Assembly: GCA_017445475.1 (NCBI GenBank)
Contig: JAFSUB010000018.1
Coordinates: forward strand, 1-64,000
Source of the DNA: Alphaproteobacteria bacterium
GTDB taxonomy: Bacteria > Pseudomonadota > Alphaproteobacteria > RF32 > CAG-239
Reading direction: 5' to 3'
Length of the DNA: 64,000 nucleotides
Shown here: positions 1-64,000 of the stretch, piece by piece
Layout: each line of letters starts with the position of its first letter
Position numbering within the stretch: the stretch's first letter is position 1
Position numbers and translations under genes: made by a program
The notes under the pieces: model-generated
Seen by the model: the letters and a program-made list of their open reading frames with translations, nothing else
Database searches by the model: none
What the model was told of the DNA's origin: nothing

Positions 1-1445
1 GTAACAGGTGTTTTTGTTGTGTCGTCGCTCAAAGCTGTTAAGCAACCGTTTGAAACGCAATAAGCACTTGCGGTGCACACAAAAGTTCCATCCGATTGCT
101 CGGTTAAATTATTGCAATACAAATTAGAGCAGGTTTTCGGTGTTATCTTGTGGCAGTCTCGGCTACCGTCTGTTGCGGAAATGGTGTGATTGGAGCAAGA
201 ATACATATACGGATCATGACTTGGGCAAGTTCCTTCTTGATAGCCTTCTGTTTTGCAGGTTCTGATGTTTGCGCTGCAAACAGTTGAGTCTGTTGCATCA
301 GAATTGAAAACAGTTATGGGTGAGCCGGCGTAAGCGTTTAAGCCTGCTATGCAGTTAGAGCCGGAACATACGCTTGTTGCCGTGCAGGAGAAGTTTCCGT
401 CGTCGTGCTCGATCAAATTTTTGCAATACATACGGGCGCATAGTTTCGGTTCAAGTTTATAGCAATATTTACTGCCGTAGTTTGTGGAAACAAGGGTGTC
501 TTGACAGTCATAAAAATTCGAATCGTAAGCGCTTGTGCTCGGACATTTTCCTTCAGATTGATAGCCTTCCGTCTGACAGGTTTTAATTTGTGAGGAATAG
601 CAAAGCTTTGTATCAGACTGATCAGTGCCGCTTTGAACGGTGACGGGCGTTTTTGACGTGTCATCTGTCAAATCCCACAAACAACCGTTTGAAGAGCAAT
701 TAGCGCTTGCAGTGCAAACAAAAGTTCCATCCGATTGCTCGGTTAAATTATTGCATTTTAATTTGGCGCACGTTTTCGGTTCAAATTTATGGCATTTTTG
801 AAGGCCGGAGATTGTGTGAACGTAATCGTCGGAACAGGAATACATAAACGAATCGTAAGTATTTGCATTCGGACATTCTCCTTCATATTGATAGCCTTCC
901 GTCTGACAGGTTTTAATTTCTTCGGAATAACAAAGCGTTGTATCAGACGGATCAGTGCCGCTTTGAACGGTGACGGGCGTTTTTGACGTGTCATCTGTCA
1001 AATTCCATAAACAACCGTTTGAAGAGCAATAAGAACTTGCGGTGCAAACAAAAGTTCCATCCGATTGCTCGGTTAAATTATTGCATTTTAATTTGGCGCA
1101 TGTTTTCGGTTCAAATTTATGGCAATAGTTATTCCAAAAATCATGAGTAGATGTTGGACTTTCTGTGCAGTCAAAAAAGTATGTGTCATAGCTTGCATAG
1201 TAACAAGAGCCTTTGTGTTCATAACCCAAAGATTGACAGGTTTGAATTTCGTTTGTGTAACACTCGACGCTGCTGTTTGAATTTTGGCTTCTGACGATGG
1301 CTCGAATATCGCCTGTTTGAGGTATGTCTCTAAAGGAGATTGATGATAAAGTGCCGTTATATACCTCGCAGGTTATGCCGGTTCCGTCTTCAAGCTCGGT
1401 AATTGTGGAGGTAGAGTTCCGACATTTGAGCTTATCGCATGTTTT
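1..1445 (-). repeat. Tandem ~330-bp coding repeats inside the Cys-rich gene
   Basis: Five repeat units are recognisable by the PKTC...KLKC-type motif, with unit boundaries near 1445, 1118, 788, 458 and 147. Spacing is about 330 bp, except about 310 bp for the last. The units at 1118 and 788 are nearly identical at DNA level: the blocks starting at 720 and 1050 match for about 60 bases, as do those around 570-660 and 900-1000. The block at 81-116 shares the same core, while the units at 458 and 1445 are diverged. The array may continue past the left edge. Confidence 0.8.
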
Positions 1446-2567
1446 GAGTGTTAAAGTTCGGCAAATGCTGCCGTATGCGTCCGTTTGCGGAGAAGAGTCG
1501 TTGCAGACATAGCTTTCGGAATCAAACGGATCAGAACATGAACCTGACTGCTGATAGCCCAAAGATTGGCAGGTTGGGCCGCAGCGCCAGCAAGTGTGGC
1601 CTACCAGCTGATATGGTCCGAATTGAGCCAGATTTGCGGCACAAGGTGCGTTTTGATAATCTTCCGCACAGCCTATGACTTTAACGCAACTGCCGACGGG
1701 GGATTGGCATGAAAAGCCCTGCTGGCAAGAAGAAACATAATTTTTGTTTGCGTTACACACGCATTTCGCGCATCTCGGCTCGCTTGGTTGAAGCTCTATG
1801 GTTTCGGAAGTTAAGTTGCAGGTTAAGGTTTCGATTTTATCATAGCCGTCGTTGCAGACAACTTCGTCTTCATTACAATCGTAACATATTTGCTGATTGT
1901 CGCCGAGCCAGTGGAGATGTTCGGTGTAATTTGATGTTAAGCAGGTTGCAACAAGATTGTGGGTTTCGCAGGTTTTGGCTTCGCATTTGCCGCACGTATC
2001 GCTAGAATTGTCCTTTGTGAATGTCCAGCCTGAAGAACCGGAAGAGCCGCAATCGTTTGCTGATGTGTGATATCCGTCTTTGCACACGCATTTGCCGCAT
2101 AAAGCGTTTTGTGAAAATGTTTGAATATGTTGCGAACCGTCACATGTTAAATCGGCAGTTAAGCTGTGGTCTTCCGGACATGGTGTGCCGATACATCTGT
2201 TGCAGGTTATGGTTTCATCGCCGACACAAAGGTCTTCTTGGGAAAATCCTAATCCACTGATGGCGCAAACGGTTTCGGTTAATGCTTCGTTGCAATCGGC
2301 CGGTAAATGACTTTGGGTGCATAAATAACACCTTTTACCGCCGGAAAATTGAAGAACTTTTGTTGTGTCAAGCCACCAGCCGTTGTCGCAAGTCGCATTT
2401 GGCGCCATACATTGTTCTAAATCGGTTGCATATCCTTCGGGACAATCCGTTTCAACGGAAGTCGACGATGCCGGAAAACACGAGTCAGACATCGGTAAAA
2501 AACAGGTTTTTGCATCTGATTTTAATGCAAACAAGCAAGCGAACGCACATAACAGTAGTTTACGCAT
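1..2567 (-). CDS. Secreted cysteine-rich tandem-repeat protein (3' partial, runs off left edge)
   Basis: I translated the minus strand from the ATG at 2567-2565 by hand. The frame stays open for about 855 codons to base 1, so the C-terminus lies outside the window. The start has AAAGGA 8 nt upstream and a good promoter behind it. Residues 1-20 (MRKLLLCAFACLFALKSDA) read as a signal peptide. The rest is very rich in Cys, with many CxxC pairs such as CGKCVC, CAKCVC and CWRCG. The C-terminal visible part is built of repeats of about 105-110 residues carrying PKTCAKLKC, LTEQSDGTFVC, SSNGCLW and IKTCQTEGY. I do not recognise a named family. It is probably an exported or surface protein whose cysteines form disulfides; metal binding is an alternative. 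Function unknown. Confidence 0.85.
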   Translation of the reverse strand, partial: MRKLLLCAFACLFALKSDAKTCFLPMSDSCFPASSTSVETDCPEGYATDLEQCMAPNATCDNGWWLDTTKVLQFSGGKRCYLCTQSHLPADCNEALTETVCAISGLGFSQEDLCVGDETITCNRCIGTPCPEDHSLTADLTCDGSQHIQTFSQNALCGKCVCKDGYHTSANDCGSSGSSGWTFTKDNSSDTCGKCEAKTCETHNLVATCLTSNYTEHLHWLGDNQQICYDCNEDEVVCNDGYDKIETLTCNLTSETIELQPSEPRCAKCVCNANKNYVSSCQQGFSCQSPVGSCVKVIGCAEDYQNAPCAANLAQFGPYQLVGHTCWRCGPTCQSLGYQQSGSCSDPFDSESYVCNDSSPQTDAYGSICRTLTLKTCDKLKCRNSTSTITELEDGTGITCEVYNGTLSSISFRDIPQTGDIRAIVRSQNSNSSVECYTNEIQTCQSLGYEHKGSCYYASYDTYFFDCTESPTSTHDFWNNYCHKFEPKTCAKLKCNNLTEQSDGTFVCTASSYCSSNGCLWNLTDDTSKTPVTVQSGTDPSDTTLCYSEEIKTCQTEGYQYEGECPNANTYDSFMYSCSDDYVHTISGLQKCHKFEPKTCAKLKCNNLTEQSDGTFVCTASANCSSNGCLWDLTDDTSKTPVTVQSGTDQSDTKLCYSSQIKTCQTEGYQSEGKCPSTSAYDSNFYDCQDTLVSTNYGSKYCYKLEPKLCARMYCKNLIEHDDGNFSCTATSVCSGSNCIAGLNAYAGSPITVFNSDATDSTVCSANIRTCKTEGYQEGTCPSHDPYMYSCSNHTISATDGSRDCHKITPKTCSNLYCNNLTEQSDGTFVCTASAYCVSNGCLTALSDDTTKTPV

Positions 2568-2603
2568 GGCACAATCCTTTAAATAATAAATCCTTTGCTT
2601 AAA

Positions 2604-2632
2604 ATGTTATCAAAAGATTTTTGGTCTGTCAA
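2604..2632 (-). promoter_or_regulatory. Sigma70-type promoter of the Cys-rich gene
   Basis: On the minus strand a consensus TTGACA (2632-2627) is followed, 17 nt later, by TAACAT (2609-2604). This sits about 40 nt before the ATG at 2567. Confidence 0.65.
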
Positions 2633-2644
2633 CGCTTTTTGTTT

Positions 2645-2674
2645 TTGCTTAAAAGATAAGGCGTTATGTATAAC
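2645..2674 (+). promoter_or_regulatory. Possible promoter of the first aas gene
   Basis: TTGCTT (2645-2650), an 18-nt spacer and TATAAC (2669-2674). If used, transcription would begin near 2681. That is downstream of the longest possible ORF start and supports the shorter start at 2738. Confidence 0.35.
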
Positions 2675-2737
2675 ATGGAAAAAACCGTTGCTATTTGTGT
2701 GGATTTTTTTTATAAAGGGGTCTTAAAGGAGATGTCT

Positions 2738-4906
2738 ATGCAAAAATTTATCCGTTTTTTGTTGCGTGTTATGTTGCATATCTTAAAGGTTCGTGTTTCG
2801 TTTGAAATTGCACCGGAAGATTTGCCTAAGAAAGCCATATATATTTCAAACCACGCCTCGTGGCTTGATCCGATTATTTTGTTTGCGTATTTGCCGAACA
2901 ATCCGTTTTTTTTGTTGCACCCGAGGCTTTATCGAAATAAGTGGATTAAGTTCTTTTTAGGTCATGCACCGAAAACCGAATTTAATTATATGGATCCGGC
3001 AAACATTAAAAAAGTGATTCAGGTGATTAACCATAACCGTTGTTGCGTGATGTTTCCCGAAGGTATGATGACCGAAAACGGCGATATGATGAAAATTTAT
3101 GAGGCTCCCGTGATTGTTGCCGACCGAACGGATGCGCCTTTTGTGCCGATTTGGATTAGCGGTGCGGAATTTAGTCCATTTTCAGACACAAAAGGGTTTG
3201 TGCCGCACAGGCCGTTGCCGAAAATTAGGGTTAAAGTGAGCAAACCGCAAAAAATTGTGGTTAACGAAGCCTTAAAGAAAAATCGTGATTATTTGAAAGA
3301 TCAGACTTATGTCATTTTAAACAATCTGCGCTTTGAAACGCGTTTCAGAAACAATGTTGGGCTTTTCAAAAAACTGGTGCGCACATCAAAAATTTACGGT
3401 AAGACGGGTTTGTTTGAACGTCGGTTTGTTTTGGAAGATGTTAAACGCCAGCCTCAAACATATATGGATATTATCGTTAAAAGCCATCTTTTGGGCGCGA
3501 AATTTTCTGTTTTGACCGAGAGCAAAGAAAATGTGGGCGTGATGTTGCCAAACAGCGTTGAGAATGTGGTTACGTTTTTTGCGCTTTCGGCGCATAATCG
3601 TGTTCCCGTTATGCTCAATTTTTCTTTGGGATATGCGATTGTGCGTTCAATGTGCAATACGGCTCAGGTGAAAACCATAATCACATCTTCAACCTTTGTT
3701 CAAAAAGCGAAGCTTGAAGAAACCGTTTCAAAGCTTGAGCAAAGCGGTTTAAAAATTGTTTTTCTTGAAGATGTTGCGCAAAAGATTACAACATTTGATA
3801 AAATTAAAGCGTTTTTGTTTTACAAAATTAAATATGTGCCGTTTAAGCAAAATCCGAATGATCCGGCTGTTATTTTGTTTACTTCCGGTTCAGAGGGCGC
3901 GCCGAAAGCGGTTGTTTTGTCGCACGCCAATGTTCTTTCAAATGTGATTCAGGCAAGTTGCGAAGTGCAGCTTCATACGCAAGATTTGCTCTTCAACTGC
4001 CTGCCGATGTTTCACAGTTTCGGGCTGACAGTCGGCACATTGTTTCCGCTTCTTACCGGTGCAAACACCTTTTTGTTCCCGTCGCCGTTGCAATATCGAA
4101 CCATCACCGAGCTTTTATACGAGCTTAAAGCCACAATGGTTATTGCAACCGATACGTTTTATCGGGTTTATGCCAGACTTTCACACCCTTATGACTTTAG
4201 AAAAATCAGGCTTTGTATTGCAGGTGCCGAAAGCGTTAAGCAAGACACGCGCAATATGATGGCCGAACGTTTGGGTGTGATGCTTTTGGAAGGTTATGGC
4301 ACAACCGAATGCTCGCCGCTTTTAACCATTAACACATTGCTGTTTAACAAATATGGCACGCTTGGCAAGCTTGTTCCGGGAATTGAATATCGCTTGGATG
4401 ACGTTGAAGGCATTGAAAATGGTAAGGAACTTGTTGTTAAAGGTCCGAATGTGATGTTGGGCTACATCTTGCCGGAAAATCCGGGTGTTTTGGTTGCGCC
4501 CGAAAACGGTTGGTATAAAACAGGTGATGTGGTTGAAGTTGATGATTTGGGCTTTATTAAAATTGTTGACCGTGTGAAACGCTTTGCAAAAATCGGCGGC
4601 GAGATGGTGTCGCTTACGGCTGTTGAAAACTATGCTAAAGAAATTTGCCCAAAAGATGAGTTTATGTGTGTCGCCGTTGCCCTTCCTCACGCCAGAAAAG
4701 GCGAGCAGATTGTGCTTGTGTCAAACAACGAAAATTTAAGCAAAAAAGATTTTTCCGCTTTTTGCCAAACCAAAGGATTGTCCGAACTTTATACGCCTGC
4801 TGTTTTTCTTTTTCGAAAGGATTTTCCGGTTTTTGCGACGGGCAAGGCAGACAAAGTTTCACTGAAAAGCTGGGCTTTAGATGAAATGAAAAAGCTAGAC
4901 ATGTAA
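2738..4906 (+). CDS. aas: Bifunctional lysophospholipid acyltransferase / acyl-ACP synthetase (Aas family), copy 1
   Basis: A 722-residue protein with the two-domain layout and length of E. coli Aas (719 aa). Residues 1-200 form a PlsC-type acyltransferase with the H-x4-D motif (H39, D44 in NHASWLD) and FPEGMMT. The rest is an AMP-forming acyl-activating domain with the P-loop-like FTSGSEGAPKA, GTTECSP and TGDVVEVDDLGF. The family acylates 2-acyl-lysophospholipids at the inner membrane and activates fatty acids with ATP. The ATG at 2738 is chosen over an upstream in-frame ATG at 2666 because it follows AAAGGAG with 6-nt spacing and aligns with the start of its paralogue at 43224. It stands alone, divergent from the Cys-rich gene and convergent with rubrerythrin. 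Confidence 0.85.
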   Translation: MQKFIRFLLRVMLHILKVRVSFEIAPEDLPKKAIYISNHASWLDPIILFAYLPNNPFFLLHPRLYRNKWIKFFLGHAPKTEFNYMDPANIKKVIQVINHNRCCVMFPEGMMTENGDMMKIYEAPVIVADRTDAPFVPIWISGAEFSPFSDTKGFVPHRPLPKIRVKVSKPQKIVVNEALKKNRDYLKDQTYVILNNLRFETRFRNNVGLFKKLVRTSKIYGKTGLFERRFVLEDVKRQPQTYMDIIVKSHLLGAKFSVLTESKENVGVMLPNSVENVVTFFALSAHNRVPVMLNFSLGYAIVRSMCNTAQVKTIITSSTFVQKAKLEETVSKLEQSGLKIVFLEDVAQKITTFDKIKAFLFYKIKYVPFKQNPNDPAVILFTSGSEGAPKAVVLSHANVLSNVIQASCEVQLHTQDLLFNCLPMFHSFGLTVGTLFPLLTGANTFLFPSPLQYRTITELLYELKATMVIATDTFYRVYARLSHPYDFRKIRLCIAGAESVKQDTRNMMAERLGVMLLEGYGTTECSPLLTINTLLFNKYGTLGKLVPGIEYRLDDVEGIENGKELVVKGPNVMLGYILPENPGVLVAPENGWYKTGDVVEVDDLGFIKIVDRVKRFAKIGGEMVSLTAVENYAKEICPKDEFMCVAVALPHARKGEQIVLVSNNENLSKKDFSAFCQTKGLSELYTPAVFLFRKDFPVFATGKADKVSLKSWALDEMKKLDM

Positions 4907-4921
4907 AGTCTTCAAAACAAA

Positions 4922-4950
4922 AAAACACCGACTTAAAACGTCGGTGTTTT
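4922..4950. terminator. Bidirectional intrinsic terminator between aas and rubrerythrin
   Basis: Perfect 11-bp stem (4922-4932 with 4940-4950), a 7-nt loop, and A/T runs on both sides, placed between convergent genes. Confidence 0.85.
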
Positions 4951-4973
4951 TTATTAGAGATTATGTGTTATTT

Positions 4974-5513
4974 CTAAAACTTTTCCTGTAATTCAAAGAA
5001 ATATGCTTGCGGGTGGTCGCACACGGGACATTTTTCCGGCGCTTTTGGGCTTTCAACGCGATGTCCGCAGTTGGCACATTCCCAAACAACTTTTGTCGGA
5101 CGTTCAAAAATTTTGCCTTCAACAAGCGAGTCAAGCAAAGCCTTATATCTTTCTTCATGTCCTTTTTCGATGTTGCCGACCATTTCAAACAAGGTTGCGA
5201 TTTTGGAAAATCCTTCTTCGCGAGCCTCTTTGGCCATGCGCGCATACATATCCGTCCACTCATAATTTTCGCCGCTTGCAGCATCTTTCAAGTTTTCAAT
5301 CGTTGAAGGAACTTCACCACCATGGAGCAATTTGAACCAAATTTTGGCATGCTCTTTTTCATTGTTTGCCGTTTCTTCAAACTTGGCCGCAATGATGTTG
5401 TAACCTTCTTTTTTCGCTTTCGAGGCATAATAAGTGTATTTATTACGTGCCTGCGACTCGCCGGCAAAAGCGTCTTTTAAGTTTTGTTCGGTTTTTGAAC
5501 CTTTAAGTTCCAT
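4974..5513 (-). CDS. rbr: Rubrerythrin
   Basis: A 179-residue protein with an N-terminal ferritin-like di-iron four-helix domain and a C-terminal rubredoxin-like domain. The di-iron domain shows EExxNEKEH-type and [10 protein letters not shown] motifs. The rubredoxin-like domain has CANC near residue 147 and CPVC near 162. Rubrerythrins reduce hydrogen peroxide in the cytoplasm of anaerobes and microaerophiles, taking electrons from rubredoxin or ferredoxin partners. AAGGAG lies 7-8 nt before the ATG. It is monocistronic, with its own promoter and terminator. Its presence fits an oxygen-sensitive lifestyle, as do the ferredoxin at 54988 and the TM1266-type gene at 55281. Confidence 0.95.
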
Positions 5514-5552
5514 ATTTTATCTCCTTAAAATGTAAAAAGTTGATTTGGTTTG

Positions 5553-5581
5553 AAGATACAAAGTTTGAAAAAAAGTGTCAA
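5553..5581 (-). promoter_or_regulatory. Sigma70-type promoter of rubrerythrin
   Basis: Minus-strand TTGACA (5581-5576), 17-nt spacer, TATCTT (5558-5553), about 40 nt before the start codon. No repressor operator is obvious. Confidence 0.6.
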
Positions 5582-5607
5582 ACAAAATAAAGCAATATTC
5601 CAAAATT

Positions 5608-7083
5608 TTAATCATCCGCCGGTGTGCTTGACGGCAGATTGGCTTGCTCGGCAAGCTTTGTTTCGCGCGCTAAATTTTCTTTGATTTGTGCAACAAGGGT
5701 TTTGAATTCTTTGAGTTTGGCACCGCTTAAATTTTCGCCGGTTGCCGCTTTAACCTTTAACGGGTCAATCTTTTTGCCGTTTCTGATAATTTCAAAGTGC
5801 AAATGCGGACCTGTTGATCGCCCCGTCGAGCCGACATATCCGATAACTTGGCCTTGTCTGACGCGCACGCCGGGACGTATGCCGCTGGCGTAGGACTTAA
5901 GATGTCCGTAACCGGTGGAATATTCGCTGTTGTGGCGAATGGTGATGTAGTTTCCGTAGCCGCCAACCCACTTTGCGGCCGTAATCATTCCGTCGCCCGA
6001 GGCATAAACCTTTGTGTTCATCGGGGCGGCATAATCAACACCGCTGTGCAGGCGATATTGTTTTAAGATGGGGTGGAAACGTTTGCCGAATTTTGAAGAA
6101 ATGCGTGCATTTTTAAACTCAAGCGGTTTTCGGTCTAAAAACTTTTTTAATGCGGAGCCTTGCTCGTCGTAATAATCCACCGTTCCTGAAGAGTCTTTAT
6201 AGCGATACAGTTCAATTTTTTTGTTGCTTAAGATGAGTGCGGCATAAACAATATCGCCGGTTTTGACAACCGTGCCGTTTGGGGCAATTTTGCGCTCAAA
6301 AAGAAGCTCAAACTTATCGCCTGCGCGAATGTCGCGCCTGAAATCAACCCGAAAGTTGAAAATGCTGATGAAATTTCCGATGACGTTTTGAGGCACTCCG
6401 GCATTTTTCATTGCATTTGAAAGAATACCGCTTGTTGAGCCGGAAATATGTTTAAGCTCATTTATGAGCTCATCTTGCTCGACGCGCGCTTCAAAAACAC
6501 CATCGGTATTTTTTTCTAATATATAGCGCGTGCCGCTGGTTGGCTCGGTTGAAATTTTTGTGATGGAAATTTCATTTTCATAATGCCCATCAACAACCGA
6601 TGAAATTTGAATTTCCTGACCTTCTTTAATTTTTCGCGCATCGTAAACTTTTTTGTAGGCTTGATAAATTTTTGTGGCTTCGCTGTATTCAAGCCCCAGT
6701 TTGGTTAAAATATCGATGAATGTGTCGCCCTTTTGCACAATAACAATTTCTTCGCTGGTGCCAATGTTTTGCGGCGAAATCATCGCTTCGGCTTTTTGAA
6801 CATTTTCTATTGTTGTTGTTTCTTCTTCGGCAATCGGCGAAGGCAAAGTTTCTTCTTCTTTGAATTTCAAACTTTCTTCAATTGAAAGAGTTTGTTCTTG
6901 CAACGCCAGTTCGTCGGGCATTTCTTCTAAAAAGGTTTCATTGTAATTGATTGAAGCCTTGACGCTGTTGTTGTTATAAATGGAAATAAACAGCGCGGCA
7001 GTTACGGCGATGGCATATAAAAAAAGCAACGTTCGCTCGCGGCGAATCCGTTTAGACTTTGTTTTTGCCTGTTTAAAGTTCAT
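5608..7083 (-). CDS. M23-family murein DD-endopeptidase with LysM-like region
   Basis: Inner-membrane-anchored or periplasmic peptidoglycan hydrolase of about 491 residues. One membrane segment lies near residues 20-36. A LysM/OapA-like region follows (VQKGDTFIDILTKLG). The C-terminal M23 domain keeps the zinc and catalytic residues: H346 and D350 in HSGVDY, and H427/H429 in PHLHF. By family it cleaves peptide crosslinks in the cell wall, as MepM does. An upstream TTG at 7101 would add six residues; I prefer the ATG at 7083. The gene stands alone, divergent from tRNA-Asp. Confidence 0.88.
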   Translation of the reverse strand: MNFKQAKTKSKRIRRERTLLFLYAIAVTAALFISIYNNNSVKASINYNETFLEEMPDELALQEQTLSIEESLKFKEEETLPSPIAEEETTTIENVQKAEAMISPQNIGTSEEIVIVQKGDTFIDILTKLGLEYSEATKIYQAYKKVYDARKIKEGQEIQISSVVDGHYENEISITKISTEPTSGTRYILEKNTDGVFEARVEQDELINELKHISGSTSGILSNAMKNAGVPQNVIGNFISIFNFRVDFRRDIRAGDKFELLFERKIAPNGTVVKTGDIVYAALILSNKKIELYRYKDSSGTVDYYDEQGSALKKFLDRKPLEFKNARISSKFGKRFHPILKQYRLHSGVDYAAPMNTKVYASGDGMITAAKWVGGYGNYITIRHNSEYSTGYGHLKSYASGIRPGVRVRQGQVIGYVGSTGRSTGPHLHFEIIRNGKKIDPLKVKAATGENLSGAKLKEFKTLVAQIKENLARETKLAEQANLPSSTPADD

Positions 7084-7228
7084 TTTTTTATTTCCATTCA
7101 ACTTTTAAGTAAGATGCAATAAGTAAAAATTTTTTGCAAGTAGATAATCAAGTTATACCATTACAAGATGGATTTTAGCACATCTTTCCACCGATTTTTT
7201 AAAAAAATCAATTTTTTAAAAAAAAGGC

Positions 7229-7257
7229 TTGCAATTCATTTTTTTGTTTTGTATAAG
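7229..7257 (+). promoter_or_regulatory. Promoter of tRNA-Asp
   Basis: TTGCAA (7229-7234), 17-nt spacer, TATAAG (7252-7257), with the tRNA beginning 15 nt later. Confidence 0.7.
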
Positions 7258-7271
7258 TTGTTCATCTTGTT

Positions 7272-7348
7272 GGGGGTGTAGCTCAGCTGGTTAGAGCGCC
7301 TGCCTGTCACGCAGGAGGTCGCGGGTCCGAGCCCCGTCACTCCCGCCA
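7272..7348 (+). tRNA. tRNA-Asp (GTC)
   Basis: A 77-nt cloverleaf with encoded CCA. The acceptor is GGGGGTG with CACTCCC (one G-T pair), the D-stem is GCTC/GAGC, the anticodon loop CTGTCAC gives GTC, and the T-arm is intact. The discriminator base is G, as expected for tRNA-Asp. Confidence 0.97.
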
Positions 7349-7383
7349 ACAAAAAACCGTCCTTTTAAGGGCGGCTTTTTTGT
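7349..7383 (+). terminator. Terminator after tRNA-Asp
   Basis: A hairpin with a stem of about 15 bp, including G-T or mismatched positions, directly abuts the tRNA CCA end and finishes in a T run. Confidence 0.7.
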
Positions 7384-7385
7384 TG

Positions 7386-7592
7386 ATGGGAGTGTTGGGG
7401 CAAGGGGCGCGGCCGAAAAGAGGTCGCGGGCATCAAGCGAAAAAAAACCTCAAAATGTTATTTTTCGCGCCGATGGCGACGGTTTGTTAATTGCCAAACG
7501 AGCGGTAGCGATGTTTGGAAATGTTACAAACCAAGTGACCGAAGCGATGTTTTATGTGAAACATCGCAAGAAGAGCCCTCGACGAGCGCCAA
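7386..7592. other. Non-coding spacer with G-rich patch and hairpin
   Basis: About 200 nt without a convincing gene between the tRNA-Asp terminator and the mscL terminator. It starts with a G/C-rich patch (7386-7436) unlike the surrounding AT-rich sequence. It also contains a perfect 9-bp hairpin (GCGATGTTT at 7544-7552 with its complement at 7559-7567). An open frame crosses it on the plus strand but has no ribosome site and overlaps the mscL terminator. It could hold a small RNA or be decayed sequence. Confidence 0.4.
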
Positions 7593-7618
7593 GCAAAAAA
7601 CCATCTTTCAAAGATGGT
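7593..7618 (-). terminator. Terminator of mscL
   Basis: 8-bp stem (ACCATCTT at 7600-7607 with its complement at 7611-7618) followed on the minus strand by six T. Confidence 0.75.
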
Positions 7619-7645
7619 CTTTTGCTAAAATTAAAGAATCTTCCT

Positions 7646-8071
7646 TTATTTTTTAAGTTCAGACGTGCAGTGCGGGCAGCGCGTTGCTTTAATCGAAATT
7701 TCGCTGTCGCAATAAGGACACTTCTTAACTGTCGGTTCTGCAGCCTCTTCTTCTTTTTCTTTGGCTGCCATTCTTTCTTGCAGCGTGTTGATTGCCTTAA
7801 TAAGCAAAAACACGGCAAACGCTACAATCAAAAAGCTGATTAACGCATTGATGAATGCGCCGTATCTGATAGCGACATCATCGGTTAAAATAAATTTTAA
7901 ATCCGAAAAATCAACTTTGCCGAGGATAAGCCCGATCGGCGGCATCAAAACATCTTCAACAAGGGAATTGACAATCTTGCCGAAGGCCGCACCGATGATG
8001 ATACCGACGGCCATATCAATCACATTGCCGCGCATTGCAAATTTTTTAAATTCATTGATAAAATTTTTCAT
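7646..8071 (-). CDS. mscL: Large-conductance mechanosensitive channel MscL with C-terminal zinc ribbon
   Basis: A 141-residue inner-membrane channel that opens under membrane tension to release solutes during hypo-osmotic shock. Residues 1-95 are typical Msc[17 protein letters not shown] amphipathic start, a first helix with [14 protein letters not shown], a periplasmic loop, then a second helix. After a charged linker (EKEEEAAE) comes a tail with two CPxC pairs (CPYC and CPHC, residues about 118-136), a zinc-ribbon-like knuckle absent from E. coli MscL. Single gene with its own terminator. Confidence 0.95.
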
Positions 8072-8151
8072 AGTGTATACTCTCCCAAAAACAAAAATCA
8101 GTTTTTACTCTTAAATCTTTTTTGAAAAACAGTCAACCGTTTATTTATAAA

Positions 8152-8943
8152 TCACGCACCAAAAACCATAAACAAAAAACTCATCACAACAAAGCCCGAA
8201 AAAAAGGCCGTCGCTGATTTTTGCGTGGTTTGACAGGCATACGTTTCGGGCAAAATTTCGCCCACAATAACAAACAAAAGCGTTGCGCCCGAAAGGGCCA
8301 TGGCAAAGGCAACAATTTGCGCCGAAAGGCCAATGAGCATTAACCCTGCGAGCGCGCCCAAAGGTTGTATCATGCCGATTAAGAGGGCAATCAAGCCCGA
8401 TTTTAGCCTCGATTCGCCGGCTGCCACAAGCGACAAAGCAATTGTTAAACCCTCAATGATGTTGTGAATTGCAACGCCGATAACCAAACTTTCAGGATCG
8501 GTCAATTCATCTGCACCGTAGGCCACTCCGACAGCTAAACCCTCCGGAAGTTTGTGAAGGCAAATGGCGATAATAAAAAGCCAAGCCTGTTTGAGTGAAA
8601 GTCTGCCTCTTGGCTGAACCATATTGTTATGCTCATGCGGCAAAACAATGTTGAGCACCCAAACCAAAACCATGCCGGCGCTCATTGCGGCGCAAAACCA
8701 AAAACCCGCCACAAAAACATTGGTATATTGCCTGCAGATTTGCTCCATTGACGGAACCAAAAGGGCGAAAAACGAAACCGCAAGCATCACGCCGGCGGCG
8801 ATGTTGAGCATGGCGTTGATGGTGTTTTGAGAATATTTTTGCTTCAAATAAATACAAAATCCGCCGACGCCGGTGAAAAGTCCGGCAACCAAAGCGCTTA
8901 AAAGACCGGTTACAAAATTCGGATTATAAAGCATTTCAAGCAT
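8152..8943 (-). CDS. ZIP-family divalent metal transporter (ZupT-like)
   Basis: A 263-residue protein with about eight hydrophobic helices and the ZIP signatures in helices IV and V: HKLPEG and HNIIEG, whose His/Glu residues form the metal site. The family imports zinc, and sometimes iron or manganese, across the inner membrane. The loop before helix IV carries a short HEH. The ATG at 8943 overlaps the end of the preceding gene by 8 nt and has AAGGA 8 nt upstream, so it is translationally coupled to it as last gene of the gat operon. The metal specificity cannot be read from sequence. Confidence 0.88.
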   Translation of the reverse strand: MLEMLYNPNFVTGLLSALVAGLFTGVGGFCIYLKQKYSQNTINAMLNIAAGVMLAVSFFALLVPSMEQICRQYTNVFVAGFWFCAAMSAGMVLVWVLNIVLPHEHNNMVQPRGRLSLKQAWLFIIAICLHKLPEGLAVGVAYGADELTDPESLVIGVAIHNIIEGLTIALSLVAAGESRLKSGLIALLIGMIQPLGALAGLMLIGLSAQIVAFAMALSGATLLFVIVGEILPETYACQTTQKSATAFFSGFVVMSFLFMVFGA

Positions 8944-9919
8944 TTGATTGTTCCTTACTTTCTTCGGCCAAAGGGCGTTTTAAGTGGTCAAGCGAAATTT
9001 TTTTAGTCTCTAACTTTTCTTTGAAAATTTCGCAAAACTTCTGTTTCATCAAGTTTGCATCAACAAGGCGCGCGAACGAAATGTTTTTATCGTTTTCTTC
9101 CAATTTTTCGATTTGTCCGCCCGAGGCCTTAAAGAGCCCGTCAACAAGGGCAAGCGCTGAAACCATATCATAGGCCATATCGGACGGGTTGCTTTCTTTA
9201 TGCAAAAGCATCAGCTGTGTATAAACAGGATTTTTGCTTTTTTCAATGTTTTCCAAACACGCCCAATCCATCTGAAGTTCTTTGACGGCTTCCGATGAAA
9301 CAACAGTTGTTCTGATGTTGTTGTCCTGAACGTAATCAAACAGCGCCTTTGCAGCCTCTGCACAAGGCTTAAAATTAAAACACTCGGCGTTAGGCACATA
9401 GTAACCGCGTGCGTCTTTTTGGGGCAGTGTTTTTCCCATAATCACGATTTTTTTAACTTTCTTTTGAATGGTGCCGTGCGTTGATGTCAAATATTTTCCG
9501 AAATCGGCAAAAGGTGCGTTGAACAGAAGGACGATGTTTTTGTCTTTGACCGACTTAATATATTCTTGCAAAAAGAGTGTGCCGCTGCGCAAAATAGTCA
9601 TACCTGCGCGTTCAAAAACGGTGTTTAATTCACTTTCAAGATAGTGGTTTTCCACTTCTTCATCAACAAGCTCGTAGTCGCCGCCCGGCACAACGCGCAC
9701 AAATGGGTGCCCCAAGAATGACATTGCGCCTTTGGCATACATCGCGCGACGGCGTCTAACCTCAAACGTTCCAAGCTCGGTGATGATTCCCTTGATGGTG
9801 ATGAGGTTTTTGTCGGCCAAATATGCCAAAACAACAAGAGAAGCAAGGCTGTCGGGGTAGTTGTTGACGTCTGTAAAAACCAAAACTTCCGGAATTTTAC
9901 GCTCTTTTTTCTTTGCCAT
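8936..9919 (-). CDS. Nucleoside-hydrolase-like protein with altered metal motif
   Basis: A 327-residue soluble protein whose N-terminus (VLVFTDVNNYPDSLASLVVL) lines up with the Asp-rich calcium motif of inosine/uridine nucleoside hydrolases (DTDPGxDDAxAL). The AMYAKGAMSFLGHPFVRVVPGGD stretch that follows matches the family's second conserved region in spirit. The motif is degenerate: the first Asp is replaced by Phe and only one of the paired Asp remains. Substrate and activity are therefore uncertain. It lies 6 nt after gatB and overlaps the ZIP gene, so it is probably co-transcribed with both. Confidence 0.55.
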   Translation of the reverse strand: MAKKKERKIPEVLVFTDVNNYPDSLASLVVLAYLADKNLITIKGIITELGTFEVRRRRAMYAKGAMSFLGHPFVRVVPGGDYELVDEEVENHYLESELNTVFERAGMTILRSGTLFLQEYIKSVKDKNIVLLFNAPFADFGKYLTSTHGTIQKKVKKIVIMGKTLPQKDARGYYVPNAECFNFKPCAEAAKALFDYVQDNNIRTTVVSSEAVKELQMDWACLENIEKSKNPVYTQLMLLHKESNPSDMAYDMVSALALVDGLFKASGGQIEKLEENDKNISFARLVDANLMKQKFCEIFKEKLETKKISLDHLKRPLAEESKEQSNA

Positions 9920-9925
9920 TTTTCG

Positions 9926-11386
9926 TTATCCCAGTTTCTTTTTGAGAATTTCGCCCACCATCTGCGGATTGGCCGCGCCTTTTGATTGTTTCATTACCTG
10001 TCCGACGAAAAAGCCGAACAAGTTTGTTTTTCCGGCTTTGTAAGCGGCAATATTTTCCGGATTGGCAGCCAAAACAGAATCAATCATGCTTTCAATGGCA
10101 CCGCTGTCGCTGACTTGTTTCAAACCCTTTTCTTCAACAATTTGCGTCGGCATCTGTTTTGTTTGCCACATGGTGGCAAAAACGTCTTTTGCAATTTTGC
10201 CGCTGATTACACCTTTTGAAATCAAATCAACCAAATCTCCGATCATTTGCGGTGCAACCGGCGATTTATCAAGGGTTAATTTGTTGGCATTTAAATTGGC
10301 AAATAAGTCGCCTAAAATCCAGTTGGCAACTTTTTTGCCATCGTGTCCTTTGGCCGCTTTTTCAAAAAAATCTGCCAGTTCAACGGATTCGGTTAAAACA
10401 TCGGCATCATAAGCCGTTAAGCCGTAATCTTTGATGAACCGCTCTTTTTTGGCATCGGGCAATTCAACCATCTCGGATTTGACTTTTTCAATATATTCGT
10501 CGGTTAAATAAAGCGGAGGCAAATCCGGCTCTGGAAAATAACGATAATCATTGGCATATTCTTTTTTGCGCATAAATTTTGTTGTGCCCGTCTGGGGATC
10601 AAAATGACGTGTTTGTTGCTCAATTATGCCGCCTTGTTCGTATATTTCAATCTGGCGTTTAGCCTCATTTTCGATGGCTTGCATAACAAACTTAACCGAG
10701 TTGACATTTTTAATTTCGGCACGTTCTCTTAAGGTTTTTTCCCCCTTTAATCTGACGGATATACTTGCATCGCAACGCATCGAACCTTCGTCCATATTGC
10801 CATCGCAGGTTCCTAAATAACGGACAATTGAACGTAATTTTTTTAAAAACGCACCGGCTTCTTCGGGCGAGCTGAAATCAGGTTCCGTTACGATTTCCAT
10901 CAGTCCGACGCCGGCGCGGTTAAAATCAATGTAACTTTTCTTCGGATTCAAGTCGTGTATTGACTTTGCGGCATCTTGCTCAATATGGATGCGCGTAATT
11001 CCAATTTCTTTTGAACTTCCGTCAGATAAACCAATTTTTACAAAACCTTTGCCGACAATCGGATATTCGTATTGCGTGATTTGATAACCGTTCGGTTGAT
11101 CGGGATAAAAATAGTTTTTGCGTGAAAAAACGGAATACTTATTGATTTGGGCATTCAAACCGAGTCCCGTTTTGACGGCTTGATAAACACAATGCTCGTT
11201 TAAAACCGGCAACATTCCGGGCATTCCTAAATCAACAAACGAAACGTTTTCATTGGCTTCGTCGCCAAACTGGGTTGAAGCTGCCGAGAAAATTTTTGAC
11301 TTTGAAATGATTTGGCAGTGAATCTCAAGGCCGCAAACAATTTCCCACTCGTTTTTATCGATTTTAATGGTATATTCGCTCATCAT
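9926..11386 (-). CDS. gatB: Aspartyl/glutamyl-tRNA amidotransferase subunit B
   Basis: A 486-residue GatB of normal length. It shows the N-terminal [12 protein letters not shown], the [18 protein letters not shown] stretch that lines the phosphorylation site, and a C-terminal YqeY-like tail that binds tRNA. GatB activates Glu-tRNA(Gln) or Asp-tRNA(Asn) with ATP before amide transfer from GatA. The stop of gatA overlaps this start by 4 nt. The window gives no glnS or asnS, so the pathway may supply Gln-tRNA, Asn-tRNA or both. Confidence 0.97.
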
Positions 11387-12840
11387 ACATTCCTCTTAAA
11401 ATTCACGTCTTGCTCTAAACCATAGGCTGCTTTGAAAATTGTTTCTTCGTCAAAAGGTTTGCCGATAAGTTGCATGCCAAGGGGAAGGCCGTCTTTGCCC
11501 ACCCCGATGGGAAGGCTTAAGGCCGGCAGACCGGCTAAATTGACAGACACGGTGAACACATCATTTAAATACATATTTATCGGATTTTCTTTCATGTGTT
11601 TATCGCCGAGAGCAAAAGCTGATGAGGGGGTGGTTGGCGCCAAGATGAGATCACACTTTGTGAAAGCTTTTTCAAAATCTTGTTTGATTAAACGGCGAAC
11701 TTTTTGGGCCTTAACATAATAAGCGTCATAGTAACCGGCCGATAAAACATACGTTCCGATCATGATGCGTCTTTTAACCTCTGCGCCGAAACCTTCTGTT
11801 CGGGTGTTGATGTATAAATCATCGAGCTTTGAGCCGTTCACACGCAGGCCGTAACGAATGCCGTCATAGCGCGCAAGGTTTGACGAGGCTTCGGCAGGTG
11901 CGATAATGTAATAAACAGGCAAAGCGTATTTTGTGTGTAGCAGACTGATTGGCACAATCTCAGCCCCTCTTGATTCAAGCATTTGAGCCGCATTGTCCCA
12001 AAAGGTTGTGATTTCCTCGTTTAATCCGTCGGGGCGATATTCGGCCGGAATGCCGATTTTAAGGCCTTTTATAGAGTGTCCTAAAACGCCCGAAATATCA
12101 GGAACTGGTGTGTTTGCAGAAGTGGAATCTTTTTTATCAAATCCGGCCATAACCTCAAACATCAATGCGCAATCTTTAACGTCTTTTGTCATGGGACCTG
12201 CTTGGTCAAGCGACGATGCAAAAGCCATAATGCCCCATCTGGAACATCTGCCGTATGTGGGTTTTAAGCCGCAAATGCCACAAAATGCCGCCGGTTGGCG
12301 AATTGAGCCGCCCGTGTCTGTTCCGGTTGCGCCGGCGCACATATTTGCCGCAACGGCTGCTGCCGAACCGCCCGATGATCCGCCGGCAGTGAGCGCCACA
12401 TCTTTTGACCAAGGGTTGATTGCTGCGCCAAAACAACTGTTTTCGTTGCTTCCGCCCATTGCAAATTCGTCCATATTGAGTTTGCCCAAAAAGGATGCAC
12501 CCTCATCAAGCAATTTTTGCGTTACGGTTGATTCGTAAGGCGGCACAAAGTTTTGCAAAATATGCGAACAGGCTGTCGAGCGAATGTTTTTTGTGCAAAA
12601 CAGGTCTTTAATGCCAAGCGGAATCCCCTCTAATTTGCGCGCTGTGCCGTTTTGATAGTGCATATCGGAAAGTTCCGCGCTTTTTAAGGCTTCGCCGGGT
12701 GTTTCCAACACATAAGCGTTATATTTGCGCCCTTTTTCCATATTTTTTAAATATTCTTGCGTGAGTTCAACAGAGGTAAACTCCTTATTTTTAAGACCGG
12801 TCAGTGCTTGTGAAATGGTCAGTTTTGTTAAGTCGGACAT
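11383..12840 (-). CDS. gatA: Aspartyl/glutamyl-tRNA amidotransferase subunit A
   Basis: A 485-residue amidase-signature enzyme that frees ammonia from glutamine and channels it to GatB. The catalytic Ser-cisSer-Lys triad is visible: Lys in PLGIKDLF, and the serines in [15 protein letters not shown] and [12 protein letters not shown]. The ATG at 12840 (MSDLTK) is preferred to an in-frame start at 12897. GGAG lies 7 nt before it, and the longer start would overlap most of the gatC tail. The gatC stop lies inside the ribosome site, so the two are coupled. Confidence 0.97.
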
Positions 12841-12844
12841 TTTT

Positions 12845-13132
12845 CTACTCCACAACTTTCGGAACGGCGAAATAACCGAATTCCTGCATTGGTGCATTTT
12901 TTAACACATCTTGCTTGATGTTACCGTCCGTAACCTCGTCTTGTCTTAACGAAAGTTTTGAATCACGCACGGAAAAGAGCGGCTCAACACCTTCAGTGTT
13001 GACTTCCTGAAGTTGTTCAATCCAGTTTAAGATTGCGTTAAACTCGTCTTTCGTGCTTTCTGTTTTATCTTCATCAATTTTCAAGCGCGCCAAAAAAGCA
13101 ACTTGCTTGACCATTTCATTGTTTATCGCCAT
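12845..13132 (-). CDS. gatC: Aspartyl/glutamyl-tRNA amidotransferase subunit C
   Basis: A 95-residue GatC, the belt-like subunit that holds GatA and GatB together. [15 protein letters not shown] and the [21 protein letters not shown] region are typical. First of the gatCAB genes, 67 nt after sppA. Confidence 0.95.
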
Positions 13133-13199
13133 TTTCGCCTCGTTTTGTTTTGTTTGTTGGTTGTTTTAACAACAAGTTTTGCTGATTGCAAGCATTTTA

Positions 13200-14963
13200 T
13201 TACATCTTGATAACAAAAGGCGGTAAAGCGGCGTCATATTTTAAGCGCCTTAAAACCTTGATGTCATCAAAGCCTTGAAAAACTTTCATCATCGGCAGAT
13301 TGCCACCGGTTTCGATGAACTTCGTGAGCCTTTCCTGAAACGTTTCACGCCTCGGGTAATATTCAATCGTGAATTTGTCATCGCTTGTGATGTTTGCAAG
13401 TTCTTTGGCTTTTAAAAGCGCACTTTGAATGCCGCCGAGCTCATCAACCAAGTGAAGTTTTTGCGCCTCTATGCCGAGCCATACACGCCCGCGTGCCACA
13501 TGATCCATATCCTTAAAAGCGATGTTGCGGCTTGATGAAACTTTGCTCGTGAAATCTTCATAAACGAGGTCAAGCGAGCGGTTGAAAACATCGCGTTCGG
13601 AGGGGGTGAATTTTTGATTGAAGCTCAAAATGCCCGCGTTTTTGCCGTATTTGATGTCGCCCCAGTTGATTAAAAGTTTGTCAAACAGGTTTTTAAAAAC
13701 CATTTTGCCGCCTAAAACGCCGATGGAACCGGTGATGCTTGAAGGTTCGGCAAAAATGTAATCGCCGGCAAGCGAGACAAAATAGCCGCCGGAGGCTGCA
13801 TATGTGCTCATTGAAACGACAATCGGAATGTTTTTTTCTTGTTTTAAGTTGATAAGCGCCGCTCTGATTTCGTCGGAAGCTGTGTAGCTGCCTCCGGGGC
13901 TGTTGATGCGCAAAACAAGTGCTTTTAAGTTTTTATCTAATGAGAGTTCTTTAAGCTGCGATAAAACGGTTTGAGAGCCGATGACGGTGTCATTGAGCGG
14001 ATTGTTTGAACTTTCGCCGCTTTCTATGACGCCGTCTAAAACCAAAAACGCGATTTTTTTAAGGTTTTTGCCTTGAGCGGTGTCAATGTGCCCCATATAG
14101 TCCGTGATGTCAAAAAGTTCGGCATTGTATGTTTGTTTTAAGAACTTTTCAAATGCGTGGCGATAAGCCAGTTTGTCAATCAAGCCTTCTTGAAGGGCGT
14201 CTTGAGAAAAAATCGGCGCGCTATCTATGGCCTTTTTAATGTCATTGATGTCTTTCTTGCGGTTGAGGGCAATTCCTTTGGAAAGCTCATCAAACAAGCC
14301 CGAAGCCAATTTTTCAAGCTCTTGCTTGTAATTTTTGGAAAAACCGGCACTTAAAAGAGATTCGACAGCCGTTTTATATTCATAGCGGGTATAAAACTCG
14401 GGTTCAACACCGATTTTGCTCAAAATATTTTTGAAAAAAGGAACTTCAATGTTTATGCCCGTGATGCCGATGTCGGCATTAGGTTGCATCCAAATCTCAT
14501 CAAAAAGGGAGGCAAGATAATATTCTTTTGTTCCGCCGCCAAATGAGCCTATTGTGTTTGAAAAAAGATAAATCTTTTTGCCCGTGCTTTGAAAATATTT
14601 TAAGGCTTCCGAGATGTCTTCAATTTGTGCAAGGCTCAAGTTTGTGGTGTTGACATTGGCGCTGATGGCCTTGACTTTTTCATCGGTTGCGGCCACATTG
14701 ACGGCACGCACCAAATCAAACACGCTGTAAACCGAGCTGCTTGTAAATTCGGCCAAAAAATCGTCTTGGCGGAGTTCGCCGTAATTTTGATTGAAATCAA
14801 TGGTTAAAACGGCACTTGCAGGCATATCCGCAAGCCTTGACTTCGGGCTCATCAAACTTAAAACACCCAAAAGCATTAAAATGAACAAAACACCGAAGCA
14901 GGCAAAAGCGTAAACAATTGTTTTGGCAATTAACTTGAGAATATTTATCTTTTTTTCGTTCAT
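13200..14963 (-). CDS. sppA: Signal peptide peptidase SppA, 67-kDa (double-domain) type
   Basis: A 587-residue inner-membrane protease that degrades cleaved signal peptides. One N-terminal membrane segment lies at about residues 12-35. The catalytic dyad of the long SppA type is visible: Lys146 in GGGTKEYYLAS of the first half and Ser391 in AASGGYF of the second half. INSPGG and SITGSIGVLGG support this. Its length is close to E. coli SppA (618 aa). It begins a minus-strand run that continues into gatCAB; no strong terminator is seen in the 67-nt gap. Confidence 0.95.
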   Translation of the reverse strand: MNEKKINILKLIAKTIVYAFACFGVLFILMLLGVLSLMSPKSRLADMPASAVLTIDFNQNYGELRQDDFLAEFTSSSVYSVFDLVRAVNVAATDEKVKAISANVNTTNLSLAQIEDISEALKYFQSTGKKIYLFSNTIGSFGGGTKEYYLASLFDEIWMQPNADIGITGINIEVPFFKNILSKIGVEPEFYTRYEYKTAVESLLSAGFSKNYKQELEKLASGLFDELSKGIALNRKKDINDIKKAIDSAPIFSQDALQEGLIDKLAYRHAFEKFLKQTYNAELFDITDYMGHIDTAQGKNLKKIAFLVLDGVIESGESSNNPLNDTVIGSQTVLSQLKELSLDKNLKALVLRINSPGGSYTASDEIRAALINLKQEKNIPIVVSMSTYAASGGYFVSLAGDYIFAEPSSITGSIGVLGGKMVFKNLFDKLLINWGDIKYGKNAGILSFNQKFTPSERDVFNRSLDLVYEDFTSKVSSSRNIAFKDMDHVARGRVWLGIEAQKLHLVDELGGIQSALLKAKELANITSDDKFTIEYYPRRETFQERLTKFIETGGNLPMMKVFQGFDDIKVLRRLKYDAALPPFVIKM

Positions 14964-15108
14964 CTTTTTTCCCTTATTAAAAAGCAGAATTTAAGCATAA
15001 AATAAAATGTTTGCCTTCATTGTGCAAGCATTTTATGAAGTTATGGCGTAAAAAAATACAGCCGCTCTTTTAAAGGTTTAATACTTAAGATATATATCAA
15101 AAAGATTG

Positions 15109-15137
15109 TTGCATTACATAAAAAAAACAGATAAAAT
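15109..15137 (+). promoter_or_regulatory. Promoter of the prepilin-like gene
   Basis: TTGCAT (15109-15114), 17-nt spacer, TAAAAT (15132-15137). Confidence 0.45.
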
Positions 15138-15180
15138 GAACTCAGATAGCCGGTTTAAGCTATTTTGTTTTAATTCATTT
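15134..15180 (+). promoter_or_regulatory. Nested hairpin in the leader of the prepilin-like gene
   Basis: AAATGAA (15134-15140) pairs with TTCATTT (15174-15180), and inside it ATAGC (15146-15150) pairs with GCTAT (15159-15163). It lies immediately before the AAAAAGGA ribosome site. It overlaps the proposed -10, so only one of the two readings may be right in full. Confidence 0.3.
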
Positions 15181-15196
15181 AAAAAGGACTTGGACA

Positions 15197-15856
15197 ATGA
15201 AAAAATTTAACGAACATGGACGTTCTATGATTGAAATGCTTGGCGTGCTTGCCATTATCGGCGTTTTGTCAGCCGGTGGTTTGGCGGGTTATGCAAAGGC
15301 GATGTTCAGACATAGATTAAACACAACAATGGATCAAATTACGATGCTCACCACCAACATTCGCACGATGTATGGCGCGCAGACCGATTATGCCGGTTTG
15401 ACCAAAGACGCAATGAGCTTAAACCTCATTCCGACGGCGATGGTTCCCGCAGGGTCAAGCGTGGACGGAACGTCAAGTATGTTAACTTTGATGAGTCCGT
15501 TTAAGGGTAAGGTCGAAATTCAAACCTCAAGCGTTTACGGGCACAACGGAACGCAGAACAACAGCGATTCGGCTTTTGTGATTGCATATTATAATCTGCC
15601 GCGTGATGCGTGTGTTGCTTTGGCTTCGGCCGATTTTGGCTCAGGCGCGGGTTCGGGCTTTATCGGCGTGATGGTTCACGGCGAAGGTGTTGAGTTAAGT
15701 GCCGGTACGGGAACAGCACATGATGCAGCGGTCGGTGATGGTATTGAAAGCACATCGGGCGAACGTCAGGAAGGTGCGCCTTATAAGGTTACGGATGCTC
15801 TTGAAGAGTGCAACGTAACAAATGATAATTCTGTTGTTTCTTGGAAGTTTTATTAA
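15197..15856 (+). CDS. Type IV prepilin-like protein
   Basis: A 219-residue protein with a short leader ending in Gly8 and then RSMIEMLGVLAIIGVLSAGG. This is the class III (prepilin peptidase) signal and hydrophobic helix, with Glu at mature position +5. Residue +1 is Arg rather than the usual Phe or Met. The remainder is Gly/Ser/Ala-rich with a Cys pair near residues 136 and 212 that may form the pilin D-loop. It has its own promoter and terminator and no visible pilus assembly genes nearby. It could be a major pilin, a minor pseudopilin or a competence pilin. Confidence 0.8.
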   Translation: MKKFNEHGRSMIEMLGVLAIIGVLSAGGLAGYAKAMFRHRLNTTMDQITMLTTNIRTMYGAQTDYAGLTKDAMSLNLIPTAMVPAGSSVDGTSSMLTLMSPFKGKVEIQTSSVYGHNGTQNNSDSAFVIAYYNLPRDACVALASADFGSGAGSGFIGVMVHGEGVELSAGTGTAHDAAVGDGIESTSGERQEGAPYKVTDALEECNVTNDNSVVSWKFY

Positions 15857-15875
15857 TTCCTTTCGTCGGTTGATG

Positions 15876-15912
15876 AAAAAAGGACTCGCCTTTGTCGGGC
15901 GGGTTCTTTTTT
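15876..15912 (+). terminator. Terminator of the prepilin-like gene
   Basis: 15-bp stem with two G-T pairs (15876-15890 with 15898-15912), a 7-nt loop and a T run. Confidence 0.8.
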
Positions 15913-15991
15913 GTTGCGTCGTCGAGTTTTCGCCCGAGAATAACAGGAAGGGAAGATAGATGACAAAGGCAAAAAAAAAAGAAAATTTTGC

Positions 15992-16019
15992 TTTGATTTT
16001 TTGATTAAACGGATATAAT
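15992..16019 (+). promoter_or_regulatory. Promoter of mrcA
   Basis: TTTGAT (15992-15997), 16-nt spacer and a perfect TATAAT (16014-16019), 40 nt before the mrcA start. Confidence 0.5.
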
Positions 16020-16058
16020 ATGCGCAGAAGATATCGTATTATATGTTAGAAAGAAAAG

Positions 16059-18470
16059 ATGTTCAGGTTTTTTTCGGCCATTGTGAGCGCCGGTTTGTTT
16101 TTTGTGATTTTGGCACTTGTGGCCGTTATGTTGTTTTTCGGGCAAATCAGTGCCGATTTGCCGGATTATCGGCAGCTTGCAAAATATGAGCCGCCGGTAA
16201 CCACGCGTTTGTTTGCCGGCGACGGGCAGCTTTTGATGGAATATGCAGCCGAAAAGCGCCTGTTCGTGCCTGCCTCCAAAATTCCGGACAAAGTGAAAAA
16301 TGCCTTTATCGCAGCCGAAGACAAACATTTTTACAGCCATGGCGGCATAGATTATTTGGGCATTGCCCGTGCCGTTTTGAGCAATCTTAAAAATTTCGGC
16401 AAGGGCAAACGGCCGGTCGGGGCTTCAACCATCACCCAGCAGGTGGCAAAAAATTTTTTCTTAAATGCGGAAGTTTCATATATTCGGAAAATTAAAGAGG
16501 CGATACTTGCCAGCCGTATGGATAAGGCTTTTAGCAAGGAGCATATTTTAGAGCTTTACTTAAATGAGATTTATTTGGGCAATCGTGCTTATGGTGTTGC
16601 GGCGGCAGCACTCAACTATTTTGACAAGTCTTTAGATGAGCTTACGATTGCTGAAATTGCTTATTTGGCGGCGCTCCCGAAAGGACCGAACAATTATCAT
16701 CCGTTAAAAAGGCATCAAGCCGCAATTGCTCGTCGCAATTGGGTTATCGGTCGCATGGAAGAAGACGGATATATCACGCAACAAGAAGCTGAAAATGCCA
16801 AAAAACAACCTTTACAAGTTGTTCAAAGAACAAACGGTTTTTTGAAAGATGCGGAATATTACAGCGAAGAAGTGCGCCGAACCATTGTGCACAATTTGGG
16901 GGATAATGCTTTATATGAGGGTGGGCTGATTGTCCGCACAACGATTGATCCGAAAATTCAAACAATTGCCACAAAAGCCTTGCGAAAGGGGTTGATTGAA
17001 TATGACAGGCGGCATGGTTGGCGCGGTGCGGAAAAAAATATCAGCCTTGAAGGCGACCATCTTGAAACCTTAAAACAAACGGTTTTAACAAAAGGTGCAG
17101 AGGAAAATTGGCAAAAAGCGGTTGTGCTTGAAGCGCAAAAGCAAAAAGCGGCCATTGAGCTTGAAAACGGTGAAAAGGGCAAGATTTATCTTAAAGACAT
17201 TGCATGGGCGAGGCCTGCGCTTGAGTTGGGATATGTGGGCGAAACGCCGTCAGATGTTTCAAAAGTTGTGAAAACAGGTGACGTGATTTATGTTGAAAAA
17301 CTTGACAAGGACGATGCCTACGGTTTGAGGCAAATTCCGAGCGTTGAGGGCAGTATGGTTGTGATTGATCCGCACACGGGTAAAGTTTTGGCTCTTGTCG
17401 GCGGATTTTCTTTTTCAAAATCGCAATTTAACAGGGCAACGCAGGCATATCGGCAAACAGGTTCGTCTTTCAAGCCGTTTGTTTATTTGGCGGCGCTTGA
17501 GATGGGCTATTCTCCGAATGATTTAATTTTAGATGCGCCTTTTGTTTTAGATCAGGGGCAGGGGTTGCCCAAGTGGAAACCCGAAAATTACAGCAAAAAG
17601 TTTTATGGGTTGATGACCTTAAGACAAGGTGTTGAACAATCTAAAAATCTGATGACCGTGCGTTTGGCGCAAGACATCGGTATGGATAAGGTTGCAGAAA
17701 TGGCAAAGCGCGTGGGCATTAACGACAATTTGCCGCAATATCTTTCTTCTGCTTTGGGTGCAACGGCGGTGCGTGTTTTGGACATGACATCGGCGTATGC
17801 AATTATTGTTAACGGCGGCAAAAAAGTAACGCCATATTTGATTGAGCGCATTCAAGACAGAAACGGCAAGACAATCTATAAAGAAGATACATATGATTGT
17901 GCGGATTGCAATGCGCCAAAGTGGGAAAATCAAAATCCGCCTTTACATCCGGACACACGCGAGCAGATTATTGATGCCATCACGGCTTATCAGATGACAT
18001 CTATTTTAGAAGGGGTTGCCCTTCGCGGAACAGGTGCGCGTTTGAGCGGTTTGGGAAAACACGTGGCAGGAAAAACCGGCACCACAAACGAAAACAAAGA
18101 CGCGTGGTTTATCGGGTTTTCGCCCGATTTGGTGGCTGGTGTTTATGTTGGGTTTGACGAGCCGGTGAGTTTGGGCAAAAAAGAAACGGGGGCTTCGGCG
18201 GCTCTGCCCATCTTTTTTGACTTCATGAAAGAAGCGTTAAAAGGTGTGCCAAACACAAATTTCAGAATTCCGGACGGTGTGAAGCTCGTGCGTATCAATC
18301 CGAAAACGGGCAAACTTTCCGAGCCTTCGGACGAAACGGTTATTGTTGAAGCCATCAAACCGGAATACAGTTTTGACCAAACAAAGCAACGCACCATCGG
18401 TGTTGGTGAAGATGAGGTTGTTCTTGACAGAGAAAATGATTCGGGCTTGCAAATCGGGGGAGAATATTAA
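16059..18470 (+). CDS. mrcA: Penicillin-binding protein 1A (class A PBP)
   Basis: An 803-residue bifunctional peptidoglycan synthase anchored by one N-terminal membrane segment (residues 7-28). The GT51 glycosyltransferase domain has catalytic Glu87 in EDKHF, GASTITQQVAKN and the KIKEAILASRMDKAFSK region. The transpeptidase domain has SxxK with Ser469 (SSFK), SxN in QSKN and K672-TGT. The family polymerises lipid II and crosslinks the chains. It is followed after 2 nt by prfB, an adjacency I recall from other Alphaproteobacteria, and heads an operon that continues through 23237. Confidence 0.96.
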   Translation: MFRFFSAIVSAGLFFVILALVAVMLFFGQISADLPDYRQLAKYEPPVTTRLFAGDGQLLMEYAAEKRLFVPASKIPDKVKNAFIAAEDKHFYSHGGIDYLGIARAVLSNLKNFGKGKRPVGASTITQQVAKNFFLNAEVSYIRKIKEAILASRMDKAFSKEHILELYLNEIYLGNRAYGVAAAALNYFDKSLDELTIAEIAYLAALPKGPNNYHPLKRHQAAIARRNWVIGRMEEDGYITQQEAENAKKQPLQVVQRTNGFLKDAEYYSEEVRRTIVHNLGDNALYEGGLIVRTTIDPKIQTIATKALRKGLIEYDRRHGWRGAEKNISLEGDHLETLKQTVLTKGAEENWQKAVVLEAQKQKAAIELENGEKGKIYLKDIAWARPALELGYVGETPSDVSKVVKTGDVIYVEKLDKDDAYGLRQIPSVEGSMVVIDPHTGKVLALVGGFSFSKSQFNRATQAYRQTGSSFKPFVYLAALEMGYSPNDLILDAPFVLDQGQGLPKWKPENYSKKFYGLMTLRQGVEQSKNLMTVRLAQDIGMDKVAEMAKRVGINDNLPQYLSSALGATAVRVLDMTSAYAIIVNGGKKVTPYLIERIQDRNGKTIYKEDTYDCADCNAPKWENQNPPLHPDTREQIIDAITAYQMTSILEGVALRGTGARLSGLGKHVAGKTGTTNENKDAWFIGFSPDLVAGVYVGFDEPVSLGKKETGASAALPIFFDFMKEALKGVPNTNFRIPDGVKLVRINPKTGKLSEPSDETVIVEAIKPEYSFDQTKQRTIGVGEDEVVLDRENDSGLQIGGEY

Positions 18471-18472
18471 AC

Positions 18473-19583
18473 ATGAAAGCGGAAATTTTGGGCATCAGCG
18501 AAGAAATCAAGCAATCTCTGGCGTTGCTGAGGAGGTTTCTTTGACTATGACAATGCTCTTTTGCGTTTAAGCGAGCTTGAATCGCTGACATCTGATTCAA
18601 ACCTTTGGAACGATGGTCAAAAAGCGCAGAAATTGCTGCGCGAAAAAACAAATCTTGAAGCGGCATTATCAAGCTATGAACAGATGCAAGACCGTCTTTA
18701 TGACAATCTTGAGATGGCCGGTTTGTATGATAATGACGAAGAGATGCAGCAACAGATTTATGTTGAGCTCGAAGCCTTAAAAAAAGAGGCCGAACGCCAA
18801 AAGCTTGAGGCACTGCTTTCAGGCGAGGCCGACCACAATGACGCATATTTGGAAATTCACGCGGGAAGCGGTGGCACGGAGGCGCAGGATTGGGCCGAGA
18901 TGCTGCTTCGAATGTATGTCAGATGGGCGGAAAAACACGGCTATAAAACCGAATATGAAGAAGAAACCGAAGGCGATGTGGCCGGACTTAAATCTGTAAC
19001 CGTTAAAATTGTGGGACACAATGCATACGGTTGGCTTAAATCGGAAAGCGGTGTGCACAGACTTGTTCGTATTTCGCCTTTTGACAGTGCTTCAAGGCGG
19101 CATACGAGTTTTGCTTCGGTTACGGTATATCCGGCCATAGATGACGATATTAAAATTGAGGTTAATGAGGCAGATTGCCGTATTGACACCTATCGAGCAT
19201 CGGGTGCCGGCGGACAGCACATCAACAAAACCGATTCGGCGGTTCGAATAACGCATATTCCGACCGGAATTGTGGTTCAAAGCCAAAGTCAGCGTTCGCA
19301 GTTTCAAAACAGGGAAACAGCTTGGAAAATGCTCAAAGCGCGGCTTTATGATTTAGAATTGAAAAAACGCTCGGATGCCGAGCAATTAAGACGCGAAGAT
19401 CAGGGCGACAACGGTTGGGGATATCAGATACGCTCATATGTTTTGCAACCGTATCGCTTGGTTAAAGATTTGAGAACAAACGTTGAAACGTCAGATGATA
19501 AAGCGGTTTTAGACGGCGAAATCGACCTGTTTTTGGCGGCATATTTGGCTTCGCAAACCGCAAAAAGCGAGAGCAAGATATGA
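18473..19583 (+). CDS. prfB: Peptide chain release factor 2 with programmed +1 frameshift
   Basis: RF2 is made from two frames. Frame one starts at ATG 18473 (MKAEILGISEEIK...) and reads 23 codons to CTT followed by in-frame TGA at 18542-18544. Skipping the T at 18542 gives LDYDNALLRLSELESL and an open frame to 19583. The product is about 369 residues, as expected for RF2 (365 in E. coli). Diagnostic motifs are SPF (RISPFDS, stop-codon specificity) and GGQ (SGAGGQHINK, peptide release). RF2 reads UGA and UAA, so its own level decides whether the UGA terminates or shifts. It sits 2 nt after mrcA and overlaps the next gene by 4 nt. It is not a broken gene. Confidence 0.97.
18530..18545 (+). promoter_or_regulatory. 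prfB: RF2 autoregulatory frameshift site
   Basis: The sequence AGGAGGTTTCTTTGAC holds an internal Shine-Dalgarno (AGGAGG), then TTT, the slippery CTT and TGA followed by C. This is the classic prfB site; E. coli has AGGGGGTATCTTTGAC. Confidence 0.97.
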
Positions 19584-22500
19584 AAAAAAGCTATTATTTC
19601 AGAAAAGTTTTAGACTATCTTGGCGTAACGTTTTTGCTTGGCGTTCTGTATTTTTTGTGGATTCTTTATCAAGGGCCGCTTTCCGTGCCGTTTCTAAAGC
19701 CGTATATTGTTAAGGCGCTCAATTCAAAGCAAAACGAATATACAATGGACATCGGTTCGGTTAACATTGAACTGGTGCGTTCCATTCAGCCGATTAAAAT
19801 TATTGCAAAGAATGTTTTGTTGCGTAAAAATGACAACAACATCACCATTAAAACGCCAAAACTTTTTATGTCGTTCAGCGTTAGGGCATTGCTTAAAGGT
19901 ATGATTGCGCCATCAAGCATCAACATCAGAAATCCGCAGGTTTCCATTTTTACGACATACGGCCTTGAAAAAGACAAAGAAAATGAGATTAACCGCAAAA
20001 AGGTGGAGTTTTATTTTGATTGGTTTGAGGGTTTTTTAGAGCGTTTTAATTCAAGCGATCAAATGTATTCCGAAAGCTATATCAACGAAATTGTTATCAA
20101 AGATGCGAGCATTGAGTTTCATGAGGTTGATTTGGGGCGAAAGTGGCAGCTTTCAAATGTAGATTTGAAATTTAATCGCAATTTAACAAGTTTGGAGCTT
20201 GCCGCAGAGGGCGTGGTTGATTTGGGCGAAAAAATGGCAACGATTCAAACAGGTTTGGAATATGTGCCTATCTCTAAAATGCTTCATTTGCGTGCTTTGT
20301 TTGCCGATGTGGTTGTGTCGGACTTCATTGGGCAAATCGGCAAAGATGTATCCTCTGTTGATGTGCCGATTGAAGGCGAAGTAAGAGCCGCGATTCATTT
20401 CGACGAAGTTTTAAAACATAAAACGGATTTGGTGCAAAGCATTGATTCGGCGCTTGAAAAAATAGAGTTTCAAATTGCCGGTTCATCAGGAACGGTTCAT
20501 TTCGGTGATGATGAAAAATTTGACTATCCCATCGGTTCGTTTTCATTTGAGGGAAAAATCAGCGGCGGGCTTGACCGTATTGATTTAAAAAATGCGGAAC
20601 TCATGACCGACAACAAAAAAGTGAGCTTAAATTTTGCGCTTTCGGGTTATCAAAAATATTTCTTTGAAAAATCGCTTGAAGATTTGAAAATCAACTTTTC
20701 GGCAAAAGTTGATTCTCTTGATATGAACGACTTGTCAAAGTTTTGGCCGCGATATTTCGGCGAGCCCGCGTGGGAGTGGTGCAAAGACGGTTTATATGGC
20801 GGAAAATATAAAAATGCCGATTTTAAGTTTGTGTGGCAATATGATGATAAAGAAAAACATATGGTTCTGTCTTCTCTTGCGGGAACGCTTGATATTGAAA
20901 ACGGAACGGTTTTTTATCTGGAGGGTATGCCCGTTGTTTCGGGGGTTTACGGCAAAGCAAACTTTAAAAAAGGGGAAATTGATATTGCGCTCGACAAAGG
21001 TATATCCGAGGCCATTATGGTTGATGTCGGCAGGGTTCGGCTTTATGATCTTGATAAAGAAGAAAATTTTATAGACATACAAATCAAAGGTGATTCAAGC
21101 ATTCCGGACGCATTGAAATATATTGACCATCCACCGCTTGAGCTGACCAAAGAACTTAAGCTTAAAACAGAGCAAATCGACGGTGATGTCAGTATTGATT
21201 TGGGGCTTAATTTCGAACTTTATCAAAACTTAAAACCCGAAGACATAAAGGTTGATGTTGATGCGGTTTTAACAGATGTGAATGTTGCAAAACTTTTTGA
21301 TGAAAAAGATTTGACGGCGCAACAAATTGATTTGAAGCTTGAAAACAAAGTATTGACGGCAACGGGTGAGGCAAAATTGGGCGATGTGCCCGTGCGGTTT
21401 TCTTTTAAGCAAAACTTCGGCAAGTCGGCATATCTTGGCAAAGGTGTGTTTAATTTTCGCTTTGATGATGTGTTCAAATCAAGGTTTAATTTGAACAGCG
21501 CATTTTTAGATGAGCCTTATGTTTCGGGGTTTGCCGATGTGTCTGCCGATGTTTTGATTGCAGATGAACAAAAAACGGAAGTAGCAATAGATGCCGATTT
21601 GGAAAATATGAACATCGACTATTCGTTTTTCGGTTTTGTAAAACCTCAGGGGCAAAAAGGTGCGGCAAAAGCAAAACTGGTTTTAAAAGGCGGAAAGTTG
21701 CAAAGTGTGCCCTCCTTTGGCATAACATATCCTGATTTTTCCATGACGGGAAAGGTAAGCTTAAATGCGGATGGAGCATTGAAAAGCATTAATATTGACA
21801 GCATTAAAGCCCCGAAAACTTCGGCAGCGCTGAAAATAGATTTTGCCGCAACGAGCGAAGAAACTCATAAAATAAACATCAGCGGCAACAGTTATGATTT
21901 AACCGAGCTGTTTTCAAGACGCGAAAAAAAGCAAAAAGAAAAAGCAAAAGATAATCCCCTATCGGAGGCCGATGAAGATTTGGCTTTTTTGCCGAATGTT
22001 GATGTTTTTATGAATGTAAACAGCTTGTGGACCAATGAAAAAACACCGATTAAAAACTTTATCGGAAATGTGATTTTAAAACACGGAATTGGCGTTGAAG
22101 AAGTTCATCTTTTGGGCAATCACGGTTCGGACAAGTCTATTAAATTGACGCTTGATTATGTGCCCAAAAAAAATGGCGAACATGTCTTAAATATTGACAG
22201 CAACAATGCCGGTAGCACGCTTCGGGTTTTAAGACTGTATGACAATATGAGCGGCGGTATTTTGAAAATTGAGGCCAAAAGAGGCACAGATAAAAAAATT
22301 ATCGGGCATGCTAAAATCAGAGATTTTACAATTCAAAACACACCGCTCATGGCAAAATTTTTGACGGTTGCTTCTTTTAGCGGAATGCTTGATTTACTTA
22401 AAGGCGACGGGCTTGTTTTTTCGCATTTTGATGCGCCGTTTTCCTATAAAAACAAAACGCTTCACATCAATGAAGCCAAAATGTTCGGCAACGTTATCGG

Positions 22501-22765
22501 GTTTACGGCATCGGGCAAGGTTAATCGCTTAACGGAAAACATCGACATCAAGGGTATTGTTTCGCCGGCATACGGGCTCAACTCAATGGTCGGTAAAATT
22601 CCGCTTGTCGGAAAGATGCTTGCCGGTAAGGACGGAACAATTTTTGCGGCAAATTATGAAATCAGCGAAACAATCGATAATCCGAAAATTTCAATCAATC
22701 CGCTTTCTTTGTTGAGCCCGAATTCCGTGAAAGATTTGTTTTCTTCAGAGGAAAATGATGAGTAA
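19580..22765 (+). CDS. AsmA/YhdP-like envelope protein
   Basis: A 1061-residue protein with one N-terminal membrane segment (about residues 13-31) and a long beta-rich periplasmic part. The C-terminal region (MAKFLTVASFSGMLDLL, then HFDAPF and MFGNVIGFTASG) matches the AsmA-like C-terminal/DUF3971 signature of YhdP-type proteins. These are thought to form bridges that carry phospholipids between inner and outer membrane. Its ATG overlaps the prfB stop by 4 nt and the HAD-like gene overlaps its end, so it belongs to the mrcA operon. A lysine-rich, probably disordered segment (RREKKQKEKAK) lies near residue 780. The exact subfamily needs a profile search. Confidence 0.8.
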   Translation: MKKSYYFRKVLDYLGVTFLLGVLYFLWILYQGPLSVPFLKPYIVKALNSKQNEYTMDIGSVNIELVRSIQPIKIIAKNVLLRKNDNNITIKTPKLFMSFSVRALLKGMIAPSSINIRNPQVSIFTTYGLEKDKENEINRKKVEFYFDWFEGFLERFNSSDQMYSESYINEIVIKDASIEFHEVDLGRKWQLSNVDLKFNRNLTSLELAAEGVVDLGEKMATIQTGLEYVPISKMLHLRALFADVVVSDFIGQIGKDVSSVDVPIEGEVRAAIHFDEVLKHKTDLVQSIDSALEKIEFQIAGSSGTVHFGDDEKFDYPIGSFSFEGKISGGLDRIDLKNAELMTDNKKVSLNFALSGYQKYFFEKSLEDLKINFSAKVDSLDMNDLSKFWPRYFGEPAWEWCKDGLYGGKYKNADFKFVWQYDDKEKHMVLSSLAGTLDIENGTVFYLEGMPVVSGVYGKANFKKGEIDIALDKGISEAIMVDVGRVRLYDLDKEENFIDIQIKGDSSIPDALKYIDHPPLELTKELKLKTEQIDGDVSIDLGLNFELYQNLKPEDIKVDVDAVLTDVNVAKLFDEKDLTAQQIDLKLENKVLTATGEAKLGDVPVRFSFKQNFGKSAYLGKGVFNFRFDDVFKSRFNLNSAFLDEPYVSGFADVSADVLIADEQKTEVAIDADLENMNIDYSFFGFVKPQGQKGAAKAKLVLKGGKLQSVPSFGITYPDFSMTGKVSLNADGALKSINIDSIKAPKTSAALKIDFAATSEETHKINISGNSYDLTELFSRREKKQKEKAKDNPLSEADEDLAFLPNVDVFMNVNSLWTNEKTPIKNFIGNVILKHGIGVEEVHLLGNHGSDKSIKLTLDYVPKKNGEHVLNIDSNNAGSTLRVLRLYDNMSGGILKIEAKRGTDKKIIGHAKIRDFTIQNTPLMAKFLTVASFSGMLDLLKGDGLVFSHFDAPFSYKNKTLHINEAKMFGNVIGFTASGKVNRLTENIDIKGIVSPAYGLNSMVGKIPLVGKMLAGKDGTIFAANYEISETIDNPKISINPLSLLSPNSVKDLFSSEENDE

Positions 22766-23237
22766 GCGCTTAAAAATAGGGATAGACTATCATGGCGTCA
22801 TCACGCAAAATCCGGCGTTTTTTCGAGATTTGACAGCGCTTGCCTTAAAGCAAAATCATCAAATTGTTGTTTTAAGCGGTGCAAAAGCTCAAGATGTGGA
22901 GGCATATCTTTTGAAAAACAACATTTCTTACAGTGCTGTTTTTTCGCTGCTTGATTATTTTCAGGCGCGAGAGCTTGCAACATTTTATGAAGACGGGTCG
23001 TTTTTTGTGCCGAGCGTGCTTTGGGACCGAGCCAAGGCGGACTACTGCTTGAAAAACGGTGTTGATTTGCATATTGACGATTCGATGCTTTACGGCACAT
23101 ATTTCCAAACGCCTTTCTGCTTTTATTCGAAAAAAGGCGAACGCTGCACGTTTATTAAGAAAAATGTGGTTCTTGATTTTCAAAAATCGGCAAAAGAAGT
23201 TTTGTCGGACATTGTTTCGACGTTAAGTCAATTTTGA
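22755..23237 (+). CDS. Small HAD-like protein
   Basis: A 160-residue soluble protein with KIGIDYHGVIT near the N-terminus, resembling HAD motif I (DxDGT/V). A late LHIDDSMLYG resembles the acidic motif IV. The first Asp, the usual nucleophile, is present, but the second Asp of motif I is His. Phosphatase activity is therefore uncertain. It overlaps the AsmA-like gene by 11 nt and ends 1 nt from a convergent lipoprotein gene. No substrate can be inferred from context. Confidence 0.6.
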   Translation: MMSKRLKIGIDYHGVITQNPAFFRDLTALALKQNHQIVVLSGAKAQDVEAYLLKNNISYSAVFSLLDYFQARELATFYEDGSFFVPSVLWDRAKADYCLKNGVDLHIDDSMLYGTYFQTPFCFYSKKGERCTFIKKNVVLDFQKSAKEVLSDIVSTLSQF

Positions 23238-23238
23238 T

Positions 23239-23844
23239 TTAGTATTGCAAAACGAGCGAATTGTCTTTCACATACATGTTAAGATGTTCTTCAATGTTTT
23301 GGCGCATTTTAACGTTAAAGTCCGAAATGAGGTTTTCAACCATTTCATGCCAGTATTTTTCTTTTTCATCAATCTGTGTGTCAATCGGAATGGAAAGCTC
23401 GCGCCACGCATCAAGAGATGTTCGCGCCACAGAGCCGTTTGCATCAACAATTTTTAAGGTTGTTGAAAGTGTTGCGCGATATTTCAAACTGTCTTTGTGA
23501 AAAAGATCGGCAGCCTTAACCTCATTTTCGACAACGCTTGCATCTTTGATGATGAACTCGGCCGTGCGGTTGCGCGAATAATCGGAAGCCTGAAGGCTGT
23601 CAGTTGCCCAAACTCTTGCCGCTCTTTCGATTGAAACGGGAAACAAGTGCTCAACATTCGGTTTTGTAAACGAAGGTGTGAAGTCGGAAACGATGTCAAC
23701 TTTGTTGACCAAAAGCTCAATGGGCTTTTGGTTGTTAAACCGCGGCTCGGCGTAACGGTGCACGGCGGCTTTTTCCGTTTGGTGTGTGCAGGCGCCGACA
23801 ATAAACAACATCAAAACGCCTAAAAGCTTGAAAAATTTGGACAT
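23239..23844 (-). CDS. Lipoprotein of unknown function
   Basis: A 201-residue protein with a lipoprotein signal peptide, where VGAC places the lipidated Cys at residue 19. The body is mixed alpha/beta, with a segment (KYRATLSTTLKIVDANGSV) that reads like beta-strands of a periplasmic domain, and a helical C-terminus. I do not recognise a family. Its stop lies one base from that of the convergent HAD-like gene. It may be co-transcribed downstream of hslO, 50 nt away. Confidence 0.7.
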   Translation of the reverse strand: MSKFFKLLGVLMLFIVGACTHQTEKAAVHRYAEPRFNNQKPIELLVNKVDIVSDFTPSFTKPNVEHLFPVSIERAARVWATDSLQASDYSRNRTAEFIIKDASVVENEVKAADLFHKDSLKYRATLSTTLKIVDANGSVARTSLDAWRELSIPIDTQIDEKEKYWHEMVENLISDFNVKMRQNIEEHLNMYVKDNSLVLQY

Positions 23845-23894
23845 CTTATGTTCCTTAAAACAAATTCAAACTTCTTTTTAATATAAAAAAAGAC

Positions 23895-24836
23895 TTATTG
23901 CAAGTTTTTTTCAAAATTTGAAAGCTCATCAGGGGTGAACACATATTTTTGTGCGCAAAAATTGCACGTTGCTTCAATTAAGCCGTTTTCAAGAGTCATA
24001 TCCTTAATGTCTTTTGGCTCAAAGCTTGAAAGCGTTGTCAAAAGTTTTTCACGGCTGCAACGGCATCCGAACGAAAAATTTTTTGTGCCGCTGATTTGAA
24101 GGTTGTTGGCGTGAAAAAGCCTGTGTAAAATTTCGGTTGATGACAGATTCGCATCAAAAACTTCCTCGGGTTTCAAACTGTTTGTGAAAGCGGTTATGTC
24201 TTCCCACAGGCGATTTAAGGTGTCTTCGTTTAACTGGGTTTCTTTACCGCCCTTAAGAGGCACTTTTTGCAACAAAAGGCCACCGGCCAAAAAGCTTTGG
24301 CTTTCGCCCTGCGGGGTTTTTACAAAAAGCTTGAGTGCCGTGTCGATTTGTTCGGAATTTTTGAAATAACGCAAGGCGAGTTCGGTTAATGTTTTGCCCT
24401 TCAAATCGACAACGCCCTGATACGGTCTTGCACCTTTTTGCTCGTCAACGGTTAGGGCCATATAGCCGCCGCCGACAAGGTGGGCCACAGATTCGACAAT
24501 ATCTTGTGTTTTGCGCAGTTGTTTGGCATCTTCAAGTTTTTGAGCATCAAACTTGGCGCATGATCTGATTTTTCCTTGTGAATTGACATCGACAACAAGC
24601 AGTGAGACCGGCCCGTTTCCCTGAATTTGAAGCGTGAACAAGCCGTCAAACTTGAGCATTGAAGCGCAAAGCGCCGCTAAGGCCGTTGTTTCGGCAAGTG
24701 CCGATGAAACATTTAACGGATAGTTGTGTTTGCCTAGAATGTCCTCTAACACCTGATTGAGGCGCACAAATCGCCCTACAACCGCACCGTTTTCAAGAAA
24801 AAAAGATGCACAAACATCAAAATTTTTGTTGTCCAA
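23895..24836 (-). CDS. hslO: Hsp33 redox-regulated chaperone
   Basis: A 313-residue protein with the Hsp33 substrate-binding core and the C-terminal redox switch: CRC near residue 260 and CNFC about 31 residues later. These four cysteines bind zinc when reduced and form disulfides under oxidative stress, which unfolds the linker and turns on holdase activity. GNGPVSLLVVD and YMALTVDEQ are typical of the core. It is divergent from recX. Confidence 0.93.
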   Translation of the reverse strand: MDNKNFDVCASFFLENGAVVGRFVRLNQVLEDILGKHNYPLNVSSALAETTALAALCASMLKFDGLFTLQIQGNGPVSLLVVDVNSQGKIRSCAKFDAQKLEDAKQLRKTQDIVESVAHLVGGGYMALTVDEQKGARPYQGVVDLKGKTLTELALRYFKNSEQIDTALKLFVKTPQGESQSFLAGGLLLQKVPLKGGKETQLNEDTLNRLWEDITAFTNSLKPEEVFDANLSSTEILHRLFHANNLQISGTKNFSFGCRCSREKLLTTLSSFEPKDIKDMTLENGLIEATCNFCAQKYVFTPDELSNFEKNLQ

Positions 24837-24908
24837 TTTTAAAATTCCTTATTATAATCAACACAAAACAAAGAATAATCTAATAAAATCGGAAAGATTT
24901 TTCAAGAG

Positions 24909-25454
24909 ATGAATTTAAGCACATCCGAAAAAAAGCGAAAACCCTTAAAAAAAATTACGAAAACGAGGCTTCAAAACATCGGTTTGTATTATTTGCAGCG
25001 TTTTGAATCTTCGGTTCACAATTTAAGAAGTGTTTTAAGGCGGCGTGTCGACCGCTACGCTTTCGAAAACAAAGAATTTGATAAGCTTGAGGCCTATGGG
25101 TGGATTGAAGATTTGCTGGAAGATTTTTCAAAAAAAAATTATGTCAGCGACGAGCGCTATGGTGCTCTTAAGGTTCGCGACTATATCGAATCAAACAAAC
25201 CCGTGCGCTATATTAAAAACAAGCTTAAAACAAAAGGTATTGATGAAAAAAACATTGATGCACTGATTGAAAATGAAAACATTGATGAGGTGCAAATGGC
25301 TCTTAATTTTGCAAAAAAGAAAAAAATAGGGCCTTTTAGAGAAAATGAAGATGCCGCCGCTCAAAACCGACAAAAAGATATGGCCACGCTTTTAAGAGCC
25401 GGTTTTGAATATGACGTCGTTTGCAATGTTTTAAGCGCAAACTTTGATGCTTAA
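24909..25454 (+). CDS. recX: RecX-family regulatory protein
   Basis: A 181-residue basic, helical protein fitting RecX: repeated three-helix units with LQRFESSVHNLRSVLRRRV, then LEDFSKKNYVSDERYG and RYIKNKLKTKGI. RecX proteins bind RecA filaments and limit their activity. It is not beside recA here. The gene has a weak ribosome site (AAGAG) before the ATG. It ends 4 nt from the convergent glgP gene. Confidence 0.8.
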   Translation: MNLSTSEKKRKPLKKITKTRLQNIGLYYLQRFESSVHNLRSVLRRRVDRYAFENKEFDKLEAYGWIEDLLEDFSKKNYVSDERYGALKVRDYIESNKPVRYIKNKLKTKGIDEKNIDALIENENIDEVQMALNFAKKKKIGPFRENEDAAAQNRQKDMATLLRAGFEYDVVCNVLSANFDA

Positions 25455-25458
25455 GCTT

Positions 25459-27942
25459 TTAGTCGACCGGCTTGATGTGCCAAATTTTCTTGGCATATTC
25501 CATCACCGCACGGTCGGATGAAAAATAGCCGATTCGCGCAACATTTAAGATGGCCTTTTTAAACCACAATGCGGCGTCGAGATAGTCTTGCTCTGCTTTG
25601 TGTATGGCATTGTCAAAATCTTGCAGGTCAGCCAATACAAAATAGTAGTCGTTTTCAAGCAAGTCTTCATAAATGGGCTTGAACAAAAGCGCGCGGTCTT
25701 TTTCGCAGAACGTTGTTGAATTAAGTGCATTTAAAATGCGCTTGATGTAGTCTGATTTTTCATACAGCTCACGCGGGTTATATGTCGGTCTTTTTTGGCG
25801 GATTTCTTCTTCCGTTAAGCCGAACAAATAAAAGTTATCGGCGCCGACTTTTTCTCTGATTTCGATGTTTGCGCCGTCATACGTGCCGACAGTTAAGGCA
25901 CCGTTTAAGGCAAATTTCATATTGCCCGTGCCGGAGGCTTCAAAACCTGCGGTTGAAACCTGCAGACTGATGTCGGCCGCCGGCATCAATTTTTCGGCCA
26001 AAGAAACTTTGTAATCGGGCATAAAAATAACCTTGATGGTGTTGTTGACACGCGAGTCGTTGTTGACAACATCGGCGATGTTGTTAATCAGCTTAATGAC
26101 AAGCTTGGCATATGTGTATGAAGGAGCGGCTTTGCCCGCAAAAATATAGGTTTTGCTCTTTTGGGGATAAATATTGTCTTTGATGATTGAAAAATAATCA
26201 CCGATAATTTGCAAAGCGGTTAAAAGTTGGCGCTTATATTCGTGTATGCGCTTGGCGTGAATGATGTATATGCTGTCGGGATCGACCACAACACCGGTTG
26301 TTTTGAAAATTTGAAAAGCCAAATGTTCTTTGTTGAGTTGTTTGATGTCGGCAAATTTTGAAACAAAATCCGCATCTTGCGCAAACGCTTCAAGTTTTGA
26401 AAGATCTTCTAAATGCGTTATCCAAGACGCGCCGATTTTTTGTGTGATAAGCTCAGAAAGCGCCGTGTTGGCATGTAAAAGCCAGCGCCGCGGTGTGATG
26501 CCGTTTGTGATGTTTGTAAATTTTTCAGGCCACAGCTCAAAAAATTCGGGCACAAGAGATGTTTTAAGAAGCTCGGTGTGCAACTTTGCCACCCCGTTAA
26601 CCGAAAACGAGCCGACAATCGACAGATTCGCCATTCTAATGACCTGATTGTCGCCTTCGCCGGAAACAATGGAAACTTTTGCAAGCTTTTCTTCGTTTGA
26701 GCCGAAACGGGCGCGTGCAAATTCCATAAACCGGCGGTTGATTTCGTAAATAATCTGCAAATGTCTGGGCAGAAGTTTGCTCAAAATTCGACTCGGCCAC
26801 TTTTCCAAAGCTTCAGGCAACAAAGTGTGGTTTGTGTAGGCAAAAATTTTGGTTGTAATTTGCCAAGCATCCACCCATTCTTGCCCGTATTCGTCCATCA
26901 AAAGACGCATCATTTCGGCAATGGCAAGCGCCGGATGCGTGTCGTTGAGCTGAATGCACACATATTCCGGCATTTTGTGAAAGTCGTTGCTCTTTTCCAA
27001 AAAGCGGCGGATAATGTCTTGAATGGCACACGAAACGAAGAAATATTGCTGCATCAGCCGAAGCGTTTTGCCCGATTCCAAATTGTCTGAAGGATATAAA
27101 ACTTTTGAGACCGTTTCGGTTTGAATTTTGTCTTTCACGGCTTCCATATAGCCGCCTTCGTTGAAAATTTTGATGTTGAGTTCATCATCTGTTTTGGCGG
27201 AAAAAAGCCGCAGGTAGTTAACGGATTTTCCGGCATATCCAACAATCGGAAAGTCATACGGCACGCCGTATATGCTTCGCGTGTCCGTCCAAGCAAAATA
27301 GGTTCTGCCGTTCGGGCCGACATAGCTTTCGACACGTCCGTAAAGAGGAACGGTGATTTTGCGATCATGCCTCGGAAATTGCCACGGCGATTCCTCACAA
27401 AGCCATGTGTCGGCCTGTTCAATCTGCCAACCGTTGTCAAATTTTTGTTTAAATAAGCCGAACTGATAGTTGATGCCGTAGCCGAATCCGGCTAAACCAA
27501 GCGATGCCATCGAATCAAGATAACATGCGGCCAGTCTTCCTAAGCCGCCGTTGCCGAGTGCCGGATCATATTCCGCATCGTAAATATCGTCCATTGAAAG
27601 ATTGGGCATACCTTCAATATGGATATCTTTGATAAGCTTAAACAAATCCAGATTATGAAGATTGTTTTCAAGCGAGCGTCCCATTAAATATTCAATCGAA
27701 AGATAGTAAACACGCTTCGAACCCACGGCATTGTAACGCGAGATGGTTTCATACATTCTATCTAAAGCAAATTCTCTGACAGCCAGCGAAATGGCCTGCA
27801 AGGCTTCCTGCTTTGTGAGTTCCATCGGGCGTTTGCCGATGAAATATTTAATGTAGTGCTCAATTGAAAGCTTCAAACGTGCTTTTTCAATTTCACTTAA
27901 TGCGTTTTTTTTCTGACTTTTCACTTTTTTATCCTTCATCAA
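25459..27942 (-). CDS. glgP: Glycogen/maltodextrin phosphorylase
   Basis: An 827-residue cytoplasmic enzyme of the GT35 family that splits alpha-1,4-glucan with phosphate to give glucose-1-phosphate. The pyridoxal-phosphate lysine is K676 in GTGNMKFALNG. LGNGGLGRLAACYLDS, the ITNGITPRRW region and HAKRIHEYKRQ are all family signatures. Length matches E. coli GlgP (815). Pgm at 31321 would convert the product to glucose-6-phosphate. No glg synthesis genes are in view. Confidence 0.97.
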   Translation of the reverse strand: MMKDKKVKSQKKNALSEIEKARLKLSIEHYIKYFIGKRPMELTKQEALQAISLAVREFALDRMYETISRYNAVGSKRVYYLSIEYLMGRSLENNLHNLDLFKLIKDIHIEGMPNLSMDDIYDAEYDPALGNGGLGRLAACYLDSMASLGLAGFGYGINYQFGLFKQKFDNGWQIEQADTWLCEESPWQFPRHDRKITVPLYGRVESYVGPNGRTYFAWTDTRSIYGVPYDFPIVGYAGKSVNYLRLFSAKTDDELNIKIFNEGGYMEAVKDKIQTETVSKVLYPSDNLESGKTLRLMQQYFFVSCAIQDIIRRFLEKSNDFHKMPEYVCIQLNDTHPALAIAEMMRLLMDEYGQEWVDAWQITTKIFAYTNHTLLPEALEKWPSRILSKLLPRHLQIIYEINRRFMEFARARFGSNEEKLAKVSIVSGEGDNQVIRMANLSIVGSFSVNGVAKLHTELLKTSLVPEFFELWPEKFTNITNGITPRRWLLHANTALSELITQKIGASWITHLEDLSKLEAFAQDADFVSKFADIKQLNKEHLAFQIFKTTGVVVDPDSIYIIHAKRIHEYKRQLLTALQIIGDYFSIIKDNIYPQKSKTYIFAGKAAPSYTYAKLVIKLINNIADVVNNDSRVNNTIKVIFMPDYKVSLAEKLMPAADISLQVSTAGFEASGTGNMKFALNGALTVGTYDGANIEIREKVGADNFYLFGLTEEEIRQKRPTYNPRELYEKSDYIKRILNALNSTTFCEKDRALLFKPIYEDLLENDYYFVLADLQDFDNAIHKAEQDYLDAALWFKKAILNVARIGYFSSDRAVMEYAKKIWHIKPVD

Positions 27943-27993
27943 TGCCTCACAATATATTCTCTATTTGTTTAAATTCAGTTACAAGCGAAGATT

Positions 27994-28716
27994 TTAAAAC
28001 AGTTCCTGCTGGGTGTTGTGTGCCAGTTGGTGCATCGCCTCTTTGATAATCGGCACCGAAACGGCGCGTTTATAGGAAAGCGATATGCCGTCTGCCATGC
28101 TCACAAGCTGTTGAGCGTATGAAAATGAGCGCTCCATATTTTGCACGGTATAGTTTAAAACCTCTCGCGAGATGGAAATTTGCCTGTCGGAAAACAACTT
28201 CAAAATCAATGCCTCAAGCATTTGGTCATCGGGTTTCGAAATGGCGATGCGCGGCACCATATTAAGCCTTGATTTTAAGTCCGGCAACTTAAAATTGATG
28301 CGCGCAAACGGGTGCTCTGCGGTCATCAAAATATAACCGCCCTGATTTTGATAAAGATTAAACAAATGAAACATCGCTGTTTCATTGATTTTCGAAGAAA
28401 TATTTTCAACAACCAGACACGGGTTATTTTTGTGGATATATTCAACTTTTGTTGTTTTAATTTCTCGCGCTTGAATAAAGCCGACGGGAAAAACTTTTTT
28501 TGCTTTTAAGCACACGTGGTCTGCAAAAATGTGCGCCAAGTGTGTTTTGCCGCAGCCCGACGGCCCAAAAATCAGAAGCGCAAAAAACGGCCATTTCGGC
28601 CACATCTCAATGGCTTTTAAGGCTTGCAAATTGCAATCTGAAACCATAAAGTCCTGCCTACCATATTGGTTTGGCACATTAAATTCAAGCGGAATTTGTT
28701 TGGTTTGGTTTTCCAT
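27994..28716 (-). CDS. hda: Hda/HdaA-like DnaA-family replication regulator
   Basis: A 240-residue AAA+ protein related to DnaA but lacking its N-terminal domains and DNA-binding domain IV. Near the N-terminus is QIPLEF (residues 7-12), a good match to the beta-clamp-binding pentamer/hexamer of Hda (QLxLPL). Walker A is GPSGCGKTH, Walker B is LVVEN, and the sensor region contains LKSRLNM. In this family the protein with the clamp stimulates ATP hydrolysis by DnaA and prevents re-initiation. It begins 4 nt after the cckA stop, so both are expected on one transcript. Confidence 0.85.
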   Translation of the reverse strand: MENQTKQIPLEFNVPNQYGRQDFMVSDCNLQALKAIEMWPKWPFFALLIFGPSGCGKTHLAHIFADHVCLKAKKVFPVGFIQAREIKTTKVEYIHKNNPCLVVENISSKINETAMFHLFNLYQNQGGYILMTAEHPFARINFKLPDLKSRLNMVPRIAISKPDDQMLEALILKLFSDRQISISREVLNYTVQNMERSFSYAQQLVSMADGISLSYKRAVSVPIIKEAMHQLAHNTQQELF

Positions 28717-28720
28717 TTTT

Positions 28721-31300
28721 TTACTCGCTTAACACGTCAAAAACTTTTTTGATTAAATCGCCCAAACTGTATGGCTTTGAGATGAAGGTGAAATCTTGTT
28801 CGCCGTTCAATTCTTTTCGTGCCATTTCTTCGGAATAGCCGGAGGCCAAAATGATTTTAATGTCGGGTTGGCGTTTTTTCATTTCTTTGGAAAGTTCCGC
28901 ACCGGAAAGACCGGGCATAACCATATCCGTGATGAGCAAATCAAAAGGGCCGCTTTCTTCTAAAGCAGCTTCGGCCGAAGCACATGGTGTAACGGAAAAA
29001 CCTTTTTTCTTCAGGGCTCTGATGCCGAACATTCGAACCGAATCTTCGTCTTCAACAAACAAAATTTTAACATCTGCCGCATTTTTTTGAAGGCCGGATT
29101 GCTGAACTGTTTTAGTAACGTTTAGTCCGAAGATGAGCTTCGGTTCGCTTTGAGATGCACCGTTTAAGATGGGGGTGAGAGGCAAACTTTGAACCTCGTC
29201 GTCGGTTTTGTTTTCTTTATCGCCCGTTTCATAACGCGGCAGGTATATCTTAAAGGTTGTGCCTTTTTCCTCCACGCTCTCAACTTTAATCAGCCCTTTG
29301 CTTTGGCTGACAATTCCGTAAACGGTTGCAAGCCCCAACCCCGTTCCCGAACCTGTTCCCGCCGCATTTTGCTTTGTTGAAAAGAACGGATCGAAAATGC
29401 GCGATAAGTTTTCTTGTTTGATGCCGCAGCCCGTGTCGCTGACACTGATGACAACATAATCGCCGGCTTTGACGACATCGGCGCCGAACGGTTCGTCTTT
29501 AAGCAAGGTTTCCACACGCGTCGAAATTTTTAAGTTGCCCTTGCCTGACATGGCGTCTTTGGCATTGACAGACAGATTCATAATAACCTGTGTGAAATGC
29601 ACGGGATCAATGCGGATGTAGCCTAAATCGTTGTCGTGATAAAAACTCAAATTGATTTGTTCGCCCATAATTCGTTTCAAAAAGCCGCTCAAATCGGTTA
29701 AGCTTTCGACAACGTCCAAATATTTCGGGTTTGTCGGTTGTTGCTTGGAATAAACCAGAAGCTGGCGAACAAGTGCCGCGGCGCGTATGGCGTTTTGCTT
29801 GATTTCATTTAAGTCGGCAAAGGACGGATCGCCTATCCTGTGGCGCTGTAACAAAAGGTCGCAAAAACCGATGATTGCGGTTAGCAAATTGTTGAAATCG
29901 TGCGCAATGCCTCCGGCAAATTGTCCCATTGCTTGCATTTTTTGAGCCTGTGCAAACTGCTCTTCCAAATTTTTGCGTTCCGTTGTGTCGGAAAAATAAA
30001 TCAAAACACCGGCAAAGCGTGATTGTTTCAAATAAGTTTGCCAATAAGGCGCCATTTCAAGCAAAACAGTTTTGCCGTTTTTAAGGGTTGTTTCAAATTT
30101 AACGGGCAAATCATCGGGCGTTCCGGACAAATAGTCGGCATATAGTTTTTTAAGTTTGGCAACATCTGCCGAATTGAAAAATGCGGAAAGCGACGCATTC
30201 TTTAAGGTTGTGCCCAAAATATCAACGGCTCGTGCGTTGAAGCTTTGAATTTTATCTGATTTGAAAACGGAGATGACGCCGACGGGAACGGAATTGAGCA
30301 AAAGTTTGCAATAAGAAGCATATTTATTTAAGGCCTCATTGAGTTTGGCATCGCCGGGCAAATCTTGCAGTGTTAAGCCGCGTGTTTTTACCAAATCTCC
30401 CTCGTTTGTGCGGTTTTGGGTTACAAAAAGTTCAAAATTGTTTTGTTTTTCGTTTTGGAAAAACAACAAGCCCGAAAATTCTATTTTACCGACATCTAAA
30501 ATTTCGCTTTGTTTGTTTTGAATATACGTTTCAAAACGCTTTCCCATAAGGTCGCTTTTTTTTGTTTGAAGCTGCATGGCAAACGTGTTGTTGACATATT
30601 CGAAACACCCGTTTTCATCTAAAACATAAAGCCCCAGCGGCATATCTTCAATAAAGCGATGCATTTTTTGGCGCTCTTGTTCTAAAATTTTATCGGTGTT
30701 TTGAATTGCGGTTACATCTTTGATTTGCCAAAGAAAATATGTTTCTTTTTGAATTTTCTCAATGGAAAAATCTGATTGAAAAATGTCATTTTTCTTTAAA
30801 TATATCGGTCGCAGGTGAACTTCATACCACGTGTGCGCGTCTTTGTGCTCAAGTTCAAGAAGCACATTTTCTTCTTTCAAGGTTTCAACAGCTTTGATGA
30901 GACGCTCAAGGTTCAGCTCATTTGTTTTGTCTTGGAAAATGCGTTTTTCAAGATAATTTAACACCCGCTCACCCTGAAAAACCTTTGCGGCAAGCTTGTT
31001 TTCAATCAGTGCATCAAAGTGCGCATTGTCAATGCGGCTTATCACATCTTTGCTTTCCAAAATGACATTGGCAAACTCGCCGTATGTTAAGGCTCTTTCG
31101 CTTTCGGAGATAAGCATAATCGCCATTAAGATGGAAAGCGTTGCCGTGATGATTGTCAAAACCAAAAACACAAGCGAATGCGCAGGGAAAATAAAAAGCA
31201 TTAAAATGCTCAAAACAATCGAAATCAAGGCATAAACCAAACCAATCAGCATTTTTTCAAGCTGTCTGTCCGGTCTTTGATGTGTTTTGACTTTAAGCAT
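28721..31300 (-). CDS. cckA: Hybrid sensor histidine kinase, CckA-like
   Basis: An 859-residue protein with two N-terminal membrane helices (about 19-40 and 44-65), PAS regions (around 215-310 and 335-455), and a HisKA domain with phosphoacceptor His467 in GGIAHDFNNLL. An HATPase_c domain follows (GTGSGTGLGLATVYGI), then a receiver domain with Asp792 in LLITDMVMPG and the conserved Lys in FISKPYS. The HisKA block LLLQRHRIGDPSFADLNEI followed by QNA and RAAALVRQLL is very close to Caulobacter CckA. CckA feeds phosphate through ChpT to CtrA to control the cell cycle. Operon partner: hda. Confidence 0.9.
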   Translation of the reverse strand: MLKVKTHQRPDRQLEKMLIGLVYALISIVLSILMLFIFPAHSLVFLVLTIITATLSILMAIMLISESERALTYGEFANVILESKDVISRIDNAHFDALIENKLAAKVFQGERVLNYLEKRIFQDKTNELNLERLIKAVETLKEENVLLELEHKDAHTWYEVHLRPIYLKKNDIFQSDFSIEKIQKETYFLWQIKDVTAIQNTDKILEQERQKMHRFIEDMPLGLYVLDENGCFEYVNNTFAMQLQTKKSDLMGKRFETYIQNKQSEILDVGKIEFSGLLFFQNEKQNNFELFVTQNRTNEGDLVKTRGLTLQDLPGDAKLNEALNKYASYCKLLLNSVPVGVISVFKSDKIQSFNARAVDILGTTLKNASLSAFFNSADVAKLKKLYADYLSGTPDDLPVKFETTLKNGKTVLLEMAPYWQTYLKQSRFAGVLIYFSDTTERKNLEEQFAQAQKMQAMGQFAGGIAHDFNNLLTAIIGFCDLLLQRHRIGDPSFADLNEIKQNAIRAAALVRQLLVYSKQQPTNPKYLDVVESLTDLSGFLKRIMGEQINLSFYHDNDLGYIRIDPVHFTQVIMNLSVNAKDAMSGKGNLKISTRVETLLKDEPFGADVVKAGDYVVISVSDTGCGIKQENLSRIFDPFFSTKQNAAGTGSGTGLGLATVYGIVSQSKGLIKVESVEEKGTTFKIYLPRYETGDKENKTDDEVQSLPLTPILNGASQSEPKLIFGLNVTKTVQQSGLQKNAADVKILFVEDEDSVRMFGIRALKKKGFSVTPCASAEAALEESGPFDLLITDMVMPGLSGAELSKEMKKRQPDIKIILASGYSEEMARKELNGEQDFTFISKPYSLGDLIKKVFDVLSE

Positions 31301-31320
31301 AAAAAATGTCCGTTTTGTTT

Positions 31321-32940
31321 TTAAGTTGTTAAGTCAGGTTTTGTTTTGCCCGTGCGTTTTTCAATTTGTGCAAGCGTCATTGCAATGTCAAGCAAACTTC
31401 TAAGCTTATCTTTCGGGTTTTCATCAAAGTTTTCTTTTTCATAAGCTTCAATATAAACGCGAAGTGTTGCACCGTTTGTTCCCGTTCCGGACAAACGATA
31501 GCATATCCGCGCACCGTCTTCAAAATAAACAAGAAGTCCGTTTTTGGTTTGGCTGCCATCAACAGGATCTTGATAAACAAACGGGTGCGCCGATGTTACT
31601 TTGCGGCCGCCGTATGTTTTGCCCTCAAAAGAGGAAAGATTGTTTTCGAGATCAGCCATCAAATCGTCGGCAACTTTCAAATCAATCGCTTCAAAATCGA
31701 AACGCAGATAGTAGGTTCTGCCGTATTTCTTCCAAAAATCGCGTGTGATTTGGCTGACCGATTTTCCTGTTGCGGCAATGATATTAAGCCAGAATAAAAC
31801 CGCCCATATACCGTCTTTTTCTCTGATGTGCGACGAACCTGTTCCGAAGCTTTCCTCGCCGCAAAAGGTGATGCGCTTCGAGTCCATCAGATTGCAAAAA
31901 TTTTTCCAGCCCGTGGGCACTTCGTAGCAATCAACGCCGAGAGCTTTTGCAACACGGCAGACGGCGGTTGACGTCGCAGCCGATTTTGCAACGCCGTAAA
32001 TGCCGTTTTTATATGCGGGAATATAGCGATAGTTGTCGGTTAAAATGGCAAGACTGTCGCTCGGACTGACAAAGAACTTTTTTCCTAAAATCATATTTCT
32101 GTCGCCGTCGCCATCATTTGCTGCAGCAAAATCAGGTGCGTGGTCGCCATACATCAAGGAAACCAAATCTTTGGCATACACAAGGTTTGGATCGGGATGA
32201 AGGCCACCGAAATCAGGCATCGGAACAGCATTGATGACCGAGCCTTTCTTGGCCCCTAAAGCTTCTTCGAAAATTTTGATGGCATACGGGCCGGTTACGG
32301 CGTTCATTGCGTCAAAGACAAACGAAAAGCCGCTTTGAAACAGCTTTTTGATGGCATCAAAGTCAAAAATTTGTTGCATGAGCTCAAGATAATCTTCAAT
32401 CGGGTCAATCACCTCAATTTCCATATCGCCGAGTTTTTGAACGCCTTTTTTAGAAAGGTCAATATCGTCTGTTTCTAAAATTTTGTAAGACGTTATGCGC
32501 TTTGTTTCTTCAAAAATTTTATCACTGACGGCACTTGAACACTGTCCGCCCGTTTTTGTTGCATATTTAATGCCGAAATCACCGTTAATTCCGCCGGGGT
32601 TGTGTGAGGCCGAAAGCGTTAGGCCGCCGTCTGCGTGATTTTTGAGCAAAATGTGCGACGAAGCCGGCGTTGAGAGCATACCGTTTTGGCCGATAATCAA
32701 TTTCTTCATGCCGTTGGCAGCGGCCATTTTGATGATTTTTTGCAATGCAATGTCGTTGTAATAACGGCCGTCGCCGCCCAAAACAAAGGTTTGGCCTTTG
32801 ACACCGCCGATGGCGTTAAAGAGGCTTTGAATAAAATTTTCGAGATAATTTTTTTGTAACACGGTTTGAACTTTCTGGCGAATGCCTGCCGTGCCCATTT
32901 TTTGGCCGTTATATGGGCTGGTTGAAACTGTTTTAATCAT
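31321..32940 (-). CDS. pgm: Alpha-D-glucose phosphate-specific phosphoglucomutase
   Basis: A 539-residue enzyme interconverting glucose-1-phosphate and glucose-6-phosphate. The phosphoserine loop reads LSASHNPGG, the metal loop is NDGDGDRNM, and the sugar-binding loop CGEESFG is intact. The N-terminus (STSPYNGQKMGTAGIR) is that of the PGM1-like branch found in Agrobacterium and eukaryotes. It probably works with glgP at 25459. AAGGAGAAAATTT precedes the ATG. Confidence 0.95.
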   Translation of the reverse strand: MIKTVSTSPYNGQKMGTAGIRQKVQTVLQKNYLENFIQSLFNAIGGVKGQTFVLGGDGRYYNDIALQKIIKMAAANGMKKLIIGQNGMLSTPASSHILLKNHADGGLTLSASHNPGGINGDFGIKYATKTGGQCSSAVSDKIFEETKRITSYKILETDDIDLSKKGVQKLGDMEIEVIDPIEDYLELMQQIFDFDAIKKLFQSGFSFVFDAMNAVTGPYAIKIFEEALGAKKGSVINAVPMPDFGGLHPDPNLVYAKDLVSLMYGDHAPDFAAANDGDGDRNMILGKKFFVSPSDSLAILTDNYRYIPAYKNGIYGVAKSAATSTAVCRVAKALGVDCYEVPTGWKNFCNLMDSKRITFCGEESFGTGSSHIREKDGIWAVLFWLNIIAATGKSVSQITRDFWKKYGRTYYLRFDFEAIDLKVADDLMADLENNLSSFEGKTYGGRKVTSAHPFVYQDPVDGSQTKNGLLVYFEDGARICYRLSGTGTNGATLRVYIEAYEKENFDENPKDKLRSLLDIAMTLAQIEKRTGKTKPDLTT

Positions 32941-33007
32941 AAATTTTCTCCTTAACGCTGATGGTTTTCAGTTTGCCCCATTTTCCCTTAAAGGTAAAGT
33001 AAAAAAA

Positions 33008-33670
33008 TTATTTATTCGGCAAGATAAATTGAACAATTTGTTTTAAATTTCGACGCGCAAAGAAATCATCTTGATTAAAGGTCTTTTCAAAAAACGGCAG
33101 ATTTTTATCAAGAACGGTTACGCCGTCGTTTAAGCCTTTGGCATATGCGCTGTTGTCTTTGAGCGTGGGCGTGATTTGACAGCCGATAATCGGTGCATCT
33201 TTTTTGAGTTGTTCTTTATTTTGAGCGCTGAAGTCGCCGTTTGGCAGAACAAAAAAATGAAAGGCGTTCAAGCCTCTTGCAGCACGTTTTTTCTTGGCTT
33301 CCCAAACAGTGCTTAAAAAAGCCGAATCTTTTTTCAAAAGCGCGCCGACACCATCATCTGAAACGAGAACAACAAGAATGTCCGCGTGCTCGAAAAGAGA
33401 AGAATCTTTTGCGTCAAGCACAACAAAATCAAATGTTTGAGCTGTTTCTTTGGAAAAATTTTTTTGAAGTTGCGCCGCGGGCAGCTGAAGTTTTTTATCG
33501 GCACTTATTTGTTTGCGGCGCTTTGTAAAGTTTTGAAGAACCTTGTCTTGCTGCTCAAAATCAATGAGTGCCGTTTTTTTTGTTTCGGCCAAAATTGTGG
33601 CAAGATGTGCGGCAAAAAGCGTTTGCCCCTTTTTTTGACCTATTCTTGAAACCAAAATGATCCGCGTCAT
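33008..33670 (-). CDS. ParA/MipZ-like protein with degenerate Walker A
   Basis: A 220-residue protein starting MTRIILVSR. The ATG at 33670 overlaps the stop of the upstream carboxypeptidase by 4 nt, so I prefer it to an in-frame start at 33721. The fold suggestion comes from a first strand, a loop, AAHLATILAETKKTALIDFE and later FVVLDAKD and ADILVVLVSDDG. These align with MipZ/ParA ATPases. The P-loop, however, reads SRIGQKKGQT: the catalytic Lys of KGGxGK[ST] is Gln and the signature Lys is Gly, so ATP use is doubtful. It may be a pseudo-ATPase linked to envelope or division work. Confidence 0.6.
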   Translation of the reverse strand: MTRIILVSRIGQKKGQTLFAAHLATILAETKKTALIDFEQQDKVLQNFTKRRKQISADKKLQLPAAQLQKNFSKETAQTFDFVVLDAKDSSLFEHADILVVLVSDDGVGALLKKDSAFLSTVWEAKKKRAARGLNAFHFFVLPNGDFSAQNKEQLKKDAPIIGCQITPTLKDNSAYAKGLNDGVTVLDKNLPFFEKTFNQDDFFARRNLKQIVQFILPNK

Positions 33671-34857
33671 AAATCGCCCTCGGCATACATTGTTTTTGCG
33701 CTGACATAAGTTGCAACGCAAGCCTGTTTTTTGTTTTTAAGTGCGGTGCAAAGCTTTGCGGCGTCTTTTTTGTTTAAGCCGCCAAATTGTGCGCGATATA
33801 ACAATTTGCCGCCGCGGTTTAATTTTTCAATAAAGATGTTCTGCGCGCTTAATTTTCCGGCAAATTGTTTTTGAATGTTCTGCGCGTGGCTCATGGCTTT
33901 GTCATAAGTTGAAAATGCGCCGATTTGTATGCCGAAATCCGTTTTTTCTTTTGCGCTTATTTTCGGCTCTTTGATAAGTGTTTGCGCATAGTTTGTTTTT
34001 TTCTGGCCGCCGGCGGGCGTTTCGATTTCGGTTTTGAGTTTTTCAACATTGATTTTCGAACCGCTCTCAAGATGAGTAAAAACCTTATCCATCATTGCCA
34101 CAACGGTTTTGTCGCGATCATCGGGCTTTTTGTGCCCCATTGTCGCAACAATGACGCGGTGGCCGTTTCGTTTGGCGGAAGTTACAATGTTAAAACCGGC
34201 ATTTGCGGTATAGCCTGTTTTCAGGCCGTCGGCGCCGTCAAACGAAGTCAGAATGTTGTTATGTCCTTTGATGATTTGCCCGTTATATTCAAACTCGTTT
34301 AAGGCGAAAAGTTTGTAATATTGCGGACAATGATGGTAAATGGCAAGGCCTAAAATCGCCATATCGCGCGCGGTTGATTTTTGCTCGGAATGGTGCAATC
34401 CGGATGCGTTCTTAAAAACGGTGTTTTTCATGCCGAGTTTTTGAGCCGTTTTGGTCATCATTAAAGCAAACTCGCGTTCACTGCCGCCGGAAAGTGCCTC
34501 GCCCAAAACGGTTGCACAATCGTTTGCCGATTTAACAATTGAGGCCAAAATGCAGGTTTTCACGTCAATCGTATCACCGGCATTAAGGCCGAGCCTTGAG
34601 GGCGAACGTGAGGCTGCAATGTGCGAAACTTTAAGCTTGTCGCTTAATTTTAAGTTGCCGTTTTCAAGTGCATTGAATGTGATGTAAAGTGTCATCAATT
34701 TGGCAAGAGATGCCGGATATTTTTGTGTGTCGGCATTAAAAGCATATAAAACATCGCCCGAATTTGCGTCAAGCATAATTGACGAAGTTGAAGCTAAAGC
34801 AATTGAAATTTTTAAAAAAGCTGTCAAACAAACCAGTAAACAAACAATCTTTCTCAT
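33667..34857 (-). CDS. D-alanyl-D-alanine carboxypeptidase with C-terminal SPOR domain
   Basis: About 396 residues from the ATG at 34857 (MRKIVCLLVC), which begins a clear signal peptide and follows GGA with 8-nt spacing. An upstream start at 34872 is possible. The penicillin-binding domain has Ser50-x-x-Lys53 (SLAK), SAN, and KTG in DGLKTGYTANAGF. It trims the terminal D-Ala of cell-wall stem peptides (PBP5/DacC type). The last ~75 residues (FGIQIGAFSTYDKA ... LLYRAQFGGL) form a SPOR domain that binds denuded glycan, usually at the division septum. It is coupled to the ParA-like gene. Confidence 0.92.
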   Translation of the reverse strand: MRKIVCLLVCLTAFLKISIALASTSSIMLDANSGDVLYAFNADTQKYPASLAKLMTLYITFNALENGNLKLSDKLKVSHIAASRSPSRLGLNAGDTIDVKTCILASIVKSANDCATVLGEALSGGSEREFALMMTKTAQKLGMKNTVFKNASGLHHSEQKSTARDMAILGLAIYHHCPQYYKLFALNEFEYNGQIIKGHNNILTSFDGADGLKTGYTANAGFNIVTSAKRNGHRVIVATMGHKKPDDRDKTVVAMMDKVFTHLESGSKINVEKLKTEIETPAGGQKKTNYAQTLIKEPKISAKEKTDFGIQIGAFSTYDKAMSHAQNIQKQFAGKLSAQNIFIEKLNRGGKLLYRAQFGGLNKKDAAKLCTALKNKKQACVATYVSAKTMYAEGDL

Positions 34858-34961
34858 TTTATTTTCCATCATTTTTGCCGCAATTTTTGAAGTATCTTAA
34901 GCAAAAAAATCAAACAAAGAGTTAATTTTAAAAAATATTTTTTAAGTGTCGCTTTTTTGTG

Positions 34962-34990
34962 TTGACTTTAAAAAAGAATGTCGCTAAAAA
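34962..34990 (+). promoter_or_regulatory. Promoter of tRNA-His
   Basis: TTGACT (34962-34967), 17-nt spacer, TAAAAA (34985-34990), with the tRNA about 14 nt later. Confidence 0.5.
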
Positions 34991-35004
34991 CAATATCGCC
35001 GACG

Positions 35005-35081
35005 GCGGATTTAGCTCAGTTGGTTAGAGCGCTGGTTTGTGGTACCAGATGTCGTGAGTTCGAGTCTCATAATCCGCCCCA
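35005..35081 (+). tRNA. tRNA-His (GTG)
   Basis: Cloverleaf with acceptor GCGGATT paired to AATCCGC, anticodon loop TTGTGGT giving GTG, and encoded CCA. The base before position 1 (35004) is G and the discriminator is C, so the gene encodes the canonical extra G-1:C73 pair of bacterial tRNA-His. Confidence 0.97.
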
Positions 35082-35087
35082 GATTTG

Positions 35088-35111
35088 CCTTGCTTAAAGC
35101 AAGGTTTTTTT
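35088..35111 (+). terminator. Terminator after tRNA-His
   Basis: Stem CCTTGC/GCAAGG (35088-35093 with 35099-35104), 5-nt loop, seven T. Confidence 0.8.
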
Positions 35112-35126
35112 GTGGGCCGGCTCAAG

Positions 35127-35165
35127 AAAAGCGCCTAAAAAAGAATGTTTAAATGAAGCGCTTTT
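35127..35165 (+). terminator. Possible second terminator-like hairpin
   Basis: AAAAGCGC (35127-35134) pairs perfectly with GCGCTTTT (35158-35165) across a 23-nt loop, and T residues follow. The long loop makes it weak. Confidence 0.3.
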
Positions 35166-35191
35166 TTTTCAAAATAATCTTAAAAAAGTGC

Positions 35192-35219
35192 TTGATTTTT
35201 GGTTTTAAATGTGTATAAG
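35192..35219 (+). promoter_or_regulatory. Promoter of rpmI-rplT
   Basis: TTGATT (35192-35197), 16-nt spacer, TATAAG (35214-35219). This leaves a leader of about 80 nt before rpmI. Confidence 0.6.
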
Positions 35220-35221
35220 AT

Positions 35222-35251
35222 TTTAGCCGTAATCGGGCGGATTGGGCTAAA
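35222..35251 (+). promoter_or_regulatory. Leader hairpin before rpmI
   Basis: TTTAGCC (35222-35228) pairs with GGCTAAA (35245-35251) across 16 nt, near the expected 5' end of the mRNA. Leaders of rpmI-rplT operons in several bacteria bind L20 for feedback control. That role here is inference. Confidence 0.35.
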
Positions 35252-35308
35252 TGGCATGCCTTATCGCCTTGAAATCAATTCATAATTTTAAAAAAGGAAT
35301 CTGATAAA

Positions 35309-35506
35309 ATGCCGAAATTAAAAACAAAAAGTTCCGCGAAAAAGCGCTTCTCGGCGACAAGTACCGGAAAACTCAAGAAAAATGCCGCGTTTAAAAGACA
35401 CCTCCTCTTTAACAAAGGCACAAAAATGAAAAGACAAGCCAGAGGCACCTCGCTTTTGAGCGACTCTGACGCAAAGATTGTTAAAAAGTTTTTACCGTAT
35501 TTATAA
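35309..35506 (+). CDS. rpmI: 50S ribosomal protein L35
   Basis: A 65-residue basic protein, [14 protein letters not shown] start, with [16 protein letters not shown] typical of bL35. It precedes rplT by 12 nt. No infC lies upstream; tRNA-His does. Confidence 0.97.
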
Positions 35507-35518
35507 GGAGGATATGTT

Positions 35519-35875
35519 ATGTCACGTGTTAAAAGAGGAATGACCGCTCACGCTCGCCACAAAAAGATTTTGAATATGGCGAAAGGTTACAGAGGTCGCA
35601 ACAAAAATGTTTTCAGAGTTGCAATTGAAAAGGTTGAAAAAGGTTTGCAATATGCATACCGTGATCGCCGTGCGAAGAAAAGAAGTTTTCGCGCGCTGTG
35701 GATTCAACGCATCAATGCCGCAACGCGTTTGCATGATATGACTTATTCTCGATTTATCAGCGGGCTTGTCAAAGCCGGTATTGAACTTGATCGTAAAGTT
35801 CTCGCTGATATCGCTTTGAAAGAGCCCAAAGCTTTTGCTAAGCTTGTCGATTCTGCCAAAGCAGCTCTTAAGTAA
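35519..35875 (+). CDS. rplT: 50S ribosomal protein L20
   Basis: A 118-residue basic protein with the bL20 motifs [28 protein letters not shown] and [21 protein letters not shown]. It binds 23S rRNA early in large-subunit assembly. It has a strong GGAGG ribosome site. It is followed by a strong hairpin and then pheS. Confidence 0.98.
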
Positions 35876-35902
35876 ACTTAAGTCATAACAGTTAAAAAAT
35901 CA

Positions 35903-35938
35903 AAAAGAGTTATCTTGGCAGATCAAGATAACTCTTTT
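35903..35938 (+). terminator. Terminator or attenuator between rplT and pheS
   Basis: Perfect 15-bp stem (35903-35917 with 35924-35938), 6-nt loop, the 3' arm ending TTTT. It lies only 20 nt before the pheS ATG, so pheST depends on read-through or on a promoter I cannot place. No Phe-rich leader peptide is visible. Confidence 0.75.
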
Positions 35939-35958
35939 AATGTTTAAAGGTTGAAATT

Positions 35959-37068
35959 ATGGAAGATATGAATCTTTTGGAAAGCGAAATTATGGCGCAG
36001 ATTGCCGGTGCTTCTGATTTGAAGCATTTAGACGATGTGCGTGTTGCCGTTTTGGGCAAAAAAGGTGTTTTAACCGAAAAAATGAAAACACTTGGGCAGA
36101 TGGAAGAACATCTGCGCATTGAAACGGCCAAAAAATTGAACACTTTGAAAAACAAAATTGAAGAAGCGTTTGGGGCTAAAAAAAGCGCGCTGGAAGATGC
36201 GGCCTTAAACACACGTTTGCAAGAAGAAAAAATTGATGTAACGCTTCCCGTGCGTCCTGAAGTTCAAGGAAGGATTCACCCTGTTTCAAAAATTTTCGAG
36301 GAAGTTTTTGCAATTTTCGGTGCGCTTGGTTTTGAAGTTGCCGAAGGACCGGATATTGAAGATCAGTTTCATAATTTTAATGCTTTGAATATGCCCTTAA
36401 ATCATCCGGCACGGCAAATGCAAGACACTTTTTATATTGCAAGCAAGCAAAGCGAGCCTTTTGATATGGAAAGTGCGTATGTTGCGCGCACGCATACTTC
36501 GGGCATACAAATCCGCACAATGGAAAATAAAAAACCGCCGATTCGCATTATTGCTCCCGGACGGACATATCGTTCGGATATGGATGCCACACACACACCG
36601 ATGTTTCACCAAGTAGAAGGGCTTGTGGTTGATAAAACAACGACGTTTGCTGAGCTTAAAGGATGTTTGTCTGATTTTGTGAAGGCTTTTTTTGAGCTTG
36701 ATAACATTCCCGTTCGTTATCGTCCGTCATATTTTCCGTTTACCGAACCGTCTGCTGAAATGGATATCGGTTGCTTAAAAACAAAAACAGAGCTTAAAAT
36801 CGGCGCCGGTGATGATTGGCTTGAGATTTTGGGTTGCGGTATGGTTCACCCGAACGTTTTAAGGGCTGGAGGAATTGATCCGGACGAATATCAAGGTTTT
36901 GCTTTTGGCGTTGGCATTGACAGACTTGCGATGCTTAAATATGGCATTCCCGATTTGCGCACGTTTTTTGAAAGCGATTTGAGATGGCTTAAACACTATG
37001 GCTTTGCGCCGCTTGACTTTTCATCATTAACGGGCGGCTTGAACGGTAATGGAGGATCTTTGAGATGA
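35959..37068 (+). CDS. pheS: Phenylalanine-tRNA ligase alpha subunit
   Basis: A 369-residue class II synthetase subunit that charges tRNA-Phe with PheT. There is an N-terminal coiled-coil, then the catalytic core: motif 1 around GFEVAEGPDIEDQFHNF, motif 2 FHQVEGLVVD, and motif 3 FAFGVGIDRLAMLKYGIPDLR. AAAGG lies before the ATG. The order rplT-pheS-pheT is the same as in E. coli. Its end overlaps pheT by 4 nt. Confidence 0.97.
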   Translation: MEDMNLLESEIMAQIAGASDLKHLDDVRVAVLGKKGVLTEKMKTLGQMEEHLRIETAKKLNTLKNKIEEAFGAKKSALEDAALNTRLQEEKIDVTLPVRPEVQGRIHPVSKIFEEVFAIFGALGFEVAEGPDIEDQFHNFNALNMPLNHPARQMQDTFYIASKQSEPFDMESAYVARTHTSGIQIRTMENKKPPIRIIAPGRTYRSDMDATHTPMFHQVEGLVVDKTTTFAELKGCLSDFVKAFFELDNIPVRYRPSYFPFTEPSAEMDIGCLKTKTELKIGAGDDWLEILGCGMVHPNVLRAGGIDPDEYQGFAFGVGIDRLAMLKYGIPDLRTFFESDLRWLKHYGFAPLDFSSLTGGLNGNGGSLR

Positions 37069-39458
37069 AATTGACGCTTTCTTGGCTTAAAAGCCATTTG
37101 GACACAACGGCTGATTTAAAGACAATTGTAAACACCTTAACCAAAATCGGTTTGGAAGTTGAAGACGTTTATAATCCGGCGGAAAACTTAAAAGGATTTA
37201 TGACGGCAAGGGCGGAAAATGTGGTGATGCATCCCGATTCGGACCACCTGCATGTTTTAACGGCGAACACAGGAAGCGAGAAGCTTCAGGTTGTGTGCGG
37301 GGCGCCGAATGTTCAAGAAGGTATGGTCGGCATTTTTGCGCCGGTCGGGGTGAATATTCCGTGCTACAACGAGATTTTAAAAGTGGGTAAAATCAGGGGG
37401 GTCGAAAGTTTCGGCATGATGTGTTCCGAAAAAGAACTTTGCATCGGCGAAGACCACACGGGCATCATCGAGCTGCCGAAAGATACGCCGATTGGTGTGC
37501 CGGCGGCACAGGTTTTAAATATTGATCCGGTCATTGAAATTTCGATTACGCCGAACAGGGCGGAGTGTTTGGGTGTTCGAGGTATTGCGCGCGATTTGGC
37601 GGCTGCCGGTATCGGCCGATTGAAACCCTTGAATATTCAAAAAACGGAGGGCACTTTTGAAAGCCCGATTAAAGTTCATGTTCAATGCTTAAACGAGTGT
37701 CCGACATATGTTGGCAGGTATATTAAAAATGTGAACAATAAAGTTCAAACGCCGAAATGGATGAAAGACAGGCTGACGGCCATCGGGCTTCGTTCGATTT
37801 CGCCGCTTGTGGACATCACAAACTACATCAACTACGATTTGGCACGTCCGCTTCACGTGTTTGACGCCGATAAAATTAAAGGCGATATTTTGGTCAGGAT
37901 GTGCCATGAGGGCGAACATTTTGTGGCATTAGATGAAAAAGAATATGAACTTGATGCCCTATCGCTCGGTATATGCGACGATGAGGGGGTTGAATGTTTG
38001 GGCGGCATTATGGGCGGCCTCTCAAAAGGTTGCAGTGAAGACACGACAAATGTGTTTTTAGAGTGTGCGCTGTTTAAGCCGGAGTGTATCGCGCGAACAG
38101 GCCGAAAGTTTGCCATTGAATCGGATTCACGCTATCGCTATGAACGATGGGTTGACCCGAAATCAAATATTTTAGGTTCGGATTATGCAACAGAGCTGAT
38201 TTTAGAAATTTGCGGCGGCGAGGCTTCTTATCAGATGATTGAAGGAAACGAAGATTTTAAGCCGCAGGTTGCCTATATTCGGCCCTCGCGTATGAAAAGC
38301 TTTGTCGGCGTTGATGTGCGTGCCGAAAAGATTGTTGAAATTTTGAAAAATCTCGGGTTTGAGACAAGCTTTGAGGGCGATAAGATTAAAGCAATCTCGC
38401 CTTCTTGGCGCGGTGATATTGCATGTGAGCAAGATTTGATAGAAGAGGTTGTGCGCATCATCGGGCTTGATGAAATTGAGCCTCAATCAATGACTTATGA
38501 CAATTTGCCCAAGCAAACGTTGACGCCTTCGCAGATGCGTGTTGTTACGGTTAGGCATGAGCTTGCAAGCCGCGGTATGTTTGAAACGGTTACGTTTAGT
38601 TTTACTTCATCAAAACTGGCTGATATGTTTCATAAAATCGGCCAAACGGATACGGTTTTGATTGAAAAACCGATTTCGGCAGATTTGGATGAAATGCGTC
38701 CGTCGCTTTTGCCGAATCTTTTACTTGGAGCGCAAAACAATGTTGCGCGCGGATTTTATAATGTTTCGCTTTTTGAGGTTGGGCCGGAGTTTTACGGGCG
38801 TGAACCGAAAGCGCAAAGAACGGTTGCTGCCGGAATTAGGCTTGGTTTAACGGCAGATAAAGACTGGGCCAAAACAAGCCGAGCGTTTGATGTTTTTGAT
38901 GCAAAGGCTGATGCGCTTGCCGCAATTGCGGCGGCCTGCGGTCCGATAGATAATGTGCAGATTACAACAGATGCGCCGGCATATTATCATGGCGGCAGAA
39001 GCGGCGCATTAAGGCTTGGCAAAAATGTTTTGGCATATTTTGGTGAGCTTCACCCGAATGTGGCTAAAAAATTTTCCATCAAAGGGCGTGTGATGGCTTT
39101 TGAGGTTTATTTGGACAATGTTCCGCTGCCGCGCGAGGCAAAATCGAAAACAAGGAAAAAACTTGAGCTTTCGGCTTTTCAAAGTGTTGCAAAAGATTTT
39201 GCCTTTGTCGTTGATAAAAGTATTGCGGCGGCAAATTTGATTGCGGCGGCCAAAAATGCGGATAGAAATTTTATCACTGATGTGCGCTTATTTGATGTTT
39301 TTGAAGGCGAAAATGTTCCTCAAGGCAAAAAATCGATTGCCATAACGGTTGTTTTTCAGCCCAAAGAGCAAACGTTTACCGAAAAAGACATTGAAAACCT
39401 GATGAATAAAGTGATTGTCAGCGTTGCTAAAGCAACAAACGGCAGCTTAAGAGCATAA
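37065..39458 (+). CDS. pheT: Phenylalanine-tRNA ligase beta subunit
   Basis: A 797-residue protein of normal length with N-terminal EMAP-type tRNA-binding fold (VVMHPDSDHLHVL), B3/B4 editing domain (TPNRAECLGVRGIARDLAA), B5, the catalytic-like core and a C-terminal ferredoxin-fold anticodon-binding domain (FQSVAKDFAFVVD). It forms the alpha2-beta2 enzyme with PheS. Confidence 0.97.
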   Translation: MKLTLSWLKSHLDTTADLKTIVNTLTKIGLEVEDVYNPAENLKGFMTARAENVVMHPDSDHLHVLTANTGSEKLQVVCGAPNVQEGMVGIFAPVGVNIPCYNEILKVGKIRGVESFGMMCSEKELCIGEDHTGIIELPKDTPIGVPAAQVLNIDPVIEISITPNRAECLGVRGIARDLAAAGIGRLKPLNIQKTEGTFESPIKVHVQCLNECPTYVGRYIKNVNNKVQTPKWMKDRLTAIGLRSISPLVDITNYINYDLARPLHVFDADKIKGDILVRMCHEGEHFVALDEKEYELDALSLGICDDEGVECLGGIMGGLSKGCSEDTTNVFLECALFKPECIARTGRKFAIESDSRYRYERWVDPKSNILGSDYATELILEICGGEASYQMIEGNEDFKPQVAYIRPSRMKSFVGVDVRAEKIVEILKNLGFETSFEGDKIKAISPSWRGDIACEQDLIEEVVRIIGLDEIEPQSMTYDNLPKQTLTPSQMRVVTVRHELASRGMFETVTFSFTSSKLADMFHKIGQTDTVLIEKPISADLDEMRPSLLPNLLLGAQNNVARGFYNVSLFEVGPEFYGREPKAQRTVAAGIRLGLTADKDWAKTSRAFDVFDAKADALAAIAAACGPIDNVQITTDAPAYYHGGRSGALRLGKNVLAYFGELHPNVAKKFSIKGRVMAFEVYLDNVPLPREAKSKTRKKLELSAFQSVAKDFAFVVDKSIAAANLIAAAKNADRNFITDVRLFDVFEGENVPQGKKSIAITVVFQPKEQTFTEKDIENLMNKVIVSVAKATNGSLRA

Positions 39459-39472
39459 AAAAGGAAAAAGTT

Positions 39473-40981
39473 ATGACACTTAAAACGAAAAGAGCAGAAA
39501 ATTATCCCGCATGGTATCAATGTGTGGTTTCAGAGGCTGATATGGCTGAAAATTCCGTTTCTCCGGGGTGTATGGTTATCAAGCCTTGGGGATATGGCAT
39601 TTGGGAAAGAATTCGTGATTTGATGGACGAGGAGTTTAGGAACACCGACCATGAAAATGCGTATTTTCCGATGTTTATTCCGATTTCGTTTTTCAGAAAA
39701 GAAGCCGAGCATGTTGAGGGTTTTGCCAAAGAAATGGCGGTTGTAACCCACTCAAGGTTGGCTCAAAAAGACGGAACTTTACAGCCTGACGGCGCGCTTG
39801 AAGAACCTTTGATTGTGCGTCCGACTTCTGAAACAATTATTGCGGATTCATTTTCAAAATGGGTTCAATCATACCGCGATTTGCCCGTGCTGATTAACCA
39901 ATGGGCAAATGTTGTGCGTTGGGAAATGCGTCCGCGTCTTTTCTTGCGCACGCGCGAGTTTTTGTGGCAAGAAGGCCACACGGCCCACGCTTCGGCTGAA
40001 GAAGCTGAGGCAGAGACAAAGCAGATGCTCGAGGTTTATCGTAAAACAAGTGAAGAATTTTTAGCAATGCCCGTTATTCAAGGCATAAAGCCCGAATATG
40101 ATAAGTTTCCGGGTGCGGTTGACACGTATTGCATTGAGGCGATGATGCAGGACGGCAAAGCTTTGCAGGCCGGCACATCACACTTTTTGGGGCAAAATTT
40201 TGCGCGTTCGGCGAACATCAGTTTTATTAACAAAGAAAACAAGCCCGAGTTTGCTTACACAACCTCTTGGGGCGTTTCAACAAGGCTTATCGGCGGGGTG
40301 ATTATGACACACGCCGATGATGAAGGTATGGTTGTTCCGCCGCGTATTGCGCCGTATCAGGTTGTGATTGTGCCTGTGCTTAAAAAGGCAGAAGATGAAG
40401 AAAATGTGATGGCATATATCAATACGCTTGTCCGAGAGCTGAAAACAAAAACACCGTTTGGCGAGAAAATCCGCGTTAAAATCGACAAACGCCTGAAACA
40501 AAGCGTCGATAAGTTTTGGGAGTGGACTAGAAAAGGTGCACCGCTTGTTTTGGAAATCGGTCCGCGCGATGTGCAAAACAATGGTTTGGTTTTGAAAAAT
40601 CGCTTGAATGTCGGCCAAAAAGAAGTGCTTTCAAAAGAAGAATTGCTTTCAAGTGTTGAAAAGCGGCTTGAGAATATTCAGCGCCACTTGTTTGAAAGGG
40701 CAAAGGCGCGTATGGATTTAAACATCAGAAGCGACATTCAAACCCCTGAAGAATTTAGGGCATATTTTGGAAAGGCCAATGAGTGGATTGAAGACGGCAA
40801 GGTGGGCAAAGTGGCCTTTGTGCGTGGAAAATGGAACGGCAAGGCCGAAACGGAGGAAATCTTAAAAGAGCTTAAAATCAGCATTCGCTGCCTGCCGTTT
40901 GACCAGACGGGCACCAAAGGCAAATGTTTGCTTTCAGGCGAAGATGCAACAATAGACGCCATATATGCCAGAAGCTATTAA
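39473..40981 (+). CDS. proS: Proline-tRNA ligase, archaeal/eukaryotic-like (ProS type 3)
   Basis: A 502-residue class II synthetase charging tRNA-Pro. Its start (AENYPAWYQCVVSEADMAE) and the class II motifs (FLRTREFLWQEGHTAHA; GGVIMTHADDEGMVVPPRIAP) belong to the short archaeal/eukaryotic-like form that ends in a C-terminal domain with a terminal Tyr. The bacterial form, with its editing insertion between motifs 2 and 3, does not fit. It follows pheT by 14 nt with its own AAAAGGA site and ends the operon. Most Alphaproteobacteria I know carry a shorter bacterial-type ProRS, so transfer is likely. Confidence 0.93.
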   Translation: MTLKTKRAENYPAWYQCVVSEADMAENSVSPGCMVIKPWGYGIWERIRDLMDEEFRNTDHENAYFPMFIPISFFRKEAEHVEGFAKEMAVVTHSRLAQKDGTLQPDGALEEPLIVRPTSETIIADSFSKWVQSYRDLPVLINQWANVVRWEMRPRLFLRTREFLWQEGHTAHASAEEAEAETKQMLEVYRKTSEEFLAMPVIQGIKPEYDKFPGAVDTYCIEAMMQDGKALQAGTSHFLGQNFARSANISFINKENKPEFAYTTSWGVSTRLIGGVIMTHADDEGMVVPPRIAPYQVVIVPVLKKAEDEENVMAYINTLVRELKTKTPFGEKIRVKIDKRLKQSVDKFWEWTRKGAPLVLEIGPRDVQNNGLVLKNRLNVGQKEVLSKEELLSSVEKRLENIQRHLFERAKARMDLNIRSDIQTPEEFRAYFGKANEWIEDGKVGKVAFVRGKWNGKAETEEILKELKISIRCLPFDQTGTKGKCLLSGEDATIDAIYARSY

Positions 40982-41030
40982 AAAAGCATGCGCTTAAGCC
41001 ACGCATAAAAAGACGCAAAAACAAAAAAAA

Positions 41031-41052
41031 GGGCGGTTTTCCGCCCCGTTTT
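41031..41052. terminator. Bidirectional terminator between proS and the second aas
   Basis: GGGCGG-TTTT-CCGCCC (41031-41046) with T runs on both strands, between convergent genes. Confidence 0.85.
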
Positions 41053-43224
41053 TTATGCAGACTTTGCAAGCTCGGCCAAAACTTCTTTTTTCAAAGATAC
41101 ATTGTCAACTTTGCCTGTTGCCGATGTCGGGATTTTGTCGCGGTATATAATTCGGCGCGGCATATAAAGCTCGGGATAGCCGTTTTGCCTTATAAAATCG
41201 CGCAACATATCCGTTGTTAAGGTGTGCTCGTTTGTCACCAAAACAATTTGCTCGCCTTTGTGCTCGTGCGCAACGGCAACCACACCGCAACAAAAATCTT
41301 CTTTCGTGTCAAAAGCCTCGTTAATCATATTTTCAACCGCTTTGAGCGAAACCATCTCACCGCCGATTTTTGCAAAGCGCTTGATGCGGTCTTTGATGGT
41401 TATAAACCCGATTTCATCAATTTCGACCACGTCGCCCGTGTGATACCAGCCGTTGTGCGGCGGAACCAAAACACCCGGATGTTCGGGCAAAATGTAGCCG
41501 GCCATCACATTGGGGCCTTTCACAACAAGCTCGCCGCCTTTTTCGATGCCGTCAACTTTTTCCAAGCGACATTCCATACCGGGGCAAAGTTTGCCGATGG
41601 TGCCAAACTTGTTAAACACCATATTGTTGCCCGCAACTGCCGGCGAACACTCCGTTGTGCCGTAGGCTTCCATCAACCGTGTGCCCAAACGCTCATTTAA
41701 GATGTTGCGCGTTTCAAGCTTAACGCCCTCTGCACCGGCATAAACCAAACGAAGCGAGCCGAAGTCAAGCGGGTGTGAAATTTTGGCGTAACTTCTGAAA
41801 AATGTGTCTGTGCCAATCATCACCGTTGCGCCGAGCTCATAAAGAAGGTCGGATATAACGCGGAAATGCAACGGCGAGGGATATAAAAACACCCTTGCAC
41901 CCTGATATAGTGCGTAAAGCGTGCCCAAAACCAAGCCGAAACTGTGGAAAATCGGCATTGAGTTCAACACAATGTCTTTGCGGTTTAAGGTTTCAAAAGT
42001 TGCAATCTGCCACACGTTTGAAATGACGTTTTTGTTTGAAAGCACAACCGCTTTCGGTGCGCCTTCCGAGCCGGAGGTGAACAAAATGACGGCTCTATCG
42101 TCTGCCGTTGCCTTATAAGGCACATATTTCACCTTATATTGTAAGAGACCTAAAATTTTTGCAAAAATCGAAATCTTCTTGCCGACATCTTCCAAATAAA
42201 TCACTTCATAACCGCCTTCTTTGATGGCGTCAATCAAAGATTCTAATCCCGCTTTTTTCACAAACATTTTTGATGTAACAACCTTTTTTGCCTCGACGGT
42301 TTTAAGACCGCTCAAAACATTTTGCGCGCCGGCGCTGAAGTTGAGCATAACCGGAACTTGCCCATAAGCATTAAAGCCGAAAAACGTGCAAATCGCCGCA
42401 ACCGAGTTCGGTAGCAAAATGCCGATAGGTTCTTGAAATTTTGAAATTTTTGCAAAATAGCGCCCCAAAATATATGATTTGAGCATAATGTCCTTAAAAG
42501 TGTTCGGTTTTCGCGTAATGTCTTCCAAAACATAAGGACGGCGCAAGCCGAAACAACGTTTGGCGTGAATTTTTGAAGCCTTAATCAGCTGTGTAAACAC
42601 AGTCAGCTTCGGGTTGTAAATCGATTCGAACATTTGCTCGCGCATAATCATATATATTTCGTTTGAAATGTGGTTGCGCTGGTGTCGAAGTTCATCTTTA
42701 AGCTTTAAGGGACGCGGCTTGTCAACTACAATTTTAACATGCGGAAAATAGCGATGGGGCAATCTGCCGCCCGTTTTCGAAAAATGGCAATATTGCAAGC
42801 CGTTAATCCAAATCGGAATAACCGGAGCGTCTGTTTTATCGGCAAGCAAGCCGGCAGATTCGTATATTTTCATAATGTTGCCGTTGGTGGTCATGCGGCC
42901 TTCGGGGAAAATCATACACAAACGGCCGGAATTGACCGTTGCAATCAAATTTTTCAAGTCAGGCACGTCCAAATTGCCATATTCCATAATGTCGGCCGTT
43001 TTCATCAAAAGGCGAACCCAATAGTTTCGATAAAGCTGTCCATGAAGCGCAAAAACAGGGTTTCCGGGCAAAAAGGCAAACAAAACAATGGGGTCAACCC
43101 ACGACACGTGGTTTGAAATATAAACGCCTTTCGTCGGCAGCTCGGAAAGGTCAAAACGCATTTCAAAACGCACCTTAAAGGTCTTAAAAAAACATCTTAA
43201 AATAAAGCGCACAACATCACGCAT
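41053..43224 (-). CDS. aas: Bifunctional lysophospholipid acyltransferase / acyl-ACP synthetase (Aas family), copy 2
   Basis: A 723-residue paralogue of the protein at 2738. It has the same two domains, with H39 and D44 in NHVSWVD, FPEGRMT, FTSGSEGAPKA, GTTECSP and TGDVVEIDEIGF. The ATG at 43224 is chosen because GGAG lies about 8 nt upstream and the N-termini of the two copies then align; an in-frame ATG exists at 43254. It lies downstream of an acyl-ACP thioesterase on the same strand. Both copies keep all visible active-site residues, so neither looks decayed. Different acyl or lysolipid preferences are plausible but not readable. Confidence 0.85.
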   Translation of the reverse strand: MRDVVRFILRCFFKTFKVRFEMRFDLSELPTKGVYISNHVSWVDPIVLFAFLPGNPVFALHGQLYRNYWVRLLMKTADIMEYGNLDVPDLKNLIATVNSGRLCMIFPEGRMTTNGNIMKIYESAGLLADKTDAPVIPIWINGLQYCHFSKTGGRLPHRYFPHVKIVVDKPRPLKLKDELRHQRNHISNEIYMIMREQMFESIYNPKLTVFTQLIKASKIHAKRCFGLRRPYVLEDITRKPNTFKDIMLKSYILGRYFAKISKFQEPIGILLPNSVAAICTFFGFNAYGQVPVMLNFSAGAQNVLSGLKTVEAKKVVTSKMFVKKAGLESLIDAIKEGGYEVIYLEDVGKKISIFAKILGLLQYKVKYVPYKATADDRAVILFTSGSEGAPKAVVLSNKNVISNVWQIATFETLNRKDIVLNSMPIFHSFGLVLGTLYALYQGARVFLYPSPLHFRVISDLLYELGATVMIGTDTFFRSYAKISHPLDFGSLRLVYAGAEGVKLETRNILNERLGTRLMEAYGTTECSPAVAGNNMVFNKFGTIGKLCPGMECRLEKVDGIEKGGELVVKGPNVMAGYILPEHPGVLVPPHNGWYHTGDVVEIDEIGFITIKDRIKRFAKIGGEMVSLKAVENMINEAFDTKEDFCCGVVAVAHEHKGEQIVLVTNEHTLTTDMLRDFIRQNGYPELYMPRRIIYRDKIPTSATGKVDNVSLKKEVLAELAKSA

Positions 43225-43342
43225 ATTCTTTTCTCCATTCACACAATGTTTCAAATTATTGCTTTGAAAAATATAATGAAAGTGCTCAAATGTAAAGTAG
43301 GCACTTTTGGGAAACTATGGGCAAATTGTGTATAAATATGGC

Positions 43343-44083
43343 TCAAGCGGCAAATCTTTTTTGCCACACAATCCGAATTTTGGCGCATTCCTTACCATCA
43401 TCGTTTAGCTTAATGCTATGGTTGGTGGTTAAGTTTTCAAGATTTGTTTGAACAACAACCTCTTGAGAACATAAACACTCTTTTTTAAAGGAAATTTCCA
43501 CTTTTGAGGGAATATATTGTGTGTGAAAGTCCTCATTCATCGATTCTGAAGCCCAAAGGGGATAAATGGCGTTGTTGACGTGCACATTCAAATCAATATC
43601 ATCAAAGCGAGCTTCAAAAGTTTTTGAAAAATCAACGCGCTCAAATTCAGGCAACTTTGCAAATTCTGCATTCAACGCACGCTCGCTTATATACATAAAC
43701 TTTGGCAAATGTTGGTCGAGTGAAACAGGGCGTTTTTTTAGGGCATCAACCAAAACCCATTGGCTTGTGGCCAAAATAATCGGCTCACCTTTTTCGTTTG
43801 TAATGGCAAAATCACGCAAAGCCATAAACTTGTTTTCGCCCGAAGGCCACGTTTGCACCGTGATGACATCGTGCATTTTCGGCATTTTTTTAATGTCAAT
43901 GCAGTAGTTTGTGCCAACCCATGCAAGCTTGTTTTGAAGACAAAAATCAAAACCGAATCCAAGCGATGTTGCACTCAAATCAGCGGCATCTTGCAAAATG
44001 TTCATCAGTGTAACAATGCGCAACAAACCAAACCGATCGCACTCATACGAGCGAATCTGATATCTTTTTTCAAGCTTTTCCAT
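43343..44083 (-). CDS. Acyl-ACP thioesterase (FatA/FatB-like, double hot-dog)
   Basis: A 246-residue protein of the PF01643 type. It begins RYQIRSYECDRFGLLRIVTLMNILQDAA and has a second hot-dog half with FDDIDLNVHVNNAIYPLW, the conserved N-x-H-V-N-N catalytic-loop motif. The family hydrolyses acyl-ACP to free fatty acid in the cytoplasm. It lies 12 nt after the lytic transglycosylase gene and 118 nt before the second aas. That pairing suggests release and reactivation of fatty acids, which is inference. Confidence 0.85.
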   Translation of the reverse strand: MEKLEKRYQIRSYECDRFGLLRIVTLMNILQDAADLSATSLGFGFDFCLQNKLAWVGTNYCIDIKKMPKMHDVITVQTWPSGENKFMALRDFAITNEKGEPIILATSQWVLVDALKKRPVSLDQHLPKFMYISERALNAEFAKLPEFERVDFSKTFEARFDDIDLNVHVNNAIYPLWASESMNEDFHTQYIPSKVEISFKKECLCSQEVVVQTNLENLTTNHSIKLNDDGKECAKIRIVWQKRFAA

Positions 44084-44095
44084 GAAAAAATCCTT

Positions 44096-44707
44096 CTAGA
44101 ACAAAGAGAGGTCTTGACGATAGTCTAAAAAAGCAATCTTGATTTCGTCAAAACGTTTCAACAGCTTGGCCTTATATATTTCGGCACGGCTGCGAACCTT
44201 TGAGTGGTATGCCATGGCAGCCGATTTCCAGCTTCCCGTTTTATCGTAAAGTTTTTTCAAGAATTTTGCACTGTATTCAACGTTTGCATCCGGATCAAAG
44301 GCTTCTTCAACGCTTTTGAAAGACTCTCCGTGAAATTTGAGGCTGATTTGCATACAACCCACGTCAATGCTTGTGATGCCCTGTTTTTGCAAACGTTTAA
44401 CCTCGGCGACAGCTTCGTCTTTCGAGTCGAATCGATAGCCCTTGCCCTCTACATTGATTGACCACGGCCACGAAACAAACTTTTGCGCCTCATAATCCCA
44501 CAAACCGGTTTCAACACTTGCAATTGTTTCAAGCAAGTGGTTTTTAATGGCATATTTCTTTTCCATTCGGGCAACCGAAAGGGCGCAAACTTCATCATCG
44601 GAAACGGCAATGGCTGCGCTCGAACTGGCTTTATAATCTTTTTGGGCTTTAATCGGGTGTGATATAACAAGCGAAATAACCAGCACAAAAATGATTCTTC
44701 TAAACAC
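44096..44707 (-). CDS. Lytic-transglycosylase-like (SLT fold) exported protein
   Basis: I prefer the GTG start at 44707, with AGGA 9 nt upstream, because it begins directly at a signal peptide (VFRRIIFVLVISLVISHPIKAQ). An ATG at 44773 would put 22 odd residues in front. The mature part has ASVETGLW with the likely catalytic Glu, VGCMQISLKFHG, and NVEYSAKFLKKLY ... AMAYHS, which together give the goose-type-lysozyme/SLT pattern. It should cleave glycan strands in the periplasm. Here YHS replaces the usual YNxG. Confidence 0.8.
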   Translation of the reverse strand: MFRRIIFVLVISLVISHPIKAQKDYKASSSAAIAVSDDEVCALSVARMEKKYAIKNHLLETIASVETGLWDYEAQKFVSWPWSINVEGKGYRFDSKDEAVAEVKRLQKQGITSIDVGCMQISLKFHGESFKSVEEAFDPDANVEYSAKFLKKLYDKTGSWKSAAMAYHSKVRSRAEIYKAKLLKRFDEIKIAFLDYRQDLSLF

Positions 44708-44922
44708 TTTTAAACATCCTGTTCTGTGTTCAAAAGCAAAAGACTTCCCTTTAATAAAATTTCCGTCCGGCAATCAGGCTTGGCCTGAAAGGCCTTAAAA
44801 CACAGTGTTAAAACGAATTAACCTTCCATTCAACATCGTTAACAAAAGATTAATTTTCGCTCACAAATAACACACTTCTTTTTAAAAGTCCAGAAAAAAA
44901 TGAAATTGTGGCGTCGCATAAA

Positions 44923-44956
44923 AAAATCGGTGCCTCCCGAAGGAAACACCGATTTT
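44923..44956 (-). terminator. Terminator of the CxxC/degenerate-protease gene
   Basis: AAAATCGGTG (44923-44932) pairs with 44947-44956; the inner CCT/AGG also pairs. Seven T follow on the minus strand. Confidence 0.8.
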
Positions 44957-44978
44957 GTTTTTTTACAAGCCTTAAAAG

Positions 44979-47123
44979 CTATTTTCTGGCTTTTTCCGGC
45001 ATTTGCTCCGGCGCTTTCGGCTCGGCATGCAAAATCAGCTCGGTAACGGGTTTATAAACCGTTTGTTGCCACGGGCTCGGTGCGTCATAAACGCACTCGC
45101 AGATTTTGAGGCCGACGCTTCTCAAAACGGTTTCGGTGGGCAAGAACAAATCTTGTCCGTCTTGTGTTTTGAGCCCGATGTGTGCCACACCGTCCACGCT
45201 GCCGTGTGCATCAATCAAAATGCTGCCGATTGTTAAATCTTGTATTTTGGTATCCGCAATAATTTCGGCGCCTTTGTCTTCACTGTAACGATAGCCCATA
45301 ATAGAGGCATGGTTATCAATGTAGTTTTCGGTGCCGTTGTCAAAAGCCTCAACATCAAGAAGTCCCAAAGTCATAAAGCCTGTCTGTCCGACTTTCGGTA
45401 AGTCAAGATTTAAGGGCAGCGGCGTGTATTCGGTTGGCGTGTCAAGAGTGAGCAGAGCAATGTTTTTGCTCAAGTTGATACGAACGGCACGTGCTGTGAA
45501 CTCTTTGCCGTTGATGGTGCGGATTTTATAAGTGTTTTCCTGTTCGCCAATCAGTGAGGCCGACGTTAAAACAAACGTGTCAGAGACAATCAAACCGGTG
45601 CCTTTTTGGCCTTTAAGGTTTGAAATTTCAACAACCGATGCGCGGAGTTTGTAAAGATTTTCCGGCGTTAAAACATCATAAGGCTCGTGAGCGACAATAC
45701 ATAAGTCGTCAACAACCTGAACTTGTGTTTCAACCCACGTGTCGTCAACAACAGCGCAGTTTTCGCTTGGCTCTTGCAAACATTGTTCGACAACAGCCGT
45801 TTCAATTTCAACACATTTTTCGGGCTGCATATCGCAGGAAAGTTCCACGTTTTGAGCAAAAGCCGGACACTCTTTGATGTTGAAATCTTTGCGCGAAATT
45901 TCGCATTGTTTCACTTGGCGCAAAGGTTCGGCATAATGGCATTTTGCCGGATCCAGAGCAATTTCTTCGGCAATTAAAGCATTGCGCTCGGCTGCCATCT
46001 CTTCAGGGCTTAAGCGGATCATTAACTGATCTTCAAAGCCTCTTAATGCCTGAAGCTCGCGAACTGCGTCGGCAAATGCGGCTTCAATCAGCGCAACTTC
46101 GCCATTTTCTTCGCCGACATTCAGACGAGCATAGCCTGTTGTCGTGCCTTCAAAAAGAACTTTGGTTTTGGAAAGATTTGTCAGTCTCCAATGAACCGTC
46201 ATTTCAGAAGAACCCGAACGTTTTTCGGTTTTTGTTGCATTCTTCCAGTCATATCCGTCGCAAATGTTCATATAAAAATCTGTTATCTCAGCCGTTAAAA
46301 CATATTCCGGCAATATAGACGGGGTTTGCTGCAAACACAAATCCGTCGGCTTTTTAATGATGTTGTAACATTCGCCCGTAACATTTTCAAAGACCTTTGA
46401 AAAGTTCATATCTTTTTCGAAAATGCGGCCTTGGTTTAAGATTGCCTCTTTGTTGTAGCGACGGCAACCGAAAATGCGAAAACGATAATCACCCAATTTG
46501 TGTGTGGGTTTGTTTGACATATCGGTTAAATTGAAATCGACATGCTCTAAATAAAGCGGTGCCATATCGCAGCAACTTTTAGGTTCCGGTGCATAAACAG
46601 GCACAATTTCAGGCTGCGGCTCAAAAATTTCGGGACATGTCATGGCCGGCTCAAACTGCACTTCGCAACAGGGCAAAGCAGGACAAGCCATAATCGGCTC
46701 GGGTGCAGGCTCTTTGCATTTCTCGCAGGGCCCTGTATCAATGAGCGGGCCTTTGTTGTAGCACCTCTCGCATGAACCCGTGTCAAAAATCGGACCGCTT
46801 TTATGGCAGCTCTTGCAATCACCGCCCGGAAACAGGCTTCCGTCTTTGTCGCGCATTGCATATTTCATGACGGGCTTATCAGAAAACATCGGCGCAGGGC
46901 TGAAACGCGATGACAGGCTGTATTCGGGAGCCTTGTATTTTGGCAAGGCGCTGCTTGCCGTGCCATATCTGGTATAATTATGGCGGCGTATCATCATATC
47001 CCTAACGCTTTGATTGTGTTTTGCAGTGGAGCTAACCTGTGCGTTTGGGGCGACAAAAGCGCCCGTTAAAGACACAACCCCGATAAGAACAAGTAAAAAT
47101 TTAGACGGCTTAAAATTTTTCAT
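44979..47123 (-). CDS. Exported Cys-rich protein with degenerate trypsin-fold C-terminus
   Basis: A 714-residue protein with signal peptide (to about residue 29) and a block of three CxxC pairs: C103/C106, C118/C121 and C133/C136, each followed by a GP(L/I)xDTG-type spacer. A Pro/Cys-rich stretch follows (residues 137-190). The middle (200-400) is beta-rich and carries VTGECYNIIKKP and SEMTVHWRLTNLSKTKVLFEGTT. Residues about 495-650 resemble a chymotrypsin/HtrA fold (GTGLIVSDTFVLTSASLIG; SKNIALLTLD). The His site is Ser and no GNSGG is seen, so it is probably inactive. CKSCH is formally a heme-c motif, but the next pairs lack His. I do not know this family. Confidence 0.75.
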   Translation of the reverse strand: MKNFKPSKFLLVLIGVVSLTGAFVAPNAQVSSTAKHNQSVRDMMIRRHNYTRYGTASSALPKYKAPEYSLSSRFSPAPMFSDKPVMKYAMRDKDGSLFPGGDCKSCHKSGPIFDTGSCERCYNKGPLIDTGPCEKCKEPAPEPIMACPALPCCEVQFEPAMTCPEIFEPQPEIVPVYAPEPKSCCDMAPLYLEHVDFNLTDMSNKPTHKLGDYRFRIFGCRRYNKEAILNQGRIFEKDMNFSKVFENVTGECYNIIKKPTDLCLQQTPSILPEYVLTAEITDFYMNICDGYDWKNATKTEKRSGSSEMTVHWRLTNLSKTKVLFEGTTTGYARLNVGEENGEVALIEAAFADAVRELQALRGFEDQLMIRLSPEEMAAERNALIAEEIALDPAKCHYAEPLRQVKQCEISRKDFNIKECPAFAQNVELSCDMQPEKCVEIETAVVEQCLQEPSENCAVVDDTWVETQVQVVDDLCIVAHEPYDVLTPENLYKLRASVVEISNLKGQKGTGLIVSDTFVLTSASLIGEQENTYKIRTINGKEFTARAVRINLSKNIALLTLDTPTEYTPLPLNLDLPKVGQTGFMTLGLLDVEAFDNGTENYIDNHASIMGYRYSEDKGAEIIADTKIQDLTIGSILIDAHGSVDGVAHIGLKTQDGQDLFLPTETVLRSVGLKICECVYDAPSPWQQTVYKPVTELILHAEPKAPEQMPEKARK

Positions 47124-47137
47124 GAATATTTCTCCTA

Positions 47138-48658
47138 TTATTCTTTGAGTTGCATTGTTCGTCTATAATTCAATGCTTCAGCTATGTGCATCTTATGCAC
47201 TTTTTTTTCGTTTTGCAAGTCCGCAATTGTTCTTGCTAACCGCAATGTGCGGTGATAACCGCGTGCCGAAAGTTTGAGCTTGTCGGCAAAATCAATTAAG
47301 AGCTGACGTGCGTCAGGCTCCAACTCAACGGCGTCTTCAAGCAAATTACCCGAAAGTTGCGCGTTTGTCAAAAGATTTATTTGCCCAAAACGCTCGAAGC
47401 GTTCTTTTTGAATTTTTCGTGCCGCGACAACGCGCGACAAAACAGTTTGGGACGACTCGCCCTTTCTTTTTTCAAAAATATCCCACGGGGAAACGGGCGG
47501 AACATAAACATTTATGTCGATTCTATCCATCAACGGTCCCGAAATTTTGGATTGATACTCTGCGCCGCATTTAGGTGCTTTCGGACATTCCTGACCGGCT
47601 TGCCCCAAAAAACCGCATCTGCAAGGATTCATCGCGGCAATTAATTGAAATTTTGCCGGATAGGTGTGATGATATTCCGCGCGCGAAATGCTGATTTTTC
47701 CGTTTTCGAGCGGTTGGCGCAGAGCTTCCAGTGTTGCACGGTTAAATTCCGGCAACTCGTCTAAAAACAAAACACCGTTATGTGCAAGCGAAATTTCTCC
47801 CGGTTGAGCCTTCTTGCCGCCGCCGACAAGGGCAGGGGTTGACGCACTGTGGTGCGGACTGCGATAGGGCCGCTCAAAATTGAGCTCACCATCTTTAAGC
47901 ACACCGGCAACAGAGTGAATGATGCTTGTTTCAAGAGCTTCGATGGGCGTTAAGGGCGGCAAAATGGAAGTAAGCCTTGAAGCCAGCATTGATTTTCCGG
48001 CGCCCGGCGGGCCGATCATCAGCATATTATGTGAACCTGCCGCGGCAATTTCGAGTGCGCGTTTGGCACTTTCCTGCCCCTTAATATCCGCTAAATCAAG
48101 TTTGTTTGCTTCAAGGGTGCGCACTTTTTTGTTTGGAAAAGGCAGGGTTTGAATGCCCTTAAAATGGTTAATCAGTGAAAGCAAATCAGGTGCGGCGACA
48201 ATGTTTTTAAGACCGCTCCAAGCCGCTTCGCTTCCCTGGGCAAACGGGCAAATCAAACCTTTGTCGTCCTCATTTGCTTTGATTGCAACGGGCAAAACGC
48301 CGTTGATGGGCATAAGCGAGCCGTCAAGGCCGAGCTCGCCCAAAACGAGATATTGACACAATTCTTCCTGTGGCAAAATTTGCATGGCACAAAGCAAGCC
48401 GCAAGCTATTGCTAAATCAAAATGCGAACCTTCTTTAAGCAAATCCGCCGGTGCCAAATTGATGGTGATTCGTTTGGCCGGAAAAGAAATGCCGATGGCT
48501 TCGAAAGCAGCCCTGACGCGCTCTTTGCTTTCGGCAATGGTTTTATCGGGCAGACCGACAATAGCAAAAGCTGGGATTCCCGCGCTCATCTGCACCTGCA
48601 AGTCAACATCTAAAACGTCAAGTCCGCTGAAAGCGATTGTGTTTATTCTCGCTTGCAT
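47138..48658 (-). CDS. comM: YifB/ComM-family Mg-chelatase-like AAA+ ATPase
   Basis: A 506-residue protein with an N-terminal Lon-like domain (MQARINTIAFSGLDVLDV), the AAA+ core with Walker A GPPGAGKSML and YRSPHHSASTPALVGGG, a zinc-finger-like CRCGFLGQ...C-x-C, and a C-terminal Mg-chelatase domain (LSARGYHRTLRLARTIADL). ComM homologues form hexameric helicases that extend branch migration during transformation. With the prepilin at 15197 this could hint at DNA uptake. It is 6 nt downstream of a small lipoprotein gene. Confidence 0.93.
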   Translation of the reverse strand: MQARINTIAFSGLDVLDVDLQVQMSAGIPAFAIVGLPDKTIAESKERVRAAFEAIGISFPAKRITINLAPADLLKEGSHFDLAIACGLLCAMQILPQEELCQYLVLGELGLDGSLMPINGVLPVAIKANEDDKGLICPFAQGSEAAWSGLKNIVAAPDLLSLINHFKGIQTLPFPNKKVRTLEANKLDLADIKGQESAKRALEIAAAGSHNMLMIGPPGAGKSMLASRLTSILPPLTPIEALETSIIHSVAGVLKDGELNFERPYRSPHHSASTPALVGGGKKAQPGEISLAHNGVLFLDELPEFNRATLEALRQPLENGKISISRAEYHHTYPAKFQLIAAMNPCRCGFLGQAGQECPKAPKCGAEYQSKISGPLMDRIDINVYVPPVSPWDIFEKRKGESSQTVLSRVVAARKIQKERFERFGQINLLTNAQLSGNLLEDAVELEPDARQLLIDFADKLKLSARGYHRTLRLARTIADLQNEKKVHKMHIAEALNYRRTMQLKE

Positions 48659-48664
48659 TTTTTT

Positions 48665-48997
48665 CTACCACCTCGGAACCGTATCATCGTTTCGCCAACG
48701 TCTTGTGGGATATTGCCCTTCTTTTAAGAAATCTGCCGGCGCCGTAACTTTCGGAACATCTTTGAGCTGAACATAACCTTGTTTTTCAAGTGCTAAAGCA
48801 CATTCTTCGGCCGTAAAATCGGCACTTGCGTAGCAATAAGCAATGTTTCGCGTGTATAAATTTTCAAGCGCAATCACCTTGTGGCGGTAAGCCGGAATGG
48901 TTTGCACCTGCGGCATTTCTTCTTGCTTTTGACGCCGCGCGCAAGCCGTTAATGCAACGCACAACAAAAAAAGCCATAACACTTTGAGATGTTTCAT
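48665..48997 (-). CDS. Small lipoprotein of unknown function
   Basis: A 110-residue protein starting at ATG 48997, behind AAGGAAAGAAG. It has a lipoprotein signal (LTAC, Cys19). A longer frame to 49126 lacks such a start and is rejected. The mature part has AYCYASADFTAEECALALEKQGYVQL, a paired-Cys helical stretch. It is probably co-transcribed with comM. Family not recognised. Confidence 0.65.
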   Translation of the reverse strand: MKHLKVLWLFLLCVALTACARRQKQEEMPQVQTIPAYRHKVIALENLYTRNIAYCYASADFTAEECALALEKQGYVQLKDVPKVTAPADFLKEGQYPTRRWRNDDTVPRW

Positions 48998-49212
48998 ATC
49001 TTCTTTCCTTAAAAAACAAATCTTTGCTCTAAAGAATACGCCCAATTTATTAACATAATCTTTATAAGTGCGGGGGATTTTGAAGTTGTTTTTGCTTTCA
49101 AAAAAAATCTTATCCCCATAATTCACAAGCGGCGGATTTTTTTCAAGCGTTTTGAAAAAAAATATATCAAAAAGAAATTTGAAAAAAAACTTTTAAACGG
49201 ACGCAATAAAAA

Positions 49213-50685
49213 ATGGACAAGCCTGATTTTGAAAAACTACCCAAAAACATTGAAGCCGAACAAGCTTTAATCGGTGCAATTCTTGCAAACAACAAAGCTT
49301 TCGAAAAAGTGGCGGATTTTTTGAAACCGAAGCATTTTGCCGATTCCACGCACGCCAAAATTTTTGAGGTTGTTTCAAACCTGATTATGCGCGACAGGGC
49401 GGCCGATGTGATTACGCTTAAAAACTATTTTGAGCAGCAGGGCTCTTTGGAGGAAGTGGGCGGAATAAACTATTTAATCAAGCTTGCCGACAGCGCTTCG
49501 CCGATGACAAACGTTGAATATTACGGGCAGTTTATTTATGACAAATATCTTCGGCGCGAACTCATAGACACAGGCTACAACATCGTGAACAGCGCTTTAA
49601 CCGAAAGCGCCGAACTTGGTGCCATTGAGCAGATTGAACAGGCTGAACAGCAGCTGTTTTTAATTGCCGATCAGGGTGATGTTCAGGGCGATTTTATTGA
49701 TTTTTCGAAGGCTTTAGGTTCAACGCTCGGATACATTGAACAAGCCTTCCAGCGCGACAGCAAACTTTCGGGTCTGCCGACGGGTTTGGAACAGCTTGAC
49801 AGACGTTTGGGCGGGTTGACGAAATCAAACCTGATTATCATTGCGGGGCGTCCGTCTATGGGTAAAACGGCGCTTGTAACCAATATTGCCTATAATGTGG
49901 CGGAATTTATGAGCCGCGAAAAAAGTCTGGACAGCAGGGAAAAAGGTGTTGCGTTTTTTTCGCTTGAGATGAGCTCTGACGAACTTGCGTCACGCATTTT
50001 ATCAACGGTTACGCAAACACCGGGGCAGAATATGCGCACCGGTGAGATAAACAATGCCGAGTTCACACGCATTGCCGCCGCCGTTCGTGAGCTTGAAAAT
50101 ATTCCGCTTTATATTGATGACACGCCGGGGCTCACGATTAACGCAATTCGCACACGCGCGCGGCGTTTGAAGCGCACCAAAGGTTTGGGGCTGATTGTGA
50201 TTGATTATATTCAGCTGATTTCCGGCTCTTCAAAACGTGGTGAAGCGAATCGGGTGCAGGAACTTTCCGAAATTTCGCGCGGGCTTAAAATCTTGGCAAA
50301 AGAGCTTGACGTGCCCGTTATTGCGCTATCACAGCTCAACCGCGGGGTTGAATCGAGAGAAGACAAACGCCCCTTAATGTCTGATTTGCGCGATTCGGGT
50401 TCTATTGAGCAAGATGCCGATGTGGTGATGTTTGTTTTCAGAGAAAACTACTACATCAAAAACGAGCAGCCCAAGCAAAAACAAAACGAAACGCCGGAGC
50501 ATTTCGAGCAAAGAATCCTTGAATGGCAAAAGCGCGACCGCGACACGGCAAATCTGGCCGAAGTGATTGTCGGTAAACAACGTCATGGGCCGATTGGCAC
50601 TGTTAAGCTGTTTTGGAACGGGCAATATGCACAGTTTTCCAACTTGGCAAATGAAGACGCATTGCCCGAACAAATCGGCGGATAA
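49213..50685 (+). CDS. dnaB: Replicative DNA helicase DnaB
   Basis: A 490-residue hexameric helicase. The N-terminal collar domain starts LPKNIEAEQALIGAILANN. The RecA-like C-terminal domain has Walker A GRPSMGKTAL, Walker B LIVIDYIQLI, and SRGLKILAKELDVPVIALSQLNR with its arginine-finger region. It unwinds DNA at the fork. There is no intein and no frameshift. Single gene. Confidence 0.97.
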   Translation: MDKPDFEKLPKNIEAEQALIGAILANNKAFEKVADFLKPKHFADSTHAKIFEVVSNLIMRDRAADVITLKNYFEQQGSLEEVGGINYLIKLADSASPMTNVEYYGQFIYDKYLRRELIDTGYNIVNSALTESAELGAIEQIEQAEQQLFLIADQGDVQGDFIDFSKALGSTLGYIEQAFQRDSKLSGLPTGLEQLDRRLGGLTKSNLIIIAGRPSMGKTALVTNIAYNVAEFMSREKSLDSREKGVAFFSLEMSSDELASRILSTVTQTPGQNMRTGEINNAEFTRIAAAVRELENIPLYIDDTPGLTINAIRTRARRLKRTKGLGLIVIDYIQLISGSSKRGEANRVQELSEISRGLKILAKELDVPVIALSQLNRGVESREDKRPLMSDLRDSGSIEQDADVVMFVFRENYYIKNEQPKQKQNETPEHFEQRILEWQKRDRDTANLAEVIVGKQRHGPIGTVKLFWNGQYAQFSNLANEDALPEQIGG

Positions 50686-50729
50686 GGGTGTTTTTGTTCA
50701 AAGCTGCGTTCACAGCTAAAAAAATACGC

Positions 50730-50758
50730 TTGACATTTATGAATATTTAAGGTAGGGC
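50730..50758 (+). promoter_or_regulatory. Possible promoter of the autotransporter gene
   Basis: Perfect TTGACA (50730-50735) with, 17 nt on, a poor TAGGGC (50753-50758), 50 nt before the start codon. The weak -10 may mean a regulator is needed. Confidence 0.35.
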
Positions 50759-50808
50759 TTAAGTTAACTACTTATTTGCCAACGTATTAAAATGAAAGGA
50801 ACAAAGCC

Positions 50809-53800
50809 ATGTTTAAGCATTTGTCGCGGGTGCTGTTTGTAAGTGCCGTTTTTTTTAGTTTGTGTCTTTTTGAAGCGCGTGCTCAAGAGGCCGAACATTC
50901 GTATATTTTTGAAGAGGGCGCCGACCCTGATTTTCCCATCACTTTGTATCAAACGCTTCAAGACGGAACCCTTACGTCTAAAGATTATACGCTTGTTTTC
51001 AAAAATGCGTTTGGTGATGCACAGGGAAGCAAGGCTCTTTTTTATCGTTGGAACACATCGCCGCAAAACGGATATTTGCAAAGCGTTGCAGATGAAAATT
51101 TGGCAAGGTTGATTTTCAGGTATAAAGATGCGGCTTCTTATGCCAAAGTTTATAACATGGGAGAAGTTGTTGTTGATGTGCCGACAAATCCTTATATTAT
51201 CGCCGCTGCAATAAATTTGGGCGCGGGGCAGACGGCATCGTTTGATAACTATCTTTTTGAAAACAACCATATTAAGGCAAAAAAGGAAAGCGGTTATTCA
51301 ACAGTCTTGGCGGGTTTGATTTATAACAACGAAACTGCCACAATCACATCGTTGAGCGCAGATTTTGTTAAAAACAGCTTTTCTCACGCCTCGGGAAGTT
51401 CTGTAAATTTTATTGGCGGCGTTATGGTAAATGACGGCAAAATTGAAAAATTTAAGGGAAATTTTGTTGAAAATATAAGTGTAAGTGATTCCGCAATCCT
51501 TTTTAACAGGGGCGAAATCGGTTTGATTGAAGCAAACTTTATTCATAATTACGCTGATGCTTCTTATGTGTTTGGCGGAGCCGTAAACAACAGTGGTAAG
51601 ATTGATTCAATTAAAGGGGCGTTTATCGGCAATTATGCTGCAGGGAATCAGTATTCTCCATCATGGGGCGCCGTAATGTATAACGGAGGAACCATCGGGG
51701 AGATTGCAGCCGATTTTATCGGTAACGGGACTTTTGATACGGGTAATATTTATTCCGTTTCGTATTTCAGAGGCGGCGCAATAGCTAATATGAGGACAAT
51801 CGGCTCGGTTAAGGGCGATTTTATTAAAAACCAAGCCCGTGAAGGGGGGGCAATATTTTTGGAGGGCAGTCATTCAAAAATAGATTCAATTTACGGAAGA
51901 TTTATTGAAAATCAGGCGGTTGATGGGGGAGCGATTAATGTGGCAGCAGATGCAGTGATTGAGTTGATAGAGGCGGACTTTATTTCCAACACGGCAAACT
52001 ATGGAGGTGCTATTCAAGTTACGGGTGACATTAAAAGCCTTTCGGGAAATTTTTTTGGCAACAAGGCGGTTGCGCCGGATGAATACGGGGAGTCGATAGG
52101 TGGCGCCATATATCTCGTCCGAGGAAACGTCAACATTGTTGGCAATGCGCGTTCATCAACTTTTCGCGGAAACTATCATGAAAAAAACGGAGAGCGTATA
52201 TATAATGCAATATGGGTTGAAGGCGGAAAATTATCTTTAACGGCAAAAAACGGCGGTTCAGTCAATATGTATGACGGCATTGTTTCTTTGCCATTAGCAG
52301 AGATTCTCTTAACGGGTGATTCATCGGGAACAATCAACCTTTATGCCGATATAAAAGACGGAAAAGTCACAACCGAAAACGATTTCAAATTTAACACGGC
52401 AAATGATGAGTTGTTCACATACGGTTTTTCATCATTAACTTCCGATGAAAAGACAAAATATTTCATTGATGTTGATGCACAGGCTCAAGAATCGGATGTG
52501 TTCAAAACAACCGAGCAATCTTCAGGTAAAGTAACTTTGCACGGTTTGCAATTTAAAAATCTTGATGTTGAAAATTTGCCGAGCAGTGCTTTCTTGGTTC
52601 AGGTTCTTCAAACGCAAGATGATAATTTGCAGCTTGCTTTAGGCGTGGGGCAGGCAGGTCAAACCTCTTATAAAATCGGTGAGGCGTTTGCATCTGTGGA
52701 ATTTGACACAATCAACGCTTCAACAAAATGGGCGGAAGATTATTATCAAAAAACGCTTTTTTATGACATTATCGGCTCGCTTTCACTTGCAACCAAAGAC
52801 ACGACAAACGACAGTTTGGGTGTTAAAATAGAGCGTGTGGAAGACGGCGCTGTTAAAAAAACAATGATGGGCGACACATTGGCGCTTGTGGCCGGTTCCG
52901 ATTTAGCAAACAAAACGTTTTTTGCAGGCAGCGCTTCAGATGAATATGTTTTTGCAAAGCGCTTTGAAGATGAAAATCCGAGCGAATTTGTTGAAGGTGT
53001 GGGCGATGTTGTCGGTGAGTTGAATGTTTCGGGCGTGATTTCGGGCGATTTGCGCTCAAAGCTCAACCTTAATCAAAGAAAAGGTTTTTCATTAACCGCG
53101 CCGTCGGCCTTGACGCTTTCAAACATTGAAATTACGAATGCAACCGATTTTGTTGTTGACAACGTCACGGTTGACCGCTCGCTCATGCTTCTTAATGCCA
53201 ATCTTAAAAACAACATTACAGATGACAAAGCAGTGATTAATGCGTTTGATGGTGGTAATGTTGTGATTAAGGCAGACGGTGCAGACAGTGTTTTTGACAA
53301 TCCTGCGGCGCGTGCCGGTGTTGATATAGATGGCGGAATGCTTGATTTGCAAACGCAAAACGGCGGCAACATTGTTTTTAACGACAAAATCACGGGAAAT
53401 TTATATAATGTTTCGGTTGACAGCGACGAAAAAGGCAAGATTCGCTTTAATAAAAACGTGACGGGCGCTGATGTTTTTTCAATCACGGAAAACAGCAACA
53501 TTGCGCTCGGCGTTGAAGCCGTTGTTAATGCCGAAAACATTTTTGCTTTGGGAGAGAGTGTGTTTTTAACAATTGATGCAGAGGTTGACAGACAAAACAA
53601 CACCATCAACACGGGCAAGCTCCAAGCTTCAACCGATTTGGAAGGAAAGTTTGCCATTATCGTTAATTCGCTCAATCCCTATAAGCTTGATGATGATAAC
53701 GATGCAATCACACCGTTCTTGTTTGCGCCGAATGATGATTTGTCAACTCAAACGGAAGTTTTTGTTTCACGCGTTTTGGGAAGCCCCTATATGTGGGAGG

Positions 53801-54816
53801 CTTTGCTCAACGCAAGAGGCGAAACAGCCGGCTCAACGTGGTATTTGGCAATGCGCGGGAACGAGAATGGCGGAAACGAAGTTGCCCCCGAGGTTTTGGG
53901 CGCAATCGGCTTGCACGAAAGTGCCATTGAGCAAACAAGAAGTGTGGCGCGCAACATTTCTTCAAAGCTTGCCGCACGAAAAGAATGTGTCGGGGGCTGC
54001 GGCGTTTATGACCATGCTTATAACGGCGAAAAACTTTCCAATGCGTGGGTTTTGATTGAAGGTCAAACGGCAGATGTTAAAAAGCCGGTTGATGTTGATG
54101 TGAAAACCAAAGGTATTGACGCCGGTTTTGATGTGCAAAGCGACGCGCACAACAACCTCGGTGTGTTCGGCTCATACATCAAAGGCCGCCACAATATGAG
54201 CGGAAAAGGCAAAAAAGTGTATTCAACCATTGGTGCAAAAGCAGATATTGAAAGCTTTTTGGCCGGTTTGTATTATCGCTTTGATAAAAACTATAATTTT
54301 TTGTTTGCAAGTGTTTACGGCGGTGTTTTACAAGCCAAAGTAAAAAGCAAAGACGGGCTTGCCAAGCTTAAAACAGACGGCGTTGAGCTCGGTGCGGCAC
54401 TTGAGGCCGGCAGAACGCTGTTGCTTTCAAAACATGTGTCGCTCACACCGATGGTTGGCCTGTATTTTATGCAAATAGATTTTGATGCAACAAAAGACAA
54501 TGTGGGCAAACATTATCGCTTTGACAACATCAAACATCTGGAAGCCGAGCTTGCTTTAAGGCTTGCCAGAGATTTTGCAAACGGCAATGTTTATGTTCAG
54601 CCGGCTGTTGTTCAAAACATTACGCGAAACGATAAAATAAAGATAACAGACATTCAAAAACAGCCGACATATCATGACCAAACTTTAGGTCGTCTTGAAG
54701 TCGGCGGGCGTTATGATTTGGGTGAACAACTTTCGGGCTATATAAGCGGAAAATACACCTTCGGCTCAAATTATCGCTCACTGGCGGGAACGCTTGGTCT
54801 GTCATACGCATTTTAG
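50809..54816 (+). CDS. Autotransporter (type V secretion) with beta-helix passenger
   Basis: A 1335-residue protein. The signal peptide ends ARA-Q near residue 25. The passenger (about 26-1060) is beta-helical, with repeated GGA(I/V)-rich units in residues 165-430. The C-terminal domain (about 1075-1335) is a 12-strand autotransporter barrel (WVLIEGQTADVK, GVFGSYIKG, GTLGLSYAF) and ends in Phe, as outer-membrane barrels do. CVGGCG lies before the barrel. The barrel inserts in the outer membrane and exposes the passenger at the surface. No protease or lipase motif is visible, so adhesion is the likeliest role. AAAGGA lies before the ATG. Confidence 0.92.
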   Translation: MFKHLSRVLFVSAVFFSLCLFEARAQEAEHSYIFEEGADPDFPITLYQTLQDGTLTSKDYTLVFKNAFGDAQGSKALFYRWNTSPQNGYLQSVADENLARLIFRYKDAASYAKVYNMGEVVVDVPTNPYIIAAAINLGAGQTASFDNYLFENNHIKAKKESGYSTVLAGLIYNNETATITSLSADFVKNSFSHASGSSVNFIGGVMVNDGKIEKFKGNFVENISVSDSAILFNRGEIGLIEANFIHNYADASYVFGGAVNNSGKIDSIKGAFIGNYAAGNQYSPSWGAVMYNGGTIGEIAADFIGNGTFDTGNIYSVSYFRGGAIANMRTIGSVKGDFIKNQAREGGAIFLEGSHSKIDSIYGRFIENQAVDGGAINVAADAVIELIEADFISNTANYGGAIQVTGDIKSLSGNFFGNKAVAPDEYGESIGGAIYLVRGNVNIVGNARSSTFRGNYHEKNGERIYNAIWVEGGKLSLTAKNGGSVNMYDGIVSLPLAEILLTGDSSGTINLYADIKDGKVTTENDFKFNTANDELFTYGFSSLTSDEKTKYFIDVDAQAQESDVFKTTEQSSGKVTLHGLQFKNLDVENLPSSAFLVQVLQTQDDNLQLALGVGQAGQTSYKIGEAFASVEFDTINASTKWAEDYYQKTLFYDIIGSLSLATKDTTNDSLGVKIERVEDGAVKKTMMGDTLALVAGSDLANKTFFAGSASDEYVFAKRFEDENPSEFVEGVGDVVGELNVSGVISGDLRSKLNLNQRKGFSLTAPSALTLSNIEITNATDFVVDNVTVDRSLMLLNANLKNNITDDKAVINAFDGGNVVIKADGADSVFDNPAARAGVDIDGGMLDLQTQNGGNIVFNDKITGNLYNVSVDSDEKGKIRFNKNVTGADVFSITENSNIALGVEAVVNAENIFALGESVFLTIDAEVDRQNNTINTGKLQASTDLEGKFAIIVNSLNPYKLDDDNDAITPFLFAPNDDLSTQTEVFVSRVLGSPYMWEALLNARGETAGSTWYLAMRGNENGGNEVAPEVLGAIGLHESAIEQTRSVARNISSKLAARKECVGGCGVYDHAYNGEKLSNAWVLIEGQTADVKKPVDVDVKTKGIDAGFDVQSDAHNNLGVFGSYIKGRHNMSGKGKKVYSTIGAKADIESFLAGLYYRFDKNYNFLFASVYGGVLQAKVKSKDGLAKLKTDGVELGAALEAGRTLLLSKHVSLTPMVGLYFMQIDFDATKDNVGKHYRFDNIKHLEAELALRLARDFANGNVYVQPAVVQNITRNDKIKITDIQKQPTYHDQTLGRLEVGGRYDLGEQLSGYISGKYTFGSNYRSLAGTLGLSYAF
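51300..52080 (+). repeat. Imperfect passenger repeats of the autotransporter
   Basis: About eight coding units of 60-120 bp give the pattern F(I/V)xNxAxxGGAIxNxGxIxxIxG, for example GDFIKNQAREGGAIFLEG and GRFIENQAVDGGAINVAA. They fit turns of a right-handed beta-helix. They are similar in protein but not near-identical in DNA. Confidence 0.65.
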
Positions 54817-54823
54817 AGCAAAA

Positions 54824-54876
54824 TAAACGCTTTGAAATACTCCTAAATGTCAAGTCCTTTCAGTTCAAAGCGTTTA
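54824..54876. repeat. 13-bp perfect inverted repeat after the autotransporter
   Basis: TAAACGCTTTGAA (54824-54836) and its exact complement (54864-54876), separated by 27 nt, directly adjoining the terminator stem. Confidence 0.7.
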
Positions 54877-54908
54877 GAGGCACTCCTTAAAAAAGAGTGC
54901 CTCGGTTT
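54877..54908 (+). terminator. Terminator of the autotransporter gene
   Basis: GAGGCACTC (54877-54885) pairs with 54895-54903; a short T run follows. Confidence 0.75.
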
Positions 54909-54987
54909 TAAAATAACACTTGCTTTTTTGAAAAAATGAGCATAGAAAATAGCTTTCAAAGATAATCATTTAAGAGGAGATGTTTTT

Positions 54988-55227
54988 ATGCCTTCAGTTG
55001 TTAACAGTAGCTGTATTAAATGCAGAGCATGCGCGAGCGTTTGCCCCGTTGATGCTTTCCATGAGTGCCAAGACCAATTGGTTGTTGATCCTGACGTTTG
55101 CATCGATTGCGGCGTTTGCATTTCGGAATGTCCGCAGGAAGCCATTTCAAACGATGCGGATGCGGCACCGGAAGTGGTTAAATTTAATGCAGAACAAGCC
55201 AAAATTTGCCCCAACGCAAATGATTAA
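54988..55227 (+). CDS. 2[4Fe-4S] ferredoxin
   Basis: A 79-residue cytoplasmic electron carrier with two full cluster motifs: CIKCRACASVCP (residues 9-20) and CIDCGVCISECP. The DPDVCIDCGVC half resembles FdxA, but FdxA usually has a three-iron first cluster, while this first motif keeps all four Cys. GAGGAG precedes the ATG. It could serve rubrerythrin, pyruvate:ferredoxin oxidoreductase or hydrogenase elsewhere in the genome. Confidence 0.93.
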   Translation: MPSVVNSSCIKCRACASVCPVDAFHECQDQLVVDPDVCIDCGVCISECPQEAISNDADAAPEVVKFNAEQAKICPNAND

Positions 55228-55248
55228 GGCTCAAAAATTTTAAGCTAA

Positions 55249-55279
55249 AAAACCTTGAGGGTGTGCCTTGAGGTTTTTC
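55249..55279. terminator. Bidirectional terminator between ferredoxin and the TM1266-type gene
   Basis: 12-bp stem with two G-T pairs (55249-55260 with 55266-55277), 5-nt loop, A and T runs on the two sides. Confidence 0.75.
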
Positions 55280-55280
55280 T

Positions 55281-55520
55281 TTAAAAGAACATGGCCTGCG
55301 CGATGATGCCATTGATGGCGTTGAGCTGCTCGGTGAGCTTTTCAATGTCGCCAAACTCGGTGTCCATCACAACATGAATCAGGCGGATGTTTCTCTTTTC
55401 ATAAGGCATGCCCATGCGGCTGATAATACAATTTGAAAAGTGGTGTAAAAGGGCATTTACTTCGGGTATGCTTTCATACTTTTCGACCAAAATGCCCAAT
55501 GTTGCGATTTGTTTAGTCAT
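55281..55520 (-). CDS. TM1266-type small ACT-like regulator (iron-only hydrogenase system regulator)
   Basis: A 79-residue protein from the ATG at 55520, which follows GAGGAG; an in-frame start at 55547 would lie inside the antiporter gene. IATLGILVEKYESIPEVNALLH, SNCIISRMGMPY and NIRLIHVVMDTEFGDIEKL match the TM1266 family, a ferredoxin-like/ACT fold usually encoded with [FeFe]-hydrogenase maturation genes. Its start overlaps the end of the antiporter gene. No hydrogenase gene is in this window. Confidence 0.8.
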   Translation of the reverse strand: MTKQIATLGILVEKYESIPEVNALLHHFSNCIISRMGMPYEKRNIRLIHVVMDTEFGDIEKLTEQLNAINGIIAQAMFF

Positions 55521-57435
55521 TTTTATTCTCCTCAAGGTTGTTTTCAAATAAAGATTCTCCGTTTAGGTTTTTTAAGAATTGGTTTTCGATTTTTAAATAT
55601 TGGTTTAACAGCCATTTTGATTGGCTGATGATAAAAAGCGAAATTAAAAGAAAGATTAGAGTAACTTTTGTGTTTTCCGTTAAAAACTGATGAATCGCCG
55701 TTGCTATAAAAAACATGACAAGCAAAATTCGAAAACTTGTTAAAAGCAAAAGCGGTAAGCGGTTCACGGTTTTGGTATACCATAAAAGCGTGTATATTTT
55801 TGAAATGCGATTGTTCGATGTGAGAAGGTTTTTAACCGTTTCTTTGTGCGTTTCCAAAAGGTTTTTCAAAAAAGATTTTTCTTTAAGACACTGCGACGAC
55901 AGGTTCGTTTCATCGCAGACAAGTGGTTCTTCCGGCTTTGTTTTGTCGGTGCGCTTTAAGATGTTTTTGACAATCCCGACAAATGAAAAATTCCATCCGA
56001 GCAAAGCTTTCAAAAAAGGCGACATGGCAAGCAAAGATAAAAATGTTAATGTCAATCTTAAAACCATATTGGGCAGATAAGGCATAAAAAACGGGCGGAT
56101 AAGTTGGCTGAAAAGTGCGATGATGGTTGATAAAATCAGCGAAAAAATAATAATGCGCGTGAAATAGCTTTTAAACAAGGCGCGCCACAGCTTTTTTTCC
56201 GTGACGGTCTCGGTGGCAGAAGTTGTGGCTTGATTGATGTAAAAATGCCACTTTTCGGGAATGATTTTATCAAGCAGTTTATAAACGGTGTTCGAAGATT
56301 TAATCATAATCGGCGTCAAAAAGGTTGTGATGACCGAAACGGCAACAATAATAGGATATACGAAAGTGTCTAAAACTTTCAAACTCATTCCGAGAGCAGC
56401 AATAATAAACGCAAATTCACCAACTTGAGCAAGCGAAAAACCGCCCTGAACCGAAGTTTTTAAGTTTTGTCCCGAAACGGCAAATCCGAAAACAGATAAA
56501 ACGGCTTTGCCGATTAAAACGACAAGCGTGATGATAAAAATCGGATAAGCATATATCACAAACATTTTTGGGTTGACCATCATGCCGACACTCACAAAAA
56601 ATACGGCGCCAAAAAAATCTTTGAGCGGCTTAATAACTGTTTCAATGCGTTCGATAACACCTGTTTCCGATAAAATCGAGCCCATGATAAAAGCCCTTAA
56701 AGCGGATGAAAACCCCGAGTAAACAGCCAAGCAAACCATTGACAAGCTCAAAGCGACGGAAACCAGTAAAAGCATTTCATCGTTTAAAAAATCAGACAAT
56801 CTTTTTAAAAGCGTCGGAATAATATAAATTCCCACGACAAAACATAAAATTAAAAACGCAAAAAGTTTGATGGCACTTAAACCAAGCTCTTCGCCGTCAA
56901 TGCCTTTACCTATGGCAATCGTGGGCAGCAACACAAGAAGCAAAATGCCCATAATGTCTTCAATAATCAACACGCCGAAAACCAAATCGGTGAATTTTTG
57001 TTTTTTGATTTTTAAGTCGTCGAAAGCTTTGATGATGATGGTTGTCGATGACATCGAAATCATTGAGCCCAAAAAGAAACTGTCAACGGTGCTCCAGCCT
57101 AAAAACAAACCGACATAATAGCCGAAAAACAAAAGCAAAAAAATGTTAAGCAATGCCGTGAGAAGTGCGGATTTGCCAACGCTGACCATTTTGTTGAAAC
57201 TAAATTCAAGTCCAAGCGAAAAAAGCAAAAAAATCACACCGATATCCGCCCACAAATTGAGGTTTGTTGTCTCGGTAACGGTGGGCAGAAAATTAAGATG
57301 CGGCCCCGCAAAAATACCGGCAAGCAGATAGCCCAAAACAATCGGCTGCCTTAATTTTTTGAAAAGGAGAGTCGTGATGGCGGCATAAACCGTGATGAGC
57401 GTTAAATCCGAAATAAGCGGGTGAAGACCGTGCAT
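55513..57435 (-). CDS. CPA2-family cation:proton antiporter without RCK domain
   Basis: A 640-residue inner-membrane protein. Residues 1-395 form the 12-13 helix Kef/RosB-type exchanger (QPIVLGYLLAGIFAGPHL, IGVIFLLFSLGLEFS, ISMSSTTIIIKAF, FSLAQVGEFAFIIAALG). The C-terminal 240 residues hold further membrane helices and a polar loop. No Rossmann GxGxxG (TrkA-N) domain is present, unlike KefB/KefC. It should exchange K+ or Na+ for H+. Confidence 0.88.
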   Translation of the reverse strand: MHGLHPLISDLTLITVYAAITTLLFKKLRQPIVLGYLLAGIFAGPHLNFLPTVTETTNLNLWADIGVIFLLFSLGLEFSFNKMVSVGKSALLTALLNIFLLLFFGYYVGLFLGWSTVDSFFLGSMISMSSTTIIIKAFDDLKIKKQKFTDLVFGVLIIEDIMGILLLVLLPTIAIGKGIDGEELGLSAIKLFAFLILCFVVGIYIIPTLLKRLSDFLNDEMLLLVSVALSLSMVCLAVYSGFSSALRAFIMGSILSETGVIERIETVIKPLKDFFGAVFFVSVGMMVNPKMFVIYAYPIFIITLVVLIGKAVLSVFGFAVSGQNLKTSVQGGFSLAQVGEFAFIIAALGMSLKVLDTFVYPIIVAVSVITTFLTPIMIKSSNTVYKLLDKIIPEKWHFYINQATTSATETVTEKKLWRALFKSYFTRIIIFSLILSTIIALFSQLIRPFFMPYLPNMVLRLTLTFLSLLAMSPFLKALLGWNFSFVGIVKNILKRTDKTKPEEPLVCDETNLSSQCLKEKSFLKNLLETHKETVKNLLTSNNRISKIYTLLWYTKTVNRLPLLLLTSFRILLVMFFIATAIHQFLTENTKVTLIFLLISLFIISQSKWLLNQYLKIENQFLKNLNGESLFENNLEENKND

Positions 57436-57535
57436 TTGAAACTTCCTTTTGTTTTGTTGTTCGGGATGTTGAAGCTTATAACAGGGAAATATTAATATTT
57501 TTATAAATTACAAGAAAATTTCAAAAAAAAACACT

Positions 57536-57566
57536 CTTGCGAAGCGCTTTTGAAAATCCCATATAA
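57536..57566 (+). promoter_or_regulatory. Heat-shock (RpoH-like) promoter of htpG
   Basis: CTTGCGA beginning at 57536, a spacer of about 14 nt, then TCCCATAT (57557-57564). This is close to the E. coli sigma32 pattern CTTGAAA ... CCCCATNT. Confidence 0.5.
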
Positions 57567-57598
57567 AGGGTATGTTTTAATTAAAGGAGATTGTTTTA

Positions 57599-59437
57599 AT
57601 GAGCGAGAAAATAGAATTTCAAACCGAAGTTGCAAAACTTTTGGACATTGTGGTTAATTCACTTTATTCGGAAAAATACATTTTTTTAAGAGAGTTGATT
57701 TCAAATGCAAGCGACGCATGCGACAAGCTTAAATATTGGTCGCTGATGAACAAAGAGGTGGCGCCAAAAAGCGGTGGCTTTAAAATTGTGATTACGCCCG
57801 ATGAAAAAGAAAAAACCTTAACCATTTCGGACAACGGAATCGGTATGAACAAAGAAGACCTTATCAATCACATCGGCACAATTGCCAAATCGGGCACGGC
57901 CGACTTTGTGAAAAATGTGAAGGATAACGGCTCAATCGTTGATTTAATCGGGCAGTTCGGTGTTGGTTTTTATTCGGCATTTATGGTGGCAAAAAAAGTT
58001 GAAATTACAACCAAAAAAGCCGGTGAGAAAAAGGCATATCTTTGGGTTTCGGATGGTTTGGACGGCTATGAAATTATTGATGCCAAAAAACAATCAAACG
58101 GAACGGACATTAAGCTTTTTTTGAAAGATGATGCCAAAGATTTTGCCGACAGCATTTATTTGAGGCACATCATACGCACATATTCCGACCATGTGGAATA
58201 TCCGATTGTGCTCAATTTGGGCAAAGCAGGCGAAGAAACAGTAAACACCGCTTCGGCGCTTTGGACCAGAAACAAAGGTGAAATTACAGATGAACAATAT
58301 AAAGAATTTTACCGGCATCTTTCAAAAAACATGGATGATCCGTGGCTCACGCTTCATTTTAAGGCAGAAGGCAGCATTGAATATAATGCGCTTTTATATA
58401 TTCCATCGACCGCGCCGTATGACCTGTTTCAGCCTGATCGGCAGCAAAACTTAAAGCTTTATGTCAACAAAGTTTTTATTTCCGATAAAATTGAGGGTTT
58501 GATGCCTGCTTATTTGAGGTTTGTCAAAGGCGTGATAGACAGTTCGGATTTGCCGCTTAACATTTCGCGCGAAATGCTCCAGCAAAATGCGCTTCTTTCC
58601 AAAATCAGGCAAGGCGTTGTCAGCCGTATTTTAAAAGAGCTGAAAAAACGCACCAAAGATTATGACGATTATCTCAAGTTTTGGAATGCTTTCGGAATTG
58701 CCTTCAAAGAAGGGATTTATGAAGATTTTTCAAACAGGGAGGAGGTTGCTTCGCTTTCGCTTTTTGCTTCAACAAACGACAAATTGCGGCTCACGACTTT
58801 AGATGAATATATTTCACGCGCCAAAGAAGACCAAAAGGCAATTTATTACATCACGGGCGATGATGTTTCGACATTGCGCCATAATCCGCAGCTTGAGGCT
58901 TTCAAGGAAAAAGGAATTGAAGTTTTGCTGCTAACCCACCCGATTGACGAGTTCTGGACACAGGTTTTAACAAGCTATAAAACCTTTGCGGTTAAGCACA
59001 TTTCAACGGCGGATATTAATCTTAAAATTGAGCGTAATGAGAAAAAAGCAGATGAGGGCGATTTGAAAAAGCTCACCGATTTTATGGCAGAACTTTTCAA
59101 AAGTGAGGTCGGCAAAGTTGAAATCAGCGAAAAGCTGACCAAAAGCCCTGCGGCACTTAATGTTGAAAACGGGCAGATGAGCATTCATTTAGAGCGATTG
59201 ATGCGCAATCACCAACAGCAAACGGCCTTTGCAAGCACACGCATTTTGGAATTGAACCCTTATCACCCGCTCATTATTAAGCTCTCCGAAATGGTGTCAA
59301 ACGATGAAAAAAAGAACGAAGTGGCAGATGTTTCGCGCCTTATTTTGGATCAGGCAAAAATTGCCGAAGGTGAAACGGTTTCCGATGCGGCGTTCTTTTC
59401 TGAAAAGTTGAGCCAATATATTTTGCAAAGTTTGTAA
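57599..59437 (+). CDS. htpG: Hsp90-family chaperone HtpG
   Basis: A 612-residue cytoplasmic chaperone. The N-terminal GHKL ATPase domain shows YSEKYIFLRELISNASDA, DNGIGM and GQFGVGFYSAF. The middle domain keeps RxxLQQN (EMLQQNALL), and a dimerisation domain ends the protein. AAAGGAG lies 8 nt before the ATG. Its promoter looks RpoH-dependent, as for dnaK. Confidence 0.98.
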   Translation: MSEKIEFQTEVAKLLDIVVNSLYSEKYIFLRELISNASDACDKLKYWSLMNKEVAPKSGGFKIVITPDEKEKTLTISDNGIGMNKEDLINHIGTIAKSGTADFVKNVKDNGSIVDLIGQFGVGFYSAFMVAKKVEITTKKAGEKKAYLWVSDGLDGYEIIDAKKQSNGTDIKLFLKDDAKDFADSIYLRHIIRTYSDHVEYPIVLNLGKAGEETVNTASALWTRNKGEITDEQYKEFYRHLSKNMDDPWLTLHFKAEGSIEYNALLYIPSTAPYDLFQPDRQQNLKLYVNKVFISDKIEGLMPAYLRFVKGVIDSSDLPLNISREMLQQNALLSKIRQGVVSRILKELKKRTKDYDDYLKFWNAFGIAFKEGIYEDFSNREEVASLSLFASTNDKLRLTTLDEYISRAKEDQKAIYYITGDDVSTLRHNPQLEAFKEKGIEVLLLTHPIDEFWTQVLTSYKTFAVKHISTADINLKIERNEKKADEGDLKKLTDFMAELFKSEVGKVEISEKLTKSPAALNVENGQMSIHLERLMRNHQQQTAFASTRILELNPYHPLIIKLSEMVSNDEKKNEVADVSRLILDQAKIAEGETVSDAAFFSEKLSQYILQSL

Positions 59438-59512
59438 AAAATTGTAAAAAAAAAGCTTGATTTTCGACAAAAGAGGAGTATCATTTGGTGTAGAATTTAA
59501 AAATTAAAATTT

Positions 59513-60367
59513 ATGAACAAATTATTTTTGACCATGCTTTTTTGCATGGTGCTTGCGGTGGGCGAGGCCTATGCGCAAGATGTCGATACGACAAGAATCG
59601 AATTGACGACGGAAGAAGTGTCTACGGATTTTCAACCGATTCCAACGCTTCAAATGCCAGATGTGGACACAGTTTTTGAAACGGCTGGTCCCGAATGGGT
59701 TGTTCCCGTGAAAGGCAGGTCAAAATTTGCCAAAAGGCATTATATTTTCCAACGTCTGGAAATTTCGACTATGGCCGGTCAAGACAAAAATGAGGAAGAT
59801 TCGGACGATTCGGACGCCCCGACGCCTGAAAGTTCGACGCCCGATCAACCAAATTTGATTGCCGGATTAAATTACGGCCTAAATTTCGGCTATTCGCTTG
59901 TATTTGTGCCGGGGCAAGTTCAAGATAATCAGTTGATTATGAACAGGTTCGGGTTTGGTTACAGTGTCGGCTTTCTTTCTGAATTTGACAAGCAGAAAGA
60001 TTATGGTGTTACGTGTGACTTTATGTTTAAAACCGGCGTTGAAACCGGAAGCGGCCATGCGCTGGGGCTGGGAATTGATTTCCTTGTCGGTGGCGGAAAG
60101 TCCGCGGGAGTGTCGTATCTTATTGAAAACGACACTTTATCTGATCCGGATCATTACACTGCATGGTGTTTTAAATATGGCATGCAGCTGTGGTTAAACA
60201 CGTCGTTTTTAACAACAGGGCTCAAAAACTCGGACATTTTAGCGTTTGTGCGCTATATTCGCTCGGTTGATCCTGAAGATGAAAATCAAAACATTAAGGA
60301 CGGGATATATAACGAGTGGATAGAAGAAAGTTGGCAGTTCGGTGTCACTTTCGTCTATCGATTCTGA
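59513..60367 (+). CDS. Exported outer-membrane-barrel-like protein, unknown
   Basis: A 284-residue protein with signal peptide ending AYA-Q (residue 21). There is a low-complexity acidic segment (EEDSDDSDAPTPESS, near 99-113) and then alternating beta strands (AGLNYGLNFGYSLVF, RFGFGYSVGFLSEF, GHALGLGIDFLVGGG) ending FGVTFVYRF with terminal Phe. This suggests a small outer-membrane barrel. The ATG is preceded by AAAATTAAAATTT without a clear Shine-Dalgarno; an AGAGGAG lies about 40 nt upstream. Family not recognised. Confidence 0.7.
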   Translation: MNKLFLTMLFCMVLAVGEAYAQDVDTTRIELTTEEVSTDFQPIPTLQMPDVDTVFETAGPEWVVPVKGRSKFAKRHYIFQRLEISTMAGQDKNEEDSDDSDAPTPESSTPDQPNLIAGLNYGLNFGYSLVFVPGQVQDNQLIMNRFGFGYSVGFLSEFDKQKDYGVTCDFMFKTGVETGSGHALGLGIDFLVGGGKSAGVSYLIENDTLSDPDHYTAWCFKYGMQLWLNTSFLTTGLKNSDILAFVRYIRSVDPEDENQNIKDGIYNEWIEESWQFGVTFVYRF

Positions 60368-60376
60368 TATTCAAAG

Positions 60377-60412
60377 AAAAATCGACCTTTGTTTGAAAGG
60401 TCGATTTTTTTT
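60377..60412. terminator. Bidirectional terminator
   Basis: Perfect 14-bp stem (60377-60390 with 60396-60409), 5-nt loop, T run on the plus strand and T run of the stem on the minus. It serves the barrel-like gene and the small minus-strand ORF. Confidence 0.85.
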
Positions 60413-60417
60413 GAGTA

Positions 60418-60528
60418 TTATTTTTTGCCAGAAGAACTTTCTTTTTCTTCTGAAGTTTTGCTTTCCTCTGATTTTGAGGCGGTGCTTTTTGACACGGAAG
60501 ATTTTCCGCTCGGGCATTTACAAGCCAT
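60418..60528 (-). CDS. 36-residue Ser/Lys/Glu-rich small protein
   Basis: A short frame from ATG 60528 to TAA at 60420-60418: MACKCPSGKSSVSKS, then Ser, Lys and Glu residues, ending SSSGKK. An excellent ribosome site (AAGGAG, 7 nt before ATG) and a strong terminator immediately after the stop make it look like a real gene. The CxC pair at residues 3 and 5 is the only structured motif; the rest should be disordered. It is divergent from dnaK. Family and role unknown. Confidence 0.5.
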   Translation of the reverse strand: MACKCPSGKSSVSKSTASKSEESKTSEEKESSSGKK

Positions 60529-60646
60529 TTTTTTCTCCTTATTTACAAAAGTTGATATCAATCGTTTACGTCAACGGATATATTGCGCCAAAGCTTTCAA
60601 AACAACATAATCATTGGTTCAAAAAATCAAAAAAATTTTTTCACCT

Positions 60647-60678
60647 CTTGCTCTTGTGAAAATTGCTTCCTATATAAG
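60647..60678 (+). promoter_or_regulatory. RpoH heat-shock promoter of dnaK
   Basis: CTTG (60647-60650), 18-nt spacer, CCTATATAAG (60669-60678). This fits the alphaproteobacterial sigma32 consensus CTTG-N17/18-CYTATNTNNG at every defined position. It lies 40 nt before the dnaK start. Confidence 0.75.
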
Positions 60679-60718
60679 CTGTTAGAAAACGATTTTAACA
60701 TATTAAGGATTAAACAAA

Positions 60719-62632
60719 ATGAGCAATAAAGTTATTGGTATTGATTTGGGCACAACAAACTCCTGCTTTGCCGTTATGGAAGGCAAAGACGCTAAAGTTT
60801 TGGAAAATTCCGAAGGTGCCAGAACAACGCCTTCAATGGTTGCCTTCACCGACAACGAGCGTTTGGTCGGTGCGGCGGCAAAGCGTCAGGCCGTTACAAA
60901 CCCCGAAAACACGCTTTTTGCCATCAAGCGCTTAATCGGACGCAGGTATGATTCGCCGGAAGTTCAAAAAGATAAAGCAACGGCGCCTTTTAAGATTATA
61001 TCGGGCGACAACGGTGATGCGTGGGTTGAAGTGAAAGGCGAAAAATATGCCCCATCGCAAATTTCTGCGATTGTTTTGCAAAAAATTAAAGAATATGCTG
61101 AAGGCTATTTGGGCGAAAAAATCGAAAAAGCCGTGATTACCGTTCCGGCATATTTTAACGATTCGCAGCGTCAAGCAACAAAAGATGCGGGAAAAATTGC
61201 GGGGCTTGATGTTTTGCGCATCATTAACGAGCCGACGGCAGCTGCGCTTGCCTACGGCATGGATAAAAAAGCGTCTGGCACAATTGCGGTTTATGACCTT
61301 GGTGGCGGAACGTTTGATATTTCGATTTTGGAAATCGGCGACGGTGTGTTTGAAGTTAAGTCAACAAATGGTGATACGTTCTTGGGCGGTGAAGATTTTG
61401 ACCTGCGAATCGTCAATTTCTTGGCCGAAGAATTTAAGAAAGATTCGGGCATTGATCTTAAAAATGACAGGCTTGCCCTGCAACGCTTAAAAGAGGCGGC
61501 CGAAAAAGCAAAAATCGAGCTTTCGTCTGCAACGCAAACCGATGTGAACCTGCCGTTTATTACGGCTGACGCAACCGGCCCGAAACACTTGAACATCAAG
61601 CTCACGCGCGCGAAACTCGAGTCGCTAGTCGATGATTTGATTGATAAAACCGTTGAGCCGTGCAAAAAGGCATTAAAAGATGCGGGGCTGTCGGCAAGTG
61701 AAGTTAGCGAAGTGATTTTGGTTGGCGGTATGACGCGTATGCCTAAAGTTCAGGAAAAGGTGAAAGAAATTTTCGGTAAAGAACCGCACAAGGGTGTGAA
61801 CCCTGATGAAGTGGTTGCTGTGGGTGCGGCAATTCAAGGCGGTGTGTTGATGGGCGATGTGAAAGACGTTTTGCTCTTAGATGTTACACCGCTTTCCTTG
61901 GGCATTGAAACACTCGGTGGTGTGTTTACGCGCCTTATTGACCGCAACACGACCATTCCGACACGTAAATCTCAAGTTTTCTCAACGGCGGAAGACGGGC
62001 AAACGGCCGTTACAATCCGCGTTTTTCAAGGTGAGCGCGAAATTGCAGCGCACAACAAGCTTTTGGGACAGTTTGATTTGGTCGGTATTCCGCCGGCACC
62101 GCGCGGTATGCCTCAAATTGAAGTTACATTTGATATTGATGCCAACGGCATTGTCAACGTTTCGGCAAAAGATAAAGCCACAAACAAAGAGCAGGCGATT
62201 CGCATTCAGGCATCGGGCGGTTTGTCTGACGCCGACATTGAAAAAATGGTGAAAGATGCCGAAGCAAACGCTGAAGCCGATAAGAAGAAAAAAGAAGAAG
62301 TCGAAGCGAAAAATCAGGCAGAAGCTTTGGTTCACTCAACCGAAAAAACCTTGAAGGAGAACGGTGATAAAATCTCTGCGGCTGATAAAAGCGCGATTGA
62401 AGACGCCATAGCTGCCGTTAAAACGGCGCTTGAGGGCGGCGATACGGCGGCCATCAAGGAAAAGAGCGACGCGTTGATGCAGGCCTCACTCAAGCTTGGT
62501 GAGGCGATGTATAAGGCACAAGGCGCGGATGCTTCGGCAGGGGCGCAGGGTGCAGAGCAGGGGGCTTCAGCAGGCTCTGAACAACCCAAAGATGAGAAGG
62601 TTGTTGATGCCGACTTTGAGGAAGTGAAATAA
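60719..62632 (+). CDS. dnaK: Hsp70 chaperone DnaK
   Basis: A 637-residue chaperone. The ATPase domain shows [24 protein letters not shown] and [13 protein letters not shown]. The linker is [15 protein letters not shown]. The substrate domain is followed by a helical lid and the EEVK terminus. It is usually followed by dnaJ, but here an inverted repeat and a convergent gene follow instead. AAGGAT precedes the ATG. Confidence 0.98.
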
Positions 62633-62656
62633 AAATCGCTTAGCCGGTAACTAATT

Positions 62657-62708
62657 GTAAGCTCTGACGCTTATGTACCTTTTTTGTACACTTCGCGTCA
62701 GAGCTTAC
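62657..62708. repeat. Large inverted repeat downstream of dnaK
   Basis: GTAAGCTCTGACGC (62657-62670) and its exact complement (62695-62708), 24-nt spacer. The spacer has its own inner GTAC/GTAC pairing around CTTTTTT. No T run follows on either strand, so it is not a standard terminator. Confidence 0.8.
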
Positions 62709-62767
62709 GGCTTATTTACGCAGGCTAATCGAGTTTTCATAATAGGATTGCTTCTTTACGAATTGGC

Positions 62768-64000
62768 TTATTTTTCGACAATCATAACTTTTTGGGCGGC
62801 GAAAATGTAGCCGTATACAACCTTATCGCCCTCATTTCTCAAGGGTTTGTAGAGCATATCAAGTTTGTTATAGCCGCGTTTTTTGAGCTGTTTTAAGATG
62901 TAGTTGGTTGAATGAACAAATCTGGCGGCGGGAGTGATGCAATAATCATCTTTATTCAAATTATTTTCGCAAATACTGAAAACGAAAAGGCCGCCGAGCG
63001 AAAGAACTTTTGCGACACCTTCAAAAAGCGGCTTTAAATCACCAAAGTAGGTGAGCACATCGCCGGCAACCACAAGTTGATATGTTTTGTCGGTTGTGTT
63101 TAAAAAATTGACGATTTCAGTTTGCTCAAGGTGGCTGTAAACACCCTTTTGCCTTGCTTTTTCAAGCATTTTCGAAGATAAATCAACACCCGTTATGGCA
63201 CTCCAGCCGATAATGTCTTTAATCATCTGTGCGCAAAGCCCCGTGCCGCAACCCAAATCAAGACAGTTCGTGCGTTTGAAAAATTCCTTTTTATGGTGTT
63301 TTTGAACCATCTCGGCAATATGTTGCGGAACCAGATATTCCAGCCCGTGCAACGTTTCATCAAAATCGGTTGCAAAAGCATCGAAAATACGCACAAGATA
63401 TTCGGTTTCGGCTGTTTTGATTTTTTTATCTTCCAAAATGGAGTTGGCCATATAAGCGACCAACTTGTTTTTTTCGAAGGCTTCGAGCCATTTTCTTGCA
63501 TATTCAAGCGCCAAATCCGATTTTTTTTCATCAATACATTCATAGAGCAAATAGCCGAAATTGATGTGTTGGTCGTCTGCCGCGTCGCCGGCAAACAGAA
63601 CCGCTTTCCAGCCGAAATTTAAGGCGTTTTTCCAATCTTCCGCTTTTTGATAAAGCCGGCTCAAAGAGTTGTAAATCCACGGGTTGTCGCTTTTAAAATT
63701 TAAGGCTTTCAAAAGGTTTTTTTCAGCTTTTTCGGTTTTTGAGAGTTCCATATACGAGTTTCCGGCAATGATATAGGCATCAACGCTTGCCGGATATATT
63801 TCAAGCGCCTTAAAAGCAAAATCAATCGCCTTAACATATTTTCCCAAGTCAAACGACGTGTTTGCCATGTTAATCAAGCCGATATAGCTTGACGGATTGA
63901 TGGCGCAAACTTTTTCATAAAACGAAAGGGCTGTTTCAAAATCTGCCTTGCAATAGGCGCAATTGCCCAAAATCAGCAGAGCCGACGTGTCGTTGTTGAA
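62768..64000 (-). CDS. TPR-repeat methyltransferase (5' partial, runs off right edge)
   Basis: The frame is open from base 64000 to the stop at 62768, so the N-terminus lies outside the window. The visible part (about 410 residues) has four to five TPR units in the first 200 residues (ALLILGNCAYCKADFETAL, ANTSFDLGKYVKAIDFAFK). A class I SAM-dependent methyltransferase domain follows, with motif I CLDLGCGTGLCAQ, then GVDLSSKMLEKA and VVAGDVLTYF. Such TPR-methyltransferase fusions act on unknown protein or small-molecule substrates. Confidence 0.8.
   Translation of the reverse strand, partial: FNNDTSALLILGNCAYCKADFETALSFYEKVCAINPSSYIGLINMANTSFDLGKYVKAIDFAFKALEIYPASVDAYIIAGNSYMELSKTEKAEKNLLKALNFKSDNPWIYNSLSRLYQKAEDWKNALNFGWKAVLFAGDAADDQHINFGYLLYECIDEKKSDLALEYARKWLEAFEKNKLVAYMANSILEDKKIKTAETEYLVRIFDAFATDFDETLHGLEYLVPQHIAEMVQKHHKKEFFKRTNCLDLGCGTGLCAQMIKDIIGWSAITGVDLSSKMLEKARQKGVYSHLEQTEIVNFLNTTDKTYQLVVAGDVLTYFGDLKPLFEGVAKVLSLGGLFVFSICENNLNKDDYCITPAARFVHSTNYILKQLKKRGYNKLDMLYKPLRNEGDKVVYGYIFAAQKVMIVEK

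Follow-up and report, generated by a model that had tools for sequence, protein, structure and literature searches.

Among bacteria, Cys-rich exported proteins are familiar from the envelopes of the chlamydiae and planctomycetes. The proteins considered in the current report share those three attributes, but they are much larger, are built from repeats and vary strongly between paralogs, and the protein at the center of the analysis has no match in Pfam. The VSPs of Giardia (PF03302) resemble them in being large, exported and Cys-rich, in belonging to gut organisms, in being encoded by several related genes and in combining variable extracellular arrays with one conserved end. That end is a C-terminal membrane anchor in the VSPs and N-terminal in the family described here, which is bacterial, is not enriched in CxxC, gives no sign of switching and yielded no Pfam match to PF03302 at E<=10. 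EGF-like, GCC2-GCC3 and ephrin-receptor-like repeats are likewise short units in tandem, each with an even Cys count, but their Cys spacing differs and none is matched above the Pfam cut-offs. A fourth comparison concerns secretion: in TcpF and CofJ, the signal for the type IVb route is a short mature N-terminus that includes a key aromatic residue (PMC9565799). We put at roughly one in two the probability that the locus encodes one of a set of lineage-specific, exported, modular repeat proteins that are probably armoured with disulfides and displayed outside the cell as a coat or adhesin.

The gene lies at the left end of the window, by which we mean the whole 64,000-nucleotide stretch of DNA analysed (positions 1-64000 of contig C5 in a 1.33-Mb genome, G000, of 27 contigs). 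As the preliminary description stated, the minus strand is open from 2567 through the left edge; the frame (3-2567) begins with an ATG at 2565-2567 and continues for 855 codons. It was cut by the assembly, since the left edge of the window is the physical start of C5. Of the 855 visible residues, 85 are Cys (9.9%). The start signals named in the same description are also found, all on the minus strand. A ribosome-binding-like AAAGGA (2575-2580) stands 7 nt ahead of the ATG, and a consensus match to a sigma-70-like promoter (TTGACA-17-TAACAT, with TG ahead of the second hexamer; 2604-2632) scores 10/12, in a region where four sites reach >=9/12 vs 1.5 expected. By a simple rule of our own, residues 1-19, MRKLLLCAFACLFALKSDA (2511-2567), would form a signal peptide that is predicted to be cleaved after A19, ahead of KTC, and the mature N-terminus carries the leader AKTCFLP (2493-2513). 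Elsewhere in the window, two paralogous proteins of 746 and 723 residues, encoded at 2666-4906 (plus strand) and 41053-43224 (minus strand), resemble fused acyltransferase/acyl-ACP synthetases.

Part of the missing sequence was very probably recovered from another contig, a step that had been proposed. The only further place found by searching the genome with the gene was C7:2-670 (locus L003), a 222-residue, stop-ended frame in which the repeat that fills residues 332-855 of the window protein occurs twice, once almost complete and once complete. It is very probably the other (3') end of the gene, encoding the last 222 residues. No overlap was found when the C5 and C7 contig ends were compared; the longest identical stretches common to the two run to about 50 bases, and long exact matches between repeats are a common cause of assembly breaks. 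With both pieces counted, and given that the C7 piece very probably belongs to the same gene, the whole protein is at least ~1,100 residues long. Near this 3' end, a minus-strand gene (L003:2387-5290) encodes a subtilase with an N-terminal ankyrin-like stretch, a glycine-rich linker and a C-terminal region resembling an autotransporter barrel.

Two kinds of array make up the body of the visible protein. The ~110-residue repeats noticed earlier are real (107-111 residues) but confined to residues 332-855, whereas residues 45-271 hold a different module of ~41 residues, with the pattern GYxT..C...GW......CYxC..KTC, in four copies. On the minus strand, these lie at 2292-2435 (residues 45-92; 54.7 bits, E 2e-14) and 1968-2075 (residues 165-200; 44.5 bits), followed by two divergent copies at 1854-1949 (residues 207-238; 23.3 bits) and 1755-1847 (residues 241-271; 17.6 bits). 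The five longer repeats follow on the same strand at 1242-1574, with 8 Cys residues, at 912-1241, 582-911 and 261-581, with 10 each, and at 3-260, where the contig end cuts the fifth and 9 are visible; the complete copy on C7 also has 10. Repeat and module have similar CY/CH...KTC endings; kinship between them was considered and is unsupported (hhalign probability 3.5%).

The window protein has company in its own genome. A survey of Cys content that covered about 310 kb of the genome, with 46 proteins called exported by a simple rule, found four proteins with 9.5-11.7% Cys, all on C5: the window gene product and those of 64633-67644, 69980-72607 and 90330-93716, just to the right of the window (L111, L112). 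These four account for 398 of the about 510 Cys residues in the 46 exported proteins, and each opens with a signal peptide and then A[KR]xCFLP. The paralogs at 64633, 69980 and 90330 have about 250 N-terminal residues in common. The window protein and paralog 90330 have the leader as their sole clear similarity (54% over 26 residues, E 1e-4); the repeat arrays differ strongly between paralogs, and the window protein has arrays of its own. As judged by these features of sequence, the window protein is a member of a family composed of a signal peptide, the A[KR]xCFLP leader and Cys-rich arrays.

Relatives of the organism encode similar proteins, as a profile of the 41-residue module indicated. 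Of 152 genomes from the taxonomic family, 27 gave a match, mostly in long ORFs and spread over 6 of 16 genera; a class-wide draw of 385 genomes gave 2, both from the same taxonomic family, and no match came from the about 380 genomes sampled in other families of the Alphaproteobacteria. Shuffled control proteins gave no match of >=10 bits, whether or not Cys positions were kept. In the genomes sampled, the protein family is, by this profile, restricted to one taxonomic family and hence lineage-specific. An N-terminal domain of ~450 residues occurs, whole or in part, in 8 of 10 same-genus relatives, where it follows a similar leader or forms part of a long, Cys-rich frame of up to 2,912 codons, and in relatives, several of which come from rumen samples, giant Cys-rich ORFs of as much as 2.9 kaa also open with A[KR]xCFLP. 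A scan of GTDB genomes with the ~450-residue domain found nine loci, whose records name yak reticulum, yak rumen, reindeer and RUG, the last of which we take to mean rumen. The 110-residue repeat was convincing in the own genome only, with four weak matches elsewhere among the 152. Searched as a DNA pattern, the leader was counted in 80 of the 152 family genomes, and this figure was not retained as a measure of breadth because the sampled matches were mostly antisense or off-frame in an unrelated conserved gene; the own genome has four matches, that at C12:37121 off-frame. Other architectures were also seen in relatives. Giant Cys-rich ORFs of two of them (L055:2-8209, minus strand, and L054) open with ankyrin-like plus glycine-rich sequence and do not carry the CFLP leader, and in one relative (L052:2-2646 and L053:56-1501, both minus strand) smaller Cys-rich exported proteins with KCPFG..FC come after giant Cys-rich ORFs.

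The initial reading that no recognised family accounts for the protein has held up. The Pfam search gave nothing above cut-off (the best match was CIDE-N, at 17.1 bits vs a cut-off of 23.5), the NCBIfam search no match, the PDB search of the window protein nothing significant and the PHROGs search nothing, so no characterised family was matched by profile. Structure prediction gave five models, of which the best, for a segment of three modules aligned with modules from relatives, reached pLDDT 83 and pTM 0.56 and the other four pLDDT 44-73. The pLDDT 83 model consists of short strands and turns, and a fold search with it returned no significant PDB or viral match. Its best PDB fold match by Foldseek, to the EGF-repeat protein Pfs25, was non-significant (E 1.3, prob 0.07), and Pfam found no EGF-like domain. 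Prediction for two 110-residue repeats gave pLDDT 35 and no usable model. Such proteins are not described in the literature searched, the coverage of which was incomplete.

The preliminary description spoke of dozens of Cys residues in CxxC pairs and took them to imply heavy disulfide bonding or metal binding. The pairs do not withstand a count: the 855 residues contain 7 CxxC, vs 8.2 +/- 2.5 in shuffles, and none is in the 110-residue repeats. CC and CxC are depleted (0 vs 7.9 and 2 vs 8.1 in shuffles), and the Cys residues are spaced more evenly than in shuffles (sd 6.1 vs 9.3 +/- 1.0). In the complete 110-residue repeats the Cys number is even; the two Cys residues that distinguish the first repeat from the others were lost together and are neighbours. 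In paralog 90330, the array comprises 17 units, each about 48 residues long and each with 6 Cys residues; on the other side, the Cys total of mature paralog 64633 is odd. The even sets, the joint loss, the even spacing and the lack of a CxxC excess favour disulfides, and on these patterns the Cys residues of the exported repeat proteins are probably paired with each other. The alternative, that they bind a metal (zinc or iron, for instance), either exclusively or in combination with disulfides, and make a metal-crosslinked coat, seems to us unlikely. It would be compatible with the observation that Giardia VSPs lose protease resistance upon chelation (PMC6341118), and with thiols that may stay reduced, as neither DsbB nor VKOR was found; but the lack of CxxC enrichment, the absence of CxxC from the longer repeats and the depletion of CC and CxC run against it, as do the rarity of His and the abundance of aromatic residues in the window protein.

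The redox setting answers in part the earlier suggestion to look for DsbA and DsbB. The own genome encodes a DsbA-like protein that has CGYC and a membrane segment at its N-terminus, but DsbB (PF02600) was found in none of the 152 genomes searched from the taxonomic family, where the controls matched and a divergent DsbB could escape the Pfam profile, and VKOR in 0 of 11 same-genus genomes, the own genome included. The disulfide half of the earlier interpretation is therefore favoured by the Cys patterns and left with neither of these two partners. Anaerobes that have DsbA-like proteins with no known partner have been reported (PMC12453122), and in Helicobacter the oxidase HP0231 suffers only slightly when DsbI is lost (PMC4597128); given these precedents, an unknown oxidant is possible. 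A rubrerythrin-like gene within the window, together with the gut sources of the relatives, suggests, and does not prove, an anaerobic life. The window also encodes an exported trypsin-like protein (44979-47123, minus strand) with 26 Cys residues, many of them in CxxC groups near the N-terminus. On the whole, what was first observed at this locus has been confirmed in part, and what was made of it has been supported in part.

Under a further alternative, the products would be soluble or surface lectin-like proteins whose repeats bind glycans of the host, of feed plants or of microbes. Repeats of paralog 90330 carry C-x5-C-x-SSG-C, as does scytovirin (PF20888), and those of the window protein a similar CTxxxxCxSNGC; in addition, the Cys-rich ORF of one relative (L057:1-2910, plus strand) carries at its end an Lcl_C domain (PF07603) that may be a binding tip. 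The likeness to scytovirin is nonetheless below threshold wherever it was measured. Paralog 90330 reached E 0.02 and 15.8 bits against PF20888, vs a cut-off of 27, and E 0.45 against PDB entry 2jmv; the window protein was not matched by Pfam; and comparison of a repeat of paralog 90330 with one of the window protein gave an hhalign probability of 8.6%. The motif in common is short and driven by its Cys residues. An identity with scytovirin was accordingly rejected, and we consider a lectin-like role quite unlikely.

The very high Cys content and the presence of several paralogs in a single genome would also suit a disulfide cross-linked layer beneath or on the outer membrane that stiffens the cell in the manner of the chlamydiae and planctomycetes. 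A probable peptidoglycan polymerase gene, read by eye at 16059-18470 of the window, speaks against that role, no Pfam family of Cys-rich wall proteins was matched, and arrays that vary so strongly between paralogs would be unusual in a structural layer; such a layer is improbable here. An assembly artefact or a decaying gene, which the position at a contig end within a repeat might bring to mind, is highly improbable, as the frame has 855 open codons, the paralogs are intact, the 3' end on C7 is complete with its stop, and the 110-residue repeats differ from each other by pS of 0.38-0.82 and pN of 0.19-0.36, with dN/dS, where measurable, of 0.21-0.49, which indicates that the frame is under selection at the protein level.

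We return, then, to exported modular proteins that serve as a coat or adhesin. In this reading a Sec signal peptide and the A[KR]xCFLP mature N-terminus head the protein, and behind this leader would come arrays of small Cys-bearing modules that appear to be rebuilt from one species to the next. Most likely, such arrays fold into many small disulfide-pinned units, which together would make an elongated body, resistant to proteases, that is exposed on the outside of the cell and serves in the gut, probably the rumen, as a coat or adhesin. Neither an anchor nor a conserved C-terminus was found in the Cys-rich proteins, which weakens the case for attachment to the surface. We infer the oxidised state of the Cys residues, the surface display, the task in adhesion or protection and the route of export from the features described here.

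Export might proceed by way of a type IVb-like pilus with its secretin, with the CFLP leader as the putative signal. The genome has genes for bundlin/PilS-type pilins, PilO, T2SSE, T2SSF and a secretin. The last four form a cluster at C12:42900-51300 (L093, L117); a bundlin-like pilin gene stands alone at 15197-15856 of the window, and further pilins that match Bundlin/PilS are encoded on C12. A short mature N-terminus behind the signal peptide is the common element here, as it is in TcpF and CofJ, and A[KR]xCFLP, which contains an aromatic residue, is a plausible candidate for the export signal by analogy with them. In contrast to those proteins, the window gene lies outside a pilus operon, the pilus genes not being near the Cys-rich genes, and the cargo would be a giant repeat protein; the proposed likeness is one of position and context. 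The most complete version of our account, in which giant disulfide-armoured proteins, specific to a lineage of apparently anaerobic gut Alphaproteobacteria, leave the cell through the type IVb pilus by means of the CFLP signal and are oxidised by the DsbA-like protein with a partner other than DsbB or VKOR, must be regarded as unlikely.

Obligate anaerobes are reported to tend to keep Cys out of their exported proteins (PMC12453122), and exported proteins of about 10% Cys in gut bacteria with no recognisable DsbB run against this reported trend. If their Cys residues are paired, an oxidation route of an unknown kind must exist in these bacteria. The family offers a compact leader motif and a candidate surface layer in uncultured gut bacteria, whose contacts with their hosts are little known.
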